Shown one piece after another: positions 1 to 54,761 of a stretch of 54,761 nucleotides of DNA (position 1 is its first letter; the number at the start of each line of letters is the position of its first letter). Source of the stretch: Candidatus Gastranaerophilales bacterium. GTDB taxonomy: Bacteria; Cyanobacteriota; Vampirovibrionia; Gastranaerophilales; Gastranaerophilaceae. Where the stretch lies: the NCBI GenBank assembly GCA_947587615.1, contig CANPYC010000012.1:1-54761 (forward strand). The letters are read 5' to 3'. The translations under genes and the position numbers were made by a program. The notes beneath the pieces were generated by a model. That model was not told the DNA's origin, searched no databases, and saw only the letters and a list, made by a program, of their open reading frames with translations.

Positions 1-639
1 AAAAAAGATGACTTTGATGAACTGAAAACGGATGAAATTCCAAAAGAAATTAAAGAAACATTATATGAAGATAATGACGCTAATTCGCCAAAAGAAGCAA
101 TAAAAGAAGCAATAAAAGAAACTAAAGAAAATATAGAAAATACACAAAAAGCCGCACAAGAAAATACGGAAAAAAATATAGAACAAACAGAACAAAAAAG
201 GCAGGCAATAGAATTAAAATCCAAAATCGAACTCAAAAGCCAAAGCGCTAATGTTGATGAAATCATTGAAACATTCTCGGATAAATACGGAGTAGACAGC
301 GACTTTATAAAAGCAATCATAAAACAGGAATCGGGCTTTAACCCAAAAGCCACAAGCAAAAAAGGCGCAATGGGTTTAATGCAGCTAATGCCAAAAACAG
401 CTAAAAGCCTTGGTGTAACTAATGCTTACAACCCTTGGGAAAATATTGAAGGCGGAGTGAAACACATAAACAGACTTTTAAAAAAATATGACAATAACTA
501 TGAGCTTGCTCTTGCCGCTTATAACGCAGGAGAAGGCGCAGTTAAAAGATACGGGGGTATTCCTCCCTACAAAGAAACTCAAAACTATGTAAATTCAATT
601 ATAAGCTCATTTAATAAATTAAAAGAGGCTAAAATATGA
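1..639 (+). CDS. Lytic transglycosylase (SLT domain), 5' truncated by window
   Basis: The frame is open from base 1, so the gene starts upstream of the window and the ATG at 370 is internal. The visible part begins with about 80 residues of Lys/Glu-rich, probably coiled or linker sequence, with short EAIKEAIKE repeats. A C-terminal transglycosylase SLT domain follows: IKQESGFNP carries the likely catalytic Glu, then GAMGLMQLMPKTA and AAYNAGEGAVKRYGG. Such enzymes cut peptidoglycan. Its stop codon overlaps the start of the next flagellar gene (ATGA), so it is translationally coupled to the flagellar operon. It probably opens the wall for the rod, which suits the downstream FlgJ lacking its own muramidase domain. 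The family is certain; the flagellar role is inferred from position. Confidence 0.88.
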   Translation, partial: KKDDFDELKTDEIPKEIKETLYEDNDANSPKEAIKEAIKETKENIENTQKAAQENTEKNIEQTEQKRQAIELKSKIELKSQSANVDEIIETFSDKYGVDSDFIKAIIKQESGFNPKATSKKGAMGLMQLMPKTAKSLGVTNAYNPWENIEGGVKHINRLLKKYDNNYELALAAYNAGEGAVKRYGGIPPYKETQNYVNSIISSFNKLKEAKI

Positions 640-1493
640 TATCAAGAGGTATTGCAACAACTGCAAAAGGCATGCAGGCTATGTTAGATTTTGAAGACGT
701 GACGGCTCATAACCTTGCAAACGTTACAACAGACGGTTTTAAAAGAAGTCATATAACTTTTCAAGATATTATGGAATCAAACGTGCAGTCAAAAAATGCG
801 CAAGGCAGATATAAAGACGTAGGAACATTAAGTATCGGCTCAAGAGCAGATAGAACATACATAGATTTTTCTCAAGCAGGCTTGGCTGAATCAGGTAACA
901 AGCTTGATGTTGCTTTTCAAGGGGACGGATTTTTTAAAGTAAGATTAAGAGATGTACCCGATAACGTTCAATATGATGAAAAACATTATTACTATCAAAG
1001 AACGGGTAAATTTGCTCTTGATGATGATAATTATTTAATTAATCGTGAAGGCGATTATATTATGGATACTCAAAACCGCAGAATTAGAATAACAAGAGAC
1101 CCCGATACCGAAGATATAACGGAGATGAACAGAACCGATTTAACCCAAGATTTAATTATAAGCGAAAACGGACAAATTGAGCTAAACAGCGGGGATTTCA
1201 GAAGCACGCTTCAAAAAATTCAAATTTGCGATTTTTTGGATAAAACAAAAATTTCAACCATAGGACAGGGAAAATACCTTCCGATATACGGACAGGACGC
1301 AGGTTTATACACCAAACAAGACGGAACATACAGCTTGCAACAAGGTATGAATGAAATGTCCAATTCAAGTACAATTGTTGAAATGATTAATTCAATTAAT
1401 GTTTCAAGAGGTTATGAATCTTTAAGCAACATTTTAAAAAGTCAAAGCGAGTCAATTCAACAGTTAATCAATGTAGGTAATATTTCAAGATAA
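636..1493 (+). CDS. flgF: Flagellar basal-body rod protein, FlgF-like
   Basis: This 285-residue protein belongs to the FlgE/FlgF/FlgG family. The N-terminal rod motif (AMLDFEDVTAHNLANVTTDG) and the C-terminal helix (EMINSINVSRGYESLSNILK) form the coiled coil of axial proteins, and GDGFFKV marks the central domain. It lies directly before flgG, the usual position of flgF (proximal rod). The start overlaps the transglycosylase stop by four bases. Because FlgF and FlgG are close paralogues, the name depends mainly on order: the next gene matches FlgG more closely. It is exported through the flagellar type III apparatus and has no Sec signal. Confidence 0.85.
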   Translation: MISRGIATTAKGMQAMLDFEDVTAHNLANVTTDGFKRSHITFQDIMESNVQSKNAQGRYKDVGTLSIGSRADRTYIDFSQAGLAESGNKLDVAFQGDGFFKVRLRDVPDNVQYDEKHYYYQRTGKFALDDDNYLINREGDYIMDTQNRRIRITRDPDTEDITEMNRTDLTQDLIISENGQIELNSGDFRSTLQKIQICDFLDKTKISTIGQGKYLPIYGQDAGLYTKQDGTYSLQQGMNEMSNSSTIVEMINSINVSRGYESLSNILKSQSESIQQLINVGNISR

Positions 1494-1516
1494 AATATCT
1501 TGATGGGGAGAATAAA

Positions 1517-2302
1517 ATGCTAAGAGCACTTACAACCGCAGCAACAGGTATGATAGCTCAACAGAATAACTTAGATGTTATTTCTCATAATATTGCGAAC
1601 TTATCAACCTATGGCTATAAAAAAGTTAGAGCAGAATTTCAAGATTTATTAAGTCAAATTTATCGCACCCCGGGGGCTCAAATGGGTCAGGGGACATATC
1701 AGCCCGTCGGTGTTGAAATTGGTCTTGGTGTTAAAACTTGTGCTACAAACAGAATTTTTACAACAGGAACACTGCAATCAACAGATAGGCAACTTGATAT
1801 GGCAATAGCAGGAGACGGCTTTTTTCAAATAAGCCTTGATGACGGCTCAATTGCTTATACAAGAGATGGCTCTTGGCAGATGGATTCTAACGGACAAATA
1901 GTAACATCTGACGGATATCAATTGCAGCCTCCTATAACAATCCCGATTAATGCAAAAGATATCACTGTTTCTCAAGCGGGGATTGTATCTTGTACAACAG
2001 GAACAAACTCTGAGCAAACTCAATTAGGGCAAATTCAGCTTGTTAAGTTTCAAAACCCTTCGGGGCTTTTAGCTATCGGACATAACCTTTATAGAGAAAC
2101 GCAAGCTTCAGGTACTCCCCTGCAAGGAACAGCAGGCGAGGACGGCTACGGAACAATTGAGCAATGTTTCATTGAAGGTTCAAACGTTCAAACAGTTGAA
2201 GAATTAATCGGACTGATTAAAACGGAGCGTGCTTATGAATCTAATTCAAAAGTAATTACGGCAGGTTCAGATATATTACAGCAAACTAATCAAATAGTAT
2301 AG
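1517..2302 (+). CDS. flgG: Flagellar basal-body distal rod protein FlgG
   Basis: At 261 residues it has the usual FlgG length. It starts with MLRALTTAATGMIAQQNNLD followed by ISHNIANLSTYGYKK, the classic rod-protein signature. The centre has AIAGDGFFQI and the C-terminus has EELIGLIKTERAYESNSK. FlgG forms the distal rod crossing the periplasm through the P and L rings, whose genes follow immediately. A GGGAG ribosome binding site precedes the ATG. It is an export substrate of the flagellar secretion system rather than of Sec. Confidence 0.95.
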   Translation: MLRALTTAATGMIAQQNNLDVISHNIANLSTYGYKKVRAEFQDLLSQIYRTPGAQMGQGTYQPVGVEIGLGVKTCATNRIFTTGTLQSTDRQLDMAIAGDGFFQISLDDGSIAYTRDGSWQMDSNGQIVTSDGYQLQPPITIPINAKDITVSQAGIVSCTTGTNSEQTQLGQIQLVKFQNPSGLLAIGHNLYRETQASGTPLQGTAGEDGYGTIEQCFIEGSNVQTVEELIGLIKTERAYESNSKVITAGSDILQQTNQIV

Positions 2303-2316
2303 CGGTTTAAAAAATT

Positions 2317-3039
2317 ATGAAAAGAAATATTAAAAATTTAATCTTGCTTTTATTCTTGCTATTTAGCGTAAATAGCGCTCTTTGCTATACTTTAACAAGT
2401 GATGAGCTTGAAAATATAGTAAAGAGTGAAGTTGAAAACCAAATAAAAAGCGATATTTTAAATTATTCAACCGATTATAAAATTGATGTTTACAATATCC
2501 CAAAAACTCCCGTAGTAACAGCAGAAAGCTCACTTCCAAAAGTTGAAGTAATAGCGCAGGATAACTCTTTTAAAATTAATTCTTACAAAAGGGTAATAAT
2601 TAAAAATTCTAAAGATAATATTATAAAATCTTTCCCGATAAACGTTAAAGTTGCAATATTTAAAGAAGTTTTATGCGCCAAGGAGCAAATTCCTTTTAAT
2701 TCTGAAATAAACCAAGAAAACTCCTACATGCTAAAAAAGGATATTTCAAAATATTTAGATAGAACGATTGATACACCGCTTAATTCAATGATATCTTCAA
2801 AAATTTATCAAAAAGATGAAATTATCCTAAAAACTCAAACGAAACAAAAAGCGGTAATGGTTAAAAATTCAACAATAGATATTATCTTTCTTTCTTCAAA
2901 AGGTTTAAAAATCACTCTTGAAGGTAAAGCGCTGAATGACGGAGCAATAGGAGATGTAATTCTTGTTCGCTCAAATAAATATAATAAAACATATAGCGCA
3001 ACAATAAATTCGGCAAAACAAGCAACGGTAAGGATATAA
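2317..3039 (+). CDS. flgA: Flagellar P-ring assembly chaperone FlgA
   Basis: This 240-residue protein has a clear Sec signal peptide (a basic start, then a Leu/Phe-rich core ending near residue 23). The C-terminal half is SAF-like: ILKTQTKQKAVMVKNSTID, then LEGKALNDGAIGDVILVRS, the typical FlgA ending. FlgA is a periplasmic chaperone for P-ring (FlgI) polymerisation. It sits 14 bases after flgG and 2 bases before flgH, inside the ring genes. The N-terminal domain is poorly conserved, as is normal for the family. Confidence 0.9.
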   Translation: MKRNIKNLILLLFLLFSVNSALCYTLTSDELENIVKSEVENQIKSDILNYSTDYKIDVYNIPKTPVVTAESSLPKVEVIAQDNSFKINSYKRVIIKNSKDNIIKSFPINVKVAIFKEVLCAKEQIPFNSEINQENSYMLKKDISKYLDRTIDTPLNSMISSKIYQKDEIILKTQTKQKAVMVKNSTIDIIFLSSKGLKITLEGKALNDGAIGDVILVRSNKYNKTYSATINSAKQATVRI

Positions 3040-3041
3040 AA

Positions 3042-3650
3042 ATGAAAAAATTATTGGTATTATCACTGGTTTTAATTTCATATAATATTGCAAGGGCTGA
3101 AAGCTTATTTTCTCTCAATGCTTCTCAAAATGCCATGATTGAGCCAAAAGCACTGTTTTCATCCGTTAGAGCAAGAGGTGTAGGGGATTTAGTTTCAATA
3201 ATTATAGATGAAACCCCAAGCTCAATTGATTCCGGGACTTATGAAACAAATAAATCAAGTTCACTCGCTGAAAATTTTACAAACGCACTTAACACAATAT
3301 TTAAAACCAAACTCAAAGACTCCTTAAACGGTACTAACGGAGATTTAGACGTATCCGGTTCAACTCAGGTAACAAGAAACATGACATTAACCGATAGCGT
3401 TGTAGCTCAAGTTGTTCAGGTTTTACCGAACGGAAATTTACTTGTGCAGGGTAAAAAGAGCCTTGTAAGCCAAAATGAAAGAGTTGATTTAATAGTATCG
3501 GGAATAGTCGATCCCAGATGGATAAATCAAACAGGAGAAATTTTATCAAGCCATGTAGCTAATCTTCAATACGCTATGAGCGGCTCGGGCACTGTTTCAA
3601 GAGGTCAAAACGAAGGTATATTGGATAGAGCAATCAGAACCGTATTCTAA
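3042..3650 (+). CDS. flgH: Flagellar L-ring protein FlgH
   Basis: This 202-residue protein carries FlgH hallmarks: RARGVGDLVSIIIDETPSS near residue 45, the VVQVLPNGNLLVQGKKSL core, and SGIVDPRWINQTGEILSSH towards the end. It forms the outer-membrane L ring, so the cell should have an outer membrane. FlgH is normally a lipoprotein with a Cys after the signal peptide. Here the signal peptide ends near ARAES and the whole protein has no cysteine, so it cannot be lipidated in the usual way. It starts two bases after flgA and is followed closely by flgI. Confidence 0.94.
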   Translation: MKKLLVLSLVLISYNIARAESLFSLNASQNAMIEPKALFSSVRARGVGDLVSIIIDETPSSIDSGTYETNKSSSLAENFTNALNTIFKTKLKDSLNGTNGDLDVSGSTQVTRNMTLTDSVVAQVVQVLPNGNLLVQGKKSLVSQNERVDLIVSGIVDPRWINQTGEILSSHVANLQYAMSGSGTVSRGQNEGILDRAIRTVF

Positions 3651-3663
3651 TATAGGTAAAATT

Positions 3664-4779
3664 ATGAAAATTAAAAAAATAACAGCATTAATAAGTATTC
3701 TTTTATTGTTATGTTTTGAATTAGCTCCTGTCGGTGCAATATCAGAGCAAACCGTAAGAATAAAAGACGTAACCCACGTTAAAGGAATAAGAGAAAATCA
3801 AGCGGTAGGTTACGGGCTTGTTGTCGGGCTTCAAAATACGGGGGATAATTCCCGTCATACGCAAATGACAAGCCAGCAAATGCTTCTATCTTTAGGAACG
3901 GTTATTGACCAATCAAACTATATTCAAAAAGGTACATCAGCTGCCGTTATTGTAACAGCTACAATTCCGCCTTTTGCAAAAGAAGGAGATAAAATTGATG
4001 TTACGGTATCTGCCATGGCGGACGCTAAAAGTCTTGCAGGCGGTGTTTTAGTTCAAACGCAATTGAGAGCACCGAACGGAGAAATTGTAGCGGTTGCACA
4101 AGGTCCTGTTACTGTTGGAGGTGTCAGAGCCGCAGCAGGCGGCGCAAGCGCTTCAAAAGGCGTTACAACAACGGGAAGAGTACCGGGCGGCGCTATAATG
4201 GAAAGAGATATTCTATCTACAATAGGAGATGAAACATCTCTTACTTTGTTATTAGATAAAGCAGACTATACAATGGCTTCAAGAATATCCAAAACAATCT
4301 CAAACAGAATTTCACCCGCAAAGGCACTGGATGGAAGCGCTGTTGAAGTAAGTATTCCTTATAAATATCAAAATGACAGAGTAACATTTTTATCTTTAAT
4401 TGAAAATCAAATAGTAGGGCTTGTTTCTCAAAAGGCAAAAGTTGTTGTTAACGAAAGAACAGGGACTATTGTTATAGGGGGAAATACAAAGCTTTTACCC
4501 GCAGCAGTTGCCCACGGCGGAATAACCGTTACAATTCAAGTTGAAAATGAAGTAATACAGCCAAACCCCTTGGCGGGAGGCGAAACAGCGCTCCAACAAA
4601 ATGCGCAAATTCAAATAACCGAAAAGCAGGGTTCTTTAATTCAGATGGAAGCCAATTCAAGCTTATCAGACCTTGTTAGCGCTCTTAACAATATTGGTGT
4701 TACACCCTTAGATTTAATTGCAATATTACAGGCACTAGCCTCAGCAGGCTCCCTGCAAGCGGAAATTGAGGTAATATAA
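3664..4779 (+). CDS. flgI: Flagellar P-ring protein FlgI
   Basis: At 371 residues it has the family length, with a Sec signal peptide in the first 25 or so residues. Conserved blocks include IKDVTHVKGIRENQAVGYGL, VVGLQNTGDNSRHTQMTSQQ, VTVSAMADAKSLAGGVLVQT and the C-terminal SDLVSALNNIGVTPLDLIAI. FlgI polymerises around the distal rod in the peptidoglycan layer, aided by FlgA. The stop codon shares a base with the next start (TAATG), indicating tight coupling to flgJ. Confidence 0.96.
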   Translation: MKIKKITALISILLLLCFELAPVGAISEQTVRIKDVTHVKGIRENQAVGYGLVVGLQNTGDNSRHTQMTSQQMLLSLGTVIDQSNYIQKGTSAAVIVTATIPPFAKEGDKIDVTVSAMADAKSLAGGVLVQTQLRAPNGEIVAVAQGPVTVGGVRAAAGGASASKGVTTTGRVPGGAIMERDILSTIGDETSLTLLLDKADYTMASRISKTISNRISPAKALDGSAVEVSIPYKYQNDRVTFLSLIENQIVGLVSQKAKVVVNERTGTIVIGGNTKLLPAAVAHGGITVTIQVENEVIQPNPLAGGETALQQNAQIQITEKQGSLIQMEANSSLSDLVSALNNIGVTPLDLIAILQALASAGSLQAEIEVI

Positions 4780-5111
4780 TGACTTACATTGAAAACATAG
4801 GCTCAAGTTATATGCAAAACAGCTCCGATTTAGCGGAGATTGAAAACATTAAAAGAGGAACAAAATCGCAAAAAGAACAACTAAAAAAAGTTGCAGTTGA
4901 ATTTGAGTCGATATTTGTTGCAAAAATGTTAAATGAGATGGAAAAAACAGTGGATAAAGAAGGGTCATTGTTTCAAGAGTCAAAATATCTTGATAATTTA
5001 AAATCGTTTATGTATAACGATATTGCAAGAAATATCGCTCAAAACCCCAATACAAGTATAGGTATAGCAAAACAATTGTATTTACAGCTTGAAAAGACTG
5101 TTAAGGATTAA
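4779..5111 (+). CDS. flgJ: Rod-binding protein, FlgJ N-terminal domain type
   Basis: This 110-residue protein matches only the N-terminal rod-binding half of FlgJ: KKVAVEFESIFVAKMLNEME, then a helical tail ending GIAKQLYLQLEK. Enterobacterial FlgJ has a second, muramidase domain of about 150 residues, which is missing here. Many non-enterobacterial FlgJ proteins are like this, with a separate lytic enzyme. The transglycosylase at the start of this operon is the obvious partner. The start overlaps the flgI stop by one base. Confidence 0.88.
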   Translation: MTYIENIGSSYMQNSSDLAEIENIKRGTKSQKEQLKKVAVEFESIFVAKMLNEMEKTVDKEGSLFQESKYLDNLKSFMYNDIARNIAQNPNTSIGIAKQLYLQLEKTVKD

Positions 5112-5114
5112 TAA

Positions 5115-5450
5115 ATGGATATTAATAATAACTCGAATATATCGGCTAATATATCGGCAAATATTACTAATAACGTTATATCTTCTCTTTCAAAGATTAA
5201 TTTAAACACTGCAAAACGTGCCTTTGAAACGGCAAAAGAAGAGCTGAACAACGAAACTTCCAAGCCTAAAGAAGAAGAAACAAAAAAAGAAGATATATCT
5301 TTAATTGATAATAAAAAAACGCAAAAAATTCCTCTTGATATTAAAGATGTCCAAAAATACGCCGATTATATGGGTGAAAAATTAACAATTGATGATATAA
5401 ATTATGGATTAATGTATGGAAGAAGCGTAATCGCCGACTTTAGCGCATAA
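5115..5450 (+). CDS. Unrecognised small flagellar-operon protein (flgM position)
   Basis: I do not recognise this 111-residue protein by sequence. It has an Asn/Ser-rich start with two ISANI repeats, a charged middle (KPKEEETKKED), and a more conserved-looking C-terminus (DIKDVQKYADYMGEKLTIDD, then YGLMYGRSVIADFSA). It has no signal peptide, membrane segment or cysteine. It begins 3 bases after flgJ and ends 12 bases before flgN, so it is co-expressed with the hook-junction genes. This slot often holds the anti-sigma factor flgM, and size and low-complexity N-terminus would suit, but I cannot see the FlgM C-terminal motif. Treat as hypothetical. Confidence 0.7.
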   Translation: MDINNNSNISANISANITNNVISSLSKINLNTAKRAFETAKEELNNETSKPKEEETKKEDISLIDNKKTQKIPLDIKDVQKYADYMGEKLTIDDINYGLMYGRSVIADFSA

Positions 5451-5462
5451 GGTAAGTTAAAA

Positions 5463-5858
5463 ATGGAATATAATGAAGTATTAAACGCTTATCAAGAGCT
5501 TAAGAGTACTCTTGAAGCAAAAAAAGAAGCAATAATCAAAAAAAACATGGAGCAATTGAGCTTAACGGATGAAAATACAATTGTTTTGCTGGAAAAAATT
5601 CAAAAATTTGATTTGAAAAATACTCCGAATAATTTTTCACCCGAGCAAAAAGAAGCCCTAAGAAAGCTCGGAAACGAAATTAAACAAATACAGGAAAATA
5701 ACGAAATCTTAATACAACACTCTCTTGATGTTATAAATAACCTATTATCTGGTATATTAAATATAGCACAACAAGATAAATGTTCCTATAATTCAAAAGG
5801 GATGAGTTGTACTCAAGATGAAAGCTTAGATATTTCATCCATCACGGAAGAAGCATAA
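5463..5858 (+). CDS. flgN: FlgN-like flagellar export chaperone
   Basis: This 131-residue protein is almost entirely helical, with the FlgN pattern: an N-terminal helix (YNEVLNAYQELKSTLEAKKE), a central Gln/Leu-rich helix, and a C-terminal helix (NNEILIQHSLDVINNLLSGI) ending in a loose tail. FlgN chaperones FlgK and FlgL to the export gate, and flgK begins 17 bases downstream, which is the usual order. The FlgN family is poorly conserved, so the call relies on both fold pattern and context. Confidence 0.8.
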   Translation: MEYNEVLNAYQELKSTLEAKKEAIIKKNMEQLSLTDENTIVLLEKIQKFDLKNTPNNFSPEQKEALRKLGNEIKQIQENNEILIQHSLDVINNLLSGILNIAQQDKCSYNSKGMSCTQDESLDISSITEEA

Positions 5859-5875
5859 TTTAAAAGGATTTAATT

Positions 5876-7423
5876 ATGTCATTAGGTCAAAGTATGAATA
5901 TTACCCTTGGTTCTATGAGAAATAACCAGTATGCACTGACCGTTGTTTCTCAAAACATTGCCAATGCTTTTGTACCGGGGTACCATAGACAAAGGGTAAA
6001 TTTTCAAACAAACGAATATACAACGGACTGCCGTAACGTTATTGAAACAATAAGAGGTATGAACGGCGCTTCAATTGCTTCTTTATCAAACTATATTGAT
6101 GACGGCACATTTAAAAGTATGATTGACGCTAATTCTGACGCTCAATACTATAATAAACTTGCCGATAATCTGGGGGCTCTGGAAGATTTAGCCGATAATT
6201 TAGGCGACAACGGCTTAAATGCTCTTTTGAATGATTTTTATTCCGCTGCAGCAGACCTTGAAAAACATCCTACGGATTTAACCGTAAGGCGTCAATTTGC
6301 TTATGCTGCGCAGAATATCTGTGATAAATTTAATCAACTGTCCTCTAAATGTGATGAAATTCAACAGGATAAAGCAGGAGATATTCAAACACAAACAGAC
6401 GTTATAAACGGTTTATTGGAAAGCCTTGCTTCCGCTAATCAAGAATATGTTAAAAACGGTCAAAACCCTCAGCTTAAAGCTGAAATTAATTCAATTTTAG
6501 AAGAATTATCAAACTATATGGATGTTGAAACGCAGACCAATCCAAACGGTTCTGTTAATCTCTATATAGCAGGTGTACCCGTTGTTCAGGGGGGTGAGCA
6601 AAAATATTCTCTTAACGCAACATTTGACCCTAATAACCCTGATAATGCGCTTCAATTCTCTCTGCAATCGCTTGAAAATCCTGATTATGTTATAACCGAT
6701 GGAGTTAATGAAAGCTTTAAATCGGGCGCACTAAAAGCGGATATTGAATTTTTAAACGGCAAAGGTAAAGATTTTTCAAATATCAACGACTTTAAAGGTG
6801 CAATAAATTCCGCAGCAAAAGCTTTTGCAAAAGCTCTAAACGAAATTCAAACTTACAGTAACGGTAATGTAGTCGCTGCTTCAATAAAAGCGGGTGACGA
6901 AGGAAAAATGGAGCTTCAAGAATCAACTGTAAAATTTCTTGTTTCATCAAGCGGCAATGATGATGAAATTGACGCTTCAAATATCTCCGTTAATCAACAA
7001 ATCTTAGACGACCCTTATTTAATTGCGGCAGCAAGAATTGATAAATCACAATACAAAGACGCTGACGGTAATCTAACCGATGATTGGAAAAAAGCAGTCG
7101 GAAACTCTGACAATGCGGTTGAATTTGGTTTATTAAAAGACGCTAAAATTTGCACATACGATAACGGAGTAGCTTGCACATTATCGCAATTTTTAACCGA
7201 TACTGCGGCAAAGAACGGAATCGATGTTGCAAATGCACAAAATAAAGCTGATGTAGCTAATTCGTTAGCAGCTAACGACGCAGCCAACTACGCTAATTTA
7301 ATCGGAGTTAATCTTGATGAAGAACTTGCGGATATGCTTAAATATCAAAGAGCTTACGAAGCTTCTTGCAGGATGTTCTCAACGATTGACAGCTTAATCA
7401 GTACTATTATTAATATGGTATAA
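5876..7423 (+). CDS. flgK: Flagellar hook-associated protein 1, FlgK
   Basis: This 515-residue protein begins MSLGQSMNITLGSMRNNQYA and has the axial-protein motif VVSQNIANAFVPGYHRQRVN. The C-terminus has the family's terminal helix (DMLKYQRAYEASCRMFSTID). FlgK forms the first hook-filament junction ring. Length is close to the usual 470-550. An AAGGA site precedes the ATG. It lies between its chaperone gene and flgL in a tightly spaced operon. Confidence 0.95.
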   Translation: MSLGQSMNITLGSMRNNQYALTVVSQNIANAFVPGYHRQRVNFQTNEYTTDCRNVIETIRGMNGASIASLSNYIDDGTFKSMIDANSDAQYYNKLADNLGALEDLADNLGDNGLNALLNDFYSAAADLEKHPTDLTVRRQFAYAAQNICDKFNQLSSKCDEIQQDKAGDIQTQTDVINGLLESLASANQEYVKNGQNPQLKAEINSILEELSNYMDVETQTNPNGSVNLYIAGVPVVQGGEQKYSLNATFDPNNPDNALQFSLQSLENPDYVITDGVNESFKSGALKADIEFLNGKGKDFSNINDFKGAINSAAKAFAKALNEIQTYSNGNVVAASIKAGDEGKMELQESTVKFLVSSSGNDDEIDASNISVNQQILDDPYLIAAARIDKSQYKDADGNLTDDWKKAVGNSDNAVEFGLLKDAKICTYDNGVACTLSQFLTDTAAKNGIDVANAQNKADVANSLAANDAANYANLIGVNLDEELADMLKYQRAYEASCRMFSTIDSLISTIINMV

Positions 7424-7437
7424 AAAGGATTTTTACA

Positions 7438-8349
7438 ATGAGAGTTTCATCTTCCTATCTGTCAAGTTTTGCAACGAGTTCAACAAGCTCGGCTTATGAT
7501 AAATATCTTGATACCATGAAAAAAATCGTTTCCGGTAAAAAGTTTCAAAAACCGTCGCAAGACCCTGTTGGCGCTTCAAAAGTCTTGAAGCTCAACGATC
7601 AGCTTGCAAAATTAAACCAGTATCAGGGAAATATTCAAGCTGCAACAAATGAAATGAATCTTGCTTTTGATACTTTAGGAGATGTTAACGATGAATTAGG
7701 CAATATCAGAAGGCTTGTTGCGGAAGCAGCCAATGCAACCACAACACCCGAGAGCGCTAAAGCCATTGCAACAGATATCGACCAGCGTGTTTCAACAATT
7801 TTAGACAAAATGAACACAAAATATCTTGACAATTATATATTTTCAGGCACATATACTCAAGAAGCAACCTACACAAAGGCACAAGACGGAACAGTTACAT
7901 ATAACGGAAGCAGCAAAGCCACAGGGGATAGAAATTTATCAATTTCAGAAAATACAGTATTTGCCTATAACTTTACGGCAGAGCAAATATTCGGAACTCA
8001 AGACGACAACGGCAACTTCTTTAATCAAATGAGCGAGCTTAAAGAGCTTTTAAACAAAGACCCTTTAGATTATGACGGTATCAGAGAAAAGCTTGACGTA
8101 CTTGAAAAAGCTCAAAGTCAAATCATTGATACACAGGGGGAAATTTCTGCAAAAGTTACCAAGTTAATGACAACTCAATCAATTAACGAAGATACAATAA
8201 TTTCACTAACTGAAAACAAAGCGGATATTGAAGAACTTGATTTGGCAACAGCAGCAACAGACTTAGCCAACGCTCAAACAAGCCTTCAAGCAAGCTATTT
8301 AATCTCTACACAAATTCTAAACGGCGCAAGCCTTCTTGATTATATCTAA
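7438..8349 (+). CDS. flgL: Flagellar hook-associated protein 3, FlgL
   Basis: This 303-residue flagellin-like protein starts MRVSSSYLSS and has KIVSGKKFQKPSQDPVGASK, the FlgL/flagellin D0-D1 signature. The C-terminal helix (ATAATDLANAQTSLQASYLI) is also typical. FlgL forms the second junction ring on which the filament is built. It is 14 bases after flgK with its own AAAGGA site. It is the last gene of the operon, and a hairpin terminator follows 28 bases after the stop. Confidence 0.94.
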   Translation: MRVSSSYLSSFATSSTSSAYDKYLDTMKKIVSGKKFQKPSQDPVGASKVLKLNDQLAKLNQYQGNIQAATNEMNLAFDTLGDVNDELGNIRRLVAEAANATTTPESAKAIATDIDQRVSTILDKMNTKYLDNYIFSGTYTQEATYTKAQDGTVTYNGSSKATGDRNLSISENTVFAYNFTAEQIFGTQDDNGNFFNQMSELKELLNKDPLDYDGIREKLDVLEKAQSQIIDTQGEISAKVTKLMTTQSINEDTIISLTENKADIEELDLATAATDLANAQTSLQASYLISTQILNGASLLDYI

Positions 8350-8377
8350 CTTTAAAAAAAATTTAACTTACCATTGC

Positions 8378-8411
8378 CCTCTTATTTATAAAATATTTAA
8401 GAGGCTTTTTT
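8378..8411 (+). terminator. Rho-independent terminator of the flagellar operon
   Basis: A 7-bp perfect stem (CCTCTTA / TAAGAGG) with a 13-base loop is followed by a C and a run of seven T. It lies 28 bases after the flgL stop, and no + strand gene follows. Confidence 0.85.
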
Positions 8412-8512
8412 TATATTATAAACCTTTAGATTAATTTTTTCCATAAATTCGTATAAATTGATGATAGCAATATTAATTAATTTAACAAATTTTAATATAT
8501 TTTCTGATTAAA

Positions 8513-9859
8513 CTATAATTTTACATCACGCATTAAATCTTTAAGTTTTTGAATAGTAGTTTTCATTGAAACAATATCCGTTGTTCTTTGCTGCAAAAAT
8601 GCGTTAATTTCGGGCATTAATTGAATTGCAACATCAAGCTTAGGATTAGAACCCTGCTGATACATACCTACATCAATTAAATCTTTATTTTCTCTATAAA
8701 GCGCCATTAAATTACGCATTTTACCCGCAGCTTCCTTGTGCTCAGGGTCGCAAATTGCGCTAAAAAGTCTTGAAATTGAACCAAGAGCGTCTATTGCAGG
8801 ATAATGGTTTTGCTCTGCCACTTTTCTTGATAAGAAAATATGCCCGTCAACTATACCACGAACAATATCAACAATCGGGTCTGTAATATCATCACCTTCC
8901 ATTAAAACAGTGTAAAGCGCTGTTATTGAACCTTTTTCAGAATTTCCCGTACGCTCAAGCGCACGCTGAAGCCAAGAAAATATACTTGGCGGGTATCCTT
9001 TCATAGTAGGAGGTTCACCTAACGATAACCCTACTTCACGCCCTGCCATAGCGCAACGAGTAACCGTATCGGTCATTAAAAAGACTTTTTTCCCTTGGTC
9101 ACGAAAATACTCGCAAACAGTTGTTGCAGCAAGCAGGCATTTCATTCTGATTAAAGGAGGCTGGTCGCCTGTTGCACAAACAAGAACAGACTTTTTCATA
9201 CCCTCTTCTTTAAGAGCGTCAACGATAAACTCTTTAACTTCTCTTCCACGTTCACCAATCAGCGCAACAACATTAACATCAGCGTCCGAGTTTCGAGCAA
9301 TCATACCTAAAAGAGTGGATTTTCCGACGCCTGAACCTGCAAATAAGCCCATACGCTGCCCCGTACCCATTGTTAAAAGCCCGTCAATTACCCTAACCCC
9401 TGTTGACATCTGCTCGGTTATAATTGGTCTATGAAAAGCATCAGGGATAGTTCCGTTTATATTCATATATTTTGCCCCTGTTATATCAAGGGGTTTTGAA
9501 TCCATAGGTTCACCCAAAGGAGTAATCAATCTTCCCAATAAAAAATCTCCGACAGGTAAAAGAATAGGTGCACCCGTTGTTTCAACCAAAGAACCCTGCC
9601 CGATTCCTTCTCCGTCATACAAAAGCAAAAGCTGTGCAACATCACCTTTAAAGGCTTGTACTTCTGCCGCTTTTTTTTCACCCGTATAGGTTTGAATATA
9701 GCACAAATCGCCAATTTTAAGCCCCGGAAGCTTAACTTCAACAGTTAAACCCAAAAGCTTTGAAACAACTCCTTTATATTTATATAAATCAATATTTTGG
9801 GTTGTTTGATAAACTTTTGTTTTTAAATTTTGAATTTTATATTCTAAATCTTCTTTCAT
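8513..9859 (-). CDS. fliI: Flagellum-specific ATPase FliI
   Basis: At 448 residues it has FliI length. It has an F1-beta-like fold with Walker A GLFAGSGVGKSTLLG near residue 173, VALIGERGREVKEFI, and the FliI/SctN-typical GEPPTMKGYPPSIFSWLQRA. The MKGYPPS loop separates FliI from ATP synthase beta. The protein drives export of rod, hook and filament subunits. It is on the opposite strand from the flg operon and lies 30 bases after surE, with no fliH or fliJ beside it. A type III secretion ATPase is the only close alternative, and the flagellar context argues against it. Confidence 0.93.
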   Translation of the reverse strand: MKEDLEYKIQNLKTKVYQTTQNIDLYKYKGVVSKLLGLTVEVKLPGLKIGDLCYIQTYTGEKKAAEVQAFKGDVAQLLLLYDGEGIGQGSLVETTGAPILLPVGDFLLGRLITPLGEPMDSKPLDITGAKYMNINGTIPDAFHRPIITEQMSTGVRVIDGLLTMGTGQRMGLFAGSGVGKSTLLGMIARNSDADVNVVALIGERGREVKEFIVDALKEEGMKKSVLVCATGDQPPLIRMKCLLAATTVCEYFRDQGKKVFLMTDTVTRCAMAGREVGLSLGEPPTMKGYPPSIFSWLQRALERTGNSEKGSITALYTVLMEGDDITDPIVDIVRGIVDGHIFLSRKVAEQNHYPAIDALGSISRLFSAICDPEHKEAAGKMRNLMALYRENKDLIDVGMYQQGSNPKLDVAIQLMPEINAFLQQRTTDIVSMKTTIQKLKDLMRDVKL

Positions 9860-9889
9860 TAAATAAATTATAACATTTTTTTATATATT

Positions 9890-10708
9890 TTAAAGATTTC
9901 CCTTGTAAGCGTCATAGCCGTACCAACTACATTTTCCATCCTTACAAAATGCACTTTCAAGCTCTTCCATTGTTGAATGATTTGTCATTTCAAACGTTAC
10001 GGGCGTAATTGAAATTCTGTTTGCTCTAAGCGCCGCAATGTCCGTCCCGTCTTCTTCATGTTTTGAAGTAAGCTCGCCTGCCATCCAATAATAAACTTTG
10101 CCTCGAGGATCGACACGTCTGTCGTATTCATCGGTGAACATTTTTGTTCCGAGCTTTGTAATTTCAATTCCCGCAATATCTTCTTCTTCAAGCGCAGGTG
10201 TATTTATATTTAAAATTGAATTGGGAGGAAATTTAATATCTTTTAATCTCGGCAATAATCTGCAAATAAATTTTGCGGTTGCATCAAAGTATAAAGAGTT
10301 TGGCGTCATTGACGACAGAGAAACGGCAATTGAAGGATAACTTAACATCGCAGCCTCCAAAGCGCAGCTCACCGTACCGGAATACAGAATGTCCCTGCCT
10401 AAATTGGGCCCGTGGTTAATTCCCGAAATTACGATATCGGGAAGTTCATTTTGCCCTAAAAGCGCACAAATTGCAAGTTTTACGCAATCTCCCGGGGTGC
10501 CGTTTGTAACCCATGCTTTTTTAACGCCGTATTGCGGCTCTAATTCTTCAACTCTTATCGGCGAGTTCAGGGTTAAAGAATGCCCCGCTGCGCTTCTTTC
10601 CCTGTCCGGCGCAACGACATAAACTTCATGCTCAAGCGCCAAATTGGACATAAGCGCTTTAATGCCTTCAGCCGCAATACCGTCATCATTTGAAATTAAG
10701 ATTTTCAT
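9890..10708 (-). CDS. surE: 5'/3'-nucleotidase SurE
   Basis: SurE is a divalent-metal nucleoside-monophosphate phosphatase. The protein starts MKILISNDDGIAAEGIKAL, with the metal-binding Asp pair, then RSAAGHSLTLNSPIRVEEL and DIVISGINHGPNLGRDILYS. I place the start at 10708 (272 residues): the motif is at the very N-terminus in this family and an AAAGGGA site sits 7 bases upstream. An in-frame ATG ten codons earlier is unlikely. It is followed 30 bases later by fliI, so the two may be co-transcribed although their functions are unrelated. Confidence 0.93.
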   Translation of the reverse strand: MKILISNDDGIAAEGIKALMSNLALEHEVYVVAPDRERSAAGHSLTLNSPIRVEELEPQYGVKKAWVTNGTPGDCVKLAICALLGQNELPDIVISGINHGPNLGRDILYSGTVSCALEAAMLSYPSIAVSLSSMTPNSLYFDATAKFICRLLPRLKDIKFPPNSILNINTPALEEEDIAGIEITKLGTKMFTDEYDRRVDPRGKVYYWMAGELTSKHEEDGTDIAALRANRISITPVTFEMTNHSTMEELESAFCKDGKCSWYGYDAYKGNL

Positions 10709-10764
10709 AATTTTCCCTTTATAAATATTATTTATCATATCATGATAATTTGTATATTTTAAAT

Positions 10765-10782
10765 TTCATCTATATAGATGAA
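10765..10782. promoter_or_regulatory. Perfect 18-bp palindrome between divergent surE and pilin genes
   Basis: TTCATCTATATAGATGAA is its own reverse complement. It lies in the 127-base divergent intergenic region, about 55 bases from each start. This placement and symmetry suit a dimeric repressor operator; no protein is identified. Confidence 0.4.
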
Positions 10783-10835
10783 TTGATTTATATTAAATAA
10801 AAAAATAATGTATAGTAATGATGGAGAATTATTTT

Positions 10836-11417
10836 ATGAAAAGAAAAAATTTTGCTTTTACACTTATAGAAATAACTATGGTTATTATAGTAATTGGCAT
10901 AATTGCAGCAGTTTCAATAATTTCAGGCTTCCGATTAGAAGATGCCAAATTAAAAAAACTGGCAACCCAAAGCCAGCAGTTTTATACAACCGCTCAAATG
11001 GCTTATGAACAAATTGCAAGCAGCAATACAAAAACAGGCAACATAACATCACTAAAAGACGCTAACGGGGATGGCAGGGTTGATTCTGCGGATTTAAAAA
11101 AATATTTTCTGAAATATTTTGACGGCATGGAAACAAGTTGCAATGATATTAAAGTTATCAATGAAATTTTCAAAAATAATTATTTAAACTCAAATGTTCA
11201 ATGCTTCACAACTCCTTCCGATTTAACAATAGGTGTTGAATATGACAAAAATTGCGACTTAAGCGCAGAAGTAAGAGAATATCTTATACCAAACGAACCT
11301 TCGACAAGAAGTGTGGATAACGCTTGCGCAAGAATGGTTTATGCTTCGGAAAAAGGCAGGGGAATTGTCGGAGTTGATGTATTTTTAATAGCTTTTGGAA
11401 AAAGAACCGTTAAATAA
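10836..11417 (+). CDS. Type IV pilin-like protein with prepilin leader and EF-hand-like loop
   Basis: The N-terminus MKRKNFAFTLIEITMVII is a class III (prepilin) signal: short basic leader, cleavage expected after Ala7, FTLIE with Glu at +5, then a hydrophobic helix to about residue 30. The globular part contains DANGDGRVDSAD at residues 75-86, which fits the EF-hand/dockerin calcium loop DxNxDGxVxxxD. Four Cys residues lie in the C-terminal half. I use the ATG at 10836 (193 residues), with GGAG about 11 bases upstream; an ATG at 10818 would add MMENYF. It could be a minor pilin or pseudopilin. No other pilus genes are nearby. Confidence 0.82.
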   Translation: MKRKNFAFTLIEITMVIIVIGIIAAVSIISGFRLEDAKLKKLATQSQQFYTTAQMAYEQIASSNTKTGNITSLKDANGDGRVDSADLKKYFLKYFDGMETSCNDIKVINEIFKNNYLNSNVQCFTTPSDLTIGVEYDKNCDLSAEVREYLIPNEPSTRSVDNACARMVYASEKGRGIVGVDVFLIAFGKRTVK

Positions 11418-11436
11418 TTTTAATTTTAAATTAAAT

Positions 11437-12645
11437 TTAAATATTAATCTTAAATAAATCCATATCAACTTCGCCGATATTATCGCTCAAGCTTTCAAAA
11501 TGAGCCGAACCTAACGACTCGATATTATAAGAAGTCGGATTTTCTTTCACATATTGCGAGCAGAAGTTTTCCGTTGCAACAATTTGATTGATATATTTAA
11601 GCTTATTAATCATAACGAGCGTTTTTGTAATTTCTCTAGGTGTTGCAGATTTATTTGAAGCATGAAAAGACATTATGTAATTTGCCTTAATTGCCATTTT
11701 CTCAGCAGCACTTGAAATAGCTTCATATAGTTTTAAAATATCGTCTGCAATTTGCATACAAATTGAAAAATCATTAAAAATTATAATTATTCTGTCTTTA
11801 ATTGCAAATTTTGCATTTAAATATTTTGCTTTTAATTTATCAGCAAACATTTTTGTAAATTCAAGCTTAATCTTTTGCAGACTTTCCTTACTTTGCTCAT
11901 CCTGCCCTATATAATCAACATCAAACTCAAACAAACAATAAAAAGTATCAATTTTTAAACTCGACTGTGTTTGTTCTTGAATTTGCCCGCTATTTTCTTT
12001 TTTGGGTTGTTCGTTTTTGATTACAATGCTTTCTCGAGTGTTTATATTTTTTTCATTTTTCCTTGCGTCATTTAAAGAGTCGAGATTATTACTTTCATTT
12101 GCTTCAATCTGCACTTGAAGCGCTTTTGCGTTATATTCGGTTTCTTTGAACTCTTGGTTTTTGTTATTATCTTCATAAGCTTGCAAGTGAGTGATATTTT
12201 CATTGTTACTGTCGGAAACTTCTCCGATTGAAATTTCTTCGATATTTTGAATAATATCATCAACCGCTTCATTTTTTCCCGATTCACCAAGCTTTTTTTT
12301 GTTCAATATATCAAAATAATGATTATCAATGTCCAATGGTTCGCCGTTTGTTAATTTACGATATTTTTCAAGGATATTTAAAATCTTAATACAGCCGAAA
12401 CAAACAAGCGCCATAAGAATTGCAGCAAAAATATAACCCATTGTAATTGTTTTATCGTGTATCGTAATTTCAATATGAACCATCTTATCCATTACACGGG
12501 GCAGTATGCCAAAAAGAAAGTCCAGAGCCATAAACGTGTCGTCATCGTTAATTCTGACAAACCAAGTTGAAATAAAAGCAAGACACGCTAAAGGTGTCAT
12601 AATTCTAATAAATTTTAAGAATGATATCAGTAAATTTAATCCCAT
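11437..12645 (-). CDS. Membrane protein with C-terminal domain resembling a degenerate class III cyclase
   Basis: This 402-residue protein is not assigned to a family with certainty. Two membrane segments lie near residues 12-30 and 68-88, with a short loop between them. A long acidic, Gln/Asn-rich linker runs over residues 115-235. A folded domain of about 165 residues then reads FYCLFEFDVDYIG, IIIIFNDFSICMQIADDIL and INQIVATENFCSQYV. Spacing and motifs (cyclase-like IVxFND, later VATExF) recall adenylate/guanylate cyclase domains, but the metal-binding Asp pair is not evident. The start overlaps the panC stop by 10 bases, so it is the last gene of the pantothenate run. Confidence 0.7.
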   Translation of the reverse strand: MGLNLLISFLKFIRIMTPLACLAFISTWFVRINDDDTFMALDFLFGILPRVMDKMVHIEITIHDKTITMGYIFAAILMALVCFGCIKILNILEKYRKLTNGEPLDIDNHYFDILNKKKLGESGKNEAVDDIIQNIEEISIGEVSDSNNENITHLQAYEDNNKNQEFKETEYNAKALQVQIEANESNNLDSLNDARKNEKNINTRESIVIKNEQPKKENSGQIQEQTQSSLKIDTFYCLFEFDVDYIGQDEQSKESLQKIKLEFTKMFADKLKAKYLNAKFAIKDRIIIIFNDFSICMQIADDILKLYEAISSAAEKMAIKANYIMSFHASNKSATPREITKTLVMINKLKYINQIVATENFCSQYVKENPTSYNIESLGSAHFESLSDNIGEVDMDLFKINI

Positions 12646-13478
12646 AATTTAATATTATCTATTAATCTCGTATCACTTTCAGGTACTCTTGCCGCAATTA
12701 AAATAAGGGTATCATTGTTTATTTGAGTTTGAATTTCAAACGTATTTATATCAACAAATTCAATATATTCAACGTCTAAATCCTCCATTAATTTAAGCGA
12801 ATTATCGGTAATTGATTTTTTTGTTGCAATTCCTTCCTTGTAGTCTTTTTTTGCTTGGAATAAAGCTTTTGAAATATTAAGAGCAAGTTTTCTATCATGC
12901 TGCGTTAAATATTGATTTCTGCTTGAAAGTGCCAAATTGTCAGCTTCTCTAACTATCGGACAGGAAATAATTTCAATATCAAAGTTTAAGTCTTTAACCA
13001 TTTTTTTAATAATAAAAAGTTGTTGAGCGTCTTTTTGTCCAAAGTATGCTCTATTTGCTTTTGTTAGATTGAATAACTTTGCTACAACGCTGCAAACCCC
13101 GTCAAAATGCCCTGGGCGAGATTTAGCGCAGAGTTTATTTACCGCTTCATAAGGAGGACAAATTAAAGTAAGCTCATCCTTATTACCCTGATACATTTCA
13201 GACACCTTCGGAGCAAAAAGAATTTTAACCCCTGCATTTTCACAAAGTTTTGTATCATTTTCAAGTTGTCTTGGGTATTTATCTAAATCTTCATTAATCC
13301 CAAATTGAATTGGATTAACAAAAACGGAAACAACTGTATTATCGTTCTCTTTAACAGCACGATTGATAAGGCTTAAATGCCCTTGGTGCAAAGCACCCAT
13401 AGTTGGCACAAGACCGATTGAACCTTTAAGATTTTTTATTTCTTCCCTTAATTCTTTAATGTTATCTATAATTTTCAA
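12636..13478 (-). CDS. panC: Pantothenate synthetase PanC
   Basis: PanC joins pantoate to beta-alanine using ATP. The 280-residue sequence has the adenylate-forming signature GLVPTMGALHQGHLSLI near residue 20, VSVFVNPIQFG, RPGHFDGVCSVVAKLFN, FGQKDAQQLFIIKKM and the SSRNQYL motif (ALSSRNQYLT). It overlaps panB by 17 bases upstream and the membrane-protein gene by 10 bases downstream, so the three are translationally coupled. Two successive steps of pantothenate (CoA) synthesis are thus encoded together; panE and panD are not in the window. Confidence 0.96.
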   Translation of the reverse strand: MKIIDNIKELREEIKNLKGSIGLVPTMGALHQGHLSLINRAVKENDNTVVSVFVNPIQFGINEDLDKYPRQLENDTKLCENAGVKILFAPKVSEMYQGNKDELTLICPPYEAVNKLCAKSRPGHFDGVCSVVAKLFNLTKANRAYFGQKDAQQLFIIKKMVKDLNFDIEIISCPIVREADNLALSSRNQYLTQHDRKLALNISKALFQAKKDYKEGIATKKSITDNSLKLMEDLDVEYIEFVDINTFEIQTQINNDTLILIAARVPESDTRLIDNIKLWD

Positions 13479-14298
13479 GTTTTTCCATCTCCTCGGTGTC
13501 GAGCGTGAATGATTCTTCTATGCTTGGAAAAGCACCCGATTCAACGTCCGAACAATATGCTTTTGCTGTATTAATCATAATATCTTTTAAATTTGAATAT
13601 TGACGGGCAAATTTCGGTTTAAATCTGTCATATTTACCGAGTATATCGTCACAAACAAGCACTTGACCGTCACATAAGTTTCCTGCGCCTATTCCTATTG
13701 TCGGTATTCTTAATCTTTCAGTAATAAATTGAGCAGATTGCAAGGGCATTAGCTCTAAAACAATTGCAAAACAGCCTGCTGATTGCAGCTTGAGCGCATT
13801 TCTTAAAATTTCCAGCGTATTTTCAACTTTTTTGCCTTGAACTTTATGCCCGCCGATTGAATTAATGCTCATAGGAGTAAAACCCAGATGTCCGATTACG
13901 GGAATTGAATTTTGCGTCAAATGTTTAATACACTCAAGAATATAGTCGTTACAGCCTTCAATTTTAACCGCATTAGCGCCCGCTTTAATAAACTCGCAAG
14001 CATTTTTCATTGTCTGCTCTTTATTGATTTGAAAGCTTCCAAAAGGCATATCGGCTATTAAAAGCGCATTTTTTACCCCTCTTGAAACAGCTTTTGTAAA
14101 AAGAAGCATTTCATCCATTCCGATATCGTATGTATTTTCATAGCCGAGAGCAACTTGTGCTAAGGAATCACCCACAAGTATCATATCAACTCCCGCCTCG
14201 TCAAAATACTTGGCGCTTGAGTAATCGTAAGCGGTTAAAACCGTTATTTTTTTACCTTCTTTTTTGAAGCTCGAAATTTTTTGAATACTCTTTCTCAT
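13462..14298 (-). CDS. panB: 3-methyl-2-oxobutanoate hydroxymethyltransferase PanB
   Basis: PanB makes ketopantoate from 2-oxoisovalerate and methylene-tetrahydrofolate. The 278-residue sequence shows ITVLTAYDYSSAKYFDEAG, DMILVGDSLAQVALGYENT (metal-binding Asp), ADMPFGSFQ, VIGHLGFTPMS and IPTIGIGAGNLCDGQVLVCD, all standard. It starts 11 bases after yvcK and overlaps panC by 17 bases. Its substrate, 2-oxoisovalerate, may also be used by the ferredoxin oxidoreductase encoded at 22.5-25.3 kb. Confidence 0.96.
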   Translation of the reverse strand: MRKSIQKISSFKKEGKKITVLTAYDYSSAKYFDEAGVDMILVGDSLAQVALGYENTYDIGMDEMLLFTKAVSRGVKNALLIADMPFGSFQINKEQTMKNACEFIKAGANAVKIEGCNDYILECIKHLTQNSIPVIGHLGFTPMSINSIGGHKVQGKKVENTLEILRNALKLQSAGCFAIVLELMPLQSAQFITERLRIPTIGIGAGNLCDGQVLVCDDILGKYDRFKPKFARQYSNLKDIMINTAKAYCSDVESGAFPSIEESFTLDTEEMEKLENYR

Positions 14299-14309
14299 CT
14301 ATCCCGACT

Positions 14310-15650
14310 TTATTTTCTTTTTGTCGTTCTTTTATACCAATATAATATAGCTTTGGATAATTTTGTGCAATTATGTCTTACAAGACCGTCCTTGTTATCT
14401 TCCAGCAGATTTTTTGACACAACTTCAACTCCCAAGCGCCTTAGCTCTGCAATATCAATCTCAACAGGGAATGAACCCGCCTGTTCATATTTTTGAGCTA
14501 AATTTCTCGGCATTGTGTTATTAACCAATACCGCATCAAAGAAATTTTTATTTGAATCATCAATGTCATCAAGTCTTACATGGTCAAATATTGTTTTAAC
14601 ATGGTCTGAAACAGAATAGTTATCCGTTTCACCTACTTGTGTCATTGCATTACAAATATATAATTTTTTGGCTTTAGACTCCCAAACGGCTTTTGTTAAA
14701 TCTTTTATTAAAAAATTTGAAATGATTGAAGTATAAAGGCTTCCGGGGCCCATAAGGATTAAATCGGCATTATGTATTGCTTCAACAACATCCGGAGTAG
14801 GTTTACAGTTAGAAGGTTCAGAGCACAGTTGCATAATTTTTTTACCCGCTTCAGGGATATTACTTTCCCCTCTAACAATTGAATCATCTTCCATTTTAGC
14901 ATAAAGCTTCATATCGTCGCACGTTGCAGGCAGAACTCTTCCTCTAATTAACAATACTTTTGATGTTTCTTTAATAGCCGAAACCATATCCCCGCAAATT
15001 GCCGTCATAGCAGTAATAAAAAGATTTCCGAAGCTGTGTCCTTCTAAACCGTCACCTGTTTTAAAGCGATATTGAAAAAGTTTTGTTACTTTTTCATCAT
15101 CATCGGCTAAAGCGGTAATACAGTTTCTTATATCCCCGGGGGGTAAAACTCCCATCTGTTCTCTTAATCTTCCCGAAGAACCGCCGTCATCTCCAACGGT
15201 AACAATGGCTGTAATATTATTTGTTATTTTTTTAATTCCTCGAAGCAAAGTGGATAAACCTGTCCCGCCTCCGATTGCAACAATCTTAGGTCCGTGATCC
15301 AGTTTCATTTTGCGATATAGAACTTCGCCCATTGACTGACGTTTTCTTTTTGTATAGTTGTCATCCATATCAATTGTTGAAAAATTTGTTTTTTTCCAAG
15401 CAAGGATGAATAAAATTCCTCCGAGTATAACCAAAACAATACCAACAGGCTCAGGCGGTACGATATGGAACAATTCTTTTGCTTTTTTGACGATATAATA
15501 CAGCGGTTCAAGTTTAAATATAAACGTAGCGCCGATTGCAGCTAAAACAGAACCCGTTATGCTGAGTAAAAACCATCTTTTTACCTTTAAACCGGGTACC
15601 AGCCATATTGCGTCTTTTGGCATTTTGATTTTTTTATCAAATATTTTCAT
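14310..15650 (-). CDS. yvcK: YvcK/CofD-family protein with N-terminal membrane anchor
   Basis: The cytoplasmic domain from about residue 115 has the YvcK signature: IVAIGGGTGLSTLLRGIKK, VTVGDDGGSSGRLREQMG and LPPGDIRNCITALADD, then LIRGRVLPAT and LMGPGSLYTSII. YvcK proteins bind UDP-sugars and are linked to gluconeogenic growth and cell shape. This one has a roughly 85-residue N-terminal extension with two membrane segments (about residues 27-45 and 67-85), which Bacillus YvcK lacks and, from memory, cyanobacterial homologues often have. At 446 residues its length fits that form. It lies between pxpA and panB with 9- and 11-base gaps. Confidence 0.92.
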   Translation of the reverse strand: MKIFDKKIKMPKDAIWLVPGLKVKRWFLLSITGSVLAAIGATFIFKLEPLYYIVKKAKELFHIVPPEPVGIVLVILGGILFILAWKKTNFSTIDMDDNYTKRKRQSMGEVLYRKMKLDHGPKIVAIGGGTGLSTLLRGIKKITNNITAIVTVGDDGGSSGRLREQMGVLPPGDIRNCITALADDDEKVTKLFQYRFKTGDGLEGHSFGNLFITAMTAICGDMVSAIKETSKVLLIRGRVLPATCDDMKLYAKMEDDSIVRGESNIPEAGKKIMQLCSEPSNCKPTPDVVEAIHNADLILMGPGSLYTSIISNFLIKDLTKAVWESKAKKLYICNAMTQVGETDNYSVSDHVKTIFDHVRLDDIDDSNKNFFDAVLVNNTMPRNLAQKYEQAGSFPVEIDIAELRRLGVEVVSKNLLEDNKDGLVRHNCTKLSKAILYWYKRTTKRK

Positions 15651-15659
15651 TTTTAGCCT

Positions 15660-16298
15660 TTATATCTGTTCTTGAACTCTGTTATAGTTAATTGGGGTTG
15701 GTTTTATAATGTCATAAGCCCTTTTAATATCCTCAAGCGCTCTAAAGTGAATTGTATCGGGTTTAATTTCCAACTCTCTTACCGCTCTAATTGAGCTTGT
15801 TTGATTAAACTCCACTTCATAAGCGGCTTTTGCCCCGAGAGATTCAATAAATTCTTTAGTTTGCGGATTTTGAACAATAATATTTAACCACGGATTAATT
15901 TTTTTTATTGCCAAAGCCATTGTTTGAGCAGCATTTTGCGATTGATTTATAAGCTCTTTTAGGGCACCGTGCGCTCTTACGTGTTCGACTTCAAGGTCAA
16001 ACGTCTTTGCATAGGCAATTATAGCACCTGTTTGATAAGTAATTACCGAAGTAAGTTCATCCTCATCAAGTTCCATTTTTCTTTTGCCAAAGCCTTGGAT
16101 ATCGGGATAACCGATATGAGCACCAAGGGCGCAGTTTTTTTCTTTTGCAAACAAGAGTGCTTTTCTTATGCTCACTGGTTCTCCCGCATGGAAACCTGCT
16201 GATATATTGATAGAACTTGCATAATTAGCAATTTCATATTCAACTTCATTTTTATATACACCATAACTTTGCGCCATGTCACAATTAAAATCGTACAA
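15660..16298 (-). CDS. pxpA: LamB/YcsF-family protein (divergent 5-oxoprolinase subunit A-like)
   Basis: The family signature is clear: YDFNCDMAQSYG at the start, SINISAGFHAGEPVSIRKAL, GAHIGYPDIQGFGKRKM and HVRAHGALKE. PxpA acts with PxpB and PxpC in ATP-dependent 5-oxoproline cleavage; neither is nearby. I favour the TTG at 16298 (GGAG six bases upstream), where family members begin; an upstream ATG at 16376 would add 26 hydrophobic residues. That gives 212 residues against the usual 240-255. The DLGE acidic motif is changed and the C-terminal FADRxYxxDGxLVxR block is not seen. It may have altered activity. It is the first gene of the yvcK-pan run. Confidence 0.8.
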   Translation of the reverse strand: MYDFNCDMAQSYGVYKNEVEYEIANYASSINISAGFHAGEPVSIRKALLFAKEKNCALGAHIGYPDIQGFGKRKMELDEDELTSVITYQTGAIIAYAKTFDLEVEHVRAHGALKELINQSQNAAQTMALAIKKINPWLNIIVQNPQTKEFIESLGAKAAYEVEFNQTSSIRAVRELEIKPDTIHFRALEDIKRAYDIIKPTPINYNRVQEQI

Positions 16299-16539
16299 TT
16301 TTTTCTCCAAATCTAGTTTTGTAAGTTTATATATGAGCAAATATAGACTTATTTTATCATATAACAAATTATACAATGAATTATTTAAATTTTAGGATTA
16401 TTAAGAAAAATTCATACTATGCAACTAGAAAATTTTAAAAATTCATCCCTTTGAAGGATAGTGAGCTGAATTGATTTATTTTAAAAAGATTTTTATATTT
16501 TTTCATTTGATATATAATATAATAACTTAGGAGAATATT

Positions 16540-18027
16540 ATGAAAAGAGCATATATAACCGTAGCAAATAAAGAAAATATTGAAGTTTTAGCAAAAAATT
16601 TAATCAATAAGGATTATGAAATTGTTTCAACGGGTAATACATATAATTACCTTGTATCTTGCGGTATTAAAGCAGCTAAAAGTTCTGATATTACAGGTTT
16701 TAGTGAGCTTTTAGGGGGTAAGGTCAAATCCCTGCATCCGAAAATTTTTGCCGATATTTTAGCAACGGCGAGTGAGAGAGCAAAAGAAAATCTTGAAGGC
16801 TTTGACCTTGTAGCAGTTGACCTTTACCCTTTTGAAAATTATCTTAATAAAGATATTGAGCTTGATACACTGTTAGCAAATATTGATATCGGGGGTTGTG
16901 CTTTAATTCGAGCTGCCGCAAAGAATTTTCAAAACGTTATTATAATTTCAAGCGCTGATGATTATAATATTGACCTTGATAGTATTGATGATAAAAAAAG
17001 GCAGGAGCTGGCGCTTAGGGCTTTTGAAAAAACATCAAAATATGATTTTTTAATTTCAAAAAAACTGGCTTCTCAATTTAAGCTTGAAGAAAATAATAAA
17101 AACTTTTACTTTAATAAAATTAAAGAATTAAGATATGGTGAAAATCCTCATCAAAAAGCTTCTTTATATAGCTACAATAAAGAACTTGACTGGGTTCAAT
17201 TGAACGGCAAGGAGATGTCTTATAATAATATCTTAGATTCAACAGCAGCGCTTGAAATCAGCGCAGAATTTTTTGATGTTTCAGCCTGCACAATTGTAAA
17301 ACATACAAATCCTTGCGCTGTGGCATTAGCTTCAAATATTGAACTAAGCTTTGATAAAGCGCTTGATTCTGACCCCATTAGCCCTTTTGGCGGTGTTGTT
17401 GCTTTTACAAAAACGGTTGAAGAACCTTTAGCTAAAAAATTAACTTCAATGTTTTTAGAAGTAATTTTAGCGCCCGACTACACGAAAGAAGCTTTAGAAG
17501 AGCTTAAAAAGAAGAAAAATTTAAGGGTTATAAAAATTAATACACCTTATCAGGATATTTTAAATTTTGTTGATGAAGAAATCAGATTAACTCCTTTTGG
17601 AGCTTTAATTCAGCAGAAAGATAATAAAGACCTTGATGTATCAACTTTTAAAGTAATTACAAAGAAAAAACCTTCACAAAGCGAAGTTGAAGATATGATT
17701 TTTGCTTTTAAGGTTGTAAAACATGTTAAATCTAATGCCATTGTTGTTGCAAAAGATTTAAGAACGCTTGGTATTTGTGCAGGTCAGACAAACAGGGTAG
17801 GAAGCGTTGAAATTGCGCTAAATCGGGTTTGCGATTCTCCAAAAGGGTCGGTTTTAGCAAGTGATGGGTTTTTCCCCGCAATTGATAACATTCAGGTAGC
17901 GGCACAAAACAGGGTAAGTGCCATAATTCAACCCGGCGGAAGCATTAAAGATAAAGAAGTAATTGAAACAGCCGACAAATATGAAATTGCGATGATTACA
18001 ACAGGTATAAGACACTTTAAGCACTAG
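16540..18027 (+). CDS. purH: Bifunctional AICAR formyltransferase/IMP cyclohydrolase PurH
   Basis: PurH carries out the last two steps of IMP synthesis. The N-terminal MGS-like cyclohydrolase domain has EIVSTGNTYNYL, ELLGGKVKSLHPKIFADIL and LVAVDLYPFENY. The C-terminal transformylase domain has ELRYGENPHQKASLY, TIVKHTNPCAVALASN (catalytic Lys-His) and the ending AIIQPGGSIKDKEVIETAD. At 495 residues it is slightly shorter than usual (510-530). A TATAAT box lies at 16513-16518 and GGAG precedes the ATG. The MFS gene follows 7 bases later. Confidence 0.97.
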   Translation: MKRAYITVANKENIEVLAKNLINKDYEIVSTGNTYNYLVSCGIKAAKSSDITGFSELLGGKVKSLHPKIFADILATASERAKENLEGFDLVAVDLYPFENYLNKDIELDTLLANIDIGGCALIRAAAKNFQNVIIISSADDYNIDLDSIDDKKRQELALRAFEKTSKYDFLISKKLASQFKLEENNKNFYFNKIKELRYGENPHQKASLYSYNKELDWVQLNGKEMSYNNILDSTAALEISAEFFDVSACTIVKHTNPCAVALASNIELSFDKALDSDPISPFGGVVAFTKTVEEPLAKKLTSMFLEVILAPDYTKEALEELKKKKNLRVIKINTPYQDILNFVDEEIRLTPFGALIQQKDNKDLDVSTFKVITKKKPSQSEVEDMIFAFKVVKHVKSNAIVVAKDLRTLGICAGQTNRVGSVEIALNRVCDSPKGSVLASDGFFPAIDNIQVAAQNRVSAIIQPGGSIKDKEVIETADKYEIAMITTGIRHFKH

Positions 18028-18034
18028 GTTAAAT

Positions 18035-19201
18035 ATGAAAAATATTTTCTCTAAAAGTTCAAGAGCCTTTTTCGGATTGAGCTTGGGGCATTTTAACATT
18101 GATTTATACGCAGCTTTGTTAACACCTTTGTATCCTATGATTACAACAAAACTGGGGATAAATCTTGCTTCAATCAGCCTTATAATTGCTCTTGGGCATT
18201 TGGTTTCTTCAATGTTGCAGCCTGTATTTGGTTATATTGCAGATAAATTGCACCACAGGTTTTTTATGGTTTGGGGTTTGATTATTAGCTCCGTTTTTAT
18301 TCCTCTTGCTATTAAAACAACGTCTGTTGGCGCTTTTTTAGCATGTCTTTTGCTTGGAATGGTCGGAAATGCTTTCTTTCATCCCCAAGTAAGTGCTATG
18401 ATAAAAGATTTTAATAAAAACAACCCTCAATTAACAAAATATATGGGGATATTTTTAGGCTTAGGCACAATCGGATACGCCATAGGACCTTATTTAGCAA
18501 CATTTTTTGTGGATAATTGGGGCGAAAACGCTTTTCTTTCCTTAGGTTTATTAGGGTTATTATCATGCTTATTTTTATACTTTTTTGTTCCTAAAATGCC
18601 CGAAAAAGATTGCTATAATAAGGAAAATTTCTTTTTTATAATTAAAGAAATTTTAAAAAATAAAACCTGTATGTTTTTAACTTTTATATCAACGATTAAA
18701 TCGGCGGTCAGCATTTCTTTTGGGACATATATTCCGTTTTTATTGGAAAAACAAGGTTTTTCGCTTCAACAAACGGGTTTTATCGTAACATTATTTTTTG
18801 TTTTTGGAGGATTAGCCTCAATATACAGTTCAAAATTTGAAAAATGGCTTGGAACAAAAGGAATAATTGTTTTCTCTTTTGTTTCAATTCTCCCTTTAAT
18901 TTTATTATTTTTGTATGTTCTTGAATTTAACAAATATATTGCAGTTATATTGTTTATTTTGACAGGATTTTTCATTCTTTTATCGGTCGGGGTTATTTTA
19001 GTTAAAGCTCAAGAGGTTATGCCAAAATATACCGCCGTTATAAGCGGGGTTATGCAGGGTTTCAGCTGGGGTTTAGGAGCGTTGTTTCTGGCACCTTTAG
19101 GGATTGTCGGGCAGAATTTTGGAGTTGATAAAATTTTAATCTTAATGAGCGCAATTGCTTTTGTTGCAGGATTGAGTGCCATAAAAAATAAGGATATATA
19201 G
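18035..19201 (+). CDS. MFS transporter, fosmidomycin-resistance (Fsr)-like
   Basis: This 388-residue membrane protein has about 12 hydrophobic segments. Its first part, FFGLSLGHFNIDLYAALLTP followed by GHLVSSMLQPVFGYIADK, matches Fsr-type major facilitator exporters. GNAFFHPQVSAMI is another family motif, and the MFS A-motif appears as GYIADKLHHR. The substrate cannot be read from sequence. It starts 7 bases after purH and is probably co-transcribed. Downstream lies a repeat-rich gene-free region. Confidence 0.9.
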   Translation: MKNIFSKSSRAFFGLSLGHFNIDLYAALLTPLYPMITTKLGINLASISLIIALGHLVSSMLQPVFGYIADKLHHRFFMVWGLIISSVFIPLAIKTTSVGAFLACLLLGMVGNAFFHPQVSAMIKDFNKNNPQLTKYMGIFLGLGTIGYAIGPYLATFFVDNWGENAFLSLGLLGLLSCLFLYFFVPKMPEKDCYNKENFFFIIKEILKNKTCMFLTFISTIKSAVSISFGTYIPFLLEKQGFSLQQTGFIVTLFFVFGGLASIYSSKFEKWLGTKGIIVFSFVSILPLILLFLYVLEFNKYIAVILFILTGFFILLSVGVILVKAQEVMPKYTAVISGVMQGFSWGLGALFLAPLGIVGQNFGVDKILILMSAIAFVAGLSAIKNKDI

Positions 19202-19765
19202 GTTCTAAAGCGCATTAGCTTATGTTGTTTGAGGCAGCAAAAAAGGTACGGCAATAATATGGCAATGTCAAAGCATTTCAAATTTAGCTAATTAGCGAGG
19301 GCAGGTTATTTTTACAAGGATAGGGATAGAAGCCCGCAGGGTGGATAGTGCACCATGCTTAAAGTTGAAAACCTGCAAGTTAGGTTAGATGGTAGACTAA
19401 AGTCTACCCTACAATTATACTTCTGCACCGCAGGGTGGACTTCAGTTTAGTATACGTAGTTTAGGGATGGTAGACTAAAGTCTACCCTACAATTATATTT
19501 CTCCACCGTAGGGTGGACTTCAGTCCACCGTTTATAACTTTTGAAAATTAAATCCGTTCTATAGTGTGGAACCATCCGTAGGGTAGCAGTAGGGTAAACC
19601 AAACTACCATTTCACTTGAAACAAGCACCCGTTCAGCAAGATTGCCACGGATTAAACCTTGATAAAGCGGCGGTTGAAGCTCACCTTACGGCTATTCAGA
19701 CAAAAATTTTTTTACAACAAATTGCGCAAGGCATATTTGCGCTATTGCGGTATTGAAAAAATTAA
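19202..19765. repeat. Gene-free repeat region with covarying 18-bp palindromes
   Basis: No gene is visible in these 564 bases. Perfect 18-bp palindromic units (GGTAGACT-AA-AGTCTACC) lie at 19391-19408 and 19469-19486. The related unit GGTGGACT-TC-AGTCCACC is at 19512-19529, and a decayed copy is at 19434-19450. The pairs repeat with a 78-base period, separated by CTACAATTATA-type spacer. The same units occur near 49.1 and 54.4 kb. The stretch 19636-19663 (CAGCAAGATTGCC, then TTAAACCTTGAT) also resembles 54255-54279. The rest (19560-19765) is richer in G+C than its surroundings and shows nothing recognisable. Confidence 0.8.
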
Positions 19766-19951
19766 TTAGGTTTCTTTTTCAATTAATTTATCGCTTTTGG
19801 TAATAATCAGTTTATTATTTTCAATTGTGTATTTTACCATATTAACTTCAGGGTCAATGTCTAATAATGCAAGCAAAGTCAGGTTCACACTCAACACCCA
19901 GCTATTACCATTTCTAATTAATTTTCTATCTAATGTCATGATATTTACCAT
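19766..19951 (-). CDS. AbrB/MazE-like (SpoVT-AbrB) DNA-binding protein, orphan
   Basis: This 61-residue protein reads RKLIRNGNSWVLSVNLTLLA, LLDIDPEVNMVKYTIENN, then KLIITKSDK, the swapped-hairpin pattern of AbrB/MazE antitoxins and transition regulators (xxIRxxGNSxxVxIPxxL). Many such proteins are antitoxins with a toxin gene directly downstream, but no toxin-size ORF adjoins it: repeats lie on one side and a MerR-like gene on the other. It may be a solo regulator or a relic of a toxin-antitoxin pair. The start may be ATG 19951 or the ATG four codons later (19939). Confidence 0.7.
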   Translation of the reverse strand: MVNIMTLDRKLIRNGNSWVLSVNLTLLALLDIDPEVNMVKYTIENNKLIITKSDKLIEKET

Positions 19952-20135
19952 ACTTCTGTCTGTAAATATATGATAAGTTCTTTAAATATTATTTTATAAC
20001 CTAACATTAGATGTATAAGTTCAGATACGAAAAGCAATAATTATGTATTTTTATAAGTGTAATAATTAATTAATTTTGTTGAAAATCGCACAGATAATAC
20101 ATAATAAATTATATTAATAACATACTACTAAATAC

Positions 20136-20164
20136 TTGACAATATAATATCAATAGATTATATT
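20136..20164 (+). promoter_or_regulatory. Sigma-70-type promoter of the MerR-like gene with internal dyad
   Basis: TTGACA (20136-20141), a 17-base spacer and TATATT (20159-20164) make a near-consensus promoter about 72 bases before the ATG. An inverted repeat AATATAAT (20141-20148) / ATTATATT (20157-20164) lies between and over the -10 box, where MerR-type regulators bind, so autoregulation is plausible. Confidence 0.65.
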
Positions 20165-20235
20165 AAAATAAATTATATTATATTATGAATTTTATTTTTT
20201 ATTACTGTTTAATTAAAAAGAAAGGATGTTAAACA

Positions 20236-20652
20236 ATGGAAAATCAAACAAAAGAAAAACTTTATTCAGATAAGAATTTTAATACAGAGCCGCTTTTTCC
20301 CATAAGTACATTAGCAAATATTCTTAAAGTACATCAAAGAACCTTACGAATATATGACAAAGAAGGTTTATTAGTACCCACAAGAAAAAAGGGCAGTTCA
20401 AGGCGCTGTTATTCATTGAATGACATTGAAAAAGGAAAACTGATTTGTTTTTTAACAAGGAATTTAGCTTTAAACCTGAACAGTGTAAAGATTGTATTTG
20501 TTTTTATTGAATATGGAAATGTTGAAGCGCATGAATATATTGATTTTATTAAACAAATTGCAAATAAAGCTAATATTAATAATTCAGTGCAGCAAGCTAA
20601 CATCAAAAAAACCTCAAAACGAGGAAGGTATACAACAAAAAAGTCTGCATAA
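20236..20652 (+). CDS. MerR/HspR-like transcriptional regulator
   Basis: This 138-residue protein has an N-terminal winged helix: LFPISTLANILKVHQRTLRI followed by YDKEGLLVPTRKKGSSRRCY and SLNDIEK. The pattern resembles HspR-type MerR regulators (IGxLAxxLGVHPRTLRIYExEGL). The C-terminal half is a short helical region with a basic Lys/Thr tail. An AAAGGA ribosome site precedes the ATG. Its last 39 bases, encoding SKRGRYTTKKSA, are repeated at 22420-22455 beyond a three-gene minus-strand block, so the gene end probably serves as an integration site. HspR target genes such as dnaK are not in the window. Confidence 0.85.
   Translation: MENQTKEKLYSDKNFNTEPLFPISTLANILKVHQRTLRIYDKEGLLVPTRKKGSSRRCYSLNDIEKGKLICFLTRNLALNLNSVKIVFVFIEYGNVEAHEYIDFIKQIANKANINNSVQQANIKKTSKRGRYTTKKSA
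20614..20652 (+). repeat. Direct repeat copy A (putative attachment site within merR 3' end)
   Basis: TCAAAACGAGGAAGGTATAC and the following bases through AAAAAGTCTGCATAA form the end of the MerR-like gene. The same sequence occurs at 22420-22455 with one 3-base deletion (an ACA in the Thr-Thr codons). The first 22 bases are identical. The two copies bracket the three-gene cassette. Confidence 0.85.
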
Positions 20653-20660
20653 TATGTTAT

Positions 20661-21092
20661 CTATTTTTTAATTTCCCTAATATGAAGAATAGAAATTCTT
20701 GCGAGTTGAGATGCCACATTTAAAGCAGCAGCTTCATCTAAGGGTATGGTTCTAATATTTTTATGTTTTGAAAATGAACCATATATCTTTAAATTAGTAT
20801 TATTAACAGTCTTTATTCGTCTAATATCTTCTATTTTTAAATCTACCCTGGCTTTAGTTTTTGGATTTTTATTTTTGTATACTCTATTATCTCCAATTTT
20901 AAATATTTCTTCTATTTTATTTTCATTGAGTTCTTCAGTAATATCAAAAACAGATATTTCTAATTTTCCTTTATCTCTTTCGCCATAGAACATTGCAGAA
21001 GAAGCACAATTATTATTTTTGTCAAAATGCCTTTTATTATTAGAATACCGAGTTAGCATTCTATTGTTTCTTTTATCTTCAAATTCAAGCAT
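20661..21092 (-). CDS. Unrecognised 143-residue protein, third gene of the TIGR04255 cassette
   Basis: This small basic protein has no signal peptide or membrane segment. Visible blocks are NCASSAMFYGERDKGKLEIS followed by VFDITEELNE, then KTKARVDLKIEDIRRIK, then HKNIRTIPLDEAAALNVASQ before LARISIL. I recall loosely similar small proteins (an Arg-Ala-Asp-Leu core followed by H-x-N-I and a helical end) beside GW-motif proteins, but cannot name a family. It starts inside the end of the preceding gene (8-base overlap), so its translation is coupled to it. It ends only 8 bases from the merR stop, tail to tail. Confidence 0.7.
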   Translation of the reverse strand: MLEFEDKRNNRMLTRYSNNKRHFDKNNNCASSAMFYGERDKGKLEISVFDITEELNENKIEEIFKIGDNRVYKNKNPKTKARVDLKIEDIRRIKTVNNTNLKIYGSFSKHKNIRTIPLDEAAALNVASQLARISILHIREIKK

Positions 21093-21573
21093 TTTTTAAT
21101 ATCCGTGTTATTCTGCCAATTAAATCAATCTGATTTGTTTCTGTTTGATAATTTTCACCATATTCATTTATGGTGTCGGTTATGATACTGTAAATATATC
21201 TGTTATTGCCACAAAATACTATAGCAATACACGCACCGTTATAATTCCATTCAAAACCCAAGCAACCATTTTTAAATGGGACAACATTAGGAATTATAGT
21301 TACATCTTTTAAATAAAAAGCAAATTCATTAATATTCAAATAAGAGCTGTATAATATTCCTTTTGATTTTGTTTTTAATTCATCAGCCCAACCGTCGTTT
21401 TTACATTCATTGAAAACCGCATCAATTTCAGGAGATAATAAAGTTCTTGGAGTTGACTCAACTTCTGTTAATCTATATTTATCGGCATTTGATTTAATAA
21501 ATTCCGGCTCAAACATTGTATTTACTTCATATAGTGCAGCTGGCATATATGCCCAAGATAACGCTACAGCCAT
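21085..21573 (-). CDS. Unrecognised 162-residue protein, second gene of the TIGR04255 cassette
   Basis: I do not recognise a named family. The protein has a central NDGWADELKTKSKGILYSSY, then a Pro-containing segment (TIIPNVVPFKNGCLGFEWNY), a beta-strand pattern NGACIAIVFCGNNRYIYSII and a C-terminal amphipathic helix (LIGRITRILKN). The layout (GW motif, proline-rich turn, GxxxLEW-like strand) recalls small hypothetical proteins of sporadic distribution. Its ATG overlaps the stop of the TIGR04255-like gene by one base (TAATG), and its end overlaps the next gene by 8 bases, so three proteins are made in concert, probably in fixed ratio. Confidence 0.72.
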   Translation of the reverse strand: MAVALSWAYMPAALYEVNTMFEPEFIKSNADKYRLTEVESTPRTLLSPEIDAVFNECKNDGWADELKTKSKGILYSSYLNINEFAFYLKDVTIIPNVVPFKNGCLGFEWNYNGACIAIVFCGNNRYIYSIITDTINEYGENYQTETNQIDLIGRITRILKNA

Positions 21574-22340
21574 TAATTAAACTCCTTTATATTATTTGCA
21601 TTTTCAAAATTAGAGAAAAATATTTTATTTTTGAAATTTTTTAATTCATTAAGCCTTTGCTTAATGTCTTCAATTTTATTTAAAGTATATTTTTGATTTA
21701 AATGTGTATCAATATCAAAAGTAATATTAATTAAATCAGATTGTTTTGTAGGATTATATTGAGTTTTTACAGTAGCAAAAATATCATCATTCTCGGAATT
21801 TAAAATATTTGATACTAACAGCGAATTTGCAATTTTAGCATAATGCTGCGTTTGTTTGTTGCAAGTTAAATGAATATTAGGGGAAATATAAAAAACCTTA
21901 CCTATGTCTGAATTAGGTATATTGAAATTATTAATATATCTCAAACCCATTTCTTGTATTTTAAGTTCTTTAACATTTGAATTAAAAAAACAATTTAAAA
22001 TACTATAAAATTTATTAATAAAAGTTTCATAGTCTTTGTACTTATTCTTATCAACATATAATATTCTATTAGGTTCTATTATAAATTCAGCAGCGTTGTT
22101 ATCGTTTGTGAGTTTAAGTCCGACTAAAATATCTTGGGTTAATTTTAAACTATCACCAAACTGAAAGGACATCACTTGGGTTTTTTCTTTTTTGGAAAAA
22201 ATATCTTTTAATTTTGAATTTTCATAAAAATCTACAATATCATCAAAAGATTTAAAAATACTCTCAAAAATTAATCCAACCACAACCTGTTTTATAGGCG
22301 GATTATTTAATTTGTTTTTTTCTATATCACACATATTCAT
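21573..22340 (-). CDS. TIGR04255-family protein, first gene of a three-gene cassette
   Basis: This 255-residue protein matches the pattern of the sporadically distributed TIGR04255 family. NNPPIKQVVVGLIFESIF is near the start, an FxFGDSLKL-type strand follows, and the diagnostic KIQEMGLRYINNFNIPNSDI lies in the middle. A beta-rich second half follows (ISPNIHLTCNK, DLINITFDIDTHLNQKY) and then a helical end. Function is unknown to me; such proteins occur in variable accessory loci. It is first in a tightly overlapped operon running away from the korD side. There is no clear ribosome site or promoter beyond AT-rich DNA at 22341-22420. Confidence 0.75.
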   Translation of the reverse strand: MNMCDIEKNKLNNPPIKQVVVGLIFESIFKSFDDIVDFYENSKLKDIFSKKEKTQVMSFQFGDSLKLTQDILVGLKLTNDNNAAEFIIEPNRILYVDKNKYKDYETFINKFYSILNCFFNSNVKELKIQEMGLRYINNFNIPNSDIGKVFYISPNIHLTCNKQTQHYAKIANSLLVSNILNSENDDIFATVKTQYNPTKQSDLINITFDIDTHLNQKYTLNKIEDIKQRLNELKNFKNKIFFSNFENANNIKEFN

Positions 22341-22419
22341 TTTTGCTTTAATAAAATTTTATAAAACTACATTGAAAATTATAACATATAATTTAACAAA
22401 ATATATAAAGTAAAATTTT

Positions 22420-22455
22420 TCAAAACGAGGAAGGTATACAAAAAAGTCTGCATAA
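22420..22455 (+). repeat. Direct repeat copy B (remnant of merR 3' end, putative attachment site)
   Basis: This copies the last bases of the MerR-like gene: 22 identical bases (starting TCAAAACGAGGAAGG) followed by AAAAGTCTGCATAA, lacking three bases compared with copy A. No coding frame leads into it. It is followed directly by the terminator that would naturally end the merR gene, so this is probably the original gene end displaced by insertion of the cassette. Confidence 0.83.
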
Positions 22456-22480
22456 AATATGACTTTTAAGCAGACTTTTT
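22441..22480. terminator. Bidirectional terminator formed partly by the repeat
   Basis: AAAAAGTCTGC (22441-22451) and GCAGACTTTTT (22470-22480) pair over 11 bp with an 18-base loop. T runs occur in both directions, so it can end transcription from the left (ancestral merR) and the korD operon from the right. Confidence 0.8.
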
Positions 22481-22504
22481 AGCAAACTTTTGTTTTTATA
22501 TTTT

Positions 22505-22762
22505 CTATTTTTTAACAATTCTAATAGCGCTATCAGGACATGTTAGAGCGCAAGTTCCGCAGCCTATACATAATTCGGGGTCGGGTTCAACGCAGGGTGT
22601 TTGATATAATCCGACATCTTTTGACCATTTTAAACATTGTTTCGGGCATTTTACCATACAAAGACCGCAGCCCTTGCATAACTCGGAAAACATATACCAA
22701 TCGGCTTTGCCTTTTGCAACGTTATCAATTTTATAGCCTTTATATTGTTTTACTTCAGCCAT
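22505..22762 (-). CDS. korD: 2-oxoacid:ferredoxin oxidoreductase delta subunit (two [4Fe-4S] ferredoxin)
   Basis: This 85-residue protein carries two CxxCxxCxxxCP motifs: CKGCGLCMVKCP near residue 34 and CIGCGTCALTCP near residue 65. It passes electrons from the catalytic core to external ferredoxin. It is the last gene of the kor operon (alpha-beta-gamma-delta on the minus strand); its start overlaps the gamma stop by one base. A shared terminator lies 25 bases downstream. Confidence 0.92.
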   Translation of the reverse strand: MAEVKQYKGYKIDNVAKGKADWYMFSELCKGCGLCMVKCPKQCLKWSKDVGLYQTPCVEPDPELCIGCGTCALTCPDSAIRIVKK

Positions 22763-23322
22763 TAAACACCAACCTTATCTATCATAGCCATACCCATTTC
22801 AAGAGCTTTATAGTTAAGTTCTCTAAGTTCGGGTTTAGCGTCAAATTTCTTACCTAATGCAATTTCCATTGCGTTTTTGATATCTTCAAGTTTTAAAACT
22901 TTTGTTGCCTGTAATAATACCCCTAAAATCATAATGTTAAATACTCGGGCCGATAATTGCTCATTAGCAATTTTATTTGCTTCAACGGCAATTATTTCCT
23001 TGCATTTTACCTGAGGTTTTGTTGTGCAAACGGAAGAATCATAAACAATTGTAGAATTTTCGCAAGCATAAGTTTCACATCTTTGAATTGCTCTATCCGA
23101 AAGCATGATGATGATATCACCCTTTGCAAAACGGGGTTCACCTATCTTTTCGTCCGCAATTTGACAAAATGCAACGGAAACTCCGCCACGTTGTTCTACG
23201 CCAAAATTAGGAATGTATAATATTTCTTTTCCTGCTTCGTAACCGGCTTCAACAAGGATTTTTGCAATTGATTGAACACCTTGTCCGCCTTCACCCGCTA
23301 AAACGATTTTTGTTCTTGCCAT
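22762..23322 (-). CDS. korC: 2-oxoacid:ferredoxin oxidoreductase gamma subunit
   Basis: This 186-residue protein fits the family: KIVLAGEGGQGVQSIAKILV at the N-terminus, then YIPNFGVEQRGGVSVAFCQI, and a C-terminal helical part (NIMILGVLLQATKVLKLEDI). The gamma domain binds CoA or shapes the substrate channel in these enzymes. It is separated by 3 bases from the beta gene and overlaps the delta gene by one base. Because all four subunits are separate genes, the enzyme is of the four-subunit type, unlike the fused pyruvate:ferredoxin enzyme of many anaerobes. Confidence 0.93.
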   Translation of the reverse strand: MARTKIVLAGEGGQGVQSIAKILVEAGYEAGKEILYIPNFGVEQRGGVSVAFCQIADEKIGEPRFAKGDIIIMLSDRAIQRCETYACENSTIVYDSSVCTTKPQVKCKEIIAVEANKIANEQLSARVFNIMILGVLLQATKVLKLEDIKNAMEIALGKKFDAKPELRELNYKALEMGMAMIDKVGV

Positions 23323-23325
23323 GAT

Positions 23326-24081
23326 TTACTCCAATCCTTCTCCGGTTAAGAATTCTTTTACTTCAAAGCATTCTTCCATTGTTTTTAATCTGCCCCAGGT
23401 ATCAACATTATTTGTTCTCCAATTCAAAGGACAAACAGACAGAACTTCAACAAATGAATAGCCTCCATCTGCCGTATTTTTAAGAGCTTTTTTAAATGTT
23501 GAAGAAAGTTTTCTTAAATTTGAAACAGAAGCACGAGCAACATAAGACTTGTTAGGATCTGCAATTGAGGCAACAAGTTCTGCTGCTTTTGCGGGTCTTC
23601 CCGTAACTTCGCAATCACGTCCGTAGGGTGTTGTTTCTGTTTTTTGTCCGGGCATTGTCGTAGGGCTCATTTGTCCGCCTGTCATACCGTAGTTTGTATT
23701 GTTTGCAACAATTACGAGAATGTTTTCACTTCTTGTTGCAGCATTAACAAGGTGTTGAGCGCCGATTGCAAGACCGCCGCCATCACCCATATAAGCAATA
23801 CCTACTGTACCGGGGTTCGCTCTTGTAACACCATAAATAACGGGAGTTGTTCTTCCATGGTGAGTTTGAACAGTGTCTAAATTCATATAATTCCAAGATA
23901 ATAATGAACAGCCGATATCACAGCCAAAAACCGCTCTTTCGTTAAGCTCAAGTTCATCAATTGCTCTTGCCAAAGTTTTTAAAATCATACCATGACCGCA
24001 GCCGGGGCAGAATTTTGAAGCTCCTGCATCAGCATTTTGCGCTTTGGCTAAATCAGGTTGTATATCTAAAGTTGTAATCAT
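23326..24081 (-). CDS. korB: 2-oxoacid:ferredoxin oxidoreductase beta subunit (TPP-binding)
   Basis: This 251-residue protein has the TPP-binding signature GIAYMGDGGGLAIGAQH followed by ANNTNYGMTGGQMSPTT. Its N-terminus has SKFCPGCGHGMIL, typical of KorB-type subunits. It holds thiamine pyrophosphate at the active site with the alpha subunit. The 90-base gap from the alpha gene is the only sizeable gap in the operon and shows no obvious terminator. Confidence 0.93.
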   Translation of the reverse strand: MITTLDIQPDLAKAQNADAGASKFCPGCGHGMILKTLARAIDELELNERAVFGCDIGCSLLSWNYMNLDTVQTHHGRTTPVIYGVTRANPGTVGIAYMGDGGGLAIGAQHLVNAATRSENILVIVANNTNYGMTGGQMSPTTMPGQKTETTPYGRDCEVTGRPAKAAELVASIADPNKSYVARASVSNLRKLSSTFKKALKNTADGGYSFVEVLSVCPLNWRTNNVDTWGRLKTMEECFEVKEFLTGEGLE

Positions 24082-24171
24082 TTTTTATTTACCTCTTAAT
24101 CTCTTTATACGCTTTTAGTGCGGGTTTTAGGTTTATTATTTTAAGCGTTAGTTTGTTTTATATTTTTAAGT

Positions 24172-25275
24172 TTAAACGCTTGCCATTTCCCTAACCATTG
24201 ATTGAACTTTTTCAACAAGGTCATCACCCGTAACACCTACACCCATTTTGAATAATGTTTGATAAGGTGTAGTTATACCGTATAATTTTTCTAAGCACAT
24301 TTGAGCCAATTGTCCGTTGGCTGATTCCGTAAACAGTATTTGTTTTGCTCTTTTAACCGCTTTTCTCATTGGTTCAACAGGCAGAGGTCTGATTGTAATG
24401 GGTCTGAATAAGCCTGCTTTAATACCTTTTTGTCTTAATTCATCAACCGCAGTCATAGCTGAGCGAGCAACAATACCATGGGCAATTATCAATACTTCAG
24501 CATCTTCCGCTTTATATTCAAGATATTCTTCAACTTCCTTGCTCATAGCGTCGTAATCAATTTGATACTGGTCTAAGTGAGCCATTAATTCTTCTTCTAA
24601 GTTAAAGGTATTTCTTAAATGCGTTGCTTCTCTATCAACGCCGATTTTTCCGGGCGCTCTAAGTGCCGCAGGTGTAGGTTCCATCTTAATACCACGACTT
24701 GAAGGGTCATACAATGTAACCGGTTCTCTCATCTTGCCTTGATAACCGTCTGCAAGCATAAACGTCGGGAAGCGGTATTTCCAAGCAGTGTTAAAAGATT
24801 TAATCATATAGTCGAATAAATCCTGATGACCTGCCGTTGAATAAACTATTCTAAAGCCTTCGCCGTTTCCGCCAAAGCATGTTAATCTTGTTTCTTGTTG
24901 AGCATAAATTACAGTAGCGGTTGAAGGACCTCCTCTTTGCATAACAGCGCACACAAAAGGAATTCTCATCATCTCAGCCATTGATTGAGCGTCTTGCATA
25001 ATAACGTTTCCGGGGCCTGCTGTTGCAGTAAATGCACGTTTACCCGCTAAAATACCGCCGATTGTTGAAAAGCCTGCTGATATTTCATCTTCCGTTTGTA
25101 AAAAGCCTGCTTCTGTCTTAGGAAGCAATTTACACCAAGTGTGCATAATTTCATTTTGAGGTGTAATCGGGTAACCATACATAAATTCGGCTTCTGCGGC
25201 ATTTGCTGCATAAGCGATTACTTCATTACCCGTCAAGAACATTCTGGTGTCTTGAGTGATAAGTTTTTTTACCAT
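24172..25275 (-). CDS. korA: 2-oxoacid:ferredoxin oxidoreductase alpha subunit
   Basis: This 367-residue protein opens the operon. It has FLTGNEVIAYAANAAEAEFM, then YGYPITPQNEIM, TEDEISAGFSTIGGILAGKR, TATAGPGNVIMQDAQSMAEM and MQRGGPSTATV, the alpha (pyrimidine-binding) pattern of 2-oxoglutarate and 2-oxoisovalerate oxidoreductases. YPITPQNEI is close to VorB and FLQTEDE is shared by both types, so substrate (2-oxoglutarate, branched-chain 2-oxoacid or both) is unresolved. Reactions yield acyl-CoA, CO2 and reduced ferredoxin; run in reverse they fix CO2. The symbol is a convenience. Confidence 0.9.
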   Translation of the reverse strand: MVKKLITQDTRMFLTGNEVIAYAANAAEAEFMYGYPITPQNEIMHTWCKLLPKTEAGFLQTEDEISAGFSTIGGILAGKRAFTATAGPGNVIMQDAQSMAEMMRIPFVCAVMQRGGPSTATVIYAQQETRLTCFGGNGEGFRIVYSTAGHQDLFDYMIKSFNTAWKYRFPTFMLADGYQGKMREPVTLYDPSSRGIKMEPTPAALRAPGKIGVDREATHLRNTFNLEEELMAHLDQYQIDYDAMSKEVEEYLEYKAEDAEVLIIAHGIVARSAMTAVDELRQKGIKAGLFRPITIRPLPVEPMRKAVKRAKQILFTESANGQLAQMCLEKLYGITTPYQTLFKMGVGVTGDDLVEKVQSMVREMASV

Positions 25276-25404
25276 AATTAATCCTTAACCCTAATCTGTA
25301 AACTAATATAATTTTACAGTACTACAAAAATATTATAGCTTCAAGAAAATTTTATTTCTTAACACTTATGTTAATTTTATTAATAAAAATCGGTTTTGTA
25401 TTAA

Positions 25405-25878
25405 TTACTTAAACACCCATAATTTAAATATGACAAATGAAATCATAGCCATAGGCAGAATTAAAAGCGCTTGAGCAAAATAATTATTTAAAAAATTAAC
25501 TAAAATATGCAGCAAAACGCTGTTTATTAAAAATGTGAATACATAACTGAAAATAAATTTAAAAATAAGTTTATTGTTGTGATTTTTAAAAACAATTGAA
25601 CCGGTTGTTTTAAAGTTCCATAATACTCCTAAGACATATTGAAAAAATAAAGAAATGTTTGCACTAAACCCAAGAGTAACAAACATTGCATAAAGCATAT
25701 ATGAAACAACGGTATTCAAAGCGCCGACAAACAAATATTTAAAAAATTTTTCGTCTATTTTTGAAAATAAACCCCATAAAAATTTCTTATGAATGTAATG
25801 AAACAAAAAAGATACCCCGTTTCTCGTTTTAGAGAAAAGCGGAGTATCTTTAATTTTTTGTTTTAAACTAGCCAACAT
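25405..25878 (-). CDS. GtrA-family membrane protein
   Basis: This 157-residue protein has four membrane segments and the GtrA signature [20 protein letters not shown], then [20 protein letters not shown] and the ending [10 protein letters not shown]. GtrA-like proteins are thought to help move lipid-linked sugars for surface glycans. The ORF begins inside the last codons of rplA (11-base overlap). The codons for about residues 9-26 coincide with a strong hairpin terminator, so expression must depend on readthrough, or the true start lies further in, although no in-frame ATG is present before the GtrA core. Confidence 0.85.
25803..25852 (-). terminator. Hairpin terminator after rplA, inside the gtrA reading frame
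   Basis: On the minus strand AAAGATACTCCG pairs with CGGGGTATCTTT, extended inwards by CTTTTCTC / GAGAAA, and is followed by a run of six T. It lies about 16-65 bases after the rplA stop, so it ends or attenuates the ribosomal-protein transcript. The + strand also has T-rich DNA after the stem. Confidence 0.8.
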
Positions 25879-26593
25879 ATTCTTTAACTTCAGCGGGTGT
25901 ATTTTTAGCGTCCAGCTTAATACCCGGGCCCATTGTAGTTGAAAGATAGATTGATTTTAAATAAGTTCCTTTTGCAGCGGACGGCTTTGCTTTTAATACC
26001 GCATCAGCCAAAGTTGCAAAGTTTTTCATTAAATCATCCGTTGAAAATCTCATCTTACCCAAAGGTACGTGAATCATACCTTGTTTATCGGCACGAAATT
26101 CAACTTTACCTGCTTTAGCGTCTTTAACAGCTTTAGCAACATCAGGAGTAACAGTTCCTGTTTTAGGGTTTGGCATTAAGCCTTTAGGACCTAAAACTCT
26201 ACCTAATTTACCAAGTTTAGGCATCATATCGGGAGTTGCGATTAATGTATCAAATTCAAACCAGCCGTCTGAAATTTTATCGATTAATTCTTCGCTTCCT
26301 GCTTCATTAGCGCCTGCTTCTTTTGCTGCTGCAACTAAATCAGCCTTAGCGATAACGCAAACTCTTACTTCTTTACCAAGACCCGCAGGTAAAACAGTGG
26401 TAGAGCGTATTTGCTGATCGGCATGTTTTACATCAATACCAAGGCGCATGTGGCATTCAAGAGTTTCATCAAATTTTGATGTAGCGCTTGCAACTTCCTG
26501 AAGTTTTTTAATTGCTTCAAGTGCGCTTGACGGTTGATTAAAACCTTCCATCATTTCATTTATTTTCTTTTGTTTTTTGGTTAATTTAGCCAT
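25868..26593 (-). CDS. rplA: 50S ribosomal protein L1
   Basis: This 241-residue protein has the L1 signature [20 protein letters not shown], plus [11 protein letters not shown] at the C-terminus and [20 protein letters not shown]1 binds 23S rRNA at the mobile stalk and in many bacteria represses its own operon. It has a GGAG site and follows rplK by 90 bases. The usual next genes, rplJ and rplL, are absent; a terminator and gtrA follow instead. Confidence 0.98.
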
Positions 26594-26683
26594 TTTCTTC
26601 TCCTTATTGGTAGTAGCGGCAATTATTTAATCTTTCTGACGTGTTGAGCGTCGTTAAGATTAATTTGTTGCCTCCCATAGTAA

Positions 26684-27121
26684 CTATTGTGCAACCGTAA
26701 CACCCATTGCACGTGCTGTTCCTTTAATCATTTCAACAGCAGCTTCAAGGGATGTTGCGTTTAAGTCATTCATTTTAATTTTTGCAATTTTTTCAAGTTG
26801 TTCTTGAGTTATTTGACCAACTTTTGTTTTGTTTGGTGCAGCTGAACCTTTTGGCAAGTTCAATTCTTTTTTAATTAAAACTGCTGCGGGTGGTGATTTT
26901 GTAACGAATGTGAAGCTTCTGTCTTCATAAACGTCAATAACAACAGGAATAATGTAGCCTGCTTGTGAAGCAGTTCTTTCATTAAACTGTTTGCAAAAAT
27001 CCATGATATTAACGCCTTTTTGACCTAAAGCAGGACCAACGGGCGGTGATGGATTTGCTTTTCCGGCTTCAATTTGTAATTTAATTTTGCCGGTGATTTT
27101 TTTGTTTGTTTTTGGTGCCAT
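26684..27121 (-). CDS. rplK: 50S ribosomal protein L11
   Basis: This 145-residue protein is standard L11: [54 protein letters not shown] and [10 protein letters not shown] at the end. It shapes the GTPase-associated centre. The 166-base leader after nusG has a small hairpin (CAATGC / GCATTG at 27250-27266) and a strong ribosome site (AAAGGAG). Whether L1 binds this leader cannot be judged by eye. Confidence 0.98.
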
Positions 27122-27287
27122 TTTATTCTCCTTTCGTGGTAATTGCGGCTTATTCTCTGTAAGCCTTCCACTGTTTGCACTTAAATTTGGTTAGAATACC
27201 GTTTGCTTCACCTCGGCTTGCGCCTTAGTTATGTCTTCGCTCTGTTCGTCAATGCTCAACGCATTGCCGTCACGAGCTTTACCACTA

Positions 27288-27911
27288 TTAAACTTTTTGG
27301 ATTTGTTTGTATTCCAATTCCACGGGAGTTTCACGTCCAAAGATAGAAACCATTGCTCTAAGTTTAGACTTATCGGGATAAACTTCCGTAATATCGCCGA
27401 TAAACTCTGCGAATGGGCCTGAAATAATTCTGACTTTATCGCCAACTTTAACATCAAGCTCAATTTTGGCTGTTGTTTGTTGACCTCTGTGGATGATTTT
27501 TTTAATTTCCGAATCTTTAGCGGGAATCGGTTTTTTAGATGTTCCGACAAATTTTGTAACACCTGCCGTATGCCTTACAACATACCATGAGTCGTCGTCC
27601 ATTATCATTTCAACCAAAACATAACCCGGGAAAATCTTTTCTTCTTTTTTGGTCTTTTTACCCGAACGGACTTGAGTAATTGTTTTTTGCGGAACTTCAA
27701 TTCTAAAGATTTTTTCACCCATATTCATATACTCAACACGTTTTTCAAGGTTGACTTTTACTTTATTTTCATAGCCTGAATAAGTGTGAACTACATACCA
27801 TCTTTTCTTTGGTGCTTTTTCAACGTTATGTGTCGGTTCTTTTGAGATATAAATATTTTCTTCGTTATTTTCTTGAATTTCGTTTTGAATTTCGTTTTCT
27901 TTTTCTGACAT
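27288..27911 (-). CDS. nusG: Transcription termination/antitermination factor NusG
   Basis: The 207-residue protein has an acidic N-terminal extension of about 35 residues. The NGN domain follows (KKRWYVVHTYSGYENKVKVN, then EEKIFPGYVLVEMIMDDDSW), and then a KOW domain (VGDKVRIISGPFAEFIGDI). NusG travels with RNA polymerase and modulates pausing and Rho-dependent termination. It starts 10 bases after secE, the classical order secE-nusG-rplK-rplA. Confidence 0.98.
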   Translation of the reverse strand: MSEKENEIQNEIQENNEENIYISKEPTHNVEKAPKKRWYVVHTYSGYENKVKVNLEKRVEYMNMGEKIFRIEVPQKTITQVRSGKKTKKEEKIFPGYVLVEMIMDDDSWYVVRHTAGVTKFVGTSKKPIPAKDSEIKKIIHRGQQTTAKIELDVKVGDKVRIISGPFAEFIGDITEVYPDKSKLRAMVSIFGRETPVELEYKQIQKV

Positions 27912-27921
27912 TTTTCAACCT

Positions 27922-28149
27922 TTACTTAATTAGACCCAAAACAAATATGAAAAATTTATCCATTAAAAATATAACAATAGTAAAAAACGTTACAACAACA
28001 AGCACAACACCTGTTTCAACAATTACCTGTCTGCGAGTAGGCCAGGAAACTTTTGACCATTCAGCCTTTACACCTTTAAAGTAGGTAATCATTGAATCTT
28101 TAAAGCTTGTTGTTTTTGTATCTGCTTGAACTTTTTTTTCTGTTGACAT
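27922..28149 (-). CDS. secE: Preprotein translocase subunit SecE
   Basis: This 75-residue protein has a short hydrophilic N-terminus, the amphipathic motif FKGVKAEWSKVSWPTRRQVI and one membrane segment (VVLVVVTFFTIVIFLMDKFF), the compact single-span SecE form. It clamps SecY in the translocon. It lies between trnW and nusG. Confidence 0.96.
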   Translation of the reverse strand: MSTEKKVQADTKTTSFKDSMITYFKGVKAEWSKVSWPTRRQVIVETGVVLVVVTFFTIVIFLMDKFFIFVLGLIK

Positions 28150-28214
28150 TTCTTACTTTCTATATTTTTCAAGTTTAAAAATTTTTTAAATTTTTATCTT
28201 TGTATTTTTTAAAA

Positions 28215-28287
28215 CGCGCCCTGAAGGACTCGAACCCTCGACATCCGGTTTTGGAGACCGACGTTCTACCAACTGAACTAAGGACGC
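28215..28287 (-). tRNA. trnW: tRNA-Trp (anticodon CCA)
   Basis: This 73-base cloverleaf is read on the minus strand. The acceptor stem is GCGTCCT / AGGGCGC with one G-U pair. The anticodon stem-loop CGGTCTCCAAAACCG gives anticodon CCA, and the T-arm GAGGG-TTCGAGT-CCTTC is intact. The discriminator base is G and the 3' CCA is not encoded. Its place between rpmG and secE is common in bacteria. Confidence 0.97.
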
Positions 28288-28297
28288 TGATTTAATT

Positions 28298-28465
28298 TTA
28301 TTTTGTTTCCTTGTGTGCTGTATGTTTTTTGCACTTTGGACAATATTTGTTCAATTCCATTCTTTCTTTGTTAGTCTTTTTGTTTTTTGTTGTGGTGTAA
28401 TTTCTTTCCTTGCACTCTTCGCAAGCCAGAACAACCATCTTATCATTTTTTCCTTTGATTCCCAT
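28298..28465 (-). CDS. rpmG: 50S ribosomal protein L33 (zinc-ribbon type)
   Basis: This 55-residue ORF reads [20 protein letters not shown], then [10 protein letters not shown] and [11 protein letters not shown]. Two CxxC pairs mark the zinc-binding L33 form, and the YTTTKNK block is diagnostic. It lies 10 bases upstream of trnW on the same strand and opens the rpmG-trnW-secE-nusG-rplK-rplA run. Confidence 0.96.
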
Positions 28466-28513
28466 TTTAACTGCCTTTCTTGGGGTCTAAATCAGTAATA
28501 GCTTCTTATTAAG

Positions 28514-28538
28514 AGAATGTCCGATAGTAGGACATTCT
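28514..28538 (-). other. Perfect 9-bp hairpin upstream of rpmG
   Basis: AGAATGTCC / GGACATTCT with a 7-base loop lies 48 bases before the rpmG start. It lacks a T run, so it is more likely part of the leader, or a protein or RNA-stability site, than a terminator. Confidence 0.45.
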
Positions 28539-28633
28539 GATTGTATTTTAAACTTATGTAACTATTTTAACAAGAACATTAATTTTTACAAATATTTATT
28601 TTTAGTTTTTTACAGTTTTGTAACATTTTTTTA

Positions 28634-28665
28634 AATAAAAATGCTGCCCTATTCAGGCAGCATTT
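28634..28665 (-). terminator. Rho-independent terminator of the 28690 gene
   Basis: AAATGCTGCC / GGCAGCATTT forms a perfect 10-bp stem with a 7-base loop, followed on the minus strand by TT and ATTT. It lies 25 bases after the stop codon of the small ORF. Confidence 0.85.
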
Positions 28666-28689
28666 GAAAATCTGTTTTTTCTTCGTTTT

Positions 28690-28959
28690 TTAGGCCAGAT
28701 AATTTAATCTGTCATTTTTTGAAGAATAGTTTTTAAGCGCATTCAACTCGGCATTAATTGCCTGATATTGAACTTCATTTGAAATTTGCTCCATATCAAG
28801 AGCATTTTCAGCCGCTGCAACCGATTCAAGATTTGAACCGAAAGAAGGACTGTTTAGCATTCCACGTCTTGAAGAAAAATTTTGCAACATATCAAATTGC
28901 AAATTGTTTCTTTGAGCGATTAAATTTTGGCGAGCAAGAGCGTTAAGTAACATACCCAT
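28690..28959 (-). CDS. Unrecognised 89-residue helical protein
   Basis: I do not recognise this protein. From the ATG at 28959 it reads MGMLLNALARQNLIAQRNNL, followed by FDMLQNFSSRRGM and a helical C-terminus (SNEVQYQAINAELNALKNYS). It has no cysteine and no signal peptide. AGGAAAGG lies about 9 bases before this ATG; an in-frame ATG at 29016 would add 19 residues but has no ribosome site. It is a single transcription unit with its own strong terminator, divergent from gyrA. The short helical, Gln/Asn-rich make-up could suit a secreted or structural subunit, but that is a guess. Confidence 0.7.
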   Translation of the reverse strand: MGMLLNALARQNLIAQRNNLQFDMLQNFSSRRGMLNSPSFGSNLESVAAAENALDMEQISNEVQYQAINAELNALKNYSSKNDRLNYLA

Positions 28960-29120
28960 AGAAATAACCTTTCCTAAAATCATTTCTATACTACCACAAA
29001 TGTAATAATTTTTCAAGTAAATGTTAAGGTTTATAACAGAACAGATAAATTAGGCATGCTTTTTGTGTTTGAAAAGGATATATAAGCTAAAACGGTAATA
29101 TAATTTTTATTTTAACCATT

Positions 29121-29149
29121 TTGATTTACTTTTTTCTTTATTGTATAAT
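29121..29149 (+). promoter_or_regulatory. Sigma-70-type promoter of gyrA
   Basis: TTGATT (29121-29126), a 17-base spacer and TATAAT (29144-29149) lie 35 bases before the TTG start codon. A strong AGGAGGGAG ribosome site lies between (29169-29177). Confidence 0.8.
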
Positions 29150-29183
29150 ATAGTAAACAGACTATTTAGGAGGGAGTTAAGTT

Positions 29184-31730
29184 TTGGCTCAAACAAGCTT
29201 ATTTGACGACGGAAAAATTATTCCCGTTAATATTCGTGATGAAATGAAAAGATGTTATATAGATTATGCAATGAGCGTAATTGTAGGTCGTGCCCTGCCC
29301 GATGTCAGAGACGGACTTAAACCGGTTCACAGACGTATTCTTTTTGCTATGAATGAACTTGGTATGACACCCGATAAACCATTCAAAAAATGCGCAAGAA
29401 TTGTTGGTGAAGTGCTTGGTAAATACCATCCGCACGGCGATAGCTCGGTTTATGAAGCGCTTGTTCGTATGGCTCAAGACTTTTCAACAAGATATTTAAC
29501 CGTAGATGGGCATGGAAACTTTGGCTCGGTTGATGGTGACGGTGCTGCTGCAATGCGTTATACGGAAGCCCGTATGCACAAAATTACTACCGCAATGCTT
29601 GCTGATATTGATTGTGAAACGGTTAATTTTATTCCAAATTTTGACGGTTCCTTAGAAGAGCCTTCTGTTTTACCAACAAGACTTCCAATGCTTTTATTAA
29701 ACGGAACATCGGGTATTGCTGTTGGTATGGCAACAAACATTCCTCCGCATAACTTATGTGAAGTTGTTGATGGCACAATTGCTTTAATTGATAACCCCGA
29801 TATTACAACGGAAGGCTTGATGAAATATATTAAAGGCCCTGATTTTCCAACGGCAGCAACAATTGTCGGAACTTCAGAAATTAAAAAAGCCTATGAAACA
29901 GGCAGAGGCTCAATTAAAATGAAAGCCGTTTCAACAATTGAAGAACTTCAAGGAGGCGGCGGCAGACAAGGCAGAAGCGCAATTGTTGTAACTGAAATCC
30001 CGTATCAAGTTAATAAAGCAGAGTTAATTAGAAAAATCGCTGAACTTGTAAAAGACGGTAAAATTCAAGGTATTTCAGACCTTAGAGATGAATCAGACAG
30101 AGAAGGCATGCGAATTGTAATTGAGCTTAAACGTGACGCTAAACCCGATGTTGTAAGAAACAATCTCTATAAGCAAACCGCAATGTCAACAAGCTTTGGC
30201 TTTAATATGGTAGCGCTTGTCGGTCAGCAGCCGAGGTTGTTAAATCTTTATGAAGTATTGAGTGAATTTGTTGAGCATAGGGTTGATGTTATTACAAGAA
30301 GAACGATGTTTTTCTTAAAGAAAGCCCGTGTTAGAGCTCATATCTTAGAAGGTTTGATGATTGCTCTAAATTCACTTGATGAAGTTATTGAGCTGATTAA
30401 AAAATCACCTAATACGGAAGCTGCAAGAAACGGTTTAATTAACCGCTTTGGGCTTGATGTTGAGCAAGCTAACGCTATTTTAGAAATGCAGCTAAGACGC
30501 TTAACAGGCTTAGAACAAGATAAAATCAGAGCAGAACATGCTGAGCTGTTAAAGAAAATTGCAGAATATGAAGACTTATTATCATCAAGAGAAAAGATTT
30601 TAGCTTTAATTAAAGTTGAACTTCAAGAAGATAAAGAAAAATACGGTGATGAAAGAAAAACTGCAATTGTAGCTGAAGATGGCGAAATGAGCGTGGAAGA
30701 TTTAACCCCCAATACTCAAATGGCAGTATTTATTACCCGTCAAGGCTATATTAAAAGAATTTCTCTTGACACATTTGTTCGCCAAAACCGTGCTACAAGA
30801 GGAAAAGGCGGAATGAAAACAAAAGAAGATGATGATGTAGCTCATTTCTTTACAGCTATGATGCATGATAAAGTCTTGTTCTTCTCATCAAAAGGGCTTG
30901 TTTATTCTCTATCCGTTTATGATTTCCCTGAAGGCTCAAGACAATCTAAAGGTTTACCTATAATTAACGTTCTACCTTTAGAGCAGGATGAAAATATAAC
31001 GGCAATTGTACCTGTTAGCGAATTTAAGCAAGACTTAAATCTCATAATGCTTACTAAAAAAGGCTATATTAAGAGAATTTCTCTTGATAACTTTACGTCA
31101 ATTCGAAGAAACGGTTTAATTGCAATCGGTCTTGAAGAAAACGACACTTTGAATTGGGTTAAGCTTGCAAAAGGTAATGATGAAATAATAATCGGTACAT
31201 CTTGCGGTATGGCAATTCGCTTCCCGATTGAAGATTTAAGACCTTTAGGCAGAAGTGCTCGAGGGGTTAATTCAATGAAGCTTAGAGAAAGCGATGAAAT
31301 CATAGGATGTGACGTTGTACCAAAAGATTATGACGCTGATTTACTCGTTATAACATCCGACGGTTTTGGAAAACGCTCTAAAATATCGGAATTTAGAACC
31401 CAAAACAGAGGCGGTATGGGATTAATCGCAACCAAGTTTAAATCAAGTACATCAAGACTTGTTGATTTAAGCATAGTTAAAGAAACTGATGAAATTATGG
31501 TTGTAACGGCTAATGGCGTTGTATCAAGAATAAGCGCTTCCGATATTTCCCGTCAGGGTCGCCCTGCAACGGGTGTTAAGGTTCAATCTTTAGACGGAGC
31601 GGACACGGTTGTTTCCGTTAATAAAATTATTAACACAGACGAAGAAGAAAAAGATAATCAAACGCTTATAAAAGAAGCTAAAGAAGAATTATCTTCAGTT
31701 GAGCAGGGTAATATTTTTAGCGAAGAATAA
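29184..31730 (+). CDS. gyrA: DNA gyrase subunit A
   Basis: The 848-residue GyrA cleaves and rejoins DNA in supercoiling. It has [40 protein letters not shown] and the active Tyr at residue 126 in AMRYTEARM. The C-terminal half holds six beta-pinwheel blades, with [11 protein letters not shown] in the GyrA-box position, favouring GyrA over ParC. At quinolone-resistance positions it has GDSSVYE (Ser, and Glu at the Asp87-equivalent). Translation starts with TTG after an excellent ribosome site; the next in-frame ATG would remove conserved residues. Confidence 0.97.
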
Positions 31731-31748
31731 TAATAAAAAACAGAAATT

Positions 31749-31785
31749 TTAAACGGGTCTTTATTTTAAGACCCGTTTTTTAATT
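31749..31785. terminator. Bidirectional terminator between gyrA and the YgjP-like gene
   Basis: AAACGGGTCT / AGACCCGTTT pairs over 10 bp with an 8-base loop and a T run on the + side; A-rich DNA on the left gives T on the minus strand. The stop codon of the minus-strand gene (31766-31768) lies inside the hairpin. Confidence 0.85.
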
Positions 31786-32458
31786 TTTTCCTTAGCTCTT
31801 TATAATTCGGGCAATATTTTTCAACTTCAAGCCAAAAGGCTTTGGAATGATTTTTAATTTTTGTATGCACAAGCTCATGCACTAAAACATAATCAATAAT
31901 ATCAAAATCATAGTTTAATAAATTAATGTTTAAATTAATATTATTGCAAAAAGAACAGCTCCCGAAGCGGGTTTTTTGGTTTTTTAAAAAAACTTTTCTG
32001 TATGAAAAATTATACTTTTTAGCTAAAAAATCAAGTCTTGAAGTTAAATAGCTGCCCGCTTCAATTCTAAGCGCTTTTAGGTGTGCGCTTTTAAGCTCAT
32101 TTTGAACTTTTAAAGAGTAAAAGTCATCTTCTTTATTATAGTAAAAATAAACTATATTTCTTTTTGTTATTGTCTTTAGCTCGTTTGAGGGGATAATTTT
32201 TAAAGTATCAAATTTTGTTGTAAAATTTGGAGAATATTTTTTTGCACCCTTTGTATTTTTAAAATTTTCAATATCTTTAAAGCTTTTAATTTTTTCAAAA
32301 TTTTTAATCAAAAATTCTCTTGCCGTTTTATAAGGGCAAAAGTAAGGCATAGTAACTAAAATCAAGTTATCGTTTTTTAGGGTAACTTTGATTGACTTAG
32401 AAAAAGTATATTTTTTATATTCAACTTGAAAATCTTCAATTATTTCTTTTTTATTCAT
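31766..32458 (-). CDS. YgjP-like (DUF45/WLM) metallopeptidase-fold protein
   Basis: This 230-residue protein has zinc motif HELVHTKIKNHSKAFW (HExxH plus a downstream His) near residue 190, and the family's NQKTRFGSCSFCNNINLNIN block. The YgjP/DUF45 family resembles SprT-type proteases. Known members have few assigned roles. It overlaps the upstream R3H ATPase gene by 8 bases, so the two are co-translated. Its own 3' end is folded into the terminator shared with gyrA. Confidence 0.85.
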   Translation of the reverse strand: MNKKEIIEDFQVEYKKYTFSKSIKVTLKNDNLILVTMPYFCPYKTAREFLIKNFEKIKSFKDIENFKNTKGAKKYSPNFTTKFDTLKIIPSNELKTITKRNIVYFYYNKEDDFYSLKVQNELKSAHLKALRIEAGSYLTSRLDFLAKKYNFSYRKVFLKNQKTRFGSCSFCNNINLNINLLNYDFDIIDYVLVHELVHTKIKNHSKAFWLEVEKYCPNYKELRKKLKNGS

Positions 32459-34106
32459 CTTTAAAAATTTTCAAATGTCTGTTGTTTCCTTCTCCAACGC
32501 TTGTCGATTTATAGCCATAGGCTTCAACAAGCTCATGCTGCAATTTTCTTGTTTGTGTATCTTGCGGTTCAAGCTCTATTACCTCTGCACCTTCCGATAA
32601 TTTGGCAACTGCCGCATTTGCTTCATCAAGCGCAAGTTCTGTTGTATCTTTGTAATTTGTTAAAGATTGCACTTCTTGATTTTCCTGTGTCAGATTGAGT
32701 GCTTCTTTTAAAACCCGCTGAATTTGGCTCATTGAATTGGTTCTTACAAAAAACACAGGTAAACGGTATTCGTTTGCAGTTGCTAAAATTTTTGTTCCGC
32801 CTTTTGCAAAATTTTTATGCGCAATAACAAAATCCGCTTCTTCAACGTTTCTTACAATTGCAGCGTCTATATCAAGTCTTTCAATAAGTTTATCTACAAT
32901 TGAGCGAGAAACGGCATAAATATAGATTTTTTTATGCTTTTTGTTTTCTTTAATGTATTGGCTTCTGCTAAAGCCGAAGCTTAAAGATGATTTTGCTCCC
33001 TGCTGAACCTTAGACTCCAATTCTTCAACTTTCTTTAGAATATCAACATTTTCTTGCGGTTTTTTTTCTTTATAGTTCCCATCTACTTTTCTTATTTCAG
33101 GACTTATGGGCCATCCTCTTAAAATATAATCAACGGCAGCGGCAGAATCTTTATAAATAGCAAGAGTGTTTCTATCTATAATTTCAATTACGATTTCAAA
33201 AGTAGGTTGTTTTTGTCTTTCTAAGACGGTTTTTTGCGAACCTCTGTGTTTTGCTTCATCATCCCCTAAAGTAACAGTATCAATTCCGCCGATTAAATCC
33301 GATAATGTCGGGTTTTTAATTAAATTATCAAGAGTGTTTCCATGGGCTGTTGCAATAAGCATAACACCACGCTCTGCTATTGTTCTTGCGGCAAAAGCTT
33401 CTGCTTCCGTTCCGATTTCATCAACAACAATAACTTCAGGAGTGTGGTTTTCGACTGCTTCAATCATTATATCTTTTTGGAATTCAGGTTGTGAAACCTG
33501 CATTCTCCTCGCTTTCCCGATTGCAGGGTGAGCAACGTCGCCATCCCCTGCAATTTCATTTGATGTATCAACTACAACAACTCTTTTACCCAGCTCATCT
33601 GCCATAAGGCGGGTAATTTCTCTTAGTTTTGTAGTTTTTCCTACCCCGGGGCGACCGAGGAACAAAATTGATTTATTTTGTACAACAAAATCTTTAATAC
33701 ATTCTATTGTACCTGTTACTACTCTGCCTATTCTGCATGTAAGACCTACGATTTTACCTTGTCTGTTTCTTATCGCACTAATCCTGTGCAATGTGCCTGC
33801 AATCCCCGAGCGGTTATCGGAAGTAAATTCGGGCAGTTGTTTTGTTATAAAATCTATATCATCTCTTGAGATGGTGTCAGAACTTAGAGAGATAATTTTT
33901 CCGTTTCCGAGACGAATTTCAGGTATTCTTCCGATATCAAGCACAATTTCAATTGCGTCATCAAGCATGCTAATATCAATATTTCTTTTGATTTTAGCGG
34001 GTAGGATTTCTATTAACTTTTCAATGTCCGTTTGAAATTGCACTTCACTCATTTTCCTTATTGCCTTATCTGCCTTTTGCCTATCTTCTAATAATATAAT
34101 GCCCAT
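32451..34106 (-). CDS. R3H-domain AAA ATPase, Ycf45/SpoIIIAA-like
   Basis: This 551-residue protein has a SpoIIIAA-like AAA core: Walker A LFLGRPGVGKTTKLREITR near residue 151, Walker B VIVVDEIGTEAEAFAARTIA, and LIATAHGNTLDNLIKNP. A central linker follows, and the C-terminal R3H domain reads LQHELVEAYGYKSTSVGEGN, then NRHLKIF. R3H domains bind single-stranded nucleic acid. This architecture matches plastid/cyanobacterial Ycf45, one reason for the taxonomic suggestion. The start could be ATG 34106 or ATG 34052 (MSEVQFQTD), which has AAGGAAA just ahead. Confidence 0.9.
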   Translation of the reverse strand: MGIILLEDRQKADKAIRKMSEVQFQTDIEKLIEILPAKIKRNIDISMLDDAIEIVLDIGRIPEIRLGNGKIISLSSDTISRDDIDFITKQLPEFTSDNRSGIAGTLHRISAIRNRQGKIVGLTCRIGRVVTGTIECIKDFVVQNKSILFLGRPGVGKTTKLREITRLMADELGKRVVVVDTSNEIAGDGDVAHPAIGKARRMQVSQPEFQKDIMIEAVENHTPEVIVVDEIGTEAEAFAARTIAERGVMLIATAHGNTLDNLIKNPTLSDLIGGIDTVTLGDDEAKHRGSQKTVLERQKQPTFEIVIEIIDRNTLAIYKDSAAAVDYILRGWPISPEIRKVDGNYKEKKPQENVDILKKVEELESKVQQGAKSSLSFGFSRSQYIKENKKHKKIYIYAVSRSIVDKLIERLDIDAAIVRNVEEADFVIAHKNFAKGGTKILATANEYRLPVFFVRTNSMSQIQRVLKEALNLTQENQEVQSLTNYKDTTELALDEANAAVAKLSEGAEVIELEPQDTQTRKLQHELVEAYGYKSTSVGEGNNRHLKIFKDE

Positions 34107-34263
34107 ATTTATTTTTCAATGAACATTTTTAAAAAAAATTGAAACAGTTTGAAATAATGTAATAATCACACTTTTAAGGATATTTATGTGCTAAATTACA
34201 GATAAAACAACTTAATTCAAGACAAGTTTTGTAATTTAACAATAAAATTGATTTTTGCACACC

Positions 34264-35136
34264 TTACAAAATTAAAGCTAAAATCATCAGAATAATTGAG
34301 CCAATTTGCATGCCTGTTGCGGCATATTTTTGAAATTTATTCGCTTCATATAATTTTGCGGTTTGCTGCGCACTTGCTGCTGCTTGAAGTCTTTGAAGTC
34401 TTAAATAGTCGTCATCGGATGAAAAATCTCGCTGAAAAATTTTTCGCTCAAGTCTGTTTAATCTTAAACCAACGGGGTCTTGAGAATAAGTTTTTGAAAA
34501 CAGTGTTGTTTCAAGCCCTGAAAGTTGAATATATACATCGTTATTTTCATATTTATTTTGCGAAGCCATATATTTTTCAATATCTTCGCTCATTTGATAA
34601 GGCTTTTGAGTGTAATAAGAAGGGTCTTTTGCGATTGTATCTTTTTGAGTATAGGCTTTTAGCCTTTCTGTTCTTGAAGCTAAGTTGCCTTCTTGGGTTG
34701 AACCAAATATTTTCTTTTCAAGTCTGTCTAAGCGTTTATATATATTTTCTTTTTCGTAAGTTGTTTGGAACATTTGATATTCAAGAGTGTCAATTTGAGG
34801 ATAATTGATACCTTCATCAGCCATTTGGGTTTTGTCAATTTCATAAGCAGGCTTATTGCTTTCTTCAACGGATTCTAAACCCAACGCTTCATTGAGTTTT
34901 TTAATTCTTTGAGAAATTGAAAGTTTGTCGTTCAAAGAGCCAAAAACGTTGTTTTCAATTCTCGATAAGCGTTTTTGAGTGTCGTCATTTGTGTATTCAA
35001 AGCCCCAGATACTTTGTTCCATTTTTGATAATTGAACATCATCCTCTTGCTGCGCAAATGCCGTATTGAGTGAAATATTAAAGCTCAATATTAAAAATAT
35101 TATTGATATTGTTAGATTTCTTTTGTAATTTTTCAT
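34264..35136 (-). CDS. Exported or membrane-anchored protein with three RLxRLExxxFG repeats
   Basis: This 290-residue protein has a signal peptide (hydrophobic residues 8-28, ending TAFAQQ). Three related units of about 45 residues follow: LSKMEQSIWGFEYTNDDTQK, then RLSRIENNVFG; IDTLEYQMFQTTYEKENIYK, then RLDRLEKKIFG; and LSGLETTLFSKTYSQDPVGL, then RLNRLERKIFQ. Each is a Leu-Glu helix, an aromatic turn and a second RLxRLE helix. The end (IGSIILMILALIL) is a membrane segment, so it would be anchored with repeats outside the cytoplasm. I know of no function. Such repeats seem typical of cyanobacteria-related genomes. Confidence 0.75.
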   Translation of the reverse strand: MKNYKRNLTISIIFLILSFNISLNTAFAQQEDDVQLSKMEQSIWGFEYTNDDTQKRLSRIENNVFGSLNDKLSISQRIKKLNEALGLESVEESNKPAYEIDKTQMADEGINYPQIDTLEYQMFQTTYEKENIYKRLDRLEKKIFGSTQEGNLASRTERLKAYTQKDTIAKDPSYYTQKPYQMSEDIEKYMASQNKYENNDVYIQLSGLETTLFSKTYSQDPVGLRLNRLERKIFQRDFSSDDDYLRLQRLQAAASAQQTAKLYEANKFQKYAATGMQIGSIILMILALIL

Positions 35137-35209
35137 ATTTGATATTATATCAATTGTTTAATGATTTTTTAGCGGAAGTAAGTATAATAATTTATTATAC
35201 TTTTCGGGG

Positions 35210-36712
35210 TTAAACTTTTTGAGCGGTTTTTTCTTCCACTAAGCTTTGCGCTAAATTGACAAGAGTACTTTTATATTGTTCGCATTTTTCTTTGGTTTTA
35301 GCTTCAAAACGAAGCGTGAATACCGGTTCTGTGTTGCTCTGGCGAATAAGAGCAAACCCGTCTTGAAAGATTATTCTTAAACCGTCTATTGTAATAATTT
35401 CTTTAATTTTTGAATTGAATAATTCATCATTAACTTTATCTCTCAAACTTTGTAAAACTTCTTTTTTAAATTCATTAGGACAGCTAAGGCGAATTTCATC
35501 CGATAAAACAACCTTGTCGAATGCTTCAAGCATATCTGTTAATTTAAAGTCGGGATTTTTTTGTTTATTTTTTGCAACAATTTCAATCAATCTGCAACCG
35601 GCATAAATTGCGTCATCATAACCGTAGTATCTGTCTTTAAAGAATGTATGACCCGACATTTCACCTGCTAAAAGTGCTTCAACTTCTCTCATTTTAGATT
35701 TTATATAGCCATGCCCTGTTTTCGTCATAACGGCTTTACCTCCAAGTTCTTCTATTGTATCATAGAGAACTTGAGAACATTTTACCTCAGAAACTATTGT
35801 CGGTTTTTCGTTGTGGATTTTTAGAGTTTCAATTAAATCGGTTGCATATATTAAAAGAAGCTTATCACCTGAAATTATTTCACCGTTTGAACCGATTGCG
35901 CCTATTCTATCCGAGTCGCCATCGAATGCTATACCAAAATCCGCTTTTTGTTTAACTACTTCTTTTCTTATGTCATCCAGCGTTTTAATATCGGAAGGGT
36001 TCGGATGATGGTTAGGGAAGCTGCCATCCGGAGTTGAATAAAGTTCAATAACTTCACAACCCAAATCACGGTATAATTTTGGTGCAACAATACCGCCTGT
36101 TGCATTGGCGCTATCAACAACGATTTTAATATTGTTTCCGATTTTACCGAACATATCTTGAATTTTATCCTGATAATTTGAAATTATGTCGTATTCTTTA
36201 CAAAAACCGTTTATTATTTGCCTGTAACCGCTGCTTTGCTCTTGAAGCTCTATTGTTAATCTTTTTACTTCTTTTATTTGCTCTTCGCTTAAACTTTGAC
36301 GATTAAAAGTCATCTTTAAACCGTTATACTCTTTGGGGTTGTGGGAAGCTGTTATAATTAAAGCGCCCGCTACTTTTTTATTTTCCGTTATTTCAGGGTC
36401 GATTTTTGCAAACTCGCTGAAATAGCCTAAAGGAGTAGGTGCTAAACCTAAATCTAAAACATTTGCGCCCATTGAATTAACCCCTTGAATAACAGCTCTT
36501 TTAAGCTCGTTAGAGTGCGTTCTTGCATCCATACAAACACTAAAAAGTAATTCTCTGGGGAGTTTTTGATTACCTGTTTTTTTAAACTCCTCTAAAACAA
36601 AAGCAACATAGCCCTTAGCCGCACAAAAGAATACTTCCGAATTAACTTCACTTGGAAATAACCCTCTTATGTCATTTTTGCCGAATGCTTTTGTATTTAT
36701 GCTGTTATCCAT
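35210..36712 (-). CDS. Phosphomannomutase/phosphoglucomutase
   Basis: This 500-residue member of the alpha-D-phosphohexomutase family has ALIITASHNPKEYNGLKMTF with the phospho-Ser, the metal loop GIAFDGDSDRIGAIG, the sugar loop LLAGEMSGHTFFK, and the phosphate loop IRQSNTEPVFTLRFEAKT. It interconverts hexose 1- and 6-phosphates for sugar nucleotides. The GEMSGH loop fits the AlgC/ManB type with dual glucose/mannose specificity. It has its own AAGGAG site and is followed 73 bases later by the repeat-protein gene. Confidence 0.92.
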   Translation of the reverse strand: MDNSINTKAFGKNDIRGLFPSEVNSEVFFCAAKGYVAFVLEEFKKTGNQKLPRELLFSVCMDARTHSNELKRAVIQGVNSMGANVLDLGLAPTPLGYFSEFAKIDPEITENKKVAGALIITASHNPKEYNGLKMTFNRQSLSEEQIKEVKRLTIELQEQSSGYRQIINGFCKEYDIISNYQDKIQDMFGKIGNNIKIVVDSANATGGIVAPKLYRDLGCEVIELYSTPDGSFPNHHPNPSDIKTLDDIRKEVVKQKADFGIAFDGDSDRIGAIGSNGEIISGDKLLLIYATDLIETLKIHNEKPTIVSEVKCSQVLYDTIEELGGKAVMTKTGHGYIKSKMREVEALLAGEMSGHTFFKDRYYGYDDAIYAGCRLIEIVAKNKQKNPDFKLTDMLEAFDKVVLSDEIRLSCPNEFKKEVLQSLRDKVNDELFNSKIKEIITIDGLRIIFQDGFALIRQSNTEPVFTLRFEAKTKEKCEQYKSTLVNLAQSLVEEKTAQKV

Positions 36713-36785
36713 AACTTCTCCTTAGCCTTTTATTATAAGATTATATAATAAAAATTTAATTGTAGCATTTTTCCTTAATTAATTG

Positions 36786-36791
36786 TATAAT
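36786..36791 (+). promoter_or_regulatory. -10 box six bases before an ATG (probable leaderless start)
   Basis: TATAAT is followed by AGCATT and then ATG at 36798, so the predicted transcription start falls on or next to the A of the start codon. No ribosome binding site is present. The -35 region is weak (TTGTAG at 36760). Confidence 0.5.
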
Positions 36792-36797
36792 AGCATT

Positions 36798-37721
36798 ATG
36801 GAAAATGAAATTATTATAACAAGGGAACAATTTGATAATTTACTTGAATTATCCGAAATTGAAATTGCGGCAGATACACAGGAGGACTGTCAGGAATTAA
36901 TCTCAAGAGCGCTTATTGCCTTAGAGCGTAAATTAAACTTTTTCAACTATTCTCTGAGCTTTTTTACGGCGGAAACAACAAATGTTTTAATTGTTGATGA
37001 TACGGAATTATCAATATTCCAACTTACGACCATGCTTCAAAAAATCGGCATGAACGTTTATGTTGCAAGAAGCAAAGAAGAAGCCTTAGCGGAATTTAAA
37101 AAGAAAAGCTTTGAATTTTTGGTGCTTGACCTTTATTTGCCCGACTGTACAGATGGTTTTGACTTAATTAAAGAAGCAAATAAAATTAAAAACGAAGAAA
37201 ACAGAGATTTTAAAATTATTGCAATTTCAGGAACAGACAACCCTCAAATTGTTCAAGAAGCCTATAAACTTGAAATTGACGAGTTTATCTCAAAAGCTCC
37301 TCAATGGCATGAAAAAATATTGAAATATATCTCAAACACTACAAACAAAATCTCAAATGATGAATATACAAGATATTACATTAACAACAATATTTGCGCT
37401 TTAACTTTATATAAAGTTAACAATGAAAAATATGTTGATAAAATTGTAAAAGAAGTTAATGCAAATGTTTTAACGGGAAAACAACACATAATCTTCAATA
37501 TGGAACATATTAAAATATTCTCGGATAACTATGCAAATTTATTCTCAGAGGTTTATAAAGCAACAAGCACAAAAGACGGTATGTTTATTTTGGTTAAACC
37601 TTGCGAAGATGTTATAAAAGCTCTTGATTTTGTATTTTTATCAGACGCTATTCAAGTATTTAATTCAATTGAAGAAGCAATTGAATTTATACAACTGAAC
37701 AGTTTTAATTTTGATGAATAA
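36798..37721 (+). CDS. Response regulator: receiver domain fused to a STAS-like domain
   Basis: From ATG 36798 the protein has 307 residues. Residues 1-58 are a helical region. Residues 60-183 form a receiver domain with the acidic pair VDD (67-68), phospho-acceptor Asp111 in FLVLDLYLPD, Ser144 in AISGT and Lys166. Residues 195-307 look like a STAS fold: NICALTLYKVNN, GKQHIIFNMEHIKIFSDNYA and FVFLSDAIQVFNSIEEAIEF, the anti-sigma-antagonist pattern. There is no DNA-binding domain, so output is probably by protein partner binding. No kinase gene adjoins. The in-frame TTG at 36783 lies within the promoter. Confidence 0.82.
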   Translation: MENEIIITREQFDNLLELSEIEIAADTQEDCQELISRALIALERKLNFFNYSLSFFTAETTNVLIVDDTELSIFQLTTMLQKIGMNVYVARSKEEALAEFKKKSFEFLVLDLYLPDCTDGFDLIKEANKIKNEENRDFKIIAISGTDNPQIVQEAYKLEIDEFISKAPQWHEKILKYISNTTNKISNDEYTRYYINNNICALTLYKVNNEKYVDKIVKEVNANVLTGKQHIIFNMEHIKIFSDNYANLFSEVYKATSTKDGMFILVKPCEDVIKALDFVFLSDAIQVFNSIEEAIEFIQLNSFNFDE

Positions 37722-37744
37722 GTAAAATAAAAGTTAAAAATTAA

Positions 37745-37784
37745 ATATGCGAGAGTGTTATATTTATTAAATACTCTCGCATAT
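37745..37784. terminator. Hairpin terminator between convergent genes
   Basis: ATATGCGAGAGT / ACTCTCGCATAT forms a perfect 12-bp stem with a 16-base loop. It lies between the receiver-STAS stop and the ferritin stop. T-rich DNA on both sides suggests it serves both strands. Confidence 0.8.
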
Positions 37785-37805
37785 TTGTAATTAATCTTTT
37801 TTACC

Positions 37806-38315
37806 TTATCCTATAACGGGTGCAGTGAATGTTCTTTGAGCCAGTTCTTTATCAAGAGCATAAAGAGCGTGTTTATCATTTCCTATCATTTCAAGTTGTG
37901 CTAAAACACCGCCAACGTTTGATTCTTCTTCAACTTGTTCTTTAATATACCAGTTAATTAAAATCATCGCAGCTCTGTCGTTTGTTTCTTGAGCAACATC
38001 AGCTAAAGCATTAATTCTTGAAGTTACATATTGCTCATGAGCTAAAATAGCTTTAAATACTTCATAAGGACTTTGCCAATCACATTGCGGTTTATCAATT
38101 GCTTCTAAGGTAACTTTTCCGCCCCTTTCAATAACATAATCAAACATACCCATAGCATGAGCGTGCTCTTCCTGTATTTGAACATCCATCCAATTAACAA
38201 AACCTTGCAAATTTAAGTTTGCAAAATATGCTTTCATAGATAAATAAAGGTATTCGGAATACAATTCCTTGTTAATTTGATCTAAAAAAGCACTTTGCAT
38301 TTTTTCGCTTATCAT
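37806..38315 (-). CDS. ftnA: Bacterial non-haem ferritin
   Basis: This 169-residue protein is a four-helix ferritin: INKELYSEYLYLSMKAYFAN, QIQEEHAHAMGMFDYVIERG, and NWYIKEQVEEESNVGGVLAQ contain the expected Glu and His ferroxidase ligands. It oxidises and stores iron in a 24-subunit shell and suits the rubrerythrin in this window as an oxygen-stress partner. A strong AGGAGG site precedes the ATG. Confidence 0.96.
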   Translation of the reverse strand: MISEKMQSAFLDQINKELYSEYLYLSMKAYFANLNLQGFVNWMDVQIQEEHAHAMGMFDYVIERGGKVTLEAIDKPQCDWQSPYEVFKAILAHEQYVTSRINALADVAQETNDRAAMILINWYIKEQVEEESNVGGVLAQLEMIGNDKHALYALDKELAQRTFTAPVIG

Positions 38316-38416
38316 AAAAATTCCTCCTTTTTTCTTTTAAAGTAGCACAAAAATAAAAAATAATAATCGAAAATATATTATCTTTTAACTTAAAAAAAAT
38401 TAACTCTATTTCAAAT

Positions 38417-39373
38417 TTAAGCGTTAAATATTTTGCCTGATACACTGAAACCATCTTCGTTTGAATAATAAACACTCAAATTTAAATCTTCAATGTTATG
38501 ATAACCTTTTTCTAAAACCGTATCTAAAAGAGTTTTAATATAGTTATATGCTTCGTTTTTATTAGGGTCATTCTTTTCAATAAGCGAATTTTTAACTATA
38601 TCAAGCAAATTTGAATAATTATCGCTATCATCAATTCTTTCTAAATCGAGCCCCGTAAGTTCTAAAACCTCCTTCTTGGCACGCATTTTTGCAACCGAAT
38701 AATGGTCTAAATTTTCGCTGTTTTGAAAAGTCCAATAAAAAAGCTCTTTAGAATTATTATTTGAATTAATAATATCATTAATTCTTTTTAAAATTTCACT
38801 GTCAATATTTCCCCCGCCTTTAACTTCAGCTTGATAAGTATAAGGATTAAAAGAAAAAATTAAACTGTCATTATCGCTAAGCTCAATGCCATTATTTTTA
38901 AGCAAATTTTGCATTTGATTTTTTAGAATGTTATTACTTTCAAGGTGTTCTTGTTTGGTATAATCATCCCATTTAGCTTCATCAAATTCCAAACGGGGGT
39001 CTAATCTGTTTGCACATCCGATTGTTCCAAATAAAACAGCATTTAGCTCATTTTCAAACATTGCATAAGTTTCAGGGTCTTTCCATCTTTTTGTAAAAGC
39101 AACATCTGATGTTTTAAAATATTTTTCACAGAGATATTGATGAACTTCATCTTTACTTTTACATTTCGAGCGAATTTCTTGCGCTATCGGGGCTAGGTAT
39201 TCATCAAGCTTTCTTAAGGCAAGATTTTCTTCGCTGTATGGGTTTTCGTTATAATGATGAAGCGAATTTGAGTTATCGTTATACCTGTCAACCATTTGCT
39301 GATAATGGTCTTGAGGAGTATCAGGCGAGTATCTTCCTTGAATGTTGTAATAGTTATAAAAACCAACTGTCAT
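38417..39373 (-). CDS. Unrecognised 318-residue protein
   Basis: I cannot assign this protein with confidence. It lacks a signal peptide and starts with Tyr/Asn-rich sequence (FYNYYNIQGRYSPDTPQDHY). A helical middle contains MFENELNAVLFGTIGCANRL, then DPRLEFDEAKWDDY. A section reading NGIELSDNDSLIFSFNPYTY, then AEVKGGG resembles the DUF4885-type layout I vaguely remember (GIxLxxNxxLxFxxDPYxYxxxVxG). The C-terminus is helical and ends GFSVSGKIFNA. It is a single gene with AAAGGA ahead of the ATG, about 100 bases upstream of the ferritin gene on the same strand. Confidence 0.7.
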   Translation of the reverse strand: MTVGFYNYYNIQGRYSPDTPQDHYQQMVDRYNDNSNSLHHYNENPYSEENLALRKLDEYLAPIAQEIRSKCKSKDEVHQYLCEKYFKTSDVAFTKRWKDPETYAMFENELNAVLFGTIGCANRLDPRLEFDEAKWDDYTKQEHLESNNILKNQMQNLLKNNGIELSDNDSLIFSFNPYTYQAEVKGGGNIDSEILKRINDIINSNNNSKELFYWTFQNSENLDHYSVAKMRAKKEVLELTGLDLERIDDSDNYSNLLDIVKNSLIEKNDPNKNEAYNYIKTLLDTVLEKGYHNIEDLNLSVYYSNEDGFSVSGKIFNA

Positions 39374-39504
39374 AAATAAATCCTTTTATAAAAAATTAAT
39401 TCCCTTTTTAAATATTTTAATACCATTCTAATTTATACAATTTAAGAAAAACAGATGAAGTTAAGCATTGGTTTAAATGCTATAATATTAAAAATATTAT
39501 AGGT

Positions 39505-40947
39505 ATGGATATGAAAGAAAATCTGTTTTATAAAAGAACAAAAATTGTCGCTACAATCGGCCCTGCAATTGATAGTGAAGAGGTGCTTGAGCAATTAATA
39601 AATAAAGGAGTCAATGTTTTTCGCTTAAATACTTCGCATGGAGATATTGAGAGCCATAGAGCAAGCATTATAAAAATAAGAAATGTAATTAAAAAAATTT
39701 CAAAACAAGTGGCAATAATGATTGACCTGCAAGGCCCTAAAATTAGAGTAGGCGCACTAAATTCGGATATTGAACTACAAGAAGGAGATTGCGCAATATT
39801 TTCTCCCATAAAAGAACATAAAGATAATATAATTCCGATTGATTATGAAGGAATTACAAAAGACGTTGAAAAAGGAAGTAAAATTTTACTTGATGACGGT
39901 AAAATTCAAGCAATAGTTGAAAAAGTCGAAGATAATAAAGTTTATGTAAAAATTACAAACGGAGGAGTTTTAAAATCAAGAAAAGGTCTAAATATCCCCG
40001 GTTCAACAAACAGCCTTGAAGCCGTTACGGATAAAGACATTGAATTTATTAAATTTGCAATTGAGCAACAAGCGGACTACATTGCCCTTTCTTTTGTAAG
40101 ACAAAAAGAAGATGTACTTTTAGCTAAAAAATATATTAACGATTTTGGTTCTGATATTCCCGTTATATCCAAGCTTGAAAAACCGCAGGCAATTGAAAAC
40201 CTTGAAGAAATTGTTTCAGTTTCAGATTGCATTATGGTAGCAAGAGGAGATTTAGGAATTGAGCTATCCCCCGTTGAAGTGCCGATTTGCCAAAAGAAAA
40301 TTATAGAAGAATGTACAAAACAGAAAAAACCCGTAATTGTTGCAACTCAAATGCTTGAAAGTATGATTGAAAACCCGATACCGACAAGAGCGGAAAGCTC
40401 GGATGTTGCAAACGCTATATTGGATGGGGCGGATGCTGTTATGTTGAGCGGTGAAACATCTGTCGGAAAATTTGCAGTTAATGCCGTTGAAACAATGTCT
40501 AATATTGCTCATAGCGTTGAAAACAGCGGATTTTACAAGTTTGATAGGGATTTTGAAATTTGTGAAGAATATGCACTGACTCGCCAATCAATTGCTTTTG
40601 GTGCGGATAAAATGCTAAAATATGTTGACGCTAAGGCAATTTTAAGTTTTTCATACTATGGTTATTCAACAAGACTTATGTCAAAATTAAAACCTTGCGC
40701 CCCTATTATTCTTGTATCAAATAATGAAAAAACCTGTAAAAAAATGGCGCTAAATTGGGGTGTTTATCCTTTTTATAAAAATTGGGATGATGTTTTGGAT
40801 AATAATTTAATTGTTAAAATTGATAGTTTTCTTATAAATGAAGTCGGATTAAAAAGAGGGGATTACGTTATTATAACGGGTTCTGCTCCAAAATTAATTT
40901 CAGGGGGTACGAATTTTATTCGTGTTCATAAGATTGAATGCAATTAG
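39505..40947 (+). CDS. pyk: Pyruvate kinase
   Basis: This 480-residue protein has TKIVATIGPAIDS, FRLNTSHGD, MIDLQGPKIRVG, ISKLEKPQAIENLEEIV and the active-site MVARGDLGIELSPVEVP, then KPVIVATQMLESMIENPIPT and SGETSVGKFAVNAV. It transfers phosphate from phosphoenolpyruvate to ADP, the final step of glycolysis. A TATAAT box lies at 39481-39486, and a short leader with a weak ribosome site follows. ATG 39505 and ATG 39511 are both possible. Confidence 0.96.
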   Translation: MDMKENLFYKRTKIVATIGPAIDSEEVLEQLINKGVNVFRLNTSHGDIESHRASIIKIRNVIKKISKQVAIMIDLQGPKIRVGALNSDIELQEGDCAIFSPIKEHKDNIIPIDYEGITKDVEKGSKILLDDGKIQAIVEKVEDNKVYVKITNGGVLKSRKGLNIPGSTNSLEAVTDKDIEFIKFAIEQQADYIALSFVRQKEDVLLAKKYINDFGSDIPVISKLEKPQAIENLEEIVSVSDCIMVARGDLGIELSPVEVPICQKKIIEECTKQKKPVIVATQMLESMIENPIPTRAESSDVANAILDGADAVMLSGETSVGKFAVNAVETMSNIAHSVENSGFYKFDRDFEICEEYALTRQSIAFGADKMLKYVDAKAILSFSYYGYSTRLMSKLKPCAPIILVSNNEKTCKKMALNWGVYPFYKNWDDVLDNNLIVKIDSFLINEVGLKRGDYVIITGSAPKLISGGTNFIRVHKIECN

Positions 40948-40982
40948 TGAGTGTAATTGACTGAAGGCAATTTAGGTTAACT

Positions 40983-43217
40983 TCAATTTGCTTCAACCAG
41001 AATATCAATCGGGTATGTTTGAGAAATTAAATCATTAATTGAATTAACTATAAGAAAAGAAAAATCATGATTTAAAAACCCTAAATCTTTAAAGGAGATT
41101 TTAAGCTCAATAATATCTTTATAGTTAATTTTTGAATTTTTGCACATTTCACTTTCCCATAAATTATAGTTAATTGCTTTATTTAAACGGGGTTTTGAGA
41201 TGTTATTTCTGTCACTATTTTTAGCGAAAGTAAAATAAAATTCATCCGAAAAATGATTTTTTAAAATCGGAGAAACGATTTTATTTTTGTTCACCTGACG
41301 AACTGTTGAATAATACTTTGCATTTTTGTTAATAAAATAAATTGAAATTTGATTTTTAAATTCTTCAAAATTAATTTTTATTGAATTTTGATTAAGCTCA
41401 AACCTAAAGTAAATATTTTCTTCATCATATCCGAAGCATATATTTTTAATCAACTTATCGGCATTTGATATCGGGCTATCGGGTATAAAAATATGTCCTG
41501 CATTTTGCCATTCATTTTGCTCATCTTTAATATCACAGCTAAGGCTTGGCGAAATAGAGCTGACAGGCTTTTTTAGAGGAGAGCTTATTGAATTAACAAG
41601 AGGCATTGAAAGATAAGACGGGATATCAAGCTTTAACAATCTATAAACATTCATCAGATGATTTCTGAATAAAAAGTCAAAAACCCCGTCGCTTCTTGAC
41701 TCGTTGGGTTCTCCATACCACCAGAACCAGTCGCTGCCTTGTGCTATTAAAAGCTCTTTATAAGCTTTTTCAATTTGCTCTGCGTTATCTGAATTATTAT
41801 TTGAATTATTTTCTTTATAATTTTTCCAATCATTATAAACGCTTGAAAAATAAAGCCACGCAGCATTTTTTGAAGGTTCACCAATCCAAAGGTCAAAGTT
41901 TGAATTAATCCAAGAGCCTGCTTTTAAGTTATCTATTTGTTTTGGTTTGTTGTTTTCTATATAATCGCTTACAAGGGTAGTGTTAAGGCTTTCATCCGTT
42001 TCAATTAAACTATAGAGTGTATCTAAAAATTGATTTCCGTCATCAGCGTAAGTTTCCCAGCAATTTTCCCCATCAAGCGCAATAGTTAAAATATGATTTT
42101 CGTTTGGCGAATTTTCAAGTTTTTCTTGAATTGTTTTAATTTTTTCATACATATCAATTGCGGAAGCTTTAGAGTCATAGTTTCCGTAAGTAAAATTGAT
42201 TAAATTTGAAAAGAAAGAGTCGCAAAAAAGCAGATTTATTGAATGTTTTGCTTTTGTTTTATAGCTTATATTAAGCTCATAAGGGTTTTGCAGGTTGCCT
42301 TCAAAATCTCTTACAAAATCTTTTTTAATTGTTTTTGCTAAAATTCCCTCATCCGCTATTGTATAGCTAAAACCTTCAAGTGCTAAGAGTTCTGCTGTTT
42401 TTGGGCAAATACACTGCTCTGATAGCCACATCCCTTTAGGCTCTTTATTAAAAATTTCAAAATATTTTTCTTTTGCAAGTTTAATTTGAGCTTTAGCATC
42501 AACAATATGAGAAAAATTTTGTTCTAAATTTTCAAAGTTTTTAATTTCTTTATTTTTAAAATCTATTAATAGAGGAATTATCGGATGATAATAAGGAGAA
42601 GTTAATATTTCAATTCTGTTTTCATTTTGATAATTTCTATATTCAACTAAAATTCTTTTCATAATATCAAGTTGAATATCATAAATCTTTTTTCTATCCG
42701 ATAAAGTATAGTCTTTTTGTTTTTTAAAAAGCTCGTTTAACTCAGGGTAGTTATCAATAAAAAGTTCATCAATCCAACAAAGCGTGTAGTTTGTCATAAT
42801 GTCGCAATATTCTTGAGGAGTGAACATATCGACGCTTTGGTTTAATTCATGAGCTCTTTTTTCGTATAAAGTAACAAAATAAGGTCTTTTTAAAACCATA
42901 TTTTTATAATTCAAGTCAAAATAATTGTTTAGAATAAAAATTTTATCGTTATCGGTAAGCTCGTTTTTATCTTTTAAAAACAGGTTCAGATGAATGTCTT
43001 TTATACCTTTTATATACTTTTGAAGAGAAGAGAGCAGAACGGGAGTAAAGTTAAAATTAAGCTTTAAGTTTTTAAATTTTTTAATCCTTAAAAGCATATC
43101 AAGATAATCTTTTGTAGCATGAAGCCTGACCCAAGGTAAAAGAAAATCATTTTCAGGGTCTTTTTGATAATTCGGCTGATGAAAATGCCATATAAAAGCT
43201 ATGTTTAGTTTTTTCAT
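40983..43217 (-). CDS. Glycoside hydrolase family 57 protein
   Basis: This 744-residue protein begins with the GH57 signature IAFIWHFHQPNYQKDPE. The likely nucleophile Glu is near residue 263 in KGMWLSEQCICP, preceding FSYTIADEGILA. The acid-base region LTIALDGENCWETYADDGNQ is near residue 380. A beta-rich region after about residue 560 looks like the C-terminal domain of alpha-amylase/amylopullulanase-type members. GH57 enzymes act on alpha-glucans. There is no signal peptide, so it is probably cytoplasmic and acts on storage glycogen. It follows the Hcp-like gene by 86 bases. Confidence 0.9.
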   Translation of the reverse strand: MKKLNIAFIWHFHQPNYQKDPENDFLLPWVRLHATKDYLDMLLRIKKFKNLKLNFNFTPVLLSSLQKYIKGIKDIHLNLFLKDKNELTDNDKIFILNNYFDLNYKNMVLKRPYFVTLYEKRAHELNQSVDMFTPQEYCDIMTNYTLCWIDELFIDNYPELNELFKKQKDYTLSDRKKIYDIQLDIMKRILVEYRNYQNENRIEILTSPYYHPIIPLLIDFKNKEIKNFENLEQNFSHIVDAKAQIKLAKEKYFEIFNKEPKGMWLSEQCICPKTAELLALEGFSYTIADEGILAKTIKKDFVRDFEGNLQNPYELNISYKTKAKHSINLLFCDSFFSNLINFTYGNYDSKASAIDMYEKIKTIQEKLENSPNENHILTIALDGENCWETYADDGNQFLDTLYSLIETDESLNTTLVSDYIENNKPKQIDNLKAGSWINSNFDLWIGEPSKNAAWLYFSSVYNDWKNYKENNSNNNSDNAEQIEKAYKELLIAQGSDWFWWYGEPNESRSDGVFDFLFRNHLMNVYRLLKLDIPSYLSMPLVNSISSPLKKPVSSISPSLSCDIKDEQNEWQNAGHIFIPDSPISNADKLIKNICFGYDEENIYFRFELNQNSIKINFEEFKNQISIYFINKNAKYYSTVRQVNKNKIVSPILKNHFSDEFYFTFAKNSDRNNISKPRLNKAINYNLWESEMCKNSKINYKDIIELKISFKDLGFLNHDFSFLIVNSINDLISQTYPIDILVEAN

Positions 43218-43303
43218 ATCTGAAAATTATTATAGCTTTATTTTTTAATCCTTGCAAATTCTAACGAACTTTTGCGCAGTCTAAATCATTATATAATTGA
43301 TAA

Positions 43304-44773
43304 TTATATAATATTTACGCCAAAATTTTCCTTTAGTGCTTCAATAGCATGCGGATTAATTAAAGGGTAAGGACAAGAAGCAATATTAAGCTCAATACCT
43401 TCACTTAAAAGAGCTAAAAGTACAAATAAATTAGATAAATTGCACCAACTGAAAAACAGAGTAATTTTAACACCTTTTTGTTTTAATTTTTCAATTGATT
43501 TGAATAAAATTCCGTTTTCTAAAGGACAGTTAAAATTTATTATTTTTACGTCTTTATACGCTTCAAATTCAAAGTTTTTCGCTAAATCACCCGCAATCAG
43601 AACAATTCTTTCGTCGCTGAAGTTTTCGACGATATTTTCAATTTTTTCTTTGTCGTAGGAAATATTTAAACTTTTGTTTTCTTCATCAGAATTGAAGCCC
43701 TCAAGCTGTAAAGCGGATTCAATTACGGGAGTGTAATTTCCGTTTTTGATATCAAAAACCTTTGAAAAAGAAATCAGCTTATTTGAAAAAATCTCGCCTC
43801 TGTACAGGCTGTCGATTTTTTGAATAAAATTTTTCGTTATGAGAATTGACCCGGGGAAAACGGAAAAATCATACTGTGCATTATCGCTTCCCAAGTGCCC
43901 TTTTAAATAAGGGTTATTTTTAAAATACGGGTAAAAATGAGCTAAAATTAACGGCCCGTTTGTATAAACATTAATTTTTTCTTTGGGTTTAATTTCTTCA
44001 AGCAACACCAAAAGCGCTTCAAGTTCGTCGGGGTCATCACCCGAAACTAAAATTCCGTGTCCTTTTTTGGGGCTTATTTTTATTATTGCATCTTGTTTTT
44101 GTCCGTATCTTTTTTGCAAAATATTATCCGAATTAAAAATAATTTCTTTTGCAATTAAAGAAAACTCGTTAATTCTTCTGATTATTTTTTCGCATCTTAT
44201 TGAGTATGAATTTGTAAGAGCAAAAAATCTTAAAATTTCAAAATCATATCTGCTAAAGCTCTCATCAAGTTTTTTAGCTTTAACAACGCTGATTGCGCAT
44301 AGTCTTGCAAATATTGTTATAAGTTCAAAAAGATTGTGTTTATTTTTATCCTCGTTTTTTTGCTTAATTGTTTGAATACTTTGCGCATGTTTGATTATTT
44401 GAGAAATTGTTGTTTTTTCGTTTATTTCAAAATTTGTGTTTATGATTTCACACGGAAATTCATTCTCTGAGCAATAAGAGAGATATTTTTGTTTGATTTC
44501 TTTTTTTGTTAAATAAAGCTTTATTAAAAAATTAAGATAATTTTCCTGATTAAAACTTGTGTTAATAAGAAAAATCGACAGAGCTTCAATACAAAAAGCC
44601 ATTGCGGAATTGTTTGTCATGCCAAATTCTTTTAATTTAACCAGATAGAAAGAAATTTCTCTAACTTCACTCAAAAGAACAGAGTACAAGGCGCTAACGC
44701 TCGGATGAATAGAGCAAACGCCTTCAAAGCGGCATGAGTTTTTTTCGGAAATATTTTTAAAATAGTTGTACAT
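43304..44773 (-). CDS. Hybrid-cluster-protein (Hcp/prismane)-like protein lacking cluster ligands
   Basis: The 489-residue sequence follows the Hcp fold in order: GHGILVSGDDPDELEALLVL, INVYTNGPLILAHFYPYF, FSVFPGSILITKNFI, and the ending FFSWCNLSNLFVLLALLSEG, then NPHAIEALKENFGVNII. Compared with Hcp as I know it, metal ligands are replaced: SGHD is SGDD, HGE is NGP, TTNC is TKNF, GGCDG is AGDL, and the WxEQK block is WCNLS. The N-terminal four-Cys motif is reduced to two scattered Cys. It is thus unlikely to be a hydroxylamine or NO reductase. The family link is good; the function is unknown. Confidence 0.75.
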   Translation of the reverse strand: MYNYFKNISEKNSCRFEGVCSIHPSVSALYSVLLSEVREISFYLVKLKEFGMTNNSAMAFCIEALSIFLINTSFNQENYLNFLIKLYLTKKEIKQKYLSYCSENEFPCEIINTNFEINEKTTISQIIKHAQSIQTIKQKNEDKNKHNLFELITIFARLCAISVVKAKKLDESFSRYDFEILRFFALTNSYSIRCEKIIRRINEFSLIAKEIIFNSDNILQKRYGQKQDAIIKISPKKGHGILVSGDDPDELEALLVLLEEIKPKEKINVYTNGPLILAHFYPYFKNNPYLKGHLGSDNAQYDFSVFPGSILITKNFIQKIDSLYRGEIFSNKLISFSKVFDIKNGNYTPVIESALQLEGFNSDEENKSLNISYDKEKIENIVENFSDERIVLIAGDLAKNFEFEAYKDVKIINFNCPLENGILFKSIEKLKQKGVKITLFFSWCNLSNLFVLLALLSEGIELNIASCPYPLINPHAIEALKENFGVNII

Positions 44774-44850
44774 AATAAAAGTTTATCGGTTTTTTATTAA
44801 AAATAAATTGCCGATTTTGGCAATATTTAAAATTGAAATATTTTCCATGA

Positions 44851-44856
44851 TATAAT
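44851..44856 (+). promoter_or_regulatory. -10 box six bases before the rimM ATG (probable leaderless start)
   Basis: TATAAT is followed by CAACCT and ATG at 44863, with no purine-rich ribosome site. Spacing is identical to that at 36786. Confidence 0.5.
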
Positions 44857-44862
44857 CAACCT

Positions 44863-45378
44863 ATGAATAACGAAGAAAAAAAATATATTTCAATCGGAAA
44901 AATTATCAATTTTTTTGGCATAAAAGGCGAAGCAAAAGTCGGTTATCAAAACCAAAGTCAAATAAAGAATGCGTCTTTTGTATATATGCTTGATGATGAA
45001 AAAAAACCAAAGCTTGAAGTTGAAAGAGTACGTTTCGGGAAAAATTTTGCAATTGTTAAGTTCTCGGGAATTGACGATATCAACGATTTAATTCAATTCA
45101 AGGGACAGAGAATGTTTGTTTTAAAACAAGAAGCGCTTAATAAGCTTGATAATAACGAATTTTTAATTCAAGATTTAATCGGCTGTCTTGTTTATGATGA
45201 TAATGAGCAGATAGGCTCTGTTGTTGCGGTTAGCTCAAACGGTACGCAGGATTTGTTAAATATAAAAAATATGCTGGGACAAATTAATCTTGTTCCTTTT
45301 GTTGATGAATTTTTCCCTGTTGTTGATATTAAAAATAAAAAAATTCAAATTAAACCGATAGAAGGACTGTTGTCTTGA
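44863..45378 (+). CDS. rimM: Ribosome maturation factor RimM
   Basis: This 171-residue protein has the N-terminal beta-barrel (YISIGKIINFFGIKGEAKVG) and a PRC-barrel second half (FLIQDLIGCLVYDDNEQIGS, then VPFVDEFFPVVDIKNKKIQI). RimM assists assembly of the 30S head. It overlaps trmD by 4 bases, the standard rimM-trmD pair; rpsP and rplS, often adjacent, are absent. Confidence 0.95.
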   Translation: MNNEEKKYISIGKIINFFGIKGEAKVGYQNQSQIKNASFVYMLDDEKKPKLEVERVRFGKNFAIVKFSGIDDINDLIQFKGQRMFVLKQEALNKLDNNEFLIQDLIGCLVYDDNEQIGSVVAVSSNGTQDLLNIKNMLGQINLVPFVDEFFPVVDIKNKKIQIKPIEGLLS

Positions 45379-46055
45379 TTTATAATGTAATAACTCTTTT
45401 TCCGAAGATTATAGAAGACTATTGCGCTGAATCCATTACAAAAAGAGGAATTAAAAACTCTGTAATTGAAGTTAAAACCCATAATCCCAGAGATTATTCA
45501 CTCGATAAGCATAGGCGTGTTGATGATACGCCTTATGGCGGGGGTGAAGGGATGGTATTAGCGTGCCAGCCCATATTTGATTGTTATTTTGATATTGAAA
45601 AAAAAGAAAATTTTGAATTTATAATGTTAACCCCGCAGGGCGAAAAATTTAGTCAAAAAATTGCAAAAGAATTATCTTCCTTTGAGCAAATAATTCTTCT
45701 TTGCGGTCATTACGAAGGTTTTGATGAAAGAATAAGGCTCGGACTTAAACCGAGGGAAATTTCAATCGGGGATTATGTTTTAACGGGAGGAGAATTACCC
45801 GCATTAGTTTTAATAGACAGCATATCAAGAAATCTTAAAGACTATCTTGGCAAGGACGCTTCTTCTCATAACGACAGTTTTTCAGAGGGTATGTCCGGAC
45901 TTTTGGAGTATCCGCACTATACAAAACCAAGAGAATACAAAGGAATGAAAGTTCCTGACGTACTTTTGGGCGGAAATCATAAAGAAATTGAAGAATTTAG
46001 AAAACAACAGAGTTTAGAAAGAACACAAAAAAAACGTCCCGATTTATTGAATTAA
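45375..46055 (+). CDS. trmD: tRNA (guanine37-N1)-methyltransferase TrmD
   Basis: This 226-residue SPOUT methyltransferase has IYNVITLFPKIIEDYCAESI, DDTPYGGGEGMVLACQP and the knot ISIGDYVLTGGELPALVLID, then SFSEGMSGLLEYPHYTKPRE. It methylates G37 in tRNAs reading codons that start with C or G. The start is a TTG that overlaps the rimM stop (TTGA), giving a family-typical N-terminus. Confidence 0.97.
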   Translation: MIYNVITLFPKIIEDYCAESITKRGIKNSVIEVKTHNPRDYSLDKHRRVDDTPYGGGEGMVLACQPIFDCYFDIEKKENFEFIMLTPQGEKFSQKIAKELSSFEQIILLCGHYEGFDERIRLGLKPREISIGDYVLTGGELPALVLIDSISRNLKDYLGKDASSHNDSFSEGMSGLLEYPHYTKPREYKGMKVPDVLLGGNHKEIEEFRKQQSLERTQKKRPDLLN

Positions 46056-46115
46056 ACTTAATAAAATTTATTTTTTATTATATAATTTAGATAATAATTC
46101 TAAGGAATAATGCTA

Positions 46116-46637
46116 ATGACAAATAATTGCGAAGATTTTTTAAAAAAAGGAAAAGCTTTTAAGTTTGGTGATGATATTTCAACAGACCATATAGCACCCG
46201 GAAGATTGTTTCATTTAAGAAATGATTTGGAAGAATTTTCAAAACACGTTTTAGAAGACGCAGACCCTGATTTTGCTTCAAAAGTTCAAAAAGGAGATTT
46301 TATCGTTGCGGGTAAAAACTTTGGTTTGGGTTCATCTCGAGAACACGCCCCTCAAATTATTAAAATAGCAGGTGTCGGAGCGGTGATTGCAAAATCATTT
46401 GCAAGAATATTTTATAGAAACGCTATTAACATAGGGCTTTTAGCTATTGAATGCAATACGGATGAAATAGAAGCTCAAGACGAGTTGGAACTCGATATTA
46501 AAAAAGGAATATTAAAAGATTTAACAAAAAATATTGAGCTTAAAATTACCCCTCTACCTGATGTTATGATTAGGCTTTTAGCGGACGGAGGTTTAGTTGA
46601 ACATTTAAACAAAAACGGAGATTTCAAACTTGTCTAG
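46116..46637 (+). CDS. LeuD/HacB-type hydro-lyase small subunit
   Basis: This 173-residue swivel-domain protein has KFGDDISTDHIAPGRLFHLR, the diagnostic GKNFGLGSSREHAPQIIKIA, and SFARIFYRNAINIGLLAIEC. It pairs with a [4Fe-4S] large subunit to isomerise 2- or 3-hydroxy acids (isopropylmalate, homocitrate or citrate). No large-subunit gene adjoins. The next gene, a decarboxylating dehydrogenase, overlaps it by 8 bases. ATG 46116 is favoured over 46110 because the AAGGA site is then 9 rather than 3 bases away. A TATAAT box lies at 46081-46086. Confidence 0.88.
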   Translation: MTNNCEDFLKKGKAFKFGDDISTDHIAPGRLFHLRNDLEEFSKHVLEDADPDFASKVQKGDFIVAGKNFGLGSSREHAPQIIKIAGVGAVIAKSFARIFYRNAINIGLLAIECNTDEIEAQDELELDIKKGILKDLTKNIELKITPLPDVMIRLLADGGLVEHLNKNGDFKLV

Positions 46638-47646
46638 TGCGGTTTATAATATTACTCTTTTGGAAGGTGACGGAATAGGGCCCGAGATAGTTAAAAATGT
46701 TTTGGCTATTTTAAGTGCCTCAGGTCTTAAAATTAATTGGGACAGATGTTTAGCAGGTGCCGTTGCTTATGAAAAAATAGGGAATGTATTACCAAAAGAA
46801 ACAATAAAATCAATTGAAAAAAATAAAATCGTTTTAAAAGCACCCATAACAACTCCTGTGGGTTACGGTTTTTCATCCGTTAATGTTCAATTAAGAAGGC
46901 ATTTTAACTTGTTTTCAAATATTCGCCCGAGCAAAAACATAGAAGGAATTAAAACTCCTTTTAATAACGTTGATTTGGTTATTATAAGAGAAAATACCGA
47001 GGATGTCTATGCAGGGCTTGAAGAAAAGATTGATGAAAATACAATCCATGGAATTAAGCTTATTACAAGAAGCGCAAGTGAAAGAATTTGCGATTTTGCT
47101 TTTAAATATGCGCTAAATAACAATAGAAGAGAAGTTTGCGTTGCTACAAAAGCAAATATCTCAAAGCTTGCGGATGGAATGTTTTTAAATTGTTTTAGAG
47201 AAGTTGCAAAAAATTATCCTCAAATTAAAAAAAGAGAAATTTTAATTGATAATCTTTGTATGCAATTGGTTCAAAACCCTTCTCAATTTGATGTTTTAGT
47301 TATGCCAAATTTATACGGTGATATTGTATCGGACCTTTGCGCAGGTTTAATCGGCGGCTTAGGAGTTGCCCAGAGTGCTAATATTGGAGAAAATTGCGCA
47401 ATATTTGAAGCGGTGCATGGTTCTGCTCCGGACATTAAAGGGCTTGGAATTGCAAACCCGACAGGGCTTTTAAGAAGCGCAATTTTAATGCTTGAATATA
47501 TCAGCGAAAATGAAAAGGCAAAAAAAATTGAAAATGCTCTATATCTTGTCTTAAAAGAAGGTAAAACCTTAACAAAAGACTTAGGGGGCAATTCATCTGC
47601 TGATGAATTTACAAAAGAAATTATAAATAAATTGTCGATAGTTTAA
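46630..47646 (+). CDS. NAD-type isocitrate/homoisocitrate dehydrogenase family
   Basis: This 338-residue protein has [34 protein letters not shown], the specificity motif [39 protein letters not shown] and [30 protein letters not shown] points to isocitrate or homoisocitrate rather than isopropylmalate, which has RELTGG. Coenzyme is probably NAD. Translation starts with TTG 46630, overlapping the LeuD-type gene by 8 bases. Together they could make 2-oxoglutarate from citrate, or 2-oxoadipate from homocitrate. Confidence 0.88.
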
Positions 47647-47667
47647 AAAACAAAAAAGGAGAAAATT

Positions 47668-48201
47668 ATGTCTAAATGGGTATGTGCAGTTTGCGGTTAT
47701 ACTGTTGAAGGAGAAAAGGCACCCGAAAAATGTCCTCAATGCGGAGCAACAAAGTTTAATGAAGCAACAAACAGCAAAGGCTGGGCTTGTGAGCATGTTG
47801 TAGGTATCGGAAAAGATGTAGATTCAACAGTTTTACAAGGTTTAAAAGACCACTTTAACGGTGAATGCTGCGAAGTAGGTATGTATCTTGCTATGTCAAG
47901 AGTGGCTGATAGAGAAGGCTACCCTGAAGTTGCTGAAGCTTACAAGAGAATAGCTTTTGAAGAAGCTGAACACGCTGCAAAATTTGCAGAATTATTAGGT
48001 GAAGTTGTAACTCCCTCAACAAAAGAAAATTTAAGACTAAGAGCGGAAGCTGAAGCAGGCGCTTGCCAAGCTAAGCTTGATATTGCAAAACGTGCTAAAG
48101 AACTTGGACTTGATGCAATCCATGACACGGTTCATGAAATGGCAAAAGATGAAGCTCGCCATGGAGCTGCATTTAAAGGATTATTAGAAAGATTATTCTA
48201 A
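47668..48201 (+). CDS. Reverse rubrerythrin (rubredoxin domain first)
   Basis: This 177-residue protein starts with a rubredoxin-like iron site: [20 protein letters not shown], then QCGATKF. A ferritin-like di-iron domain follows, with [40 protein letters not shown] and [19 protein letters not shown]. Classical rubrerythrin has the opposite order. It reduces peroxide in anaerobes. AAAGGAGA precedes the ATG, and a strong terminator lies 26 bases after the stop. Confidence 0.95.
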
Positions 48202-48226
48202 AATTTTTAAATTTTAAAAGTTTTTT

Positions 48227-48266
48227 AAAACCGCTTTTATCCCTCAAAAGATAAAAGCGGTTTTTT
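48227..48266. terminator. Terminator between rubrerythrin and the Cys-rich protein gene
   Basis: AAAACCGCTTTTAT / ATAAAAGCGGTTTT forms a perfect 14-bp stem with a 10-base loop and six T on the + side. T-rich sequence on the minus strand makes it suitable for both convergent genes. Confidence 0.9.
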
Positions 48267-48288
48267 AATTTGCGTTAATTATTTTGCT

Positions 48289-48906
48289 TTATTTCGAACA
48301 GCAATCAACGCAAGGTAGTTTGTAAACTGCTCCATATTTTACAATTTTTTTCATTTTTCTTTTTTCTTCTCTTTTAAATCTTCGATAATCGCTGTATTGG
48401 TTTTTGCAAAGGTGTTTTTTAACATCCTTAGAATAATCGCTGATTGTTTCTTTTATATCTCTTTTAATGTCTTTTAAGTCGTTAATATCATCTTTAGCGC
48501 ATTCATTTTCGCATTCTATGTTTTCTAAAACTTTATTTTTTTGAATGCGATATTTTGTTTGCAGTACTTCCATATCTGCCTTGAATTTTTTATACAGCTC
48601 ATCAATACAGTTTTCCTGATTTCTTGTTAAACAGAGCTCTTTTTTCATTTTCCTGTAATGCTTATCAAAATAACATTCGTTATAAATGCAGTATTCATCA
48701 TCCTCTTCTAAGCACTTATCGCATTTTTTATCGTTTTTGTAAATTGTATCTTCTTTACAAGAATCAGTCTTTTTATCACAATTGCATTGCGAATGTTTTT
48801 CGCAAGGCGATTTTTCAGGCATTTTTTGATTACACGAAGAGCAATTTGCACTACTGACAGAGGTTAACAAAAGCAAACCTACGATTGTTAAAAGAGCTTT
48901 TTTCAT
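48289..48906 (-). CDS. Cys-rich exported protein with Spy/CpxP-like helical region
   Basis: This 205-residue protein has a clear signal peptide (MKKALLTIVGLLLLTSVSSA). The mature part has about 18 cysteines: ten within some 60 residues (NCSSC, QCNCDKK, KKCDKCLEE, NECYF) and a C-terminal LPCVDCCSK. The central helices, MKKELCLTRNQENCIDELYK followed by KFKADMEVLQTKYR, match the LTxxQ pattern of periplasmic Spy/CpxP chaperones and metal-sensing relatives. Role is unknown: the many Cys suggest metal binding or disulfides. A single gene, convergent with rubrerythrin. Confidence 0.78.
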   Translation of the reverse strand: MKKALLTIVGLLLLTSVSSANCSSCNQKMPEKSPCEKHSQCNCDKKTDSCKEDTIYKNDKKCDKCLEEDDEYCIYNECYFDKHYRKMKKELCLTRNQENCIDELYKKFKADMEVLQTKYRIQKNKVLENIECENECAKDDINDLKDIKRDIKETISDYSKDVKKHLCKNQYSDYRRFKREEKRKMKKIVKYGAVYKLPCVDCCSK

Positions 48907-49445
48907 TGTATAAGCCTTTCTTAATTTTACATTTTAAAAATATCAGATTGCTTGGGGTTTAAAAATTATCCGATTGGGTAAAAATCGGAATGATTTTAAA
49001 GAGCTTGTGTGTGAAAATTTGATTTTGTTTTAATTAATGAAGATTGTAGTTAAAAACTTGTCTCACTCGTCATAGCACCAATTCTACCCCGCCACCCTTA
49101 GCGAAGTTTAGCCTTGCCGGTCCGCAGGGTGGACTTCAATCCGCCGTTTATGGCTGCTCTTTCAAATAGTTATAATCAACCGTAGTTTTAGGATGGTAGA
49201 CTAAAGTCTACCATACAGTTTTGTTTTCGAACCGTCTTTGTAATCACATGAAAAACAGACACTCCCCCGTAATCAAGTCGGGCTTGAAATCTTGACAAAA
49301 GTTCAACAATATGCATGCTTGTTTTTATTTTTTTCAGTGTTAATATGAAATCAATAAAATGCAATCGGAATTTTAAATTTTGCTATACGGATATATAAAA
49401 TCTATACTGCGATTATAAGAATCTATGCTATCGGAAAGGGAATAT
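48907..49445. repeat. Gene-free region with an 85-bp repeat element upstream of the large exoprotein
   Basis: No gene is seen in these 539 bases. The element at 49128-49212 begins with a decayed GGTGGACT-type palindrome (49128-49145) and ends with the perfect GGTAGACT-AA-AGTCTACC palindrome (49195-49212). It matches the reverse complement of 54350-54434 at 76 of 85 positions by hand alignment. A TTGACA hexamer (49292) lies further right but no convincing -10 box follows at standard spacing. Confidence 0.75.
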
Positions 49446-52400
49446 ATGAGTAAAAATTGCTCTAAACACTATTTAAAATGTAATTTTAAAAGGAAACTAT
49501 CCGCATTTGCAGCACTATTGACCTTTATATCAATATCGGCTTTAAGCCCCACTGCTTACGGTGATGTTACAACTTCAACTCCGAATGATGTTGCAGGTCG
49601 TACCGGAAACATGGATGTAACAAGCAAGCACCAAAACGATTTAAATGTAGATTTAAAGGGTGGTATACACGGTGATGTCGGTCAGGTTGACTGGTGGAGA
49701 TTTGATGTTGCACAAAACGGGCATGTTAACTTCGGTTTTTCAGGTCTTGCTCAAACAATAATAAATCGTGTTTTAGGCGGTAAACCTTCTGATATTATGG
49801 GACAAATAACAAGCTCTTGTATAGAAAAAGGTTGCACAAGCTATAATACAACATCTAAAGTAATTTTAATCAACCCTGCGGGTGTTATGTTCGGTCCGGG
49901 TTCTTCGGTTGATTTAAATTCGTTTACGATTTCTACTTTTGATTTCAAAAATTCAAAAAATTTAAAAGATTTTGAAGGCGATACGGAAGGTTTGGCAAAA
50001 TATAAAGAAGATGTACTTAACAAGTTGTCAGGTTATCCCGATACAAACGGTGTAGAAAATAAATATTACGGTGATATTACTTTTGACGCAGCCGACTACG
50101 GAAGATTTAAAGAAGCAGGCACTTTTGATAAAACAAGAGAAGGTGCAACTTTAACTGAAGAAGACTATAAAGCAGGCAAAACGGGAATTGAATTTAACGG
50201 TTCAAAACTGAATATCAATAAATCGTTTGCAGCAGTCGCAGACCAAATTAAATACAAAGATTCCGTATTAAAAACCGCTGAAAACTATAACTATCGTCCT
50301 GAAAGCAGCAAACAATCCTATTCAAACGCAAGATTTGTAACTGCGGACGGTGTAACTTTCAGATATTTAGGAAACGGCTATATAAACAGTCATCAGGTTA
50401 AAAAAGATGAAAGAAATGTTCAAAGAACAATGGTTTTTGACAATTCTACTCAAAGAAGCGGCGAAACTGCAACTAAGCCTGATATTACAACGGGACATCT
50501 TGAAATTATAAACAATTCTCAAGCTGACGGTTCAAAAATTACAATGAGAGAAACTATTGTAAGAGGTACAAAACTGGTTAACCATGAGGACGGTTCAATT
50601 TATATAGAATCTAATCATGATGTTGAAATTGCTAACTCAAGAATAGAATCCGTTAATACAATAGCAACATCGGGCGATGAATCAAAAAGCACGGAAGATT
50701 TAACAGGCGGAAGAATTACCGTTAACGCAGGCGGCAACTTAACAATTGCAGACAGTCTGTTAAAATCGGCAGGAACATCCAAAACTCAGGCAAATAGCGC
50801 CCAAGAGCTTGCAGCGCTTGACGATGCTAAAAGGCAAAACTTACTTGATGACATTCAAAATTCAGGTAAAATTACTCTAAACGGCGGTAAAACGAATACC
50901 CAAGGAACTGTTAACATAACCGATACGAAAGTTCTTGCAAAGGGTGATGTCGATATTACGGCTGCGGGTGATGTTAAAATTGAAGCAACGGAAAGAAACA
51001 AAACTTTAATTCAAAGTGAAAACGAATTAAACAACGAAAGCAAAAATATCAATATTAAATCAGGCGGAGATATATTTGTCAACAAATCAGATATAGTTGC
51101 ACAAAATAACGTTACCTTAGAAGCACTTGACAGTAATGGAAATTATGGAAATCATCATATCGTATTAAACGGACACAAAAATACTTCAAATAACGGTATT
51201 GACACTGATTCTAACAGCTTAGAAGGTGATACTTTAATAATTGCAAAAGACGGAAAATTATCTCTCCATTCGGGTTCAACAATTATTAACAATGCTTCTT
51301 TAGCTTACAACGACTTATCCTTCTATAAAGAAACATCTGATGATGACTTTAATCATATTAATAACGTGACAATTTCTCGTGATTCAACATTTACCAATTT
51401 TAACTCTGGTAATGATATAGATATCAATACAAACGGTTCAATTACTTTTTCAAACAATGCAACAGTTAAAACCGCAGATATAGATTTAAAATTTGAAAGA
51501 GTTGAAGCCGAAAACCCCAACTCTGCAATAAGAGATGACGGTAGTGCAAGTGCTGTTAATTATACAAAAACAATTACTTCTAAAACTGCACATGATATAA
51601 AAGCTCGAAGCACTAAAGGAAATATCTTTGCAAGAAAATCTAAAATTGCAGCCCAAAACGATATTTCTTTCACAACCGAATATAATTCAAGGTTGCAAGA
51701 AGCAAATAATGTAAATATTGACTCTAATTCAACAATTACCGCAGGCAACGATTTGACGCTAACTTCAAAAGGCGGCTCGGTAAATGTTAAAGGAGGAAGT
51801 GAATTAAAGTCGGGCAATGATACAAATATTAACGCTCAAAACGATGTTAATATTACAAACGAAAGCTCACTTACCGCTCAAGGTGATATAAATATTAACG
51901 CTAAAAATAATATAGTATATAATAATTCTTCCTCAGTATCTAAAGGCGCTACAACGCTTAAAGCAGGCAAGATTATTGATGTAATTAAATCAAAAATCCA
52001 TGCAGGCGATACAGCAGCCGAAGCTGACAAAGAAAAACTCGCAATGCAAGCCGCTGAACAAATTTCAATAACAGAATCGGATATTTTATCAACAGGTGAT
52101 GTTGATATACTTGCTGTTGATGAAGCAGGTAACTTTACAGGTGATATTTTGGTTAATTTTAACAAAACAGAAAACGGCGGCTTTACTAAAAACCCGAATG
52201 TTGAGCTTGGAAACACAACAATTGTTGCGCAAGGCGGCACGCTTACAATGCAAGGTAAGCATACGCACATAGCAAACGGTTCTTTTGGTTATAAGGATTT
52301 ATCCTTCTATAATAAAAACCAAAACGACGCAGAACATACAAACAATCTTTTGATACAAGGTTCTTCAACGTTTTCTCAACTTGCTGAAGATGGTACGGTT

Positions 52401-54170
52401 AGCGGCGATATAAACATTGAAACAAACGGCTCAATTAATTTGTATAGTGCGGATTTAAAAACTTCCGATAATTACAAAGAAAATATTACACCTAAAGAAG
52501 CAGCTAATATCAAAATTACTTCAACGAATGATAATGTAAATGCAATGTTAACAAATTTAAAAGCTGAAAATGATGTTACATTAACCACTTTAGCAGACAA
52601 TAAAAACATATCATTCCAAGGCACAACCATTGAAGCAGGTAACAGCGCAACACTTGAAGCTAAAGGCGGCAGTGTTCTTATGAGCGATTTTCCGTTGGTA
52701 AACAAAGCTTCAGGTGTAAACGCAAAAGATATTAACGTAGTTCAAAAAAATGATATCGTATTTGGCGAAAAAGCAGGTCAAAACGGTGTTACAATAAGCC
52801 AATCAACAAGCTTTACAGCCGATAACGATATTAAATTTGAATCAACGCAAGGTAATATTAAAGGTGAAAAAGAAACTCTGCCTACAATTTTATATGGAGA
52901 CAGATTATCCTTCTTGGCAAAATTGAAAAATATATTTACATCAAAAGGTTCTCTAAAATCCGTAAATGTTGACTATGTTGCACAAGAAGGCAATGAATTT
53001 AGCGCACAAAACGATATTCAATTTGTTAATTCAACCTTTAGCGCTCCTTCTAATACCGTTAAAACAGAAAATGGCGATGTAATTTTGAACAATCACAAGA
53101 TTATATCTGCAACAGGTGACGGCAGCAGCGATTCGCTTGACGCTTTAACAAATACAACAATTACCGCTAAAGGAAGAGTTACAACTAAAGACATAACAGG
53201 AAATCTTGATAAAACAAATGCTGAAAAAACACATAAATTCTTACGTGATGTAGATGTAGATGAAAACAAAAACTATGACACTGAAAACGATACTGTTTTA
53301 GATGTCGGTAATACTAAACTTGTTGTTAATACAAAAGTTGACGCTCAAGAAGGAAATAACAATAAAAACGGAAGTATCGAGCTTAAAGTTAAAAATGCAC
53401 ACAATAAAGAAGCGGGACTTGAGCTAACTGCTGAAAATACAAATTATGATAATCAAATTGAAGAAGGTAGAGGCCCTGAAATTTCTTTAGATGCAGAGGA
53501 TAAAAAATTATCAATATCTAAATTAATTTCTGATAAGTTATCAATTAAAAAAGATAATAAACTCTATGCTGCAAAGACAACTTTAACGCCTGAACAGTTA
53601 AAAGGCTTCTCTGATGAACAAAAACAAGACCCAAGAGGATATATTGAAGTTAGAGATAAGGGCGGATTTAACCTTGACCCTTCGTCAGGCTATCCCGGAA
53701 ACTCCGGTGATGAAGCTCAAAGAGACAACTATAAATCTGAAGGCGGTGTAGATTATAAAGAACATATCGACTTCACGCAAAGCGAAACAAGAACCGAAAC
53801 CGATGAATCAGGCACCGAGTTTTCCGTTAATGACTACACAGACAGAACCCATGTTGTTGGTTTTGAAGACCAAGAAGAAGATTCTTCCGACTTTATGCTA
53901 AGATACACAAAAGAATATCAAGCAAAAACGGAATGTGAACCGATACCGGATATCGGCAGAGATAATGTCGACGAGTTAGAAGGCTTTAGAGATATTGAAG
54001 GCAATGCTTCTTTGGTTGAACAGCTCAAAATTCCTCGTGAAGTAAAAGAAGTGTCTAAAGAATCAAGGGTTGTTGATTCAACGGTTGATCAAAGTTCAAA
54101 TATAATGGCGGCTGCGGCTAAAATTGATATACAGGAAGATGAAGACAAAAAGAAAGATAGTGAAGAATAA
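49446..54170 (+). CDS. Filamentous haemagglutinin-type exoprotein (TPS domain, beta-helix repeats)
   Basis: This 1574-residue protein has an extended signal peptide (hydrophobic LSAFAALLTFISISALSPTA, cleavage near AYG). The haemagglutination/TPS secretion domain follows, with GHVNFGFSGLAQTIINRV and VILINPAGVMFGPGSSVDLN (NPxG motif near residue 142). A long beta-helix region has repeats such as GDININAKN, NDVNITN and NTNGSITF. Two related blocks of about 140 residues are encoded near 51.06-51.48 and 52.04-52.47 kb. The last 250 residues are acidic with no beta-barrel, so a separate TpsB pore is expected; none is in the window. ATG 49446 has AGGGA five bases before it. Confidence 0.88.
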   Translation: MSKNCSKHYLKCNFKRKLSAFAALLTFISISALSPTAYGDVTTSTPNDVAGRTGNMDVTSKHQNDLNVDLKGGIHGDVGQVDWWRFDVAQNGHVNFGFSGLAQTIINRVLGGKPSDIMGQITSSCIEKGCTSYNTTSKVILINPAGVMFGPGSSVDLNSFTISTFDFKNSKNLKDFEGDTEGLAKYKEDVLNKLSGYPDTNGVENKYYGDITFDAADYGRFKEAGTFDKTREGATLTEEDYKAGKTGIEFNGSKLNINKSFAAVADQIKYKDSVLKTAENYNYRPESSKQSYSNARFVTADGVTFRYLGNGYINSHQVKKDERNVQRTMVFDNSTQRSGETATKPDITTGHLEIINNSQADGSKITMRETIVRGTKLVNHEDGSIYIESNHDVEIANSRIESVNTIATSGDESKSTEDLTGGRITVNAGGNLTIADSLLKSAGTSKTQANSAQELAALDDAKRQNLLDDIQNSGKITLNGGKTNTQGTVNITDTKVLAKGDVDITAAGDVKIEATERNKTLIQSENELNNESKNINIKSGGDIFVNKSDIVAQNNVTLEALDSNGNYGNHHIVLNGHKNTSNNGIDTDSNSLEGDTLIIAKDGKLSLHSGSTIINNASLAYNDLSFYKETSDDDFNHINNVTISRDSTFTNFNSGNDIDINTNGSITFSNNATVKTADIDLKFERVEAENPNSAIRDDGSASAVNYTKTITSKTAHDIKARSTKGNIFARKSKIAAQNDISFTTEYNSRLQEANNVNIDSNSTITAGNDLTLTSKGGSVNVKGGSELKSGNDTNINAQNDVNITNESSLTAQGDININAKNNIVYNNSSSVSKGATTLKAGKIIDVIKSKIHAGDTAAEADKEKLAMQAAEQISITESDILSTGDVDILAVDEAGNFTGDILVNFNKTENGGFTKNPNVELGNTTIVAQGGTLTMQGKHTHIANGSFGYKDLSFYNKNQNDAEHTNNLLIQGSSTFSQLAEDGTVSGDINIETNGSINLYSADLKTSDNYKENITPKEAANIKITSTNDNVNAMLTNLKAENDVTLTTLADNKNISFQGTTIEAGNSATLEAKGGSVLMSDFPLVNKASGVNAKDINVVQKNDIVFGEKAGQNGVTISQSTSFTADNDIKFESTQGNIKGEKETLPTILYGDRLSFLAKLKNIFTSKGSLKSVNVDYVAQEGNEFSAQNDIQFVNSTFSAPSNTVKTENGDVILNNHKIISATGDGSSDSLDALTNTTITAKGRVTTKDITGNLDKTNAEKTHKFLRDVDVDENKNYDTENDTVLDVGNTKLVVNTKVDAQEGNNNKNGSIELKVKNAHNKEAGLELTAENTNYDNQIEEGRGPEISLDAEDKKLSISKLISDKLSIKKDNKLYAAKTTLTPEQLKGFSDEQKQDPRGYIEVRDKGGFNLDPSSGYPGNSGDEAQRDNYKSEGGVDYKEHIDFTQSETRTETDESGTEFSVNDYTDRTHVVGFEDQEEDSSDFMLRYTKEYQAKTECEPIPDIGRDNVDELEGFRDIEGNASLVEQLKIPREVKEVSKESRVVDSTVDQSSNIMAAAAKIDIQEDEDKKKDSEE

Positions 54171-54192
54171 ATAATTTAAAATCTCAACTTCA

Positions 54193-54223
54193 AAAAACCG
54201 CTTTATTATAGAGCGGTTTTTTG
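54193..54223 (+). terminator. Terminator of the exoprotein gene
   Basis: AAAAACCGCT / AGCGGTTTTT pairs over 10 bp with a 9-base loop and ends in six T, 22 bases after the stop codon. Confidence 0.88.
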
Positions 54224-54761
54224 GTTTTATTATTACAAAAGTGTATATATTTAGCAAGATTGCTAAGAGCTAAACCTTGATGTCTGCCATCCTAAAACTA
54301 CCGTCTAATTATTTGACATGTACAGCAATGACGAGCGGGGACACAGTAGGGTAGACTTTAGTCTACCATCCTAAAACTGCGGTTGATTGCAACTATTTGA
54401 AAGAGTAGTTATAAACGGTGGAGCGAAGTCCACCCTACGGCGGAGAATTGCAATTGTAATTGTAGGGTAGACTTTAGTCTACCATCCTAATTAGCAAGAG
54501 GGGGGATTATAAAAGGATGAGAATAGAAAACCGCAGTTATAAACGGTGGACTGAAGTCCACCCTACGGATACGGTGCAGTACAGCAATGACGAGCGGGGA
54601 CACAGTAGGGTAGACTTTAGTCTACCATTACTACCATCCTAATTAGCAAGGGGGGATTACAAAAGGATGGGAACAGAAAACCGTAGGGTAGACTTTAGTC
54701 TACCATTACTACCATCCTAATTAGCAAGGGGGGGATTATAAAAGGATGAGAATAGAAAACC
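54224..54761. repeat. Complex repeat array running off the window end
   Basis: No gene is seen. GGTAGACT-TT-AGTCTACC palindromes lie at 54350, 54466, 54609 and 54687. GGTGGACT-type palindromes lie at 54417 (one mismatch) and 54545. A 49-base block (54320-54368) recurs exactly at 54579-54627. A block starting CCATCCTAATTAGCAAG and ending GAAAACC occurs three times (near 54483, 54634 and 54712), the last two within a 78-base tandem period. The array is cut by the window end. Confidence 0.85.

Follow-up and report, generated by a model that had tools for sequence, protein, structure and literature searches.

The function of hybrid cluster protein (Hcp) was for decades a matter of debate. Structures and ligands of class I and class III Hcps have been described (PMC10210160; PMC10502027), and the protein considered here, called HcpL, is comparable above all to the class I Hcps of D. 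vulgaris (1e2u) and M. thermolithotrophicus (8cnr) and to the class II Hcp of E. coli (7de4), with which it shares the fold (about 440 residues), the order of the motifs and the cysteines C15 and C21. It differs from both classes in lacking the hybrid-cluster ligands and half of the cubane motif, in the deletion of the C434 segment (in the genus of the window) and in the new residues C444, C467 and H293; the partner gene also differs, being a glutaredoxin gene for HcpL in other genera and hcr for the E. coli Hcp. The class III Hcp of M. marburgensis (7e0l) has the core domains of the superfamily in common with HcpL; its ligands are all intact but the helical middle region is missing, whereas in HcpL that region is present and the ligands are gone. 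Elsewhere in the Hcp/CODH superfamily cluster ligands also vary in nature, as in Ni-CODH groups whose active-site motifs are altered (PMC6344411); unlike these, HcpL is a member of the Hcp branch, and none of its hybrid-cluster ligands is left. A literature search found no paper linking Hcp with Gastranaerophilales or Melainabacteria.

The hcpL gene lies in a stretch of 54,761 nucleotides from a Candidatus Gastranaerophilales bacterium (the window; Table 1). Its reading frame runs open over 489 codons with no internal stop and is full length, as the preliminary description had it. The Pfam Prismane profile matches the protein above its cut-off, and the NCBIfam Hcp models match it at 8e-47 with scores far under their curated cut-offs (145.8 bits against 360.8 for TIGR01703; 160 against 367 for NF003658). 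Prismane matches in Gastranaerophilales that score under the Hcp-model cut-off should accordingly not be labeled hydroxylamine or NO reductase. The GH57 gene mentioned in the preliminary description does adjoin hcpL in the window, but none of the relatives examined within the genus has one at this place; a functional link was therefore discarded and the neighbor is regarded as incidental.

An AlphaFold2 model of HcpL was built from 18 aligned orthologues of the genus. Confidence falls below pLDDT 50 at residues 1–23, 70–74, 320–323 and 325–336, the first of these segments containing C14 and C20. The best solved matches of the model are the Hcps of D. vulgaris, E. coli, M. thermolithotrophicus and D. 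desulfuricans, with Foldseek E-values of 1e-20 to 2e-17 (1.2e-20 for 1e1d) and VIA Z scores of 26–27 over 434–447 residues (27.3 for 1gn9, with an rmsd of 3.5 over 435 aligned residues). They are followed by class III Hcp (VIA Z 22–23) and then by CODHs (Z about 12–13). The predicted structure thus shows the class I Hcp fold to be retained over about 440 residues.

The ligand positions were placed through the canonical Hcp motifs, by alignment with canonical Hcps from related genomes in which all motifs are present; the numbering is that of D. vulgaris Hcp. In this alignment all seven hybrid-cluster ligands (H244, E268, C312, C406, C434, C459 and E494) are missing from the HcpL of the window, and K496 is also replaced. 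The substitutions listed in the preliminary description (His to Asp, Glu to Pro, Cys to Phe, the Cys lost in AGDL and the loss of the E/K pair) all agree with the alignment, but the list was incomplete, since it overlooked the replacement of C459 by P417 and the loss of C434, which has disappeared together with the whole strand-helix segment that bears it. Similarly, the N-terminal cysteine motif was described as broken, and the four-Cys motif of the cubane [4Fe-4S] cluster is indeed incomplete: C3 and C6 are gone, but C15 and C21 remain as C14 and C20. The comparison was extended to 129 distinct HcpL sequences from Candidatus Gastranaerophilales and 32 canonical Hcps, and the same losses were found across the family. 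All 32 canonical proteins carry seven of seven hybrid-cluster ligands, whereas 104 of the 129 HcpL sequences carry none and no HcpL carries more than three, which places the loss beyond chance. As far as sequence can tell, HcpL is unable to build the hybrid cluster and hence to perform Hcp chemistry, and its [4Fe-4S] cubane is very probably lost as well. The term pseudoenzyme, when applied to HcpL, denotes the loss of the Hcp metal site and does not in itself imply inactivity.

Table 1. Position of hcpL and of its substituted, retained and newly conserved residues in the window (HcpL and canonical counts refer to 129 and 32 sequences).
Feature	Position	Strand	Basis
HcpL, 489 aa	43304..44773	(-)	ORF; Prismane 2.7e-17; AlphaFold2 mean pLDDT 80.9, pTM 0.83; Hcp fold Z 27.3, 435 residues
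C14, cubane ligand C15, kept	44732..44734	(-)	122/129 HcpL
C20, cubane ligand C21, kept	44714..44716	(-)	122/129 HcpL
C101, conserved Cys, helical region	44471..44473	(-)	117/129 HcpL; 2/32 canonical
D246, replacing hybrid-cluster ligand H244	44036..44038	(-)	alignment
P274, replacing ligand E268	43952..43954	(-)	alignment
H293, new conserved His at canonical Asn	43895..43897	(-)	108/129 HcpL; canonical N 31/32
F316, replacing ligand C312	43826..43828	(-)	alignment
L397 (AGDL), replacing persulfide ligand C406	43583..43585	(-)	alignment
P417, replacing ligand C459; C434 segment deleted ahead of it	43523..43525	(-)	alignment
C444, new conserved Cys at canonical Y493	43442..43444	(-)	124/129 HcpL; canonical Y or F
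N445, replacing ligand E494	43439..43441	(-)	alignment
S447, replacing K496	43433..43435	(-)	alignment
C467, new conserved Cys at canonical T/S/N, GPTxPAF loop	43373..43375	(-)	123/129 HcpL; co-lost with C444

Four of the conserved cysteines appear to be organized in pairs. Both C444 and C467 are present in 123 of the 129 HcpL sequences, neither in five and one alone in a single sequence; for C14 and C20 the corresponding figures are 120, five and four. On a tree built without the columns concerned, C444 changes four times and C467 follows in nearly all pairings, which amounts to about four independent co-loss events, a number with which a sign test cannot reach 0.05. The losses of C14 and C20 sit in other lineages and do not accompany those of C444; thus, by their distribution, C444/C467 and C14/C20 behave as two separate pairs, each varying as a unit. 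C444 and C467 each lie three residues past one of the two predicted strands (436–441 and 461–464, respectively) of a strand-helix-strand unit. They sit next to the place formerly held by E494 and would therefore be near each other in space.

HcpL is conserved within its group. A search of 97 relatives recovered orthologues in all 27 other genomes of the same genus (48–62% identity; one of them is split across two contigs), and HcpL is present in most of its family. In codon comparisons most of the closest pairs have a dN/dS of 0.05–0.15 and a few pairs have higher values, up to a maximum of 0.57, which shows, at the level of codons, that the gene is maintained under purifying selection. TIGR01703 gave a match in 229 of the 238 near-complete genomes of the order, above the cut-off in only 89; about 140 of the 238 hold the eroded form without a true Hcp (in a few of these the match may be a true-Hcp fragment), while true Hcp accompanies HcpL in many other genomes. 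In the window genome no true Hcp was found with TIGR01703 and HcpL is the only form. Outside the order, the best match in a 194-genome sample of the class did not exceed 345 bits, and four out-of-order matches checked for the ligand motif (L072 and L202–L204) are all canonical. HcpL is nevertheless dispensable, since some genomes without hcpL keep the glutaredoxin discussed below. Some genomes carry more than one copy: a tandem array of three HcpL genes occurs at positions 3120–7985 of L053 (genome G038), and two HcpL genes were seen in L048 (genome G042).

The origin of HcpL was addressed with a tree of 78 proteins in which the eroded forms came from family f1 together with families f6 and f7. 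The eroded forms of the order fall into one group separate from canonical Hcps (SH-aLRT 99), and the tree shows HcpL as a single clade within the order; its branches are long, so the exact point of attachment should not be pressed. Five partly eroded Hcps were seen in the two sister families f6 and f7 (L062, L071, L090, L092 and L093) and might be intermediates of ligand loss. L062 retains all four cubane cysteines and three of the seven hybrid-cluster ligands; L071 and L090 retain two of the seven. By their residues these forms are consistent with stepwise ligand loss, and they hint at how a metal enzyme could have given rise to a metal-free relative.

Outside the genus of the window, a glutaredoxin gene is located directly upstream of hcpL and on the same strand in 69 of 102 cases, usually within 20 nt, compared with 0 of 32 for canonical Hcp. 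Gene order thus shows a putative grx-hcpL operon of two genes in most related genera. The common type of linked glutaredoxin matches GST_N_3 and Glutaredoxin, and a second type, which occupies the place upstream of hcpL in four further loci, best matches Glutaredoxin. As 58 of the 65 common-type cases share one ancestral context, with wecB upstream (and rpsG/rpsL seen downstream in 46 of the 58), the adjacency is partly inherited; in the other seven the two genes have relocated yet remain side by side. In the three genomes checked (G028, G033 and G034) PF00462 finds its best match in the hcpL-linked glutaredoxin itself. In the genus of the window, on the other hand, no glutaredoxin is linked to the HcpL gene, which stands alone, and the single PF00462 match of the window genome is located away from hcpL. 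All eight HcpL-less genomes that were checked retain the common-type glutaredoxin, indicating that this protein has another role too; in five of the eight (L206, L207, L208, L210 and L211, coded to three genera), grx adjoins rpsG and hcpL is absent. The window genome carries a gene for glutathione synthetase, as do nearly all genus members searched. Some of the hcpL-linked glutaredoxins (L057, L064 and others) carry CPYS in place of CPYC, as would be in keeping with a monothiol mechanism.

The conserved cysteine pairs and the glutaredoxin linkage of the sister genera favor thiol redox chemistry. The most likely reading, to which we give about an even chance, is that HcpL, a selectively maintained class I Hcp paralogue devoid of the hybrid Fe-S-O cluster, has been repurposed as a thiol-based redox protein served by glutaredoxin; that it is metal-free, that its chemistry is of the thiol type and what it acts on we infer. 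C444 and C467, beside the emptied cluster cavity, and/or C14 and C20 could cycle between thiol and disulfide or, alternatively, carry glutathione, NO or persulfide, and glutaredoxin with glutathione would reduce or load the pairs. A more specific and more doubtful proposal, which we put forward tentatively, is that in the Hcp scaffold a dicysteine center by the same cavity has replaced the Fe-S-O catalyst and acts with glutathione and glutaredoxin on, for example, S-nitrosothiols, persulfides or glutathionylated proteins. An S-nitrosothiol or persulfide as the substrate is a guess by analogy, taken from roles proposed for Hcp (PMC10210160). Against a thiol redox role stand the lack of glutaredoxin linkage in the window's own genus, the few HcpL members without C444/C467 or C14/C20, the eight genomes that keep glutaredoxin without HcpL and the partly inherited adjacency.

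The main rival of thiol redox chemistry is a small metal site, for which we would give a rather low probability: HcpL may bind a smaller alternative center through C444 and C467, with or without H293, or through C14 and C20 of two subunits in the manner of the interfacial Fe-S cluster of CODH, the glutaredoxin being an Fe-S carrier. The two conserved cysteine pairs and the new conserved histidine would suit such a center, as would the CPYS motif of some linked glutaredoxins and the precedent of the CODHs, whose related fold carries a cluster of the interfacial kind (PMC10502027). However, the two pairs are lost independently, which argues against one four-Cys site; H293 is replaced by Gln in 17 of 129 sequences and is retained in L059, L063 and L064 despite the loss of C444 and C467; class I Hcps are monomers; and no invariant third or fourth ligand was found. 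It is far less credible that a hybrid-type cluster is still assembled through migrated ligands. The fold is retained and C444 adjoins the E494 position, and new cysteines do lie beside a former ligand position, as judged from sequence and strand topology, but such side chains fill the site only partially, as two residues cannot replace seven; none of the seven ligands is left in the window protein, the C434 segment is deleted and the Cys, His and Glu residues that are still conserved are too few.

Loss of catalysis altogether must also be weighed. Pseudoenzymes commonly become partners or regulators of other proteins, and the presence of a true Hcp next to HcpL in many genomes would fit a non-catalytic scaffold for that enzyme or for another stress protein; we hold this to be unlikely, because about 140 genomes, the window's included, have HcpL without a canonical Hcp, and because conserved cysteine pairs would be superfluous for a mere scaffold. 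As for a decaying pseudogene, the long branches and the absence of the gene from some genomes could be read in this way; the open frames of the genus orthologues and a dN/dS far below 1 rule it out for practical purposes. The preliminary description had preferred repurposing over decay, and the 27 of 27 orthologues, the purifying selection, the Hcp fold and the shared losses speak for that choice.

With its fold kept, its ligands dropped, a cysteine pair gained and a glutaredoxin operon in sister genera, the HcpL family may serve as a natural test of what the Hcp scaffold can do without its cluster. If thiol redox chemistry at the former cluster cavity is the correct reading, an active site would have been converted from metal to thiol and the change fixed throughout a family of gut bacteria, while sister families still hold partly eroded forms.

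Other genes of the window were noted in passing. A ferritin-like gene (37806–38315, minus strand) and a rubrerythrin-like gene (47668–48201, plus strand), both of iron or oxidative-stress type, lie within about 10 kb. A Cys-rich protein of 205 aa with a signal-like start (48289–48906, minus strand) is possibly secreted and metal-binding, and a protein of 1581 aa with repeated segments (49425–54170, plus strand) resembles haemagglutinin-type surface proteins.
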